Shown here in pieces: positions 1 to 35,855 of a stretch of 35,855 nt of DNA (position 1 is its first letter; every line of letters starts with the position of its first letter). The position numbers and the translations under genes were made by a program. Under the pieces are notes generated by a model. The model was not told where the DNA came from and searched no databases. It worked only from the letters and a program-made list of their open reading frames with translations. This DNA is from a virus, in IMG/VR virus record IMGVR_UViG_3300032116_000674, positions 1-35,855 of that record, one strand, 5' to 3'.

Positions 1-2
1 TT

Positions 3-749
3 CGGCAGAAGTCCGAACTGGAGCAGCGCGTACAGCAGATGGAACAACTGCTTGCTACGCTCTCACAGTCGCCGCCTGCGGCTGCCCAGACTGAGAAGGA
101 GGCAGAGCCTGTGCGCTATGTCTCTGAACAGGAGGCCAGCGAATACGGCGAGTCGATTGATGTGATGCGCAAGGTCAGCCGCGAGGAACTCGTCCCCGTG
201 GCACAACGCCTTGCTCAGATCGAGGGCCTCCTCCAGCAGATGCAGGCGACCGTGGTACCGCAGGTTCATGCGGTGTCGCAGCGTCAGCAGATGTCGGCGG
301 AACAGCAGTTCTGGTCTGATCTGACTAGCTACGTACCCAACTGGCGTGAGGTTAATGACGATGACGGGTTCCAGTCTTGGTTGCTGGATATCGACCCGCT
401 CACCGGCCTCAATCGTCAGACGTACCTCGAAGACGCCCAGCGGTCACTCGATGCTCATCGGGTGAGTGCATTCTTCCGGACTTGGCTTGAGTCTACTGGA
501 CAAGCCTCTGTTGCTCAATCCAACCCCAAACCTGCTGTCGAGCTTGAAAAGCAGGTTGCTCCGGGCCGTTCGCGCGGTGCCGGGTCAGCCTCTACCAAGC
601 AGCCTAAGACCTACACGCCTGAGGATATCAAGAAGTTCTTCGATGATGTCCGGTCGGGTAAGTACAAGGGTCGGGAACAGGAGCGGGACCGTATCGAACG
701 CGACATCTTTTCCGCGCAGCGGGAAGGTCGTATAATGGCCAATGCTTGA
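3..749 (+). CDS. Capsid scaffolding protein, 5' end cut by window edge
   Basis: The frame is open from base 3 with no stop, so the true start lies left of the window; the Met at 39 is probably internal. The visible N-terminal part is a Glu/Gln/Arg-rich heptad-like stretch, followed by a charged middle with few hydrophobic residues. The C-terminus is a compact basic/acidic helical tail (TPEDIKKFFDDV, then GREQERDRIERDIF). Coiled-coil content, a charged C-terminal helix and a position directly upstream of the major capsid gene are typical of phage scaffolding proteins, which shape the procapsid and bind coat protein through a C-terminal helix. No protease motif is visible. The stop is 19 bases before the coat gene. 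Function is inferred from position and composition; the alternative is a capsid-assembly protein without classical scaffolding activity. Confidence 0.75.
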   Translation, partial: RQKSELEQRVQQMEQLLATLSQSPPAAAQTEKEAEPVRYVSEQEASEYGESIDVMRKVSREELVPVAQRLAQIEGLLQQMQATVVPQVHAVSQRQQMSAEQQFWSDLTSYVPNWREVNDDDGFQSWLLDIDPLTGLNRQTYLEDAQRSLDAHRVSAFFRTWLESTGQASVAQSNPKPAVELEKQVAPGRSRGAGSASTKQPKTYTPEDIKKFFDDVRSGKYKGREQERDRIERDIFSAQREGRIMANA

Positions 750-768
750 TTAGAAGGAACTCTTTGTT

Positions 769-1692
769 ATGTCGTATCCTGTTTCCCCCGGTCGCCCGAA
801 CTACTCGGGCAACTTTATCCCCGAAATCTGGTCGGGTAAGCTGATCGAGAACTTCTACGATGCCACCGTGCTCGCGGCGATCTCGAACACCGACTACGAA
901 GGCGAAATCCGTCAGTTCGGCGATACCGTCAACATCCGCACCACCCCGGAGATCACGATCCGCGACTACGTCAAGGGTCAGGCTCTGACGGTTGAGAACC
1001 CCGACAAGCCGAAGCTCCAGCTTGTCATCGACAAGGGCGAATACTTCGCTTGCGTCGAAGACGACGTGGATAAGGTGCAGTCGGACATCAACCTGATGGA
1101 CACTTGGTCGAAGGACGCCTCGGAGCGTATGAAGATCAAGATCGACCAGCGCGTTCTGACCGACCTGCTGCCGGACATCGCCGCCACCAACAAGGGTGCC
1201 ACTGCCGGTGAGCAGTCGGCCTCGTTCAACCTCGGCACCAACGCTTCGCCGCTGACCGTGACCAAGGATGGCGCTGGTGGTACCACCTCGGTGATCGACC
1301 TGATCGTCGATATGGGCACCGTGCTCGACGAAGCTAACGCTCCGGAAGCCGACCGCTTCCTCGTCATTCCTGCCAAGATGGCTGGTCTGATCAAGAAGTC
1401 GGAACTGAAGGACGCTTCGCTGACCGGTGACAGCCAGTCGATTGTCCGCAATGGCCGTCTGGGTATGGTTGACCGGTTCACCCTCTACGTGAGCCACAAC
1501 CTGTACGTGTCCTCGGGCAAGTACAACCTGATTGCCGGTCACAAGATGGGCTTCACCTTCGCCTCGCAGATGACCAACATGGAAACCATCCGCTCTGAAA
1601 CGACCTTCGGTAACATCATCCGTGGTCTTCAGGTGTATGGCTACAAGGTCGTCAAGGGCGAAGCGCTCTCGACCGCTGTGGTCCAGTTCTGA
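769..1692 (+). CDS. Major capsid protein (HK97-fold type)
   Basis: A 307-residue protein preceded by AAGGAA about 10 bases before the ATG. It opens with a short arm, then NFIPEIWSGKLIENFYDATV and the YEGEIRQFGDTVNIRTTPEI segment, which resembles the start of coat proteins from short-tailed environmental phages. The C-terminal third (residues about 210-300, GRLGMVDRFTLYVSHNL to VYGYKVVKGEAL) matches the usual pattern of such coat proteins, where a surface-exposed loop is followed by a strand that returns to the P domain. The codon choice is highly uniform and GC-ending, as expected for the most abundant virion protein. It lies between scaffold and decoration candidates, and a strong GC stem-loop follows 8 bases after the stop. 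The HK97 fold is inferred from family resemblance, not computed. Confidence 0.88.
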   Translation: MSYPVSPGRPNYSGNFIPEIWSGKLIENFYDATVLAAISNTDYEGEIRQFGDTVNIRTTPEITIRDYVKGQALTVENPDKPKLQLVIDKGEYFACVEDDVDKVQSDINLMDTWSKDASERMKIKIDQRVLTDLLPDIAATNKGATAGEQSASFNLGTNASPLTVTKDGAGGTTSVIDLIVDMGTVLDEANAPEADRFLVIPAKMAGLIKKSELKDASLTGDSQSIVRNGRLGMVDRFTLYVSHNLYVSSGKYNLIAGHKMGFTFASQMTNMETIRSETTFGNIIRGLQVYGYKVVKGEALSTAVVQF

Positions 1693-1699
1693 TCATGAT

Positions 1700-1717
1700 G
1701 GGGGGCTTCGGCCCCCC
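1700..1717 (+). terminator. GC stem-loop with TTCG loop after the capsid gene
   Basis: GGGGGGC, loop TTCG, GCCCCCC form a perfect 7-bp stem. The C(UUCG)G closure is one of the most stable RNA tetraloops known. It begins 8 bases after the capsid stop codon. No T-run follows immediately, so it may act as an attenuator or a 3'-end protecting or processing element rather than a full intrinsic terminator. Confidence 0.6.
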
Positions 1718-1724
1718 GTCTAGC

Positions 1725-1739
1725 CAAAAAGGATTTTTG
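1725..1739 (+). promoter_or_regulatory. AT hairpin presenting the ribosome site of the next gene in its loop
   Basis: CAAAAA, GGA, TTTTTG is a perfect inverted repeat with a 3-base loop. The Shine-Dalgarno AAGGA (1729-1733) spans the stem top and loop, just before the ATG at 1742. The stem is weak, so it may be coincidental. Confidence 0.3.
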
Positions 1740-1741
1740 AA

Positions 1742-2194
1742 ATGGCTGCTTACACTGACTCGCTCGGCTTCAACAAGGGCACCGCCGCGTACCCGGACAC
1801 TGCGTGTGTCTACAAGTTCGAAGTCGAACTCGACTTCGCCGAGATCATTGCCGCTCGTTCTGCTGCTGGCGCTACCGCGCTGGCCGCTACCGACACCCTT
1901 CAGGTGATCAACCTCCCGGCTTATTCGGTGGTCCTCGCTGCCGGTCTGAACGTGGTCTCTGTCGAGTCCACCAACACGACCGCGACGTTTGACTTCGGGT
2001 ATACCGGGGGTACTCCGGCTGCTGCCAACGTGTACTGCGATGACTTCGCGTGCACCTCGGTCGCTATGGACTCGGATAACCTCGCCAATCCGACCGTTAT
2101 CAAGTCGGCTGACACCATCGACCTTCTGCTGAACACTGCGGTTCCGACCGACTGCGTTCTGAAGGCGTGGGCCATCGTCGCAAACTGCGGCTAA
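1742..2194 (+). CDS. Putative capsid decoration protein
   Basis: A 150-residue protein starting 49 bases after the capsid stop. The sequence is beta-rich and low in charge, with many Ala, Thr, Val and Asp residues, several aromatic residues and four Cys (residues about 22, 100, 104 and 139, with another Cys near the end). It has no membrane segment or signal peptide. Small beta-rich proteins directly after the coat gene commonly bind the outside of the capsid as cement or decoration proteins, and that is the best guess here. Codon use is as strongly biased as in the coat gene, which suggests high expression. No specific family is recognised. Alternatives are a head-fibre base or a minor structural protein. 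Confidence 0.6.
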   Translation: MAAYTDSLGFNKGTAAYPDTACVYKFEVELDFAEIIAARSAAGATALAATDTLQVINLPAYSVVLAAGLNVVSVESTNTTATFDFGYTGGTPAAANVYCDDFACTSVAMDSDNLANPTVIKSADTIDLLLNTAVPTDCVLKAWAIVANCG

Positions 2195-2200
2195 CGGTTT

Positions 2201-2245
2201 GGGGCTGCTGGCTGGATTGGGAGTTCCCGGTCGGAAGGCAGCCCC
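2201..2245 (+). terminator. Stem-loop after the decoration gene
   Basis: GGGGCTGC (2201-2208) pairs perfectly with GCAGCCCC (2238-2245). The interior can fold further (CTGG with CCGG, GGG with CCC). A pyrimidine-rich tail TCCTTCTT follows, which would suit an intrinsic terminator or attenuator. Its last two bases are shared with the hairpin that covers the next ribosome site. Confidence 0.55.
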
Positions 2246-2259
2246 TCCTTCTTAGGAGG
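2244..2259 (+). promoter_or_regulatory. Hairpin sequestering the AGGAGG ribosome site of the 2265 gene
   Basis: CCTCCT (2244-2249), loop TCTT, AGGAGG (2254-2259). The full consensus Shine-Dalgarno is one arm of a perfect 6-bp hairpin, and the ATG lies 5 bases downstream. The hairpin overlaps the 3' arm of the upstream stem (2238-2245) by two bases, so the complete forms of both cannot exist together. This would allow translation control, but no ligand or mechanism is visible. Confidence 0.5.
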
Positions 2260-2264
2260 TTATC

Positions 2265-2594
2265 ATGGGTGTTTATCGCGGTATTACTCAGGACAATGTG
2301 ACTATTCAGGGCGGCACGCTCTATAACGTCACACTGTCCACCGCCACCGTCACTGGTGGCACGCTCGCAGGTACGCTCACTGGCAATGTTGATGCTACGA
2401 CTGGTTACATCCAGCTCCGCACCAACACGGCTGCTGAGATCGCTGCCAAGGCTAACGCAGTGAACACGACCGGTAAGGCTGCTGGGACTATCGTCTTCGA
2501 TACGACCAACAGCAAGATCAAGGTTGCTACAGGCGCAACTGACACATCGACTTGGGTCGATGCTGATGGTACAAACGCCGTCACTCCGTCGTAA
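2265..2594 (+). CDS. Small beta-rich virion protein (fibre-like)
   Basis: A 109-residue protein with a perfect AGGAGG 5 bases before the ATG. The first 45 residues are a Thr/Gly-rich repeat (TIQGGTLYNVTL, TVTGGTLAGTLTG) of the kind seen in beta-solenoid phage fibres. The second half, IVFDTTNSKIKVATGATDTSTWVDA, resembles the short closing domain often found in phage fibre-like proteins. It has no Cys and no membrane segment. Its place between the decoration candidate and the YadA-like fibre suggests a capsid or tail-fibre component, perhaps a head-fibre base. Its start is controlled by the hairpin that contains its ribosome site. No family name can be given with confidence. Confidence 0.55.
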   Translation: MGVYRGITQDNVTIQGGTLYNVTLSTATVTGGTLAGTLTGNVDATTGYIQLRTNTAAEIAAKANAVNTTGKAAGTIVFDTTNSKIKVATGATDTSTWVDADGTNAVTPS

Positions 2595-2596
2595 CA

Positions 2597-2619
2597 GATG
2601 GGGGCCTCGTGCCCCCATC
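2597..2619 (+). terminator. 9-bp stem-loop after the 2265 gene
   Basis: GATGGGGGC (2597-2605), loop CTCGT, GCCCCCATC (2611-2619) form a perfect 9-bp stem starting 2 bases after the stop codon. There is no T-run. It is the third GC stem-loop after three consecutive virion genes. A GTG at 2609 lies within it and is not used here as a start. Confidence 0.6.
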
Positions 2620-2635
2620 AACACAGGATAGAAAC

Positions 2636-4237
2636 ATGGCTGGCAAGCGCATTCCTGACCTTGATCCGCTCTCTGGCGCAGCATCTGCGAACGACGATAA
2701 GCTCGTCATCTACGATAGCTCGACGACATCGACGAAGCGTATTGATCGGTCCCAACTTGCTGCTGGCCTTGTGGGCGATCTTCCCTACACCCCTTCGGGT
2801 GGTATCTCTGCCACGACCATCCCGACTGCCATCGCGGAACTGGATAGTGAAGCCGCCAAGTCGGCTACGCTTGCTGCGTCTGGTGGTGCTGCGCTGATTG
2901 GCGCGACCGGTGGTGGGACAGTTCAGTCTGGTTTGGATGCACGACCCACTTCTGCGACTCTAGCTGCCTCCGGCGGTGCCGCACTTATCGGCGCTTCAGG
3001 CGGCGGCACCGTGCAGGATTACCTCTCAACGCCCATATTTAAGTCGGCAAATATCAGTACCACTAATGCGGTTATCGACAGTACTGTTAGCGGTTCCCTA
3101 GTAGTCGGGACATACGCTGCTCAGTATACGAACAAAGTAGGCGTAAATAATACGAAACCCCTTGACGATCCTACTGTCGTCACGCGAGCCAATGACACTG
3201 CGTATACCGCAGGTGTTGCGGACGTTGCTGCGATCCTCGGTGGTTATGACAACGTGAACAACGCTCTGGCTGGGATGATCGCCAGCCAGCATTCGATGCT
3301 CTACACCGGGGCAGATCACGCCTCAATTTTTGGTGGATCGCTGCATACTATTTACGACGATACTGACTACTCTGTAATTCTTGGCGGCACAAACTGCGCT
3401 ATTGAAGGTCGCGGGCGTTACGCAGCAATCATTGCAAGCGATGGTTGCAAACTGGAAACAGGCGCTTCTGACGCAGAGAGCGGCTTCCGTGGCCTGATTT
3501 CTAATTCCACAACCTGCACAGTCAGCGGTCGCAACGGGGTGATACTTGGCAGTGCGGGGTCTCGTATTGACTCAACCTATGGCTCCATTTTCTCCGGGGA
3601 AACAGTTACACTAACCAACGGCACCCACATGGGTGCCGGTGGGGCAAACATCACGATGGGCGGTACGACTGCTGCCACCTACAGTTTCGCTTGGGGTAAC
3701 GACCACATCATCGACGGAAGCCGTGCGCTTGTGTTCGGTGACGGTCATCGAATCGGGTCTGGTCATGACTATACAGTGACCACAGGTTATCGTTGTCAGA
3801 CTCCATTCATCGGCGCACAAGTACATTCGGGCAGGCAGCGCGGGGGCACTGTCGGCAACAACATGGGGCTTGATTGGACAGCCTCTCAAGAAACCACCGA
3901 CACCACTGTCACGCGATTGTCTGCGGCGGGCACTGCAAATTTCCCCACACAACCAGCAAACAGCATTGTCAACGGCACTGTGTGGGTGACGGGGGTAAGC
4001 GATGCGGGGGTCTGTTCCAGTTTCAGCATTGACTTCACAAGTGAACGAGTTGGAACTGGCACGCCGACGTTGCGGGCTAACACAACAACGACGGTCTACA
4101 ACGGCCTCGCGCTTGGCACTGTACCAACCATGAACACGACCACAGGTGGTATCTACCGCGTTCAAGTTGTCGGCTTGGCCGCAACAAACATTCGCTGGGA
4201 TGCGCGTTTTACGGGGCAACAGGTTGTGTATGGATGA
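2636..4237 (+). CDS. Fibre protein with YadA-like beta-roll
   Basis: 533 residues from the ATG at 2636 (AGGATAG upstream; the in-frame GTG at 2609 falls in a hairpin). Residues 1-50 (MAGKRIPDLDPLSGA) are a typical phage fibre attachment start. Residues 51-87 carry the module YTPSGGIS...AIAELDSEA...LAASGGAALIG, whose last part is repeated at 106-127. Residues about 198-385 contain at least ten short repeats of the trimeric-adhesin head type (AILGG, SIFGG, VILGG, VILGS, SIFSG, LVFGDG). The last 100 residues are a beta-rich end domain. The likely role is a trimeric receptor-binding or head fibre. The adhesin part is visibly more AT-rich, with less biased codons than its neighbours, which suggests a separately exchanged module. 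Position after the capsid genes leaves head fibre versus tail fibre open. Confidence 0.72.
   Translation: MAGKRIPDLDPLSGAASANDDKLVIYDSSTTSTKRIDRSQLAAGLVGDLPYTPSGGISATTIPTAIAELDSEAAKSATLAASGGAALIGATGGGTVQSGLDARPTSATLAASGGAALIGASGGGTVQDYLSTPIFKSANISTTNAVIDSTVSGSLVVGTYAAQYTNKVGVNNTKPLDDPTVVTRANDTAYTAGVADVAAILGGYDNVNNALAGMIASQHSMLYTGADHASIFGGSLHTIYDDTDYSVILGGTNCAIEGRGRYAAIIASDGCKLETGASDAESGFRGLISNSTTCTVSGRNGVILGSAGSRIDSTYGSIFSGETVTLTNGTHMGAGGANITMGGTTAATYSFAWGNDHIIDGSRALVFGDGHRIGSGHDYTVTTGYRCQTPFIGAQVHSGRQRGGTVGNNMGLDWTASQETTDTTVTRLSAAGTANFPTQPANSIVNGTVWVTGVSDAGVCSSFSIDFTSERVGTGTPTLRANTTTTVYNGLALGTVPTMNTTTGGIYRVQVVGLAATNIRWDARFTGQQVVYG
2861..3016 (+). repeat. In-frame tandem repeat in the fibre gene
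   Basis: Residues 76-97 and 106-127 of the fibre (bases 2861-2926 and 2951-3016) encode nearly the same peptide, SATLAASGGAALIGA followed by T or S and GGGTVQ. The DNA has diverged mainly at third positions, so this is an old duplication kept by selection on the protein. Confidence 0.8.
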
Positions 4238-4269
4238 CCCTTGGGGTAAAAGTAGTAAGGACATAACCA

Positions 4270-5376
4270 ATGCCAACTAACCTGACAGGCTCAACGATCA
4301 ACAGCACGTATGATCAGTTGCTGCATATCGACGGCGGTCCGGTTGCGTCTGAGCAGACGGTCTACAGCGGCACGGGTGTGGCAACGGCCCTTAAGGTCGG
4401 CACGGTATCTGTCTCGGTGGACAACGTCCGCTTCGATGGCAACACCATCTCAACGCTGGATACCAACGGTAACCTCGTGCTTGCCCCGAACGGGACCGGC
4501 TCTGTCAGCATGTCTAAGGTTGCCATCACTGGTGGGACGATCTCGGGGATCACTGACCTTGCTATCGCTGACGGTGGTACGGGTGCCTCTGATGCTGTCA
4601 CTGCCCGATCCAATCTCGGCCTCGGTTCCATCGCTACGCAGAACTCGAACAACGTCACCATCACAGGCGGTTCGATTACCAATGTGACCTTCACCGGGTC
4701 GTTCTCCGGTATCACTGCTATTGACTCGGCAACCTTCACCACGAGCAATGCCGCAACTGGTCTCACCATCACGAGCAGCACGATTTCTGCCGATGGTACC
4801 GACGCGAACATCGATATCAACATCACTCCGAAAGGCAGCGGTGAGGTTAACGTCACCAACATCGATATCCTGAGTGGTAAGGTTCCGTTTAGCACGGTCA
4901 CCGGTCGGGCCTATGCCATGTTCTCAGATGTGACTGATCAGACCGGTAACGTCTCGACACCGACCGCAGTGAAGTTTGGTACGACCGAGGTTGCTGGCAG
5001 TGGCATCACGATGGTGACTGACGGGTCGGCTTTGACGCGCCTGACCTTTGCCGCCGCTGGCACCTACATGATCGCCCCGAACTTGCAGTTCGTGAACTCG
5101 GATGTCGCCGACCATGATGTCACCATCTGGCTTCGTTTGGACGGCAGCGACATCGCTCGGTCTGCTACGCGGGTTACGCTCCCTAAGTCCACAGATGGTG
5201 GGAGCGCTTTCTTTCAGATCGTGTTCTACACGACCGTGACCGCAGGGCAATATGTTCAGGTTATGTGGCTTCCGGAGAACGTCGCTGTTACTCTGGATCA
5301 TGTTGCCGCAGCCGCAGGACCGCCTGCTGTTCCTGCTATCCCTTCCGCCGTTATCGTCTCTGAAAGGATTGCCTGA
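4270..5376 (+). CDS. Fibre protein with C1q/TNF-like end domain
   Basis: 368 residues; TAAGGA lies about 10 bases before the ATG. Residues 1-100 are Thr/Gly-rich beta repeats (NLVLAPNGTGSVSM). Residues about 98-122 hold the classic phage fibre motif IADGGTGASDAVTARSNLGL. Residues 125-205 contain further GGSITNVTFTG-type repeats and the segment INITPKGSGEVNV. The C-terminal 150 residues (from about 210, MFSDVTDQTGN) have the alternating strand pattern of a C1q/TNF-like trimeric jelly roll (GTYMIAPNLQFVN, VTIWLRLDGSDIARS, FFQIVFYTTVTAGQYVQVMW), commonly used at phage fibre tips for trimerisation and receptor contact. It likely forms trimers with the YadA-like fibre or on the capsid. The next gene starts on the last base of its stop codon. 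Confidence 0.7.
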   Translation: MPTNLTGSTINSTYDQLLHIDGGPVASEQTVYSGTGVATALKVGTVSVSVDNVRFDGNTISTLDTNGNLVLAPNGTGSVSMSKVAITGGTISGITDLAIADGGTGASDAVTARSNLGLGSIATQNSNNVTITGGSITNVTFTGSFSGITAIDSATFTTSNAATGLTITSSTISADGTDANIDINITPKGSGEVNVTNIDILSGKVPFSTVTGRAYAMFSDVTDQTGNVSTPTAVKFGTTEVAGSGITMVTDGSALTRLTFAAAGTYMIAPNLQFVNSDVADHDVTIWLRLDGSDIARSATRVTLPKSTDGGSAFFQIVFYTTVTAGQYVQVMWLPENVAVTLDHVAAAAGPPAVPAIPSAVIVSERIA

Positions 5377-5609
5377 TGCCTAAACGTGTTCCCGGTGTCA
5401 CTGACATGACCCCTGCTCAGAAGAAGATGTATACCTCCGGTGCGACCAAGTATATGAAGGAGAGCGCTGAGGAGCGCCGCTATCGTCGTGCTATGGGATC
5501 GCAGGCAGATATCGTCGAGCGCGGTAACCGTATGCAGTCGATGGAAGCTAAGGACAGTAAGGTCCTCCGTAGTTCCAGCACCGGCTACGGCAGCTTCAGG
5601 AACAAGTGA
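5376..5609 (+). CDS. Small basic protein with C-terminal STGYGSFR motif
   Basis: 77 residues, translationally coupled to the fibre gene (TGATG). It is rich in Lys, Arg and Met, mostly helical in appearance, with no membrane segment. It ends in VLRSSSTGYGSFRNK. A very similar ending, INSSGTGYGGFRGG, occurs in the unrelated small protein at 12681-12980. The function is unknown. A virion-internal or DNA-binding role would fit the charge, but nothing proves it. It opens a run of six small ORFs, most of them strongly basic. Confidence 0.65.
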   Translation: MPKRVPGVTDMTPAQKKMYTSGATKYMKESAEERRYRRAMGSQADIVERGNRMQSMEAKDSKVLRSSSTGYGSFRNK

Positions 5610-5610
5610 G

Positions 5611-5871
5611 ATGGCCAAGACTCCAGCGTGGACCCGCAAGGAGGGAAAAGACCCCAAAGGCGGGTTGAACGCCAAGGGTCGTGCCTCCGCTAAGGCTCAG
5701 GGTATGAACCTGAAGCCACCTGCACCTAACCCCAAGACCAAGGAGGATAAGGGTCGCAGGGCGTCCTTCTGTTCGAGGATGGAAGGGATGAAGAAGAAAC
5801 TCACCTCAGAGAAAACCGCTCGCGATCCCAACTCGCGTATCAACAAATCCCTGCGTGCGTGGAACTGCTGA
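5611..5871 (+). CDS. Small Lys-rich conserved phage protein
   Basis: 86 residues from the ATG at 5611, one base after the previous stop. The start AWTRKEGKDPKGGLNAKGRA, the middle KGRRASFCSRMEGM and the end ARDPNSRINKSLRAWNC match a short protein family I know from many tailed phages (possibly DUF6321; the number is from memory). The pattern GGLxAKGRA, then SFxxRMxGM, then SLRAW is the recognisable core. It has two Cys and no membrane segment. Function is not known. Neighbours on both sides are equally small and basic. Confidence 0.7.
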   Translation: MAKTPAWTRKEGKDPKGGLNAKGRASAKAQGMNLKPPAPNPKTKEDKGRRASFCSRMEGMKKKLTSEKTARDPNSRINKSLRAWNC

Positions 5872-5872
5872 G

Positions 5873-6040
5873 ATGGCTAGTCCCAAACCAACTAATCCAT
5901 CGCTCTGGTCGAGGGTCAAGGCTGAGGCCAAGTCCAAGTTCGACGTGTATCCCAGTGCCTATGCAAACGCTTGGGCATCTAAGGAGTACAAGAAGCGCGG
6001 CGGCGGGTGGAAGGGGCCGGATAACCGGGTGAAGAAATGA
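5873..6040 (+). CDS. Small conserved protein with VYPSAYANAW motif
   Basis: 55 residues from the ATG at 5873; an in-frame GTG at 5855 lies inside the previous gene and is not preferred. The core SLWSRVKAEAKSKF, then DVYPSAYANAWASKEYKKRG, is a distinctive motif seen in small proteins of phages and, as I recall, of some large eukaryotic viruses. It is strongly basic (Lys/Arg about a quarter of residues) with many aromatic residues. No catalytic residues can be proposed. Its end overlaps the next start (ATGA). Confidence 0.72.
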   Translation: MASPKPTNPSLWSRVKAEAKSKFDVYPSAYANAWASKEYKKRGGGWKGPDNRVKK

Positions 6041-6270
6041 GCAAGGGTGGTCTCGGTAAATGGTTTGGTGAGAAGTGGGTCGATGTGAAGACCGGCAAGC
6101 CCTGCGGGCGATCTGGCTCTGAGAAGTCTACCCGCAAGTATCCGGCCTGTCGCCCCGAGGCCGCTGCCAAGAAGCTCACAGCCTCGGAACGCAAGACGAT
6201 GGCAGCCAAGAAGTCAGGTCCGGCTCGTCAGTCATGGCCTGTGTCCCCGTCTGGTAAGAGGAAGAACTAA
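6037..6270 (+). CDS. Small basic protein, GKWFGEKWVDV family
   Basis: 77 residues, ATGA overlap with the gene before. The N-terminal core GLGKWFGEKWVDVKTGKPCGRSGS and the following KYPACRP, then LTASERKTMAAKKS, is a recurring pattern in small viral proteins: a Trp-rich start, two conserved Cys (CGR and ACRP), then a Lys-rich tail. The two Cys could bind metal or form a pair, but only two are present. This motif and the previous gene's SAYANAW motif frequently appear near each other in viral genomes as far as I recall. Function unknown. Confidence 0.72.
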   Translation: MSKGGLGKWFGEKWVDVKTGKPCGRSGSEKSTRKYPACRPEAAAKKLTASERKTMAAKKSGPARQSWPVSPSGKRKN

Positions 6271-6271
6271 C

Positions 6272-6439
6272 ATGGCAAAGAAGCCCGACAAGGTCGCTAA
6301 GGTGATGGGTGAGTACAAGCGTGGCACGCTCCACGCTGGCCGAGACCCCAAAGGTCCCAAGAAGGCACCCATCGTCAAGTCTCGTAAGCAGGCTATCGCC
6401 ATCGCACTGAGCGAGGCGGGCAAAGCAAGGAAGAAGTGA
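6272..6439 (+). CDS. Very small basic protein (DUF6496-like)
   Basis: 55 residues starting MAKKPDKVAKVMGEYKRGTL and ending SRKQAIAIALSEAGKARKK. The combination KVMGEYKRGTLHAG, PIVKSRKQAIAIALSEAGK is a well-known short family (DUF6496 as I recall) found in phages and bacteria. Lys and Arg make up over a quarter of it. It is one base from the previous stop and shares a base of its stop codon with the next start (TGATG). Function unknown; its basic, helical character would suit nucleic-acid binding. Confidence 0.75.
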   Translation: MAKKPDKVAKVMGEYKRGTLHAGRDPKGPKKAPIVKSRKQAIAIALSEAGKARKK

Positions 6440-6726
6440 TGGAAGAGAAGCTCTATATCCGCGTCAAGAGCGACGGGTTCATCTACGACTACAACGAGCG
6501 GATGGCAGTTCATCCGTCCTGCGAAGTGGTCACCGAGCGGGAAGTCTACCCCGAACGGTTCATCACCCCGGAGGTTGCTCAGAAGATCGAGGAGTTCACC
6601 AAGCCCGCCCCCAAACGCGGACGCAAGCCCCGTAAAGGTCTCGATCTAGCTACTGACATCTCTGAAGAACCAGTGTATACTGATCCCGAACTGGCTGCTG
6701 AAGCTGCACGGGGTTGGCCTGAATGA
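6439..6726 (+). CDS. Small protein with AT-hook-like segment
   Basis: 95 residues from the ATG at 6439 (a GTG at 6436 is in frame but AAGGA spacing suits the ATG). The N-terminal half, LYIRVKSDGFIYDYNERMAVHP, looks like a small folded domain of the kind found in several phages near head-completion genes. Residues about 55-67 (KPAPKRGRKPRKG) contain an RGRKP core like an AT-hook DNA-binding motif. The C-terminal tail is acidic. It overlaps the adaptor gene by 4 bases. Function unknown; it could be a head-completion accessory or DNA-binding protein. Confidence 0.65.
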   Translation: MEEKLYIRVKSDGFIYDYNERMAVHPSCEVVTEREVYPERFITPEVAQKIEEFTKPAPKRGRKPRKGLDLATDISEEPVYTDPELAAEAARGWPE

Positions 6727-7367
6727 CGCCTGCGGATATCATCGCTGAAGCACGAGTACTTATTCAGGACTCGCGGACCCCGTATCGCTATAGCGACACG
6801 GTACTGTTGGGCTTCGTCAATCAGACGTTGCGCCGCATGTCGATCCTGCGCCCTGATCTGTTCATGGTCATCGGTGATATCCCCACGACGGCGAACACGG
6901 TTATCCAGAGTTGTCCTAGCGACTCGCTGCGTCTGGTCGAGATTTTCCAGATCAAGAACGGCGATGCCGTAACCGAGGTCAACCGGGAAGTCCTCGACCA
7001 GATGAGTCCCGGCTGGGTCAACGAGGCGGCAGGGACGCCGCTCAACTTCATGCGGCACGTCCGCAACCCGAACAAGTTCTTCTTGTATCCCCGCCCTACG
7101 GCAGGGATCGTGCTTGTCGGTGAGTATGCTCAGGTTCCGCCCGCCTATACGTTGAACCAGACGATTGTGGCACTCCCTGACTCCTACCTTCCTGTAGCTG
7201 CGGATGGCGTAGTGTTCCTCGCAGAGTCGGTTGATAACGAACACGTCAACTCGAACCGCGCCAAGCTGTTCCAAGACTCGTTCAACCAAACACTGGCGGC
7301 AGGTCTCCAGACCCGCACCCTCACCGACACAGAGGAAGGCGGACTTGATCCGAAGCAGGTGATCTGA
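6723..7367 (+). CDS. Head-tail adaptor protein
   Basis: 214 residues, ATGA overlap with the gene before. The start MTPADIIAEARVLIQDSRTPYRYSD...LLGFVNQTLRRM is the helical beginning typical of phage adaptor proteins (DUF6682-like, from memory). It is followed by a beta-rich middle (GDIPTTANTVIQSCPSDSLRLVEIFQI) and a C-terminal helical region (ADGVVFLAESVDNEHVNSNRAKLFQDSF). In such phages the protein forms the ring between portal and tail, the position of T7 gp11 or P22 gp4. The next gene starts one base later and is probably its partner in the neck. Confidence 0.75.
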   Translation: MTPADIIAEARVLIQDSRTPYRYSDTVLLGFVNQTLRRMSILRPDLFMVIGDIPTTANTVIQSCPSDSLRLVEIFQIKNGDAVTEVNREVLDQMSPGWVNEAAGTPLNFMRHVRNPNKFFLYPRPTAGIVLVGEYAQVPPAYTLNQTIVALPDSYLPVAADGVVFLAESVDNEHVNSNRAKLFQDSFNQTLAAGLQTRTLTDTEEGGLDPKQVI

Positions 7368-8140
7368 TGGCTGATCGTGCGTTCTCCTCTCTGGCTGCCA
7401 AGATCAACCCGAGCGTTCCGGGCTGTCCTACTGCGACGATGATCCAGTACATCCGCGACTCGGCGATCCGGACTTGTGAGCGCACACTGGCATGGCGCTA
7501 TGAGGTGCCGTTGTTCGACCTCCTGCCGGGGGTCCATGAGTACGCTTATAACAAGCCGACCAACACGGATGCTCACGCAGTCTTTGCTGCTATCGTCAAT
7601 GATAGCCATCTGGAGAAGCTGACGCTCGATGATGCCCTGCGGCTTTATCCCCAGTGGGCTGATCTCTATTCGGGCGAGGACCCGTCTGTGTTGTGGAGCC
7701 TGACACCTCCGGGTAGCTATAACAGCTATGACTACAACGACTCGCTGTTCAACGATGGTGAGCCGTTCGTGTTGCCGCAGTCTATTGTCGCAGACGCGAG
7801 TTCGCCACGCTCGATCTGTCAGGTAACTCCTGACAAGTTTATCGTTCTTCCGCTGCCTGATGACGACGAGCCGTACACGATGCGGATGTTCTTGGCGCTC
7901 AAGCCCAAGCGCGATGCGTCTGGTATGGACTCGGTTATCTTCGACGATCTCGAAGAGGTCATCATGCACGGTGCACTCCAGCATCTGCTGGTGCTACCTA
8001 ATCGGTCTTGGTCTGACCGGGAACTCGCGGCGTATCACGCCAAGCAGTACGTCTACCAGATCGCAGAACGTCGTGCTCGCGCTAATCTCGGCAATGTCCG
8101 GGGTTCGATGCGGGCCAAGATGCAGCCATTCGGAGCCTGA
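7367..8140 (+). CDS. Neck / tail-completion protein
   Basis: 257 residues, starting on the last base of the adaptor stop codon. The N-terminal segment KINPSVPGCPTATMIQYIRDSAIRTCERTLAWRYEVP is a known start of a protein found next to adaptors in many podovirus and siphovirus genomes. The middle is beta-rich and the end (residues 190-257) is helical with DLEEVIMHGALQHLLVLPNRSW, a pattern shared with tail-tube or neck proteins that form rings below the portal. Assignment to a ring protein is inferred from family memory and gene order. An alternative is a tail-fibre docking protein, since an anchor domain gene follows after only 2 bases. Confidence 0.6.
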   Translation: MADRAFSSLAAKINPSVPGCPTATMIQYIRDSAIRTCERTLAWRYEVPLFDLLPGVHEYAYNKPTNTDAHAVFAAIVNDSHLEKLTLDDALRLYPQWADLYSGEDPSVLWSLTPPGSYNSYDYNDSLFNDGEPFVLPQSIVADASSPRSICQVTPDKFIVLPLPDDDEPYTMRMFLALKPKRDASGMDSVIFDDLEEVIMHGALQHLLVLPNRSWSDRELAAYHAKQYVYQIAERRARANLGNVRGSMRAKMQPFGA

Positions 8141-8142
8141 CC

Positions 8143-8472
8143 ATGGGTGTGAAGGTAACCAATAATGCGACAACGACTACGGTCGGGGCAGTCTCCAGCA
8201 CTGCATTGTCACTCACTGTCGCCAGCGGAACAGGCGCGCTGTTTCCCATCCTCGGTGGTAGCGACTACTTCTACGCCACGCTGAGTGACACGAACGACAA
8301 CTACGAAGTGGTCAAGGTCACGGCCCGCACTGATGATGTGATGACCATTGTCCGTGCGCAGGAGGGGACTCTTGCGTTGCCGTTCCCGGCGAACAGCCGC
8401 TTTGAGCTTCGAGTTACTGCTGCCAGTGTTCTGGAGTCGTTTATCTCGAACTACGATTTCCTGCTTCTGTGA
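8143..8472 (+). CDS. Free-standing fibre anchor domain
   Basis: 109 residues. It is a clear paralogue of residues 1-105 of the tailspike encoded immediately downstream: both read MGVxxxNNAxxT, GTGxLFPxLGxSDYFYATL, then VKVTAR or IKVTAR, MTIVRAQEGT and RVTAAS. The DNA still shares runs such as gactacttctacgccacgct, so the duplication is fairly recent or homogenised. In the tailspike this domain should be the particle-binding anchor. As a stand-alone protein it could be an adaptor in the same ring, a decoy subunit or a socket for an exchangeable fibre. It has no catalytic motif. The next gene begins 7 bases on. Confidence 0.7.
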   Translation: MGVKVTNNATTTTVGAVSSTALSLTVASGTGALFPILGGSDYFYATLSDTNDNYEVVKVTARTDDVMTIVRAQEGTLALPFPANSRFELRVTAASVLESFISNYDFLLL

Positions 8473-8479
8473 GGGTATT

Positions 8480-10609
8480 ATGGGTGTCATTCTGAAGAAC
8501 AACGCGGTCAGCACGATCACTACGGCGATCAGTGCGTCTGACGTTGGCCTCGCAGTTGCTGCCGGTACCGGCACGCTCTTCCCCACGCTCGGTGCGAGTG
8601 ACTACTTCTACGCCACGCTGGTCAGCGCAGGCGGCACCTATGAGGTGATCAAGGTTACGGCACGGGTCGGAGATACCATGACCATCGTCCGTGCTCAGGA
8701 GGGCACGACAGCCCAGAGCTTCGCTTCTGGTTCGCGCATCGAGGTTCGCGTCACCGCTGCGTCCATCGAGGATATGCTGGACTACCACGATCAGGCCAGC
8801 GAGATCAGCTTCACTCCCACCGGGGGTATCAGTTCGAATAACGTGCAGGATGCCATTGCTGAGTTGGATAGCGAGGCAACCAAGTCGGCTGCGCTTGCAG
8901 CTTCCTCCGGTTCGTCGCTGATTGGGTTCCTACAAGCCGGTTCTGGTGCGACTGCACGGACGGCTCAGGCTAAACTGCGGGACACCGTCTCGGTCAAGGA
9001 CTTCGGTGCTGTTGGCGATGGTGTAACGAACGATACTGTCGCGCTCAAAGCTGCATTTGACTATGCCATTCCTCTCGCGTTGCCAGTCGAGCTGGAGGGT
9101 ACCTACCTTATCAGCGGCCCGATCCAGCCTTACGATTCGCGGGCATCGGGTTCCGTGCATATCGTCTGTAAGGGGCACGTCGTCATCAATGTCAGTGGAA
9201 GTGCGACGGCGTTCCGCGATCTGTTTTATCATCAGACGACGGCGTCAAACAACTGCTCGATCATCGGCGGTTCGCTAACCGTTGATTGCAATAATAAGGC
9301 CGCGAGTGGCATCACGTTCCGTCATTTGGCGGCAAGCCAGTCGGGTGTAGTCAACATTTCGTGCCCGGTGGAGGTGCTGAACTGCTACAACAACGATGCC
9401 GCCGCGACTTACGAAAACCAAGGTATCGCGGTTATCGGTGACTATGAGACCGTTGTGATTGAGCGCCCCCGCGTGGTCGGCGTATCGCGTGCATCGGTTA
9501 ACGGTGCTTGTAAGGGTATTTCGGTCTCCGGCTTCAGCGGCGTAGTTACGATCAATCAGCCTTATACGGCCAACATTTTGGTCGGCCCCGGAGTTGCTGA
9601 CGCAGACGGGATCGCGACGTTTGGCAAGGTTCTTGGCGGGACTTATGCGGCTCGTGGTGGTATAGCTAACATTAATGAACCCGTGTTTGTTGACTGCCAA
9701 GGCCGTAGCTTCAAGAGCCAATGCTCCGACACGACCGTGTTTCGTCCCCGTGTTTTCCGCAAGGATGTAGTGTCAATTACCCAAGGGGTTGATTTTGATT
9801 TTCAAACCGGTGGTCAGTCTTCGCTGATTGAGCCGTACTTTGAATATCGCCTAAACGGTGCGACCAGTCCGCTTGGGATTTCATTCACCTGTGTCTCTTT
9901 CCAGCAATTGCTGGACGACAAGCAGAATGTAGGCAGGTCAACCGGTGGTGTGCTGAGGACAGAAGTATTGGTCCCTCGGTATGCTTCGACCATTTTTCAG
10001 ACCACGGCGCTAGAGTCGTATACGGAAGTGGATGGCCTTGTAGTGCAGCCGATAGGGGCTTTGTCTACCAAGGCTATTGACCGCGCGATCCTTGAATTTC
10101 GCGGAGACACCGTTGGTGCAAAAAGCACTAGGACTATGGTCGCTGTCCGTAATTGCCGAGGACCGATTGGCACATACGCTATAGGGTATACGAATTATGA
10201 CGGCAGCAGCCTGACTTCCAAACTCTCATATGAGGTCACAGATAATTACAATACGGCACCCAGTCCTTTTTACCGAGGCTTTTCGAATTTAAGCGGCTCC
10301 ATAATTACTGCCGTTGAAAAGTTCGTCTTGCGTAACAACTATGGCTTTAAGGCATTGATGCAGGCAGGGTGGACGTTTGACTTTAATAATCTCGCTCCCG
10401 GCAACTACTTCACTGTTGATATTGCTACGGTAAGTGCGACGAATGCCCCCGCTTGGGGTGCGTCCGGGTATGCGTTCATTGAAAGCCTAGATCAATGGGA
10501 CGCTAACGAATTTCAGCATATCCGCGTAACCGTCGATAACGCTGCTGTAGCCAACACAGTGTTCTTCACGCAGGGCGGTGCTACACCAACTTGGGGGACG
10601 ATTAAGTAA
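8480..10609 (+). CDS. Tailspike with pectate-lyase-type beta-helix
   Basis: 709 residues from the ATG at 8480, with GAGGGT directly upstream; the in-frame codons back to 8348 overlap the preceding gene and are rejected. Residues 1-105 are the particle anchor domain. Residues 111-149 repeat the module FTPTGGIS...AIAELDSEATKSAALAAS found in the 2636 fibre. At 168-200 comes DTVSVKDFGAVGDGVTNDTVALKAAF, the hallmark start of pectate-lyase-3 type right-handed beta-helix tailspikes. The helix body spans about 200-560, then a C-terminal beta-rich domain. The expected role is binding and probably cutting host surface polysaccharide; the catalytic residues cannot be assigned by eye. Base composition becomes AT-richer after about 9200, as in exchanged receptor-binding parts. 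Confidence 0.8.
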   Translation: MGVILKNNAVSTITTAISASDVGLAVAAGTGTLFPTLGASDYFYATLVSAGGTYEVIKVTARVGDTMTIVRAQEGTTAQSFASGSRIEVRVTAASIEDMLDYHDQASEISFTPTGGISSNNVQDAIAELDSEATKSAALAASSGSSLIGFLQAGSGATARTAQAKLRDTVSVKDFGAVGDGVTNDTVALKAAFDYAIPLALPVELEGTYLISGPIQPYDSRASGSVHIVCKGHVVINVSGSATAFRDLFYHQTTASNNCSIIGGSLTVDCNNKAASGITFRHLAASQSGVVNISCPVEVLNCYNNDAAATYENQGIAVIGDYETVVIERPRVVGVSRASVNGACKGISVSGFSGVVTINQPYTANILVGPGVADADGIATFGKVLGGTYAARGGIANINEPVFVDCQGRSFKSQCSDTTVFRPRVFRKDVVSITQGVDFDFQTGGQSSLIEPYFEYRLNGATSPLGISFTCVSFQQLLDDKQNVGRSTGGVLRTEVLVPRYASTIFQTTALESYTEVDGLVVQPIGALSTKAIDRAILEFRGDTVGAKSTRTMVAVRNCRGPIGTYAIGYTNYDGSSLTSKLSYEVTDNYNTAPSPFYRGFSNLSGSIITAVEKFVLRNNYGFKALMQAGWTFDFNNLAPGNYFTVDIATVSATNAPAWGASGYAFIESLDQWDANEFQHIRVTVDNAAVANTVFFTQGGATPTWGTIK

Positions 10610-11925
10610 TGGCTAACCGTTACTGGGTCGGCGGGACCGGCACATGGGACACTACGAACACGACCAATTGGTCGACTACGTCTGGTGGAGCTGGTGGTGC
10701 GTCTGTTCCCACCGCTTCAGACGTAGCCTTTATTGACGCCAATTCTGGCGGGGGGACCGTCACGTTAGCACAAGATGTAACATTGATCGCGGCGTATTTT
10801 GCAGGGTTTACCGGGACGATTGACTTTGCGTCGAAGACAATTTCAATCAGCGGTTCTAACACCACAGTAATTACTACCGGCACTATCACCATGACCGGTA
10901 ATCCACATTTTATTCTGACTTACTCAGGCGGCACCGGAACAAGAACTATATCCACTGCAAATTCGGAAGCGAATGCGGCTTCGTTTACTATTCAAGCTGG
11001 TTCGGATATTATCGCTTCCCCGAGTCGCGCTAGAAACTACATTTTTAATGATGCCTTTACTGGGTCTCTCAACCCCAACGGAGGGACGTTTTACGGCGAC
11101 GTTACCTTTTCCGCAAACATGACCATCCCCGGTGGGTCTACTTTCTGGGCATTTGGTGGGGCATCGGGGACCGTCAACATCACTACCAAAGGAGTCGTTT
11201 TCGATAGGTCTGCCTACTTTGGCGGCAGCAGCGGAAGCACTGTAGTTGTTCGGTTCCAAGACAATTTCACGCAAGGTTTAACTCGTGATTTTACGACTTG
11301 GAATGGCACGATTGACGGAAACGGAAAGAACATCTCCATCGGCTCATTTAGTATGCTAAGTGGCACCAAGACGCTCACACTTGGTAGCGGAACGTGGAGC
11401 GTAGCCGGGAACTGGGATGCCAATACCAACGTCACCAATCTGACGGTTAGTGCTTCTACTGGCACGATCAGCATGACCAGCGCCAGCGCCAAGACGTTCG
11501 CCGGGGGTGCCAAGACGTGGCCCACTCTCAATCAGGGTGGCGCAGGCGCACTGACGATCCAGCAGAGCAACACGTTCACTAACATCACCAACACGGTCCA
11601 GCCTGCGACGATCACCCTGACCTCTGGGACTACGCAGACTGTGACGAGCTTTGGTGTGTCCGGTACAGCCGGGAACCTGATTACGCTGAACAGCAGCAGT
11701 GCCGGATCGCAGGCAACCTTAAGCGACAGTAGCGGGGCCAACAGCGTATCTTACACCTCGATCAAGGATATCAACGCGACCGGCGGTGCTACTTGGAATG
11801 CCTTCGTCACCAGCGGTAACGTGGATGATGGGAACAATACCGGTTGGGACTTCCTCGTTCAGACAGGTCGGTATATGTATAATGTTCGCAAGGCCAAGCG
11901 CATCTTGCAGCAAGGAGAAGTTTGA
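10609..11925 (+). CDS. Beta-solenoid adhesin-like protein
   Basis: 438 residues, starting on the last base of the tailspike stop codon. It opens with RYWVGGTGTWDTTNTTNWST, a known start of phage and bacterial adhesin-like beta-solenoid proteins, then runs as Thr/Ser/Gly-rich strand repeats (GTIDFASKTISISG, TKTLTLGSGTWSVAGNW, ATITLTSGTTQTVTSFG). The last 30 residues switch to a basic tail VQTGRYMYNVRKAKRILQQ. Bases about 10740-11330 are more AT-rich than the rest of the gene, which points to a mosaic origin. It is likely a host-surface or capsule-binding virion protein working with the tailspike. No enzyme motif was seen. Confidence 0.65.
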   Translation: MANRYWVGGTGTWDTTNTTNWSTTSGGAGGASVPTASDVAFIDANSGGGTVTLAQDVTLIAAYFAGFTGTIDFASKTISISGSNTTVITTGTITMTGNPHFILTYSGGTGTRTISTANSEANAASFTIQAGSDIIASPSRARNYIFNDAFTGSLNPNGGTFYGDVTFSANMTIPGGSTFWAFGGASGTVNITTKGVVFDRSAYFGGSSGSTVVVRFQDNFTQGLTRDFTTWNGTIDGNGKNISIGSFSMLSGTKTLTLGSGTWSVAGNWDANTNVTNLTVSASTGTISMTSASAKTFAGGAKTWPTLNQGGAGALTIQQSNTFTNITNTVQPATITLTSGTTQTVTSFGVSGTAGNLITLNSSSAGSQATLSDSSGANSVSYTSIKDINATGGATWNAFVTSGNVDDGNNTGWDFLVQTGRYMYNVRKAKRILQQGEV

Positions 11926-12257
11926 TGGCGACCAATGCTTTTAGTCCGCTCGGTCTCACGGTGTCCTTCACCGCTGCTTCCGTTGTCCCCACTTCGGCGC
12001 AGGCCGTATCTACCGCCGCAACCACGCGACCCGCATACGAGTACCGCGTTGTGAATGCAGGGACTGAAGTTGTCCTGCTCGGCGTGGGTGTAAGCGATGC
12101 GGCTGCCAAAACTGCTGCTGCTTCAATTGCCGCAGGTGCGGTACCTATCCTGCCGGGTGCGGTTGAAATCCTTGGGTTCCCTGCCGGTTCGTACTTCACA
12201 GGTAAGACCGCTTCGGGTACTTCTGTAGTCTACGTCACTCCCGGCGTTGGTCTGTAA
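11925..12257 (+). CDS. Small Ala-rich virion protein, unknown
   Basis: 110 residues from the ATG at 11925, with AAGGAG about 8 bases upstream; the TTG three bases earlier is not needed. The protein is Ala/Thr/Val-rich and beta-like, with no charge clusters: SFTAASVVPTSAQAV, YRVVNAGTEVVLLGVGVSDAAAK, then PILPGAVEILGFPAGSYFTGKTASGTSVVYVTPG. The latter half resembles small phage proteins of the fibre/decoration kind. It is coupled to the adhesin gene before it (TGATG) and precedes the lysis region. Function unknown. Confidence 0.55.
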   Translation: MATNAFSPLGLTVSFTAASVVPTSAQAVSTAATTRPAYEYRVVNAGTEVVLLGVGVSDAAAKTAAASIAAGAVPILPGAVEILGFPAGSYFTGKTASGTSVVYVTPGVGL

Positions 12258-12270
12258 GGGAAGTAGGGTC

Positions 12271-12564
12271 GTGGATCAGAGTATCATAAACTGGTTGTTC
12301 GCTGGATTTGGTGCCGCTGTCGGCTGGATACTGAAGGTGGTTTGGGATGCCCTGCGTGATTTACGGACCGATCTCCGCGACATTGAGAAGAACCTCCCTG
12401 AGGTCTACGTGCGCAAGGATGATTTCAAGGACGCAATCACTGAGATCAGGACTGAAATGCGCGAGATGCGGCAGGATATGAAGGTCGGTTTCAAACAGGT
12501 TGATGATACCCTGAACATTTTGTTCGAGAAGCTCAACAAGAAGGAGGACCGTAATGCCCGGTAA
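12271..12564 (+). CDS. Membrane-anchored coiled-coil protein, lysis region
   Basis: 97 residues from a GTG at 12271 (TAGGG just upstream); longer versions back to 12247 overlap the preceding gene and lack support. Residues 5-25 (IINWLFAGFGAAVGWILKVVW) form one membrane segment. The rest is a charged amphipathic coiled coil (LRDLRTDLRDIEKNL, then TEIRTEMREMRQDMKVGFKQ). This architecture, next to an endolysin, is common in phage lysis regions and is variously called holin accessory, XhlA-like or inner spanin-like. Here it could help the holin at 13421 or be an independent membrane factor. It overlaps the next gene by 11 bases. Confidence 0.6.
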   Translation: MDQSIINWLFAGFGAAVGWILKVVWDALRDLRTDLRDIEKNLPEVYVRKDDFKDAITEIRTEMREMRQDMKVGFKQVDDTLNILFEKLNKKEDRNAR

Positions 12565-12679
12565 GAAGATGATGTCGTACAAGAAGGGCGGTCCGGTTTT
12601 CAAGCCGTGCGCCAAGTGCCCGTCTCCTGCCAAGTGCAAGGCTATGGGCAAGTGTCTCCTCAAGAGCAAGGCGAAGTAA
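12554..12679 (+). CDS. 41-residue Cys-rich basic peptide
   Basis: The ATG at 12554 is preceded by AAGGAGG. The peptide starts MPGKKMMSYKKGGPVF and holds four Cys spaced C-x2-C-x5-C-x5-C in CAKCPSPAKCKAMGKC, then a Lys-rich end. The Cys spacing could bind one zinc ion or form two disulfides; with Lys making up about a quarter of the residues, nucleic-acid or membrane binding are both possible. It resembles small peptides in other environmental phages. It overlaps the upstream frame by 11 bases and ends one base before the next start, so it belongs to the same transcript. Confidence 0.65.
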   Translation: MPGKKMMSYKKGGPVFKPCAKCPSPAKCKAMGKCLLKSKAK

Positions 12680-12680
12680 G

Positions 12681-12980
12681 ATGGCCAAGAACTTTTGGAC
12701 CAGCAAGGAAGGTAAGAAGGCTACCCAGCAGGCAGCCATTACCGATATGGCAGGCTCCATGCGTGTTTCCCCCGGAACTCGTCAGCGCCCCGCGCCGTCC
12801 GGTATCGGTGCTGCCCTGAGCCGCACTCCCGTGCGTGGCCCACTCGCTGGCACCCAGCCAAACCTCACGATGGGTAAGGTGATTAACAGTTCGGGTACCG
12901 GCTATGGCGGCTTCCGTGGCGGTCCGGACCCACTCGAACCCAATCGGATCACCTTCGCACGTAGGGATGTGCTGCCGTGA
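12681..12980 (+). CDS. Small basic protein with C-terminal GTGYGGFR motif
   Basis: 99 residues. The N-terminal 30 residues are Lys/Ala-rich and helical; the middle is Pro/Arg-rich and probably disordered. The segment VINSSGTGYGGFRGGPDPL matches the C-terminal motif of the small protein at 5376-5609 (SSSTGYGSFR). No membrane segment or enzyme motif was seen. It overlaps the endolysin start by 4 bases. Function unknown; the shared motif suggests that both proteins bind the same partner. Confidence 0.62.
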   Translation: MAKNFWTSKEGKKATQQAAITDMAGSMRVSPGTRQRPAPSGIGAALSRTPVRGPLAGTQPNLTMGKVINSSGTGYGGFRGGPDPLEPNRITFARRDVLP

Positions 12981-13408
12981 GCATTGTGCTTGGGGCGCGT
13001 TCACTTAGCAGGCTGGAAGGGGTCCACCCTGACCTAGTCCGCGTGGTCAAGAAGGCTGCGGCGATGTCGGACCTCGACTTCACCGTGCTGGAAGGGCTGC
13101 GAACGCTGGACCGCCAGAAGCAACTTATGGCGAATGGTGCAACGCGGACCATGAACTCGCGTCACCTGACCGGACACGCTGTCGATCTAGGTGCTATGGT
13201 GGGCGGCGCTGTGCGTTGGGATTGGGGGTTGTACCTCAAACTAGCCGACATTATGCGCTCGGCGTCCGTAGCCGAGAACGTACCTATCCGTTGGGGTGGC
13301 ACATGGAAGTTGCTTACTGCTGTCCAAGGGCCAATTACCGCTAAGGTTCTGAGTCGCTCGTTTCCCGATGGCCCGCACTTTGAATTACCTAGGGCGAACT
13401 ACGCATAA
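12977..13408 (+). CDS. M15-family peptidase endolysin
   Basis: 143 residues from a GTG that overlaps the previous stop (GTGA). The motif SRHLTGHAVDL at 61-71 is the SxHxxGxAxD signature of M15 (VanY / T5-lysin type) zinc peptidases, giving zinc ligands His63 and Asp70. GPHFEL at 132-137 supplies the third zinc ligand, His134, and the usual catalytic acid. These enzymes cut peptide stems of peptidoglycan (D-Ala-D-Ala or L-Ala-D-Glu bonds). The length is that of a single-domain Gram-negative-phage endolysin. There is no signal peptide, so it needs the holin encoded 12 bases downstream. It is therefore the lytic enzyme of the lysis cassette. Confidence 0.9.
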   Translation: MSIVLGARSLSRLEGVHPDLVRVVKKAAAMSDLDFTVLEGLRTLDRQKQLMANGATRTMNSRHLTGHAVDLGAMVGGAVRWDWGLYLKLADIMRSASVAENVPIRWGGTWKLLTAVQGPITAKVLSRSFPDGPHFELPRANYA

Positions 13409-13420
13409 GGAGAAAGTAGC

Positions 13421-13591
13421 ATGAACCGTGATCAACTCTTTGGTATCATCCGTACTGTAGCTGCCGCTGGCTTCGGCTTCCTCGCTGGTAAGGGCTATCT
13501 CGATGGCGCTACTGCTGAGGCTCTGGCTGGCGCTGTCGCCACTATCGGCGTTGCCGTATGGTCGGTGGTCAGCAAGAAGCCGACTGCCTAA
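13421..13591 (+). CDS. Small holin
   Basis: 56 residues with AAGGAG well placed before the ATG. There are two hydrophobic segments: about 7-27 (FGIIRTVAAAGFGFLAGKGYL) and 34-51 (LAGAVATIGVAVWSVVSK), separated by a short polar turn, with a basic end SKKPTA. The size and layout are those of a class II holin, which makes the inner-membrane lesion that lets the endolysin reach peptidoglycan. It sits between the endolysin and the spanin-like pair. The next gene starts on the last base of its stop codon. I assign it by topology and context rather than by a named family. Confidence 0.8.
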   Translation: MNRDQLFGIIRTVAAAGFGFLAGKGYLDGATAEALAGAVATIGVAVWSVVSKKPTA

Positions 13592-13800
13592 TGTTTAAGT
13601 TTCTGACTCTCCTCCTGTCGCTCCTCGACCGCCTGTTCAATGAATGGGACAAGTCCAAGTTGCGGCAGGAGGGGCGTCAGGATGCGCAGGAGCAACTCGA
13701 TGCGAACGTGGAAAAGGCTGAAGCTGCTATCGCTACCCCTGATCCTGAGCGCGACGAGCGCTTGCGTTCACGATTTGACCGAAGCCGAAATCAAGGGTGA
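13591..13800 (+). CDS. Candidate inner spanin (Rz-like)
   Basis: 69 residues from the ATG at 13591 (TAATG coupling to the holin). A hydrophobic N-terminus (MFKFLTLLLSLLDRLF), rather short for a full membrane helix, is followed by a charged coiled-coil-like region (KLRQEGRQDAQEQLDANVEKAEAAI) and a basic end ERDERLRSRFDRSRN. A second gene overlaps it in another frame and encodes a candidate lipoprotein, the classical nested layout of spanin genes. Together they would join inner and outer membranes and fuse them at the end of lysis. The weak membrane segment is the main reason for doubt; it could be a soluble accessory protein instead. Confidence 0.55.
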   Translation: MFKFLTLLLSLLDRLFNEWDKSKLRQEGRQDAQEQLDANVEKAEAAIATPDPERDERLRSRFDRSRNQG

Positions 13801-13933
13801 CTATTGCCGTATCGCTGGCCCAATCACCTACGATACCAAGGCCGACACGCCGGAGACCGTTAAGCAGATCGAACGCCACAACAGTCAATTCGCATGCGTT
13901 TGCGAAGGTGACTGCCAGACGAAAACGGAGTAG
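13700..13933 (+). CDS. Candidate outer spanin lipoprotein (Rz1-like)
   Basis: 77 residues, reading in another frame than the 13591 gene and overlapping its last 101 bases. I chose the ATG at 13700 because AGGAG lies 7 bases upstream; ATGs at 13640 and 13682 are in frame. A basic start (MRTWKRLK) and hydrophobic core (LLSLPLILSATSAC) make a lipoprotein-type signal, with Cys22 as lipidation site, although the lipobox TSAC lacks the usual Leu at -3. The mature part (EAEIKGDYCRIAGPITYD, DTPETVKQIERHNSQFAC) fits a family of small phage lysis proteins with conserved YCxxAxPI and QIxxHN elements. It is not Pro-rich like lambda Rz1. The expected place is the outer-membrane inner face. Confidence 0.68.
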   Translation: MRTWKRLKLLSLPLILSATSACVHDLTEAEIKGDYCRIAGPITYDTKADTPETVKQIERHNSQFACVCEGDCQTKTE

Positions 13934-13944
13934 ATAGATACACC

Positions 13945-16365
13945 ATGGCTGGCGTGAAGATCACGAACTTCTTTGGGATCGCACCGAAGATTTCACCGGA
14001 ACTCCTACCGGAGACCGCCGGACAGATCGCGCGCAATACGAAGTTGTACTCCGGGGACCTGATCCCTTATCCGCAGCCTGTCGTCGTGGGCAACACCGGT
14101 CGCACCGGTACGATCAAGACGCTCTACGCACTCAAGGACTCACTTGGTGACAACCGTTGGTTGTCATGGACCACTGACGTAGACATCGCCATCGTCACCT
14201 CCTCAGACATCACGGACCAGCGGTTCTATTACACGGGCGACGGCGTCCCGAAGGTCAGCAACTACACTTTGGCCTTTGACGGCGTGGGTCCGTACCCCAC
14301 CAACTATTACGATCTCGGGCTGCCGCTCCCGACGACAATGCCGTCAGTCACGGTTACGCCGTTCACAGCGGCCACGACTGCGACCTATGAGCGCGATAGC
14401 AATAACACTGCGACCTTGACGACTGCGGCTCCGCACGGCCTCAAGGAGGGTGCCTACGTCACTGTGACTGGCTTCAGCTATCTGGCTGGGACCTATACCT
14501 ATGTGGGCACTACGGTTACATGCACCATCGCGAGCCATGGCCTGACTGGCACCCCGCAGGTTGCCTTGGATTTCACGTCCGGCGATGCGATTGATGGGGT
14601 CTACACGGCTACTGTCACTGGCGTTAATACCTTCACGGTCAACGTCCCCGTGGCCCCTACGGCTGGCGGCACTGTTCGCCTGAGCATGACCTCGTTCAAC
14701 GTGTCGGGTATTCAGGCTACGGTTATCGACCCATCCACGATTGAGTACTTCAGCCCCGGCCCTGCTATTTCAACGACTGCCTTTGCTGGGGGCCTGATCA
14801 ACCTCGGCGGTCCAACTCAGTCGCGCTCGTATGTCTACACATGGTATACGCCGTGGGAAGAAGAGAGCATCGCGTCTGACCCGACACCGGATGTGTTCGT
14901 CAAGGAAGGTGTGACCATCACGGTCGGCAACCTCCCGACTGCGAAGCCTACCGGAAACAACTTTGTGCGTGGCATTCGCCTCTACCGCACGCTCGCGACT
15001 TCGTCGGGCACCGAGTATTTCCGGTTGAAGACCCTGTGGTTCCCCACCGATCTAGCGACTGTCAGCCGCACCAGCAACGTATCGACCGTCAAGCTGGAGT
15101 TTCCCCATAACCTTGGGATTGATGATCGGTTCAAGATCAGCGGGTGCTCGGTTGCCTCGTTCGACATCACGGGAGGCATCGTTCTCGATATCCCCGATGA
15201 CTACACGTTCACTTATGCGCAGGTCGCTGCTGATGTGGCGACCACGACTGTGGCTGCTGGTACGCTCTATCATGATGTGTCGGAGGACCCTCCGACGACT
15301 GCGGCTCGGTATTGGGGTGATGGCGGAAACTACGACTTTACGGATGACTTCGATCCGCTGAACCTGATCGATACCCTGACCTCGGATGAGTACGACGCAC
15401 CGCCTGATGATCTTCAGGGTTTGATCGCCGCGCAGAACAACATCCTCGCTGGCTTCGTCGGCAACAAGTTGTACCTCACTGAGCCTGCCGTACCTCACGC
15501 TTGGCCACAGGCTTATACGATTACCTTCGAGTACGACATTGTCGGTCTGGCCCCAATCAACGGCTCGATCTTGGTATTGACCAAGGGGTATCCATACCTT
15601 GTCGCGGGTAGCGATCCTGCTGCCGGGATGAGCATTCAGCGGATCGACGCGCTCTACCCCTGCCTCAACCGCAAGGGTATCGTGGCCATGAACTATGGGG
15701 TGGTCTACCCCACGCACGATGGTCTGGCTGTGTTCTCTCCGTCCAGCGGTCCGACGATCATTACGCGGACGAACTTCAACAACGACACATGGGGGATCGA
15801 ACTGAACCCCACCACTATCGTCGGCGAGTTCTACGGGGACGCCTATCTGGCCTCGCATTCGACCGGTGGGTTTGCCTTTGAGCCTGATCGGAATATCGGC
15901 GGTCAGTTCGTGGACCTCGACTTCACCTACACTGCTTCGTGGTATGATCCCGTCGAGGGTCGCCTATTCTGCGTGACCGGTACCGATGGCGATGTCTATG
16001 AGTGGGATAACCTGAACCAGCCTGCGCTTACCCAAGAGTGGAAATCCAAGGTCATCAAGACTACGGATATGATCAACCTCGGGGCGGCGCGGGTTATCGC
16101 TGACTTCGCAGAGGTTACCACTACGTGGGATGCTGCATCGCAGCAATGGCAGAACGACACTTCCCCTTGGGCTACTGTCAACGACATTACGTTCAAGCTC
16201 TGGGTGGACAAGCAGCTTCTACTTACTACGACGGTTACTGATATGAACACCTTCCGGCTACCGACCGGCTATCGCTCTGATACGTTCGAGGTTGGTGTGA
16301 CTGGCGATATCCGCGTTCGTGCCATCCACCTTGGCGAAACCCCGCTCAGTCTGAAGGAGGCTTGA
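13945..16365 (+). CDS. Large tail protein, candidate nozzle/hub
   Basis: 806 residues. The N-terminal segment VKITNFFGIAPKISPELLPETAGQIARNTKLYSGDLIPY is typical of the large tail protein that follows adaptors in short-tailed phages. Three Ig-like or strand modules carry HGL/HNL turns (around residues 164, 198 and 388), the last with a matching DDYTFTY end. From about 460 to 800 there is a beta-propeller-like region (LTEPAVPHAW, GSILVLTKGYPYLVAGSD, RLFCVTGTDGDVYEWDN). Size, fold pattern and position before the ejection proteins resemble the T7 gp12 nozzle. The true structural class is inferred; a baseplate hub is the alternative. The next start overlaps its stop codon (TGATG). Confidence 0.65.
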   Translation: MAGVKITNFFGIAPKISPELLPETAGQIARNTKLYSGDLIPYPQPVVVGNTGRTGTIKTLYALKDSLGDNRWLSWTTDVDIAIVTSSDITDQRFYYTGDGVPKVSNYTLAFDGVGPYPTNYYDLGLPLPTTMPSVTVTPFTAATTATYERDSNNTATLTTAAPHGLKEGAYVTVTGFSYLAGTYTYVGTTVTCTIASHGLTGTPQVALDFTSGDAIDGVYTATVTGVNTFTVNVPVAPTAGGTVRLSMTSFNVSGIQATVIDPSTIEYFSPGPAISTTAFAGGLINLGGPTQSRSYVYTWYTPWEEESIASDPTPDVFVKEGVTITVGNLPTAKPTGNNFVRGIRLYRTLATSSGTEYFRLKTLWFPTDLATVSRTSNVSTVKLEFPHNLGIDDRFKISGCSVASFDITGGIVLDIPDDYTFTYAQVAADVATTTVAAGTLYHDVSEDPPTTAARYWGDGGNYDFTDDFDPLNLIDTLTSDEYDAPPDDLQGLIAAQNNILAGFVGNKLYLTEPAVPHAWPQAYTITFEYDIVGLAPINGSILVLTKGYPYLVAGSDPAAGMSIQRIDALYPCLNRKGIVAMNYGVVYPTHDGLAVFSPSSGPTIITRTNFNNDTWGIELNPTTIVGEFYGDAYLASHSTGGFAFEPDRNIGGQFVDLDFTYTASWYDPVEGRLFCVTGTDGDVYEWDNLNQPALTQEWKSKVIKTTDMINLGAARVIADFAEVTTTWDAASQQWQNDTSPWATVNDITFKLWVDKQLLLTTTVTDMNTFRLPTGYRSDTFEVGVTGDIRVRAIHLGETPLSLKEA

Positions 16366-16712
16366 TGGCTAGGTTCTCCGCAATCCCCAACCCACCGCAG
16401 TCCGAGATGTCGGGCTGGCAGTACTATATGCTCAATGCGCTCAAGGAGAACGTTGAACTCCTGACCGGCGCACGAGGCGAGAAGGACAACGCCAGCCGCG
16501 CCATTACCAAGGCTGCGGTTACTGTTACGCAGGCACCGGCACAGACAATGCGTCAGGTCACCGCACAGGGGGCCGCTGTTAATCTGGACGGTGCTGTTGT
16601 CCCCGCAATGGATGACTACATCGAACTACTCAAGAATGTACAAGCGCTCGCAAACGATGTAGCTACACTGCGAGCAACTCTGAACACGCTCATCGGACAG
16701 TTGCGAGGGTAA
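16365..16712 (+). CDS. Small helical virion-associated protein
   Basis: 115 residues from the ATG at 16365, with AAGGAGG 4 bases upstream; the TTG three bases earlier is not preferred. It starts with ARFSAIPNPPQSEMSGWQYYMLNALKENVELLTG, a segment found at the start of small phage proteins next to tail-hub genes, and ends with an amphipathic coiled coil (YIELLKNVQALANDVATLRATLNTLIGQL). The helical tail suggests oligomerisation or an assembly chaperone role for the nozzle-like protein. Function unknown. Confidence 0.6.
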   Translation: MARFSAIPNPPQSEMSGWQYYMLNALKENVELLTGARGEKDNASRAITKAAVTVTQAPAQTMRQVTAQGAAVNLDGAVVPAMDDYIELLKNVQALANDVATLRATLNTLIGQLRG

Positions 16713-16713
16713 T

Positions 16714-17529
16714 ATGGAAAATCCTGTGATGGCAGCACTGAACCCGCAGGTGGCTTCGACCACCTCGTTGGACCTTCCCCCGGCGCTTGCCAGTATCTTG
16801 GCAATGCCCGCCGCTGGTGCGGCTCCGATCTCTGCCGCTGGTCCTGCTTCGCCCATGGCTCCGGCTGCGCCGTCGCCCACTCTTGGTGGCGCTCTCGGTG
16901 GTACACCCACTATGCAACCTCAGCCGCTGCCCAGCTTCCAAGAGGGTGGGATGATTGGTCCCGGCGGTATGCCGATGGGCGGTGCCCCGGCCCAGCCTTC
17001 TGCACCCATGAACCCGGCTGAACGCGACCAGCTTCTCAACCAGTCGATCAACCAGAACCCACAGATGGTTCAGGAAATCCAAGCGACCCTGATGGCTGGT
17101 CTCCAGTCCGGCGAGATCACTCCGCAGGAACTGAACATGATCATCCAGCTTACCCAGTTGGCTGCGCAGAACCCGGATATGTACCCCTACGTGCGGCGCT
17201 TTGCTATCCAGCAGGGTATTGCTGCCGAAGACGATCTGCCGATGCAGTATGATGAAGGTCTGATGATCGCCATGCTCACTGTGGCCAAGGCTGCGCAGCA
17301 GATGATCCAAGGGGGTGAGTCGATGATGGGCGAGCAGGCTCCGATGACCGGACAGCTTGAAGCCACGATGCCGTCGATGAAAGATGGCGGCACCGTCAAG
17401 GGTAAGACTGACGCCCCGGTTCCGATCATGGCTCACGAAGGTGAGTACGTCATCCCTAAGAACGTGGTGCAGATGAAGGGGCGCGAGTTCTTCGACCGTC
17501 TCGTTGAGCAGTACAAGGACAAGGCGTGA
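16714..17529 (+). CDS. Virion protein with GEYVIPKNVV motif
   Basis: 271 residues. The N-terminal 110 residues are Ala/Pro/Met/Gly-rich and low in complexity, including SFQEGGMIGPGGMPMGG. A helical middle follows (PAERDQLLNQ...LMAGLQSGEITPQELNMIIQLTQLA, about 100-195). The C-terminal 45 residues, APVPIMAHEGEYVIPKNVVQMKGREFFDRLVEQY, form a motif often seen at the end of phage tail-tip or tape-measure-like proteins and in podovirus internal proteins. Its place next to the nozzle-like and GNAT-like genes suggests that it belongs to the ejected or tail-interior set. The next gene overlaps its stop codon (GTGA). Confidence 0.62.
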   Translation: MENPVMAALNPQVASTTSLDLPPALASILAMPAAGAAPISAAGPASPMAPAAPSPTLGGALGGTPTMQPQPLPSFQEGGMIGPGGMPMGGAPAQPSAPMNPAERDQLLNQSINQNPQMVQEIQATLMAGLQSGEITPQELNMIIQLTQLAAQNPDMYPYVRRFAIQQGIAAEDDLPMQYDEGLMIAMLTVAKAAQQMIQGGESMMGEQAPMTGQLEATMPSMKDGGTVKGKTDAPVPIMAHEGEYVIPKNVVQMKGREFFDRLVEQYKDKA

Positions 17530-17963
17530 GCGAACTACGCATCGAACTGCTTACCAAGGACAGGGCCATCTCGCTCTGGCCTAAGATCGCGCCTCTCGCA
17601 GAGCAGTCTGTGCGTGGTAACGCTATGTCCTCTTCTGACATGGATGCACAGTACATCTTCAATGCGGTATGTGCTGACGAGGCAATTATCTTTGCCGGGT
17701 TTGAGGGCGACGAACTTGCCACAATCCTCGGTATCCAGTTCTCCGACGCCAACGGACATAAGTGTGCGGATATCATCGCACTGGCAGGTCGCCATCTGAC
17801 CATGTTCAAGCGTCGGTACTGGGAGCCTATCCTCGACTGGCTTCGTGCCAATGATGTCGAGTTTCTTGATAGCTATGTTCCGACAGAACGAGCTATGCTA
17901 TACATGAACAAGTTCGGTTTCGACAAATCCTGCGCACATATCAGAATGTCTCTGGGGAACTAA
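17526..17963 (+). CDS. GNAT-fold-like protein in the virion operon (T7 gp13-like)
   Basis: 145 residues from a GTG. The layout is that of a GNAT N-acetyltransferase: helix pair (RAISLWPKIAPLAEQSV), central strands (AIIFAGFEGDELATILGIQFSD, then ADIIALAGR), a helix (WEPILDWLRANDVEFLDSYV) and the C-terminal pattern ERAMLYMNKFGFDKSCAHIRMSL, the usual end of GNAT folds. The canonical acetyl-CoA loop (Q/RxxGxG/A) is not clear, so it may be a catalytically dead structural relative. T7 gp13, an internal virion protein between nozzle and gp14, is reported to be GNAT-like and has the same place in gene order. Role: virion assembly or host modification after entry; both are inference. Confidence 0.68.
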   Translation: MSELRIELLTKDRAISLWPKIAPLAEQSVRGNAMSSSDMDAQYIFNAVCADEAIIFAGFEGDELATILGIQFSDANGHKCADIIALAGRHLTMFKRRYWEPILDWLRANDVEFLDSYVPTERAMLYMNKFGFDKSCAHIRMSLGN

Positions 17964-17964
17964 A

Positions 17965-19050
17965 ATGGGTAAGGTGGTCAAGACGGTCCTGAAGGTTGCA
18001 GCCGGGGTGGCTATTGCCGCCTTTGCCCCTCAGCTTGCGGGTGCAATGCTCAAGACAGTCGGTGTTGGTGGGGCGCTCGCGTCCACTGTGGCAACCGCAG
18101 CCGTAGGTGCGGGCCTCGGTCAGGTCAGCGGTCTTGGGTGGCAGACAGGTGCCTTAATCGGGGGTCTAGCGGGGGCAGGTAAATCAGGACTATTTGGGGG
18201 CGGATCAAAGACAGCGACTGCTGCGGGTGGCGCAGGTACCCCTGCCGCTGGTGTTACTACCGCTGCACCTATTGCGCCGCCTCCCGTTGACGCAGCCCTT
18301 GCGGGTAGTCCGGAGTTTGCTGCCAGTGCAGTGCCGACAGCCGGTGCTGCCGCTGCTCCCCAGACGCTTGGTAGCACTCTCTCCGGTGCGGCCTCGAAGG
18401 TGGGCAACGTACTCCAACAGGGGGTGAGTAACATCCGCGCTGGGGTTGGTGGTGCGCTTGGTGCTGTTGGCGTTGGTGGTGGCGCTGCTACTGCGGCTGG
18501 TGGTGCTGCTGGTGGCATGGGGATTGTTGCCCCTGCCCTTCTTGCTGCTGGACTTGTCCGGACGCCCGGAGGTGCAATCACTGGGGCACAGCAGGCCGAG
18601 CTTGCTCGGGCACAGGGCTTTAATGCAGCGCTTACCCAGCAGCGTATGGATCAGGCTAACAAACTGATCGAAGAAGCCGGGTACTATGATCCGGAATATA
18701 TGGCCCGTCAAGCCGCCGAGGCTGCCATGATCCGGGGTGGCATCCAAGAGACCGAAGGGACTCGCGGTCTGACCGGTGAGCGGCTTGCAGCCGAGCGTCG
18801 TCGCTACCGCCTCGGCACTGCGCGTACCGCTGGTTCTGCCTATCAGCAGGGTTATGGCACTGGGGTCGGCGCTCGCCTTCAGGCTCGTCAGGCTGGTATC
18901 CAGTCACTCCCGGCGCAGTACCCGACCACTGCGGCAGAGAGCAGTACGGCACTCCGAGATCGTCTCGCAGCCGACGAGGCACGTCGGACTGAAGAAGCTG
19001 GTCTGGCTGCATTGTTTGGGCAGGCTCTTGGTCGCCCCGCCACTACGTAA
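17965..19050 (+). CDS. Gly/Ala-rich internal virion protein (T7 gp14-like position)
   Basis: 361 residues. The first 75 residues contain hydrophobic Gly/Ala-rich segments able to span a membrane (VLKVAAGVAIAAFAPQLAGAML, GALASTVATAAVGAGLG, GALIGGLAGAG). A disordered Ala/Gly/Pro region (80-195) follows, then a hydrophobic GMGIVAPALLAAGL at about 185-200. The C-terminal 160 residues are helical and charged (QQAELARAQGFNAAL, ERLAAERRRYRLG, LRDRLAADEARRTEEAG). T7 gp14 likewise inserts into the outer membrane as the first ejection protein. The match here is by place, size and hydrophobic pattern, not by sequence identity. Confidence 0.65.
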   Translation: MGKVVKTVLKVAAGVAIAAFAPQLAGAMLKTVGVGGALASTVATAAVGAGLGQVSGLGWQTGALIGGLAGAGKSGLFGGGSKTATAAGGAGTPAAGVTTAAPIAPPPVDAALAGSPEFAASAVPTAGAAAAPQTLGSTLSGAASKVGNVLQQGVSNIRAGVGGALGAVGVGGGAATAAGGAAGGMGIVAPALLAAGLVRTPGGAITGAQQAELARAQGFNAALTQQRMDQANKLIEEAGYYDPEYMARQAAEAAMIRGGIQETEGTRGLTGERLAAERRRYRLGTARTAGSAYQQGYGTGVGARLQARQAGIQSLPAQYPTTAAESSTALRDRLAADEARRTEEAGLAALFGQALGRPATT

Positions 19051-19064
19051 GATAGGGATACCCC

Positions 19065-21137
19065 ATGGCGATTGGTTCGTTTCTCGCTAGTGCAGGCCGG
19101 ATCGGCGAAGGTATTGAGACATACCAGACCCAGAGCGAACTGCGTCGTCTCCAGCGACTTCAGGCAGAACTTGCTCGCGGCGAACTCGCACGGCAGGAAC
19201 AGTTTCGTCAAATCCAGCTAGAGGCCCCGGTCGTCGAACTTCCTGAACAGGGGCTGCTCCTCGGTGCACCGATGCAGGTCGCCGAGCCTGAGTTTGCTCC
19301 CGCAGGTCGCACTGCCGCTGCTGGGCTTATGCCCGCTGCTCCTGCCGCCATGGCTCCCGGCGCTGCTCCTGCGGCTCCTGCTGCCGCCCCGGCGAAGCCT
19401 GCTGCTCGCGTGATGAAACTTGGCGGGGTGACCATTCCTCGCTTTGACTCCCGGCAACCTGACCGTCTCAACGCTGGCGTCGCTGGCTTCAAGCGTGTTG
19501 ATCCCGAGACTTCTGACTTCCGTCGCGGCCAGATCGAAGGGCAGAACGAGACGCGGCTGAACAATACCCTCAATCAGATCGCGACCGCCACCAACGTCCC
19601 TCTCAGCACTATCCGCAAGCCTTTCGTGTCGCAGACCGAGAAGCGCCGCATGGAGGAGGGCGACTCTGCCAGCCAGTGGTACCGCACTACGAACGCTCGC
19701 GAGTATTTCCGCCGCAATCCGGAGATGCTGTCGGTCGCGCAAAAGAACCCGGTTGAGTTCTTCAAGGGACTCATGCGGTATAATAAGATGCCAGCGGCTG
19801 CTCCCGCTGCTCCCGCCGCTGCTGCCCCCACGCCTACTGCTGGCCTCTCCACGTCCATCGCGAAGATCGCTGGTGCCGAAACTGGCGGCGTAGCCAATCC
19901 GTATCAGACACCTAACCTTGCTGGCGCTTCGTCGGCGTTTGGGAAGTACCAGTTCACCAAGGGGACGTGGGTCAACACCTACCGCAAGCTGAACCCCAAG
20001 ACGGGTCTGAGCGACGACCGCATCTGGGCACTGCGTACCAATCCTGAGATGCAGGAGCGTCTCATGGCAAAGCTCACGCAGGATAACGCTGCTGCCCTTA
20101 CGGGTGCCGGTCTGCCGGTCAGTGATGCTACGCTCTACCTTGCGCACTTCCTCGGCCCCAAGGGTGCGCAGACGCTGTTGAATGCTGACGCGAATACTCC
20201 GGTCGAACAGCTTCCCGGTTTCGCTGCTGCAATCAAGGCCAACCCGACTGTCCTTCGTGGTAAGACGGTTGGTCAGGTAGCTGAGTGGGCCGCTGGTAAG
20301 ATGGGCGGTGCTGCTCCCGCAGGGGGTACCGGTGTCGGCCCCCAGATGGCCGCTGCTCAAGCAACCCCAGTGCCGGTCCGTATCGACCCGTCGAACTTCT
20401 ATCTCGCCAACCCCAACGCAACTTCGCGCGATGTGCGGATTGCCATGCAGAACCGTCAGGAACTGGCGCGTATGGCTGATATGTACCGTCGCGCTGGCAT
20501 GGGGAACGAGTTCACGGCTGCCCGCCTCAAGGTGGTTGAACTGGATAACAGCCTCATGTTCCTTCAGGGGATGCAGGGGCTACAGGAACTGGCATTGGCC
20601 AACGACCCTCGCCGCCTCGCCGCAGTATGGTCTGACTATGCTGGCGTGCCGGTTCAGCTTCAGCCGCAGACCAATGGTACGTTCAACGTCGTGGTCAATG
20701 GCCGGGTGACCCAGCGCGGCGTGGCTCGTAGCGCCATCATCGATGCTGCCCGGTCGTCGTTTGATAAGCAGTACGTCACGACACAGGCCGAAGCACAGGC
20801 CGAGATGAACACCGAGTTCTTCAAGAGCCAACTTCGCATGACCGAAGAGGCAGCCAAGACTGCTGCCAAGTTTGCTGCCGATGTCCAGCTTAAACTGCTT
20901 GAAGGCGATAACGCTCGGGCTACCGAGATGATCAAGCAGATGGACCCCAACGGAAAGATCACGATGCTGCCCGATGGTAGTGGTCAGGCAATCCTTCAGG
21001 TGCAGGGTCAGACCTTGCTTATCGACAAAGGTGGTGTACAAATCGAAGGCGCGCCTGAAGGTATGGTATCTGGTCCGTCCGCACGTCCCATCGCAGGTCT
21101 GCCGCAGCGCACTGTAGGTGTTGGTACTGGAGGATAA
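19065..21137 (+). CDS. Internal virion protein with lytic transglycosylase domain
   Basis: 690 residues. Residues 1-60 form a helical, Arg/Gln-rich start; 80-115 are Ala/Pro-rich; residues 118-240 look helical. A second Ala/Pro linker (243-258) leads to a lysozyme-like lytic transglycosylase domain, about 262-410: AGAETGG supplies the candidate catalytic Glu272, SAFGKYQF (291-297) is the GxYQ element, and DATLYLAHFLGPKGAQTLL (354-372) the conserved later helix. It should cut a local hole in peptidoglycan during DNA entry. The C-terminal 270 residues are helical (DNSLMFLQGMQGLQELAL, EAQAEMNTEFFKSQLRMTEEAAK). In T7 this activity sits in the giant gp16; here it is in the penultimate gene. The next gene starts 2 bases after its stop. 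Confidence 0.82.
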   Translation: MAIGSFLASAGRIGEGIETYQTQSELRRLQRLQAELARGELARQEQFRQIQLEAPVVELPEQGLLLGAPMQVAEPEFAPAGRTAAAGLMPAAPAAMAPGAAPAAPAAAPAKPAARVMKLGGVTIPRFDSRQPDRLNAGVAGFKRVDPETSDFRRGQIEGQNETRLNNTLNQIATATNVPLSTIRKPFVSQTEKRRMEEGDSASQWYRTTNAREYFRRNPEMLSVAQKNPVEFFKGLMRYNKMPAAAPAAPAAAAPTPTAGLSTSIAKIAGAETGGVANPYQTPNLAGASSAFGKYQFTKGTWVNTYRKLNPKTGLSDDRIWALRTNPEMQERLMAKLTQDNAAALTGAGLPVSDATLYLAHFLGPKGAQTLLNADANTPVEQLPGFAAAIKANPTVLRGKTVGQVAEWAAGKMGGAAPAGGTGVGPQMAAAQATPVPVRIDPSNFYLANPNATSRDVRIAMQNRQELARMADMYRRAGMGNEFTAARLKVVELDNSLMFLQGMQGLQELALANDPRRLAAVWSDYAGVPVQLQPQTNGTFNVVVNGRVTQRGVARSAIIDAARSSFDKQYVTTQAEAQAEMNTEFFKSQLRMTEEAAKTAAKFAADVQLKLLEGDNARATEMIKQMDPNGKITMLPDGSGQAILQVQGQTLLIDKGGVQIEGAPEGMVSGPSARPIAGLPQRTVGVGTGG

Positions 21138-21139
21138 AA

Positions 21140-24100
21140 ATGGCTCAGGCCGGTCTGTCGATCCTTAACCCGTTGGCGGCTCCGGCGGGTGGCTCTGACC
21201 TTAATCCTCTGGTCAACCGCACACCCACCAAGGTCACCGGCCTTGATGCACTCCAGCAGAGCGTAGCCTCCATTCAGGCTATGGGTGAAGCTGCCCGTGC
21301 GCAGGTCCGTGTTCCGGAGATTGCCGCGCCGCAGGTACAGCAGGCGCAGCCGACCATTGCGTTCAGCCCGTCTCGTGGTGAGTTCTTTGTGCAAGGCCGC
21401 ACGTTCTCCAAGGACGATGCGCAAAGCGCCATCGAGAGCGAAGCCCTGTTGGGTCAGCCCGGTGCGCCTCTCCCCACTGGTGACTGGGTCCCTGTGGACC
21501 CGCAGGCTTATGCTGGCTACCTCCAAGGGATCAAGGAACCTAGCCTCGGCACGCTGTTCTCCAAGGGGTTCGGTCGCGGCGTTGATGTAAGCCAGCTTCT
21601 TGCCGGTCGTGGTCTCCAGTTCCTTGGTGCTGAAGAAACTGGTGGGCGGATTGTCGCCCAGCAGATGGAAGACCTCCGGCAGACCACACCCTACGAGCGT
21701 CAGTTTAGTGATATCGAGTCTGGCCGTGACGCCATCGAATGGTTCGTAGCCAACCTTGGTGCGCAGGGTCCCAACCTGCTGGAGTCCATCGCTGTCGCTG
21801 CTGGTGGTGCCGCTGCGGGTACTCTCTCCGGTGGTCCGGGTCTCGGTACGCTTGGTGGTGCCATCGCCGGTCTGGCAGGCAAGTCCTCGTTCAAGCAAGC
21901 GGTCCTTGCCGCAGCGCGCAAGCAGGCTGCGGGTGAAGTCCTTGACGCTGCTGAACGCAAGATACTGCGGAGTGCTGCCGGTATCGCTGGTGCCACTGTT
22001 GCTTCCTATGCGAACAACATCGCTACGGGTACAGCGGATATCTATGGCGAGATGCGTGAGCAGGGTGCCGACCCGGACGATGTGAACGCGCGGATGACCG
22101 CGCTCTTGGGGTCCCTACCTTATGCTGCGCTCGAAACACTCCCTGAGTTCCTGCTGGCTGGTCGCGTTCTTGGCGGTGTTGCCGCTCCTCGGGCTATGGC
22201 TGCTGGCACTTCTCTGCCTCGTCGTGGCGCTGAACTTCTGCGCCGTGGTGCTGTGGGTGGTGCAATCGGTGGGGCTGCCGAAGGCGCTACAGAACTCGGG
22301 CAGGAAGCCCTGCTCCTTGGTCTCTCCGATCAGGACCTGAGCAAGCCTGAGAACGTCCAGCGTCTTATCGAGTCTTTCGCTGCTGGTGCTGCCATCGGTG
22401 CACCACTCGGCGGAGTTGCCAATCTCAAGGGGCGTAAGCCTGCTGACCTGCTCGGCGGCGCTAACCCTGAACCTCTGGCACTACCCGCGCCGCCCAAACA
22501 ACTTCCGGCTCCGCTTAAGCGGCTGCCGTATTATGGTCCAGAGCAGGGCGAGCTTCCCCTTATTGGTGGTGGCGGTGTCGCTCCGACTCCTATTGCGCCT
22601 ACTGCGGTTCCGACGCAGCCAGAGATGTTCGAGGGTGTTGATCTCGGTATTGCACCCGAAGGTCCCTCCCCGCAGCTTGAACTGCCCTTCGCCGCTGGCG
22701 TGGCTCCGGTTGCGCCGACCACTGAAATCCAAGACGTACTGCCCTTCGAGTCCGGTCTGGCTCCGTTCCGCTATGCGCAGCCTGTTGTTCCCACTGGTAC
22801 TCTTGCCGATAACCCTGTGCTCCGCGCACTTCAGCAGCGCGAGCAGGAAGCGCAGATGGCCGCGCAGCGGCAGGCCGAGTTCGAACAAGCACAGGGCGCA
22901 CGGGTTCCCGTCACGGGTCTTAATGCCCTCCAGCAGCGCCTTGCCGAGTCGCAGCCGTTCCTTGAAGTGGTGGGTACTGAGGGCACGCTCCTACCCGAAC
23001 CGACCTATGGTGCTACTCCTGCGCAGGCTGCCGAAGAGTGGCGTGCCCTTGCTGGCCGTGGTCGGCCTAAGCCGTTTGCCAACTTCCTACCCGAAATCCA
23101 GAACCAGTGGATCGATGCGCTCAATATGGAGCAGGCTGGTGAGCTTTCGCGTGATGACCTCCGGCAAATCCGTACCGAATTGGTACAGGCCGAGAACGAA
23201 GCGCGCCTCACTAAGACCCCGCCACGCACTGTGGTCACTGGTGCCATCACGCCGACACCCACCCCGCCGACAGGAGGAAAGCCGAGTGGTCTTAAGAAGC
23301 CAAAAGCAACTGCGGTTTCTCCAGCGCAGCAACCCGCAACTCGCGGAGAAGCTCTCAAGCGGCCTGTCGGACGAGCAGTTGCAGCGCCTACCGGAAAGCC
23401 TAGCGCCAAGCCAGCGGCCAAAGCCAAAAAAGCAGCCGCACCTGTTCAGAAGCAGCCGGGAGAAGTTGTTCAAGTTCTGAAGAAGGGCAAGACTGAAAAG
23501 CGCAAACCGAGAACGCAGGCCCCGACCCTCGCTGAAGACCGTGGCAACATGACCGATGCTGATCGGATTGATGCAGCTATCCGGTTTGCAGAAGAGGCTA
23601 CGACCCGAGCAGATCGCGACGATGTTCGCGATGCCTATTATGATATCTTGGAGCTTGCCTTCTTCGAGCGCCTGTCCAGTGGCACAGTCGAAGGCCGCAA
23701 AGCGATCCAGACCAAGGCGCGTGACTTCCTCAAGGGTCCGATCTCCAAGTGGCACCAGCCGTCGCTGGCCAAGGCGTTCCGCGATATCATGCTGCGTGAG
23801 GACACCCTTCCGGCTGATGGTCCGTGGTTCCAGTTCATGCTGGACAACGATCTGACCAAGGCGTTCCCGGACAAGGCGAAGGACAAGATTACTAACCTCG
23901 ACAAGATCAAGGACCCTGCGCTCCGGGCGCAGGCCGAGGAGATGTTTGCGATTGAGCCGCAGCCTGCGGTTACCAAGAAGGCGACTTACGAAAGCAAGCC
24001 TGTCCTTACCGACACGGCTCTGTCCAAGCTGGCTGCGCTGCTGGCGAGCAACTTGAAGGTGTTCAACCTTGAGCGTCCGTTCACCTTTTCGCAGTCGTCG

Positions 24101-27100
24101 ATGTCCAAGGAGGAATACCCGAGCCTGCCCTTCGCACTCGAAGACCTGTTCGCTGAGACCAACGAAGCTGACCGCGACACGCTGATCAATGGCTACCCGC
24201 TGAAGGATTACTTCACTGCGGATGGTGAAGCCAAGTTTGACAAGGTCGGTGACCTCTTCACTCCGTCTGCCAAGAAGGAAGACGAAGGCCGCTTCGCTCT
24301 GGCCTCGTTCAACCAGCCTGATCGCGCTGATCCTGCTGTGGGTAAGCTGCGCATGGCGATCTCGCGGTTCGTATCGAAGCTGGCGACTAAGCCCAAGGTC
24401 GCGGTGTTCAAGAACCAAGCCGACATGAAGGCCAAGAACCCGGCTCTCTACCGCAAGGCTGTGGCTGCTCGCCCTGAAGGCGACTTCGATACCGCACTGG
24501 CTGCGGGTTACTCGTTCGGCGACGGTAACGTGGTGATCTTCACGGACCGCATTGCCAACCAGCAGCACCTGAACTTTGTGTTGGCACACGAAACCCTCGG
24601 CCACTTCGGTCTGCGTGGGATCATCCCGGCGAACAAGTTCAACGCCGCCATGGAGGCGATCTATAACGCCAGCCCTGCTATCCGCTCCGATGTGGATATC
24701 GCTGTGGCCAACGGCCAGTCCAAGGCTGAAGCGGTCGAAGAATACCTCTCTGACTTTGCCGGGGTGCTCGACACCAGCGTGGTGGCTCGGGTCTGGAATG
24801 CCATCAAGGGTGCGCTCAACAAGCTGGGCATCAAGTTCGGTGACGAGATGGTGCGCTACGTCCTGAAGCACTCGCGGTCCTATGTGCGCAGTGGCAAGTC
24901 GAGCATGTTCGATGTGGCCAAGGTCTTCGGTGACCTGCAAGATGTGGAGTACGGCAAGGGTTACGCTTCCACCGGGCGGTTCAGCACAGTGGGAGATATC
25001 TACGCGGACAACCGTGCGGCTGAACTGGTGCGCGACCATATGGCCAATGCTCCACTGAACTGGGAGCAGGCATGGACCACGATCAAGGGCGCTGTCGGCA
25101 ATAGCACTGACCGCTTCGACCGGTTCAAGGCTGAGTTCCTGAGTCTCGCCAACTTCCGCTCACGCCTCAACCCCGGCCTCAATCGCTTGGAGGAAATCCT
25201 CGAAGCGGCTCGCGACCTCACCTCCAGCATCCGGGTCTCAAGCAACGAGCGTAACGCAGAGGTGTTCGACGCCGCCGTGTTCGGTAAGTACTTCGGGGTG
25301 ACGGACGAGCAGACCGACTCGATCAACAAGCTGATGTACGCTTCCCAGCGGCTTGCCGCCAGCAAGGTCAAGAGCTTGCGAGACCTCAAAGGTCCTCCGC
25401 TGTATGAGTTCAAGGATGGCGAACTGGTCCCCAACCAGCCGGAAATCGACAGGCTCACCAAGCAGGGCATGGTTACTTTCGAACAGGCGCGGGACGGGTT
25501 TACCTACGAGGTCCAGCTTCCGGATGGCACTACCCGCGAAGAGCGCTTTGCTGGCATCCCCGGTCTGACCAAGGAGAGCATCGAGTGGCGTGGGTATGTC
25601 AGCCTGCGTGAGACGGTCAACGAGGTAGAGCTTCTGCTTCTGCGCGCCCACTACCAGAGTCGGTTCGAAGACCAGAACATCGCGTTCAAGCAGTTCGATG
25701 AACTGGTCGAGAACAAGCGCCTGACCAACGCGGAGCGTGATCTGCTGCGCCGCATCATCAGGACATACCACGACCTCTATACGGCAGACATCACCTTCGA
25801 TGAGCTTGGCTACCCCAAGCTCGACACCAATGCCATGCAGAACGGTAATGACTTCGTCGTGGCCATCAACAAGGCGCTGACGCTCGGGCAGCAGCGGGAC
25901 TTCGACGAGGTCGCGCGGTTCTTCGAGGGCAAGGCGGCTGACGATATGGTCGCCAAGCTGCGTGAGTTTAAGACTCGCCTGAAGATCGGGGCCGACAACA
26001 AGTACACCATCCAGAACCGGGTCAAGCAGCTTGGGGTACTGGAAGTGTCGAACACCGACGCTGATCTCTACACCCGTCGCACACTGGCCACTGGCTACAC
26101 CCCGCTGCTGCGCGAGGGCCAGTTCCAAATCCGTGTCGAAGTGGTCAACCCCCGCACGGGCAAGGTCGTTCGTTTGGCTGATGCCTATCGTGAGCAGCTT
26201 ATCTACTCGCAGGTGGAGAAGGAGAGCGAAGCCCTCGAACTGGCTGCGGGCATTAATGACATCTTCAAGGACAAGACCTACGAGGTCGATGCCTATAGCC
26301 CGGATGCAGGTGAGTACGTCAAGCAGACCGTGGTCTTCCGAGCCGTGTCGGAGACGGCACTCGACGCCATCGCCGGTCCTCCGGAACTGAACCTCAACGA
26401 GTTTGTGTATGGCCTGCGTCAGCTTGATATTGTACTGACCCCGAAGGAAGTTGAGCGCGTGGTCACTGCCCTGACCCGGCAGAACAGTTCGGCTCGTAAC
26501 CGCCTGCTGCGCGCCTTCACTCCGGGTGCTGACCCGGATGCCATCAAGGCGATCTCCCGCCATGTGGACTCGCGTGCCTCGACCATCTCCAAGACGATCA
26601 TGCGTCCGCAGTTGGGCGAACTTATGAACCTGTCGATGGAGTCCACGCAGCGCCTGTGGAATGGCGATGCCCGACTGCTGGCTGACCTTAAGACTGCGGC
26701 TGAGAACACCAACTTGTCTGTGGAAGAACGCGCCATCGCGCAGCGTGAATATGCCCGCTACAAGTACATGTATGAACAGACCAATCCGAAGGGTAAACCC
26801 AAGCGGACTAACCAGTTCTACAATGAAGCCTCGCGCACGGTGTCGTTCCTTGACGAGAACCGCGACGTAACCGAGTCGAACTTCGAAAGTGGTGAGGTTG
26901 TCTCGCGAGTCCGTGCGGCTACCAGCATCATGCAGCTTGGCGGTTCTATCGCCACTGGTGCGCTCAACCTGATCAGCGCTTATACCAACGGTCTGCCGTT
27001 CCTCGCCAGTTACAACCCTCGCAATGGTTTCGGTGGCGGCTTCGGTATCGGTCCCTCGGTTGCCCAGTTCCACATCGCGGCCAAGCAGGTCGGGGCATTG

Positions 27101-28477
27101 GGTATGGCCAACATGAAGGCCAACACGGCAGAGTTCTACGATGCCGTGGCCAAGAGTAAGGAACTCCAGACCAAGTACGGACTGGCAGCACACGAGGCCG
27201 AGTTCATCGCCCGCGAAATCCGTGAGGGTGCCATGATCCCGGCGCAGACCAACGCGCTGATCAACACTGCTCGTGGTCAGATATCGTCGGGCTTTGCCCG
27301 CAAGTTCATCGATGGGTGGATGCTGCCTTTCAACCTGACTGAACAGGCTTCTCGCCGCACGCTGGGTCTCACTGCCTATCGGCTTGAGTATGAGCGGCAG
27401 ATTGCCGGTGGTCGTAGCGAGACCAAGGCACAGGAAGCGGCTCGCCGCTTTGCTGTCGATGCCCTGAGCCTGACCATGGGTGAGTACTCAGTGCTCAACC
27501 GCCCGCCTGCATGGCGTTCGGGTATCCAGTCGTTCCTCTATATGTACAAGGTCTTCCCGACCACTTCGATCCAGTTGTTCTCGAACCTGTCGCGTGGCGG
27601 CAAGATCGCCATGCTGGCATCTCTGTGGATGCTCTCCGGTTTGCAGGGTCTGCCGTTCGCTGAGGACCTCGAAGACCTGATCGACACACTGGCTCAGGCG
27701 CTTGGGTTCAAGGTCGGTAGCATCCGTATGGAGATCGCCAAGTTTGTTGATGGCGTCTTCCCCGGCATGTCGCCGTACTTCCTACAGGGTGTGGTCAACT
27801 CGGCAGTGCCCGCTGATATCGCTGGACGTGTCTCGCTGGGCAACGTCTTCCCCGGCACGGGTATCCTCCTGTCTGGTGCGGACGTAGGTCGTGAACTTAC
27901 CGACATCGCCGGTCCTGCGCCTTCGGCCCTGATTGGCTCGGCCCAGTTCTTTGCTGACCTGATGCGTGTACCGTTCTCCGACCGTATCCAGTTGGTCGAT
28001 GTGGCTCGTGAGGCTCCGGTGACTATGCTCCGTGCAACCGGTGATGCTGTTGCCTACGCCAAGTCAGACGCCATTGTGGACCGCCGTGGTTATGTCGTGG
28101 CCGATGATGCCAACGCTGGAGTTATCGCTGCTCGTTTGTTGGGGTTCTACCCGAGCGAGGCTGCGCAGCAGTACAGCGCGATCCGCGTCGCTACCCGTGT
28201 GACAGACTACCAGCGAGATGTCGTGGCAGGCTTCCGCCAAGCATGGATCAAGGCCACGATGGAGGGCAACACTGGCCGCGCACGCGAGATCGAGCAGGCA
28301 GTGGATAGCTGGAACAAGGGGGCCAAGGGCACCGGGCTTGAGATCGCTGACTTCCGTCGCCGGTCCATGCGTGCGCTCAAGGAAGCCCAGCGACCGGCCA
28401 AGGAGCGCACCCTGCGTACTGTCCCCAAGGCTGGCCGCGAAGATATCGAGAGGGCATTCGATACCCTCTCGTACTAG
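21140..28477 (+). CDS. Giant polyvalent virion protein (2445 residues)
   Basis: Regions in order: fibrous start (1-200); hydrophobic Gly/Ala-rich segments (about 205-290 and 335-430) with an EGATELGQEALL stretch; a Pro/Gln/Lys-rich disordered part (about 430-790); a helical part; and a zincin-like site LAHETLGHFGLRG with His1150, Glu1151 and His1155 (HExxxH spacing, not classic HExxH), followed by SKAEAVEEYLSDFAG. Next come long helical domains (about 1250-1900). The C-terminal domain (about 1925-2445) contains NRPPAWRSGIQSFLYMYKVF and WMLSGLQGLPFAEDLEDLID, resembling the LPD38-type end of phage polyvalent proteins. It is last in the late operon, where T7 places its largest ejection protein, so injection with the DNA is likely. 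Activity of the HETLGH site is unproven. Its stop lies in a CTAG shared with the opposing gene. Confidence 0.8.
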   Translation: MAQAGLSILNPLAAPAGGSDLNPLVNRTPTKVTGLDALQQSVASIQAMGEAARAQVRVPEIAAPQVQQAQPTIAFSPSRGEFFVQGRTFSKDDAQSAIESEALLGQPGAPLPTGDWVPVDPQAYAGYLQGIKEPSLGTLFSKGFGRGVDVSQLLAGRGLQFLGAEETGGRIVAQQMEDLRQTTPYERQFSDIESGRDAIEWFVANLGAQGPNLLESIAVAAGGAAAGTLSGGPGLGTLGGAIAGLAGKSSFKQAVLAAARKQAAGEVLDAAERKILRSAAGIAGATVASYANNIATGTADIYGEMREQGADPDDVNARMTALLGSLPYAALETLPEFLLAGRVLGGVAAPRAMAAGTSLPRRGAELLRRGAVGGAIGGAAEGATELGQEALLLGLSDQDLSKPENVQRLIESFAAGAAIGAPLGGVANLKGRKPADLLGGANPEPLALPAPPKQLPAPLKRLPYYGPEQGELPLIGGGGVAPTPIAPTAVPTQPEMFEGVDLGIAPEGPSPQLELPFAAGVAPVAPTTEIQDVLPFESGLAPFRYAQPVVPTGTLADNPVLRALQQREQEAQMAAQRQAEFEQAQGARVPVTGLNALQQRLAESQPFLEVVGTEGTLLPEPTYGATPAQAAEEWRALAGRGRPKPFANFLPEIQNQWIDALNMEQAGELSRDDLRQIRTELVQAENEARLTKTPPRTVVTGAITPTPTPPTGGKPSGLKKPKATAVSPAQQPATRGEALKRPVGRAVAAPTGKPSAKPAAKAKKAAAPVQKQPGEVVQVLKKGKTEKRKPRTQAPTLAEDRGNMTDADRIDAAIRFAEEATTRADRDDVRDAYYDILELAFFERLSSGTVEGRKAIQTKARDFLKGPISKWHQPSLAKAFRDIMLREDTLPADGPWFQFMLDNDLTKAFPDKAKDKITNLDKIKDPALRAQAEEMFAIEPQPAVTKKATYESKPVLTDTALSKLAALLASNLKVFNLERPFTFSQSSMSKEEYPSLPFALEDLFAETNEADRDTLINGYPLKDYFTADGEAKFDKVGDLFTPSAKKEDEGRFALASFNQPDRADPAVGKLRMAISRFVSKLATKPKVAVFKNQADMKAKNPALYRKAVAARPEGDFDTALAAGYSFGDGNVVIFTDRIANQQHLNFVLAHETLGHFGLRGIIPANKFNAAMEAIYNASPAIRSDVDIAVANGQSKAEAVEEYLSDFAGVLDTSVVARVWNAIKGALNKLGIKFGDEMVRYVLKHSRSYVRSGKSSMFDVAKVFGDLQDVEYGKGYASTGRFSTVGDIYADNRAAELVRDHMANAPLNWEQAWTTIKGAVGNSTDRFDRFKAEFLSLANFRSRLNPGLNRLEEILEAARDLTSSIRVSSNERNAEVFDAAVFGKYFGVTDEQTDSINKLMYASQRLAASKVKSLRDLKGPPLYEFKDGELVPNQPEIDRLTKQGMVTFEQARDGFTYEVQLPDGTTREERFAGIPGLTKESIEWRGYVSLRETVNEVELLLLRAHYQSRFEDQNIAFKQFDELVENKRLTNAERDLLRRIIRTYHDLYTADITFDELGYPKLDTNAMQNGNDFVVAINKALTLGQQRDFDEVARFFEGKAADDMVAKLREFKTRLKIGADNKYTIQNRVKQLGVLEVSNTDADLYTRRTLATGYTPLLREGQFQIRVEVVNPRTGKVVRLADAYREQLIYSQVEKESEALELAAGINDIFKDKTYEVDAYSPDAGEYVKQTVVFRAVSETALDAIAGPPELNLNEFVYGLRQLDIVLTPKEVERVVTALTRQNSSARNRLLRAFTPGADPDAIKAISRHVDSRASTISKTIMRPQLGELMNLSMESTQRLWNGDARLLADLKTAAENTNLSVEERAIAQREYARYKYMYEQTNPKGKPKRTNQFYNEASRTVSFLDENRDVTESNFESGEVVSRVRAATSIMQLGGSIATGALNLISAYTNGLPFLASYNPRNGFGGGFGIGPSVAQFHIAAKQVGALGMANMKANTAEFYDAVAKSKELQTKYGLAAHEAEFIAREIREGAMIPAQTNALINTARGQISSGFARKFIDGWMLPFNLTEQASRRTLGLTAYRLEYERQIAGGRSETKAQEAARRFAVDALSLTMGEYSVLNRPPAWRSGIQSFLYMYKVFPTTSIQLFSNLSRGGKIAMLASLWMLSGLQGLPFAEDLEDLIDTLAQALGFKVGSIRMEIAKFVDGVFPGMSPYFLQGVVNSAVPADIAGRVSLGNVFPGTGILLSGADVGRELTDIAGPAPSALIGSAQFFADLMRVPFSDRIQLVDVAREAPVTMLRATGDAVAYAKSDAIVDRRGYVVADDANAGVIAARLLGFYPSEAAQQYSAIRVATRVTDYQRDVVAGFRQAWIKATMEGNTGRAREIEQAVDSWNKGAKGTGLEIADFRRRSMRALKEAQRPAKERTLRTVPKAGREDIERAFDTLSY
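28447..28471. terminator. Stem-loop at the convergent gene junction
   Basis: CGAGAGGG (28447-28454), a 9-base loop, CCCTCTCG (28464-28471): perfect 8-bp stem inside the last codons of the giant gene and 3 bases before the shared CTAG. A stem works for RNA of either strand. There is no T-run on either side, so it is a candidate bidirectional block or transcript end rather than a textbook terminator. Confidence 0.5.
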
Positions 28478-31326
28478 ACTACTTTCAACTCCCCGAGTAC
28501 TTGCGTGTCGTATGCTTGGTCCGCGTTATCAAGGATACCACGCAGTCTCGGGTGACACAGGTTGATCTGGACGACGTAGGACTGGCCGGTCTTGATATCG
28601 GTTCCCTTACCCAGATACGCCTTGTTGTTCTTGACCGGCAGCAGGATGTTCTCAGACTCTAGGTCTCGGGTAATCTGCCGGTAGTCCACATTGCGAGACG
28701 CAAGCCAGTTGCGGAAGTGGGTCCGGTCCAGCATTACAGAGCCGTGGTCGAATACTCCGTTCGGTTGGTTGCGCCGCACATCATAACGTATCCTGACTTC
28801 GCCCTGCGGCATCCGTTGGAACAGTGGCACTGGCTGCTGCCCATAGGTGTGCATGACCGTAAGCGCCAGCCGGGTATTGTCGTTGAGGTACTCCGACAGG
28901 ATATCGAAACTGTCCATCTTGTTGGAGACGATGTTCTGCCGCACGGTCCCGGTCTGGTCCAGTACCCAGTTGATCGCCATGGCTGGATCAAACCTGATCC
29001 AGTTCTGTTCCTTGGCGATCCGTAGAGCCAGATCGGTCAGGACAATGGCGATCTCCCAGTAGCGTTCTTCACCGCTGAACTCAGCAGGATACCTCTGTGG
29101 GAACGTAGTCATCGCCTCGTCGATCATCTCCTTGATTGCCTGTGGTCCCATCGCCAACAGGTACTCGACGAACTTAGGGCCGACCCAACCGTAGTTGGTG
29201 GTGATGAACTGGAAAATCTTGCGGCCACCGGACGTACCGTCAGCAAATACCGGGTGCGGCTCGACAGCAACCTCCAGCATACGCATCAACTGCGCGTCCG
29301 TAGCAGTGCTCATCGCTGCCAGTTTGGTGGACCAAGGGATGTTGGTGGAGATGGTCACGCTGGTGGCCCAGCGCTTGGTCTCCCGTTCCTCTGCACTGCG
29401 GTTCAGACGTGCCTTGTCGCGGCCCTGCGTGACCATGTAGAGGAAGTCGCCGACCTCCTTGTCCGTCACAACTGTGGCTTCGTCGATGGTCATCGGCAAG
29501 TTGCAGTAGAACCCAAGCCGATTGTACAGGCTGTTCATCGTGAACTTGGCTGCGAAGTGCAGCTTCTGCGGATCACCCCACAGCGACTGCTGCCAGAGTT
29601 GTGCCAGCGTCTTACCCGTACCAGTCTGACCGCACAGCGATAGCGTCAGACCATTCAGGCCAGTCAGTTCGATCAACGGTGTGGCAAGGCTGAACCCAAT
29701 CGCAAACATGTGCGCAGGCATCTTGGCTGCCTGAAGCAGTGACGTGAAGTCGGTCCACCCCTGCTGACTACCCGAAGAACCGTAGAGTTCGCCGCCCAAC
29801 CGCTGGCTGCTGGTCGAGAGAGTGATGTTCTCCTTGCTGACAGTGCCGTCATCCAGCTTGCGGTAGAGCGTGTTGCCGTGGACGAACTGCTTATAGTCAT
29901 CCTTCCACCCCATGCTGTTGTAGAGGTTGGTCATTGCGCGCATCTCGCGCAGCTTGTCCATGTACGAACGTAGCATAAACTGGAAACTCGCGGTTTGCTT
30001 CTCTGTCCTGAGAACTATCCCCTGATCAGCGACGGCAGTTGTGAACTCACGCAGACGTGTGTCCGTGAGGAATGCTTGGCGCAGCGTCAGTTCCTGCCAG
30101 CCTGCGTGCTTACGATCCCAGTGGTAGCGGACGGTCTCATACCCAAGCGACTCGTCCCTACCGTAACCAACGGGGTAGATATCGAACGGGCAGATATCGA
30201 GGTCTGTGCCATCGACAGTCTGCTTGATGCCCGAGGCAGTGCGCTTGTAGCTTCGTGGAAGTGGTACCGCAGCGCCGATCTTGTCAGGCGCAGCTTCCGA
30301 TATCTCTACCGTGCTGAACTGTGCACCGATCTGGGTAGGTGCCGTGATCTTGCCTGCGAACTTGCAGCCAGCGCAGCCCTTGGGGCGTTCCTCTTGGAAC
30401 TTTTTGCAGGTGGCAGGGCCGGAGACCGACTGCTTCCAGTGCGCCATCTTGCGCATGGTCTTGGTGTAGTCGAAGTCTGGATGCTTGCTCGACCAAGCGA
30501 CAGCGGTGTTCTCCGAGTCGATGCAGAAGGCAGCGATGCCCAGCATGGCGTACCAAAACGGCTCGGAGACTTCGGCTTGGTTCTCCACACCCCACGCGAT
30601 CTGCTGGCACTTGGAGGCAACGACATCCGGGTTGGCGTCAGGGAACTCTGCATCGACAGCGAGAGCTTGTGACAACGCACTGGTACGTGTTGGAACTCCG
30701 AAGTGAGTCGTAGTCGGTGCATGTACAACAAAACTACTGAGCGCGGTCCGCATCACATCGGCATCCACCGCAGGCGCGTCGATCAGCAACCTGACCTCGG
30801 CACCACCCTTCGGGTTGATGGTTCCCACAGGGCGAAGCAGTCGGGCGCTGTCACCCGGCACGTTCATGTCGATCTCGAACCCGTTGGCCTTGGCCGCTGC
30901 CTTAAGGGCAAGACCCAGTGGTCCCCACTGCGCAGGCGCAAGCGCTTCGGTCAGTACCCAATAGACGTGCAGTCCGTTGCCCGAATGAATGATCATGGGC
31001 TTGGGTAGCTGGAGCGCGGATATGAACTGGCTGAGGGCGAGCAGCCCTTCTTTCCATGTGGGGTAGGGTTTGTCCGGGCCACAGTCCACGTCGATGAACA
31101 GGGTCTGGGTAAGGTGGGTGTTGCGCTGGCTGCGCTCTGAGTTGTCTTGCATTGACGAGACGGCATAGTACACGTTGCCGCCGCGCTGGCTGATGGATTG
31201 TACTGCCTGAGTAAGGTTTTCCACTGAGTCGTAGAACTTGTGGATCATCCCTCGTGGCGTCAGTTGTGCGCTGACGTACACACCTTCAGATGGCAGCACC
31301 TTCCCGAAAAATGTTATAGTGTCCAT
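28474..31326 (-). CDS. Replicative primase-helicase
   Basis: 950 residues. The N-terminal domain has archaeo-eukaryotic primase (PrimPol) marks: TLFIDVDCG with Asp79 and Asp81, SGNGLHVYWVL (His120), and ARLLRPVGTINPKGG (about 161-175). Residues about 280-330 hold a possible zinc site, C-x10-C-x2-C in TCKKFQEERPKGCAGCKF. The C-terminal half has Walker A GQTGTGKT (566-573) and a candidate Walker B LPMTIDEAT, followed by a sensor-like ATSVTISTNIPW, as in DUF927-type (Cch-like) helicases. It should make primers and unwind DNA at the fork. It follows the HTH gene with a GNRA-capped stem-loop in between, has AGGGG as ribosome site, and ends in the same CTAG as the late operon. Confidence 0.85.
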   Translation of the reverse strand: MDTITFFGKVLPSEGVYVSAQLTPRGMIHKFYDSVENLTQAVQSISQRGGNVYYAVSSMQDNSERSQRNTHLTQTLFIDVDCGPDKPYPTWKEGLLALSQFISALQLPKPMIIHSGNGLHVYWVLTEALAPAQWGPLGLALKAAAKANGFEIDMNVPGDSARLLRPVGTINPKGGAEVRLLIDAPAVDADVMRTALSSFVVHAPTTTHFGVPTRTSALSQALAVDAEFPDANPDVVASKCQQIAWGVENQAEVSEPFWYAMLGIAAFCIDSENTAVAWSSKHPDFDYTKTMRKMAHWKQSVSGPATCKKFQEERPKGCAGCKFAGKITAPTQIGAQFSTVEISEAAPDKIGAAVPLPRSYKRTASGIKQTVDGTDLDICPFDIYPVGYGRDESLGYETVRYHWDRKHAGWQELTLRQAFLTDTRLREFTTAVADQGIVLRTEKQTASFQFMLRSYMDKLREMRAMTNLYNSMGWKDDYKQFVHGNTLYRKLDDGTVSKENITLSTSSQRLGGELYGSSGSQQGWTDFTSLLQAAKMPAHMFAIGFSLATPLIELTGLNGLTLSLCGQTGTGKTLAQLWQQSLWGDPQKLHFAAKFTMNSLYNRLGFYCNLPMTIDEATVVTDKEVGDFLYMVTQGRDKARLNRSAEERETKRWATSVTISTNIPWSTKLAAMSTATDAQLMRMLEVAVEPHPVFADGTSGGRKIFQFITTNYGWVGPKFVEYLLAMGPQAIKEMIDEAMTTFPQRYPAEFSGEERYWEIAIVLTDLALRIAKEQNWIRFDPAMAINWVLDQTGTVRQNIVSNKMDSFDILSEYLNDNTRLALTVMHTYGQQPVPLFQRMPQGEVRIRYDVRRNQPNGVFDHGSVMLDRTHFRNWLASRNVDYRQITRDLESENILLPVKNNKAYLGKGTDIKTGQSYVVQINLCHPRLRGILDNADQAYDTQVLGELKVV

Positions 31327-31341
31327 GATGCCCCTGCGTCC

Positions 31342-31363
31342 GTGGGGGGATTGCTCCCCCCAC
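31342..31363 (-). promoter_or_regulatory. GNRA-capped 9-bp stem-loop before the primase gene
   Basis: On the minus strand: GTGGGGGGA, GCAA, TCCCCCCAC. A perfect 9-bp stem is closed by a GCAA (GNRA) tetraloop, starting 4 bases after the HTH stop and ending 15 bases before the primase ATG. There is no T-run. It probably stabilises or processes the mRNA or attenuates reading into the primase gene. Confidence 0.6.
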
Positions 31364-31367
31364 TAGT

Positions 31368-31649
31368 TCAGTCTTGGTTGAGTAGCTGCTGGAGGCGCTC
31401 CTTCCTCTGCTTCTGGTCTGCGGCGATCACCTCCGGCATGGGCCATGAGTGCTCCGTCATGACCGCGAGCAGCCTCTTTAGCATAACCCGAACAGTCGCG
31501 TCATTGGATTTGCGGATCGGTTTACCGCGCAGCCAACCATAGTACGTCGCACGAGTTACGCCAAAGAGATCGGACATGTCCTGAACGGTCAGAAGCATGT
31601 GCTTCCGCAGCGCCTCCACCTTGGTGAAGTCGATTGCGGTATTAGTCAT
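31368..31649 (-). CDS. Small HTH DNA-binding regulator
   Basis: 93 residues, start overlapping the end of the preceding gene by 8 bases. Residues about 18-42 (LLTVQDMSDLFGVTRATYYGWLRG) form a helix-turn-helix of the Cro/XRE kind. The following KPIRKSNDATVRVMLKRLLAVM and the C-terminal QKQRKERLQQLLNQ are basic helices. It has the size of a Cro-like repressor. Candidate sites are the three TGTTAGACG repeats about 1 kb upstream in its own operon. It may switch early and late transcription or regulate its own operon. No lysogeny genes are visible, so a lysis-lysogeny role is not supported. An excisionase- or initiator-like role is the alternative. Confidence 0.75.
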   Translation of the reverse strand: MTNTAIDFTKVEALRKHMLLTVQDMSDLFGVTRATYYGWLRGKPIRKSNDATVRVMLKRLLAVMTEHSWPMPEVIAADQKQRKERLQQLLNQD

Positions 31650-32631
31650 CGCTATCCATACCTCCCACCAGAGCCGCGATCTCGTCTGCCAGAGACATGG
31701 CGTCAGCGCTTTCGGTTGCTACCGCAGGGGCAGGCTTTGCCTTGGGCGCAGGCTTGGGAGCCGGGGCTTCTTCTTCGACAGGCTTTGCTGCACCGAAGCC
31801 ACGCTTCGGAGGGGCCGCTTCAGGCGCAGGGGCAACTGGTTCCTCCACGACTTCGACCGGAGCGGGCTTCGGTGCAACAGGCGCAGGCCGCTGGGCCTGA
31901 ACCGGAACTTCGACGGGACGGCTGTTAGTCTTCTCGCCCGTGATCTCAAGGACCTGATCGCTACCAAACAGGCTATCGACCGCAGCCTGCGTCTCAGCGT
32001 CAAGGAACCCGCCGAAGCCAAACTTCAGCTTGGGGTATGACGCATCGGTATCGAACGACAGGACGGTCTTGACCACTTCGACCGGGATACCACGGACGGT
32101 CAGTTCTTTCTGGAACTGGTTCAGCCCCTTGAGCGCAGCAGGCGTAACCTGAAGTAGGTAGACCGGACCGGTGGGGTCCTCAGCAGCCACGATGGCAAGA
32201 CGCTTCTGGTCAGCACAAGCCTTGATCTGCTGCCCGGTGGCGCTGACCTTCGAACCCCATGCGTTCTTGGGGCACGATGCACACAGATCGTTCTCAGGGT
32301 TCTGGACCGAGGCGTCAGGACCGATGCCGTCCAGCGAGAAGCAGTCAGGACCAGTCGGCTCGTCGTTCGGGTCCCACTGCTTGGCGTAGAAGGTCTTGGA
32401 CAGGCGCGGGTTGGCACCGACGATAACCACGTTCAACTTGGTCTGGTCGAGGACGGTCTCGGTCTTACCCTCGACGATGCGGAACCGCGAACCCTTGATG
32501 CTGATGCGCGGGTAGCTGTCACCCTGAGCCAGACCGGCAGCCAGCGAGGCAGCCAGAGCAGACTGCTGACCCATACGGGCAGCGAGGTGTGCAGGGACTT
32601 GGATGTTAGACGGAATAAGGGACGTGCTCAT
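31642..32631 (-). CDS. Putative single-stranded DNA-binding protein with Cys4 site
   Basis: 329 residues, AGGAGA before the ATG. Residues about 40-230 read as a beta-rich OB-like domain with four Cys at 97, 117, 120 and 139 (PDCFSLDG, LCASCPKNAWG, IKACADQ), a likely zinc ribbon, comparable in idea to the zinc site of T4 gp32. A long Pro/Ala/Lys linker (about 245-305) precedes a helical and acidic end, LADEIAALVGGMDSDD. Acidic tails recruit other replication proteins in known SSBs. It lies between helicase/nuclease genes and the primase-helicase. This protein type is frequent in tailed phages, often listed without function. SSB activity is inference from architecture; a recombination mediator is the alternative. 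Confidence 0.65.
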   Translation of the reverse strand: MSTSLIPSNIQVPAHLAARMGQQSALAASLAAGLAQGDSYPRISIKGSRFRIVEGKTETVLDQTKLNVVIVGANPRLSKTFYAKQWDPNDEPTGPDCFSLDGIGPDASVQNPENDLCASCPKNAWGSKVSATGQQIKACADQKRLAIVAAEDPTGPVYLLQVTPAALKGLNQFQKELTVRGIPVEVVKTVLSFDTDASYPKLKFGFGGFLDAETQAAVDSLFGSDQVLEITGEKTNSRPVEVPVQAQRPAPVAPKPAPVEVVEEPVAPAPEAAPPKRGFGAAKPVEEEAPAPKPAPKAKPAPAVATESADAMSLADEIAALVGGMDSDD

Positions 32632-32680
32632 AAGTTCTCCTGTGATGAGCGTGTTGATGTTAGACGCTTGTTAGACGGAA
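32604..32680 (-). repeat. Three TGTTAGACG direct repeats around the SSB gene start
   Basis: Plus-strand TGTTAGACG occurs at 32604-32612, 32658-32666 and 32669-32677. The first and third extend to the 12-mer TGTTAGACGGAA. The last two are 11 bases apart, about one DNA helical turn, and span the stop of the upstream gene; the first lies in codons 6-9 of the SSB gene. Candidate operator or initiator sites. Confidence 0.55.
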
Positions 32681-33006
32681 CCCCGTGCGGTCACCGATCC
32701 GCCGGAGAGTTTCAATTCATACTGGTGCCCGACGCCAAGGGCGGTCCGGGCCTGTTCTGCAACGATGTGTTCTGCGATGTCAGTGTGGTCCTTGCAATAG
32801 GTAAGCACCGGCATCTTCATTGTCTGGTTGATAACTCCCCGGTCGAAGGTCCGAACGATGTAGCCGTTGCTGATCCGGTAGGCCATGATGGCTGGGCCGG
32901 ACTCGGACAGTACAGAGTTGGCCTCGCGTGTCTCTCTGAGTGTAGCCTCGTAGTAATCTGGCTCGGGCGCAATACCCAGCCACCTGCGTATCATTCGCTT
33001 GATCAT
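32671..33006 (-). CDS. Conserved hypothetical protein in the replication operon
   Basis: 111 residues; ATG directly after the previous stop codon, with GGAGGA just upstream. It starts basic (MIKRMIRRWLG) and holds an alpha/beta middle (YRISNGYIVRTFDRGVINQTMKMPVLTYCKDHTDIAEHIVAEQART). The segment TYCKDHTDIAEHIVAEQA reads as a folded domain found in other small phage proteins. There is one Cys and no membrane segment. Its end overlaps the TGTTAGACG repeats. Function unknown. Confidence 0.6.
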   Translation of the reverse strand: MIKRMIRRWLGIAPEPDYYEATLRETREANSVLSESGPAIMAYRISNGYIVRTFDRGVINQTMKMPVLTYCKDHTDIAEHIVAEQARTALGVGHQYELKLSGGSVTARGSV

Positions 33007-33411
33007 TCAGTCCTCCACTTTCGCTGTTGGTTTGCGGACGCTGACCTCGATCTTGGTGCCGTAGTTCACACCCGGAGGTACAGCCTTGTACTGCTCGATG
33101 TACCCGCGCACTGCGGTCTTGTTCACCGCCTTGTTCAGCATGTCGTAGGCACCGGTCTCCTTGATGAAGTTCAGCGTAGCATCCCAGTTCTCGACGTTGG
33201 CATAGTCCTTGGTGGTCAAGAACGCTGTGCCATGCTTGGTCTTGAACGAGGTTACCCCCAGCGCATCGGCCTGTGCCTTGATCCACGCTTCGATCTTGTC
33301 CATCTTGGTTTCGAGTTGGGTTACTTCGTCCTTGATGCGGGCTTCCACTTCTGCCTTCTTGGCCCGCAGTGTCATGTAGGCCGCGATGGCCTGATCCACA
33401 GTAATTGTCAT
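33007..33411 (-). CDS. Conserved phage protein with coiled-coil start
   Basis: 134 residues, start overlapping the helicase stop (ATGA). The N-terminal half is a coiled coil (YMTLRAKKAEVEARIKDEV, TQLETKMDKIEAWIKAQ). The second half has the pattern TKHGTAFLTTKDYANVENWDATLNFIKET...LNKAVNKTAVRGYIEQ...PPGVNY, then a strand IEVSVRKP. I recognise this as a common but uncharacterised phage protein next to SSB or helicase genes. The shape (coil plus small domain) recalls Gam-type DNA-end proteins, but I see no specific motif shared with Gam. Function unknown; a DNA-end or nuclease-regulating role is a guess. Confidence 0.68.
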   Translation of the reverse strand: MTITVDQAIAAYMTLRAKKAEVEARIKDEVTQLETKMDKIEAWIKAQADALGVTSFKTKHGTAFLTTKDYANVENWDATLNFIKETGAYDMLNKAVNKTAVRGYIEQYKAVPPGVNYGTKIEVSVRKPTAKVED

Positions 33412-34961
33412 CGTCTCGTTTCCTCTTGGATTAGGTCGAGCAGCAGACCTTGTAGTTTCTGCTTATTCTTCAGCCGCTCGTATGCTCGGTGTTCCAGATC
33501 GGTCGCTTCGATATGGATCACATTCGAAGTCTTGTTCTTGCCAATCCGTTCGATACGCCCGTTTGCTTGGACGTATGTCTCGTTACTGTTGACCGGTCCG
33601 TACCAGATGATGGTGGACGCAGTTGTCAGTGTAAGTCCGTGAGCCATGGTGCCCGGATGGGCGATCAGGACGTGAGGGTCCTTGCTGTCTTGAAAGTCCT
33701 TGAAGATCACATCGCGTTTGGATGACGAGACCTGACCGTTCACAACACCCACAGTCCAGTGCTTGGATAGCTCCTTCTCCAACATGTGGAGTGTGCCTGT
33801 CAGTGGGACGAAGACGATCACCTTCTCGCCTGCTTCCTCGATAATCTCCTTGACCACCTTGACCCGAGGGCTGGCGTCGATCTCGATGTCCTGACCATCA
33901 TCCCCATAGGCCACACCGCAAGCGATTTGGATCAGCTTCTGGACCTTGACCGCCTCGTTCACTGCACTGATGGTGCCGTCACTACCCACCTCGGCGATGA
34001 AGTCCTTGAGCATGGCTTTGTAATGCTTCTGTTGCTCGGCTGTCAGCGCAACCTGACGTGTCTGCACGATGGTCTCTGGTAGATCGAAGCACTCATCTCG
34101 GGTGAACCGCACTGCTGGTTGCAGGATGTCCTTGACGATATCGGTGGACTCCGGTCGGGGCACGTACTTCCACTGGCCGATCTTCATCATAACCGTTTCG
34201 CGGAACGAAGTGAACGTGGACTTGCAGTTCGGACTGTCCACCAGCTTGGCGAGTGCCCATGCGTCAGTCGGGTCATTTGGAGTCGGCGTGCCGGTCATCA
34301 ACCACAAACGTGTTCCGGGGTTCATCCCCATCCACTTACGGAAGAACTTGAACCGCTGAGTGCTGGGGTTACGCAGCACGGCTGCCTCATCGACGATGAC
34401 CAGATCGAACTTACCATGGGCTTCCTCAGCGATGATCGAAAAGCCGTCGTGGTTGACGATGTAGAAGTCCACGTCCTGCTGGAGCAACCTGCGTCTACGC
34501 TCTGCCGTACCATGCAGCACGGCGAACTTGCGGTGCGGGAAGCCGAGGAAGATACCATCACCCCAGACACGTTCCAGTGTGGACAGTGGCGACAGGATCA
34601 GCACCTTCTCGACCTGCTTGGTCTTGAGTAAATAGTCCGCTGCCCACAGCGCGCTCTGCGTCTTGCCAGTACCGATGTCGTTGAGCACCAATCCCTTCTC
34701 ATGGAGCGTCAGGAACGCAGCCGTTTCCTTCTGGTGATCGAACGGGGTGAACCGACCGGGCCAGTCGTAGTAGTGGAGGATGGGTGACGGGGCCTTAATC
34801 CCCATGTTATTGAGAACACGGACTTCATCAAGCCGATGCGGTGCGACCACGAGGTCCATGCCACGCACAGAGATATGCTTGGCAGTCGGTATCGTGTCGA
34901 GGATACGGTTGGGGTTGTTCAGCTTCAGCGCAAGCGCCTTGGCTTTTTCAATGACTAGCAC
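33408..34961 (-). CDS. SNF2-type DNA helicase/translocase
   Basis: 517 residues from a GTG, with AGAGG upstream; it overlaps the VRR-NUC gene by 14 bases. Motif I is NDIGTGKT with Lys100; motif II is IVDEAAVLRNPSTQ (DEAA, 191-194, instead of DEAH); motif III is LMTGTPTPN. The C-terminal lobe includes KVIVFVPLTGTLHMLEKEL, VGVVNGQVSSSKR, IAHPGTMAHGLTLTTASTIIWYGP and motif VI YVQANGRIERIGK. This is the layout of SF2 SNF2-like enzymes widespread in phages. It may remodel or translocate on duplex DNA, perhaps with the adjacent VRR-NUC nuclease. The Gly-Arg-Ile-Glu-Arg motif VI gives the arginine finger. Confidence 0.88.
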   Translation of the reverse strand: MLVIEKAKALALKLNNPNRILDTIPTAKHISVRGMDLVVAPHRLDEVRVLNNMGIKAPSPILHYYDWPGRFTPFDHQKETAAFLTLHEKGLVLNDIGTGKTQSALWAADYLLKTKQVEKVLILSPLSTLERVWGDGIFLGFPHRKFAVLHGTAERRRRLLQQDVDFYIVNHDGFSIIAEEAHGKFDLVIVDEAAVLRNPSTQRFKFFRKWMGMNPGTRLWLMTGTPTPNDPTDAWALAKLVDSPNCKSTFTSFRETVMMKIGQWKYVPRPESTDIVKDILQPAVRFTRDECFDLPETIVQTRQVALTAEQQKHYKAMLKDFIAEVGSDGTISAVNEAVKVQKLIQIACGVAYGDDGQDIEIDASPRVKVVKEIIEEAGEKVIVFVPLTGTLHMLEKELSKHWTVGVVNGQVSSSKRDVIFKDFQDSKDPHVLIAHPGTMAHGLTLTTASTIIWYGPVNSNETYVQANGRIERIGKNKTSNVIHIEATDLEHRAYERLKNKQKLQGLLLDLIQEETRR

Positions 34962-35250
34962 AAATGTACGCCTCTACTTGGGCGATGGTGTCATCGTCAT
35001 AGACGAGGAACCACATACCGCCTGCTTCCTTGATCTCGTGCCCTGTCTTCCATTGCAGGGCTGTCGGCTTCTTGGTCTTGTCTGCCTTCACCTCGATACC
35101 CACGAACCGACCACGCACGATGGCGATGATGTCGGGCAGCCCAGACTTTCCGAACCCGTTGTTGCCGGGGAAGAAGTACCAGACCTTGTGCTTGCGCAGC
35201 ATCTCAGTGAGACGGCGCTTTACTTTTGACTCGGGCGTAGTCGCTCCCAT
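34948..35250 (-). CDS. VRR-NUC family nuclease
   Basis: 100 residues with GAGGAG before the ATG. The single domain has the VRR-NUC pattern of PD-(D/E)xK enzymes: Glu7 in PESKVKRRLTEML, GLPDIIAIVRG with Asp near 40, GIEVKADK with Glu-x-Lys near 53-55, and Gln near 65 in ALQWKTG. Similar phage and prophage proteins are adjacent to SNF2 helicases, probably acting on branched or recombining DNA as Holliday-junction-type nucleases. The gene overlaps the helicase start by 14 bases, which supports a functional pair. The upstream 156-base gap carries a candidate promoter. Confidence 0.86.
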   Translation of the reverse strand: MGATTPESKVKRRLTEMLRKHKVWYFFPGNNGFGKSGLPDIIAIVRGRFVGIEVKADKTKKPTALQWKTGHEIKEAGGMWFLVYDDDTIAQVEAYICASH

Positions 35251-35369
35251 AAGAACTCCTCAGTGCAGGTTTGCAGTCCACGCCTGCTCACCCGAGGTAT
35301 GACTTCTTCGCACGGTGCCCTTACGCTTCCCTAGATCAGGCAACGGTGCGAGTGCTGCGCCATAACCTC

Positions 35370-35397
35370 AAGGTAGCTTACGATACACGGGTGTCAA
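35370..35397 (-). promoter_or_regulatory. Candidate sigma-70-type promoter before the VRR-NUC gene
   Basis: On the minus strand a perfect TTGACA (35397-35392) is followed after 16 bases by TACCTT (35375-35370), which keeps the first, second and last bases of TATAAT. It lies in the only sizeable gap of the minus-strand set (35251-35406) and points to the VRR-NUC/helicase operon. The rest of that gap holds a bulged stem (GTGAGCAGG with CCTGCAC, about 35263-35295) and no gene. It may be chance. Confidence 0.35.
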
Positions 35398-35406
35398 GTG
35401 ACAAAA

Positions 35407-35853
35407 TTAGCGGCGCGCCCATTTACATGTGGATTGTGCGGGGCACCAACCACACAGACCGCTCGGTCTGGCGGGCCAGTTGTCGAAGTATAGCGCCTGT
35501 TCGATGCGACTCGTGGCCGCTGCGATCCCGCCCCAGATACCCATCATATCCGTCTTGCGGTCATAGGTCTCGCTGTCCATCTTCATGTCCTTGAGCCAGA
35601 CCAGTGTGGTCTTGACCCGCTGCACTTCGGGAAAATGCTTGAACACCTGCCCCGCAAAGATTTCCATCTGAAAGAAGTCAGGCTTACGCTTGCCGGTCTT
35701 CCAATCCATGACGACAGCATCGTCGCCTTTGAGTACCAGAATGTCGAGCTTGGACCTCAGCCATGCGTCCTTGTCCCACCAACCTGTCGGCTCGTGATTG
35801 TCGTTGAGGACAAGCTCCTTCTCGACGTGCAACTCACCGCCTTGGGCCAACTT
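35407..35853 (-). CDS. Cas4/RecB-like nuclease, 5' end cut by window edge
   Basis: The frame is open to the right end, so the start lies outside; the first possible start codon inside is a TTG and is probably not real. The visible 149 residues are the C-terminal part of a PD-(D/E)xK exonuclease: SKLDILVL (metal-binding Asp), VVMDWKTGKRKP (Asp-x-Lys), FFQMEIFAGQVF (the QxxxY-like motif) and a C-terminal cluster LCGWCPAQSTCKW, C-x2-C-x5-C, with a fourth Cys expected upstream for a 4Fe-4S cluster as in Cas4 and AddB. It likely trims DNA ends in phage recombination or replication. Separated by 156 bases from the VRR-NUC gene, it may belong to another transcript. Confidence 0.8.
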   Translation of the reverse strand, partial: KLAQGGELHVEKELVLNDNHEPTGWWDKDAWLRSKLDILVLKGDDAVVMDWKTGKRKPDFFQMEIFAGQVFKHFPEVQRVKTTLVWLKDMKMDSETYDRKTDMMGIWGGIAAATSRIEQALYFDNWPARPSGLCGWCPAQSTCKWARR

Positions 35854-35855
35854 CT

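What the first reader, a model, noticed from the sequence alone, without database searches (positions are those of the whole stretch)
2201..2264. Two competing RNA hairpins, one hiding a consensus ribosome site
The 8-bp stem GGGGCTGC/GCAGCCCC (2201-2208/2238-2245) and the 6-bp hairpin CCTCCT-TCTT-AGGAGG (2244-2259) share bases 2244-2245. The second one buries the full Shine-Dalgarno of the 109-residue virion gene. Completing one stem shortens the other by two pairs, so the leader could work as a translation switch tied to transcript length, ribosome passage through the preceding gene, or temperature. The two could also stack with slightly shortened stems.
Basis: partly seen in the sequence, partly recalled or inferred. 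Interest (0 to 1): 0.62.

Follow-up and report, generated by a model that had tools for sequence, protein, structure and literature searches.

The report
Phage hairpin capped by DUF3800-RNA motif
The hairpin after a phage head gene is not a convincing translation switch; its tip is a 20-letter RNA motif that recurs in unrelated phages and also begins a small bacterial RNA made next to a nuclease-like gene (DUF3800), which suggests that phages copy a host RNA.

Summary
Both hairpins exist exactly as described, and 2201-2245 is the strongest local fold in the window. They are not competing states: the three ways of sharing bases 2244-2245 differ by under 1 kcal/mol, the ribosome site stays mostly paired in all of them, and opening stem 1 strengthens hairpin 2.

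The unexpected part is hairpin 1. Its outer stem covaries (6 of 8 pairs), but its tip, GGATTGGGNGTTCCCRGTCG, hardly changes. That 20-mer recurs in 116 viral stretches (5 for the reversed pattern), in dozens of unrelated contexts: behind major head genes of several families, in terminator loops, and as an insert in phage tmRNA. In bacteria it is the 5' hairpin of a predicted ~65-nt RNA with its own promoter and covarying terminator, lying at the 3' end of a DUF3800 gene. I found no Rfam model for this RNA and no printed copy of the motif. The motif-bearing phages tested lack DUF3800.

Best reading: a stem-mounted copy of a DUF3800-partner RNA hairpin, probably a decoy or mimic. The RNA homology is well supported; the decoy function is inferred. 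No expression or binding data exist.

The parts
2201..2208 (+). 5' arm of stem 1 (GGGGCTGC)
   Evidence: compensatory changes in 6 of 8 pairs
2209..2213 (+). TGGCT, 5' side of the internal loop, shared (as TGGCT or TGGCA) with L242, L406 and L407, which lie in other contexts
2214..2233 (+). Cap motif GGATTGGGAGTTCCCGGTCG, a 7-bp hairpin with loop AGUU; same as the 5' hairpin of the bacterial DUF3800-linked RNA
2234..2237 (+). GAAG, 3' side of the internal loop
2238..2245 (+). 3' arm of stem 1 (GCAGCCCC); its last two bases are shared with hairpin 2
2244..2259 (+). Hairpin 2 CCTCCT-TCTT-AGGAGG, weak (-3.6 kcal/mol with 4 bp, -9.5 with 6 bp)
   Evidence: arm not conserved
2254..2259 (+). Shine-Dalgarno AGGAGG of the 109-aa gene
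1742..2194 (+). 150-aa gene whose 3' untranslated region carries hairpin 1; no PHROG or Pfam match
2265..2594 (+). 109-aa gene, weak tail-fibre-like hits only
769..1692 (+). Major head protein, PHROG 267 family
1697..1720 (+). Plain TTCG-loop hairpin at the previous gene junction, no T run
2597..2619 (+). Plain GC hairpin at the next gene junction, no T run

Best explanation
Hairpin 1 is a display stem that presents a 20-nt RNA hairpin module, G-GAYUGGG-N(G/A)YU-CCCRGUC-G, in the 3' untranslated region of a late head-region message. The module is the same as the 5' hairpin of a predicted small RNA that many bacteria encode at the 3' end of a DUF3800 gene, whose protein has a predicted RNase-H-like fold. 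Shown by computation: the module is real, structured, recurrent in unrelated phage RNAs, genetically linked to DUF3800 in bacteria, and present without DUF3800 in the phages tested. Inferred: the DUF3800 protein recognises this hairpin, and phages place copies in RNAs likely to be abundant (major head gene 3' ends, tmRNA, tRNA arrays) to occupy or neutralise it, as an RNA decoy or antitoxin mimic. Hairpin 2 is a weak SD-covering helix formed by the pyrimidine tail; at most it lowers initiation slightly, and it is not the conserved function. I put about 0.9 on module identity with the DUF3800-linked RNA and about 0.35-0.4 on the decoy function.
For: Recurrence: of 116 viral sites matching GGATTGGGNGTTCCC, 43 continue with RGTCG (0.23 expected); the full pattern hits 116 viral stretches and its reversal 5; 47 distinct contexts, 30 outside ORFs, nearest upstream gene on the same strand in 25 of 31. 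Unrelated carriers: major head genes of PHROG 371 (L361; the same 303-aa gene lies upstream in L380 and L394, and a 303-aa gene in L249 and L396), PHROG 283 (L216), and the window's head region with PHROG 267. It is an insert relative to both Rfam tmRNA models in phage tmRNA. DUF3800 link: 75 bacterial stretches; 54 of 75 sites have DUF3800 within 3 kb, always on the opposite strand. Survey of 274 genomes of one class: this DUF3800 clade in 11; all 9 whose gene ends could be read carry the hairpin, with pair-preserving changes. The bacterial RNA has 10 pairs with changes on both sides, 0/500 shuffles, and a -10 box mostly ending 9-13 nt before the motif, absent in viral copies. Prediction test: the NAYU loop first seen in bacterial DUF3800 loci was then found in 44 viral stretches, in tmRNA inserts and terminator loops as well as next to DUF3800. 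No DUF3800 in 11 motif-bearing phage records. The DUF3800 model (pLDDT 92) is nearest to RNase HII and HI.
Against: No experiment shows that DUF3800 binds this RNA, that this DUF3800 type is toxic or defensive (no PADLOC match), or that the window's host has it. The rarer bacterial loops AACG/AAUG were not found in phages beyond one probable chance hit. Not all viral copies are near head genes. The test that the motif sits on a closing stem is only moderate (15 of 46 contexts against 7.6 expected, P 0.002; the NAYU set alone is not significant). High expression of the carrier RNAs is assumed from gene type, not measured. The searches began from an exact pattern, so variability of the motif is underestimated, and IMG/VR includes prophages.
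Confidence: 0.42

Rival explanations
1. Generic 3'-end hairpin: every junction of this operon carries a GC hairpin after the stop codon that protects or partly terminates the upstream message; the cap sequence is incidental.
For: All 62 distinct homologous junctions have a hairpin right after the stop codon, mostly GGGGGC-TTCG-GCCCCC; the neighbouring junctions 1697-1720 and 2597-2619 do too. This is probably true of the outer stem.
Against: It does not explain an almost invariant 20-nt cap, including tandem U.G pairs, in unrelated phages, tmRNA and bacterial RNAs. T runs are poor, with 5 or more T in the first 8 bases in only 10 of 55 loci.
Confidence: 0.25
2. Translation switch or attenuator: stem 1 and hairpin 2 control initiation of the 109-aa gene.
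For: SD mostly paired; own-tail pairing slightly better than swapped tails.
Against: Coexisting structures, little temperature response, wrong sign for coupling, arm lost in natural relatives.
Confidence: 0.08
3. The module binds some other host or phage factor (RNA-binding protein, nuclease, antitermination factor); phages and the DUF3800 locus both use it independently, or the host RNA is itself a decoy for a phage factor.
For: Many phages have the motif without DUF3800; positions beside terminators and in tmRNA fit RNA processing or antitermination.
Against: In bacteria the motif tracks this DUF3800 clade closely; most bacterial genomes surveyed have no match even at 2 mismatches, so no universal host RNA carries it.
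Confidence: 0.22
4. DNA element: a mobile or recombination site that inserts into terminators, tmRNA and gene ends.
For: Insert-like position in tmRNA and presence/absence at one junction, e.g. L086 against L097.
Against: Pair-preserving changes, own promoter and terminator in bacteria, one exact copy per genome in six genomes, strand bias relative to the gene.
Confidence: 0.06

Closest known systems
DUF3800-associated RNA motifs (Rfam families such as DUF3800-I and DUF3800-IX)
   Same: Structured RNA found next to genes with a DUF3800 domain (association noted in PMC10910872; families listed in PMC11701678).
   Different: No Rfam 15 family matches the bacterial RNA found here or the window; copies of its 5' hairpin occur in phage RNAs without DUF3800.
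Pseudo-ToxI of phage PhiTE
   Same: Phage-encoded RNA resembling a host RNA partner of a protein; molecular mimicry (PMC3475682).
   Different: PhiTE uses repeats resembling ToxI of the type III toxin-antitoxin pair ToxIN and was tested experimentally; here it is one hairpin in 3' untranslated regions and tmRNA, with an untested DUF3800 partner.
aba element of BstA
   Same: A short sequence belonging to the locus of a defence protein frees phages that carry it (PMC8585504).
   Different: aba appears to act as DNA; the present element looks like RNA.
Intrinsic terminators after phage head genes
   Same: GC-rich hairpin after a head-region gene, pyrimidine-rich tail.
   Different: Weak T run and an invariant cap.
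SD-sequestering hairpins and RNA thermometers
   Same: SD paired with an upstream arm.
   Different: Not conserved, coexists with stem 1, little temperature response.

Membership tests
Translation switch / RNA thermometer | Two mutually exclusive structures of similar energy | tested here: not met
   Both form together in the best folds; base-sharing states within 1 kcal/mol
Translation switch / RNA thermometer | SD opens on a trigger such as temperature or ribosome passage | tested here: not met
   Prediction only: SD core stays paired at 10-45 C; loss of the 5' arm closes the SD further
Translation switch / RNA thermometer | SD-pairing arm conserved in homologues | tested here: not met
   L084/L093, L094-L096 and others lack it
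Intrinsic terminator | GC-rich stem after the gene | tested here: met
Intrinsic terminator | Run of T directly after the stem | tested here: inconclusive
   TCCTTCTT has 5 T of 8; relatives vary from 1 to 6; the scan did not list the site
Known DUF3800 RNA families (Rfam) | Match to a covariance model | tested here: not met
   No match in window or bacterial loci
Known DUF3800 RNA families (Rfam) | Lies next to a DUF3800 gene | tested here: not met
   True of the bacterial RNA, not of the window or the related phage records tested
Phage RNA antitoxin mimic (pseudo-ToxI type) | Sequence and structure shared with the host RNA partner | tested here: met
   20-nt hairpin shared, with pair-preserving variants in bacteria
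Phage RNA antitoxin mimic (pseudo-ToxI type) | Host locus is a toxin or defence system neutralised by the RNA | not testable with these tools
   No PADLOC match; needs an assay
Phage RNA antitoxin mimic (pseudo-ToxI type) | Expressed during infection | not testable with these tools
   No RNA data for this phage

The most novel reading that the evidence does not exclude
A previously undescribed bacterial two-part system (DUF3800 RNase-H-like protein plus a ~65-nt two-hairpin RNA) is countered by many unrelated phages, which independently display a copy of the RNA's first hairpin in head-gene 3' untranslated regions, terminator loops and tmRNA.
Probability: 0.35. Interest if true: 0.9.

Novelty: new variant of a known kind. 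Interest (0 to 1): 0.68.

Why it matters
DUF3800 proteins are widespread, and RNAs linked to them have been catalogued (Rfam) without, to my knowledge, a known function. A hairpin shared by a DUF3800-linked RNA and by RNAs of unrelated phages gives a concrete, testable partner and points to a phage-host conflict. If true, it would add RNA mimicry built into capsid messages and tmRNA to the known counter-defence tactics.

Tried and rejected
Nucleotide search of phage records with 1800-2800 and protein search with the 150-aa gene: no match. Rfam on the window: none. Weak Rfam hits on the bacterial RNA (C0465, PsrR1) were below the gathering scores and rejected. The first DUF3800 model, from 5 sequences, was poor (pLDDT 37) and was replaced by one from 39. 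AACG/AAUG-loop variant in phages: one hit, judged chance. Partial matches to PAK_P3/KPP10 phages and mycobacteriophages were rejected as not carrying the motif. Sequence search against solved structures: no useful relative. Text search for the motif letters: no paper. A conserved protein motif (the 3' end of some DUF3800 genes encodes PTGNPQST) was considered and rejected as the sole cause, because the motif persists where the gene stops before it and in non-coding contexts. The 2017 paper that I recall as the source of the DUF3800 RNA motifs is not held.

Full report
OBSERVATION. Hairpin 1 also holds an inner 7-bp stem, GATTGGG/CCCGGTC, with loop AGTT. The stretch from 2201 is the most stable 50-nt fold on the + strand of the window, and 2180-2290 folds better than 196 of 200 shuffles.

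CONTEXT. The window is a tailed-phage fragment whose head protein at 769-1692 belongs to PHROG 267 and matches those of the HMO-2011 group and of Rhizobium phages at about 30-54% identity. The next genes encode a 150-aa protein without family matches and the 109-aa protein. Three successive junctions carry GC hairpins (1697-1720, 2201-2245, 2597-2619).

HAIRPIN 2 AND THE SWITCH. With stem 1 at 8, 7 or 6 pairs, hairpin 2 has 4, 5 or 6 pairs, with totals of -31.7, -31.3 and -30.8 kcal/mol: the structures stack, they do not exclude each other. The core of the SD is paired in all of them and at 10 to 45 C. Removing the 5' arm of stem 1 makes hairpin 2 stronger. Among 62 distinct homologous junctions every one has a hairpin after the stop codon, but the SD-pairing arm is inconsistent. 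Several relatives keep stem 1 and AGGAGG with ATACTC in place of CCTCCT. Tails pair slightly better with their own SD than with other loci's, so mild damping of initiation is possible.

HAIRPIN 1 IS TWO THINGS. In 15 sequences the outer stem has compensatory changes at 6 of 8 pairs (0 of 500 shuffles) while the inner stem is nearly invariant, including two adjacent U.G pairs (the sequences were collected by the motif, so part of that invariance is built in). That is the pattern of a scaffold carrying a sequence-specific tip.

THE TIP RECURS. The full pattern gave 116 stretches, the reversed control 5. They fall into 47 distinct contexts, 30 of them outside ORFs, with the upstream neighbour on the same strand in 25 of 31. 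Several lie directly behind major head genes of other families (PHROG 371 and 283). Others are loops of terminator-like stems (L164, L182, L216, L264, L378). In phage tmRNA the motif is an insert relative to both Rfam models. Contexts have more closing-stem energy than partner-swapped controls (P 0.002), though only about a third are clearly stem-mounted. Within the window's own relatives the motif is polymorphic: 14 of 60 junctions, at least 6 changes on a weakly supported tree, 2 forced by well-supported branches; L097 lacks it where its close relative L086 has it.

THE BACTERIAL COUNTERPART. The exact motif occurs in 75 stretches of bacterial genomes, where by my estimate about 2 would be expected by chance. 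There it follows a promoter (the -10 box mostly ends 9-13 nt upstream) and is followed by a covarying terminator hairpin (10 pairs changed on both sides in the whole RNA, 0 of 500 shuffles). This predicts a ~65-nt RNA lying at, and often antisense to, the 3' end of a DUF3800 gene: 54 of 75 sites have that gene within 3 kb, always on the opposite strand. In a survey of 274 genomes, all 9 readable members of this DUF3800 clade carry the hairpin, with changes such as GATCGGG/CCCGATC and GGTTGGG/CCCGGCC that keep pairing. No Rfam 15 model matches. The DUF3800 model is confident (pLDDT 92) and nearest to RNase HII and HI, at modest TM-scores; an RNase H fold for another DUF3800 protein is reported in PMC10910872.

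TESTS OF THE LINK. A loop variant (NAYU) seen in bacterial DUF3800 loci was then looked for in viral contigs: 44 stretches, 21 beside DUF3800 and others again in tmRNA inserts and terminator loops. A rarer variant (AACG/AAUG) was not found convincingly. Eleven motif-bearing phage records, the window among them, have no DUF3800.

INTERPRETATION. Shown by computation: a structured 20-nt RNA module is shared between a DUF3800-linked bacterial RNA and RNAs of unrelated phages. Inferred: DUF3800 binds it, and phage copies act as decoys or antitoxin mimics, comparable in kind to pseudo-ToxI of PhiTE (PMC3475682). The system has not been shown to be toxic or defensive and has no PADLOC match. Rival readings are a generic 3'-end hairpin, another binding partner, or a DNA element; they are ranked in the rivals section.

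LIMITS. The searches used exact patterns, so diversity is underestimated. Gene calls around viral sites were simple ORF calls. There is no expression or host information for the window's phage. Structure and energy statements are predictions.

Noticed in passing
L301:5432-5496 and 51 further distinct bacterial loci: Predicted ~65-nt two-hairpin RNA with its own promoter, convergent with a DUF3800 gene; no Rfam 15 match in the loci tested.
   Followed up: yes
L190, L218, L237, L238, L268, L484, L487, L496, L517, L520; bacterial MAG L299: 20-22 nt motif inserted shortly upstream of the tag reading frame in tmRNA or tmRNA-like genes (confirmed against Rfam models for L218 only).
   Followed up: partly
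L470 (Xanthomonas phage Rb1), L472 (Acinetobacter phage Alexa), L473 (Pseudomonas phage pPa_SNUABM_DT01): The motif (exact in Rb1) or close variants lie in unannotated structured stretches, in Rb1 and DT01 beside tRNA or tmRNA genes; possible unnamed phage RNAs.
   Followed up: partly
L172, L424, L258, L364, L403: In this group of related contexts the motif follows a tRNA-anticodon-arm-like sequence (CAGGACCTGAAATCCTG, seen in L424); ARAGORN finds no tRNA there.
   Followed up: no
window 1724-1737: SD of the 150-aa gene lies in a weak AAAAAGGATTTTT hairpin.
   Followed up: no
window 31342-31363 and 28447-28471: GC-rich inverted repeats near gene boundaries, the second at the end of the 2445-aa gene facing the minus-strand genes.
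   Followed up: no
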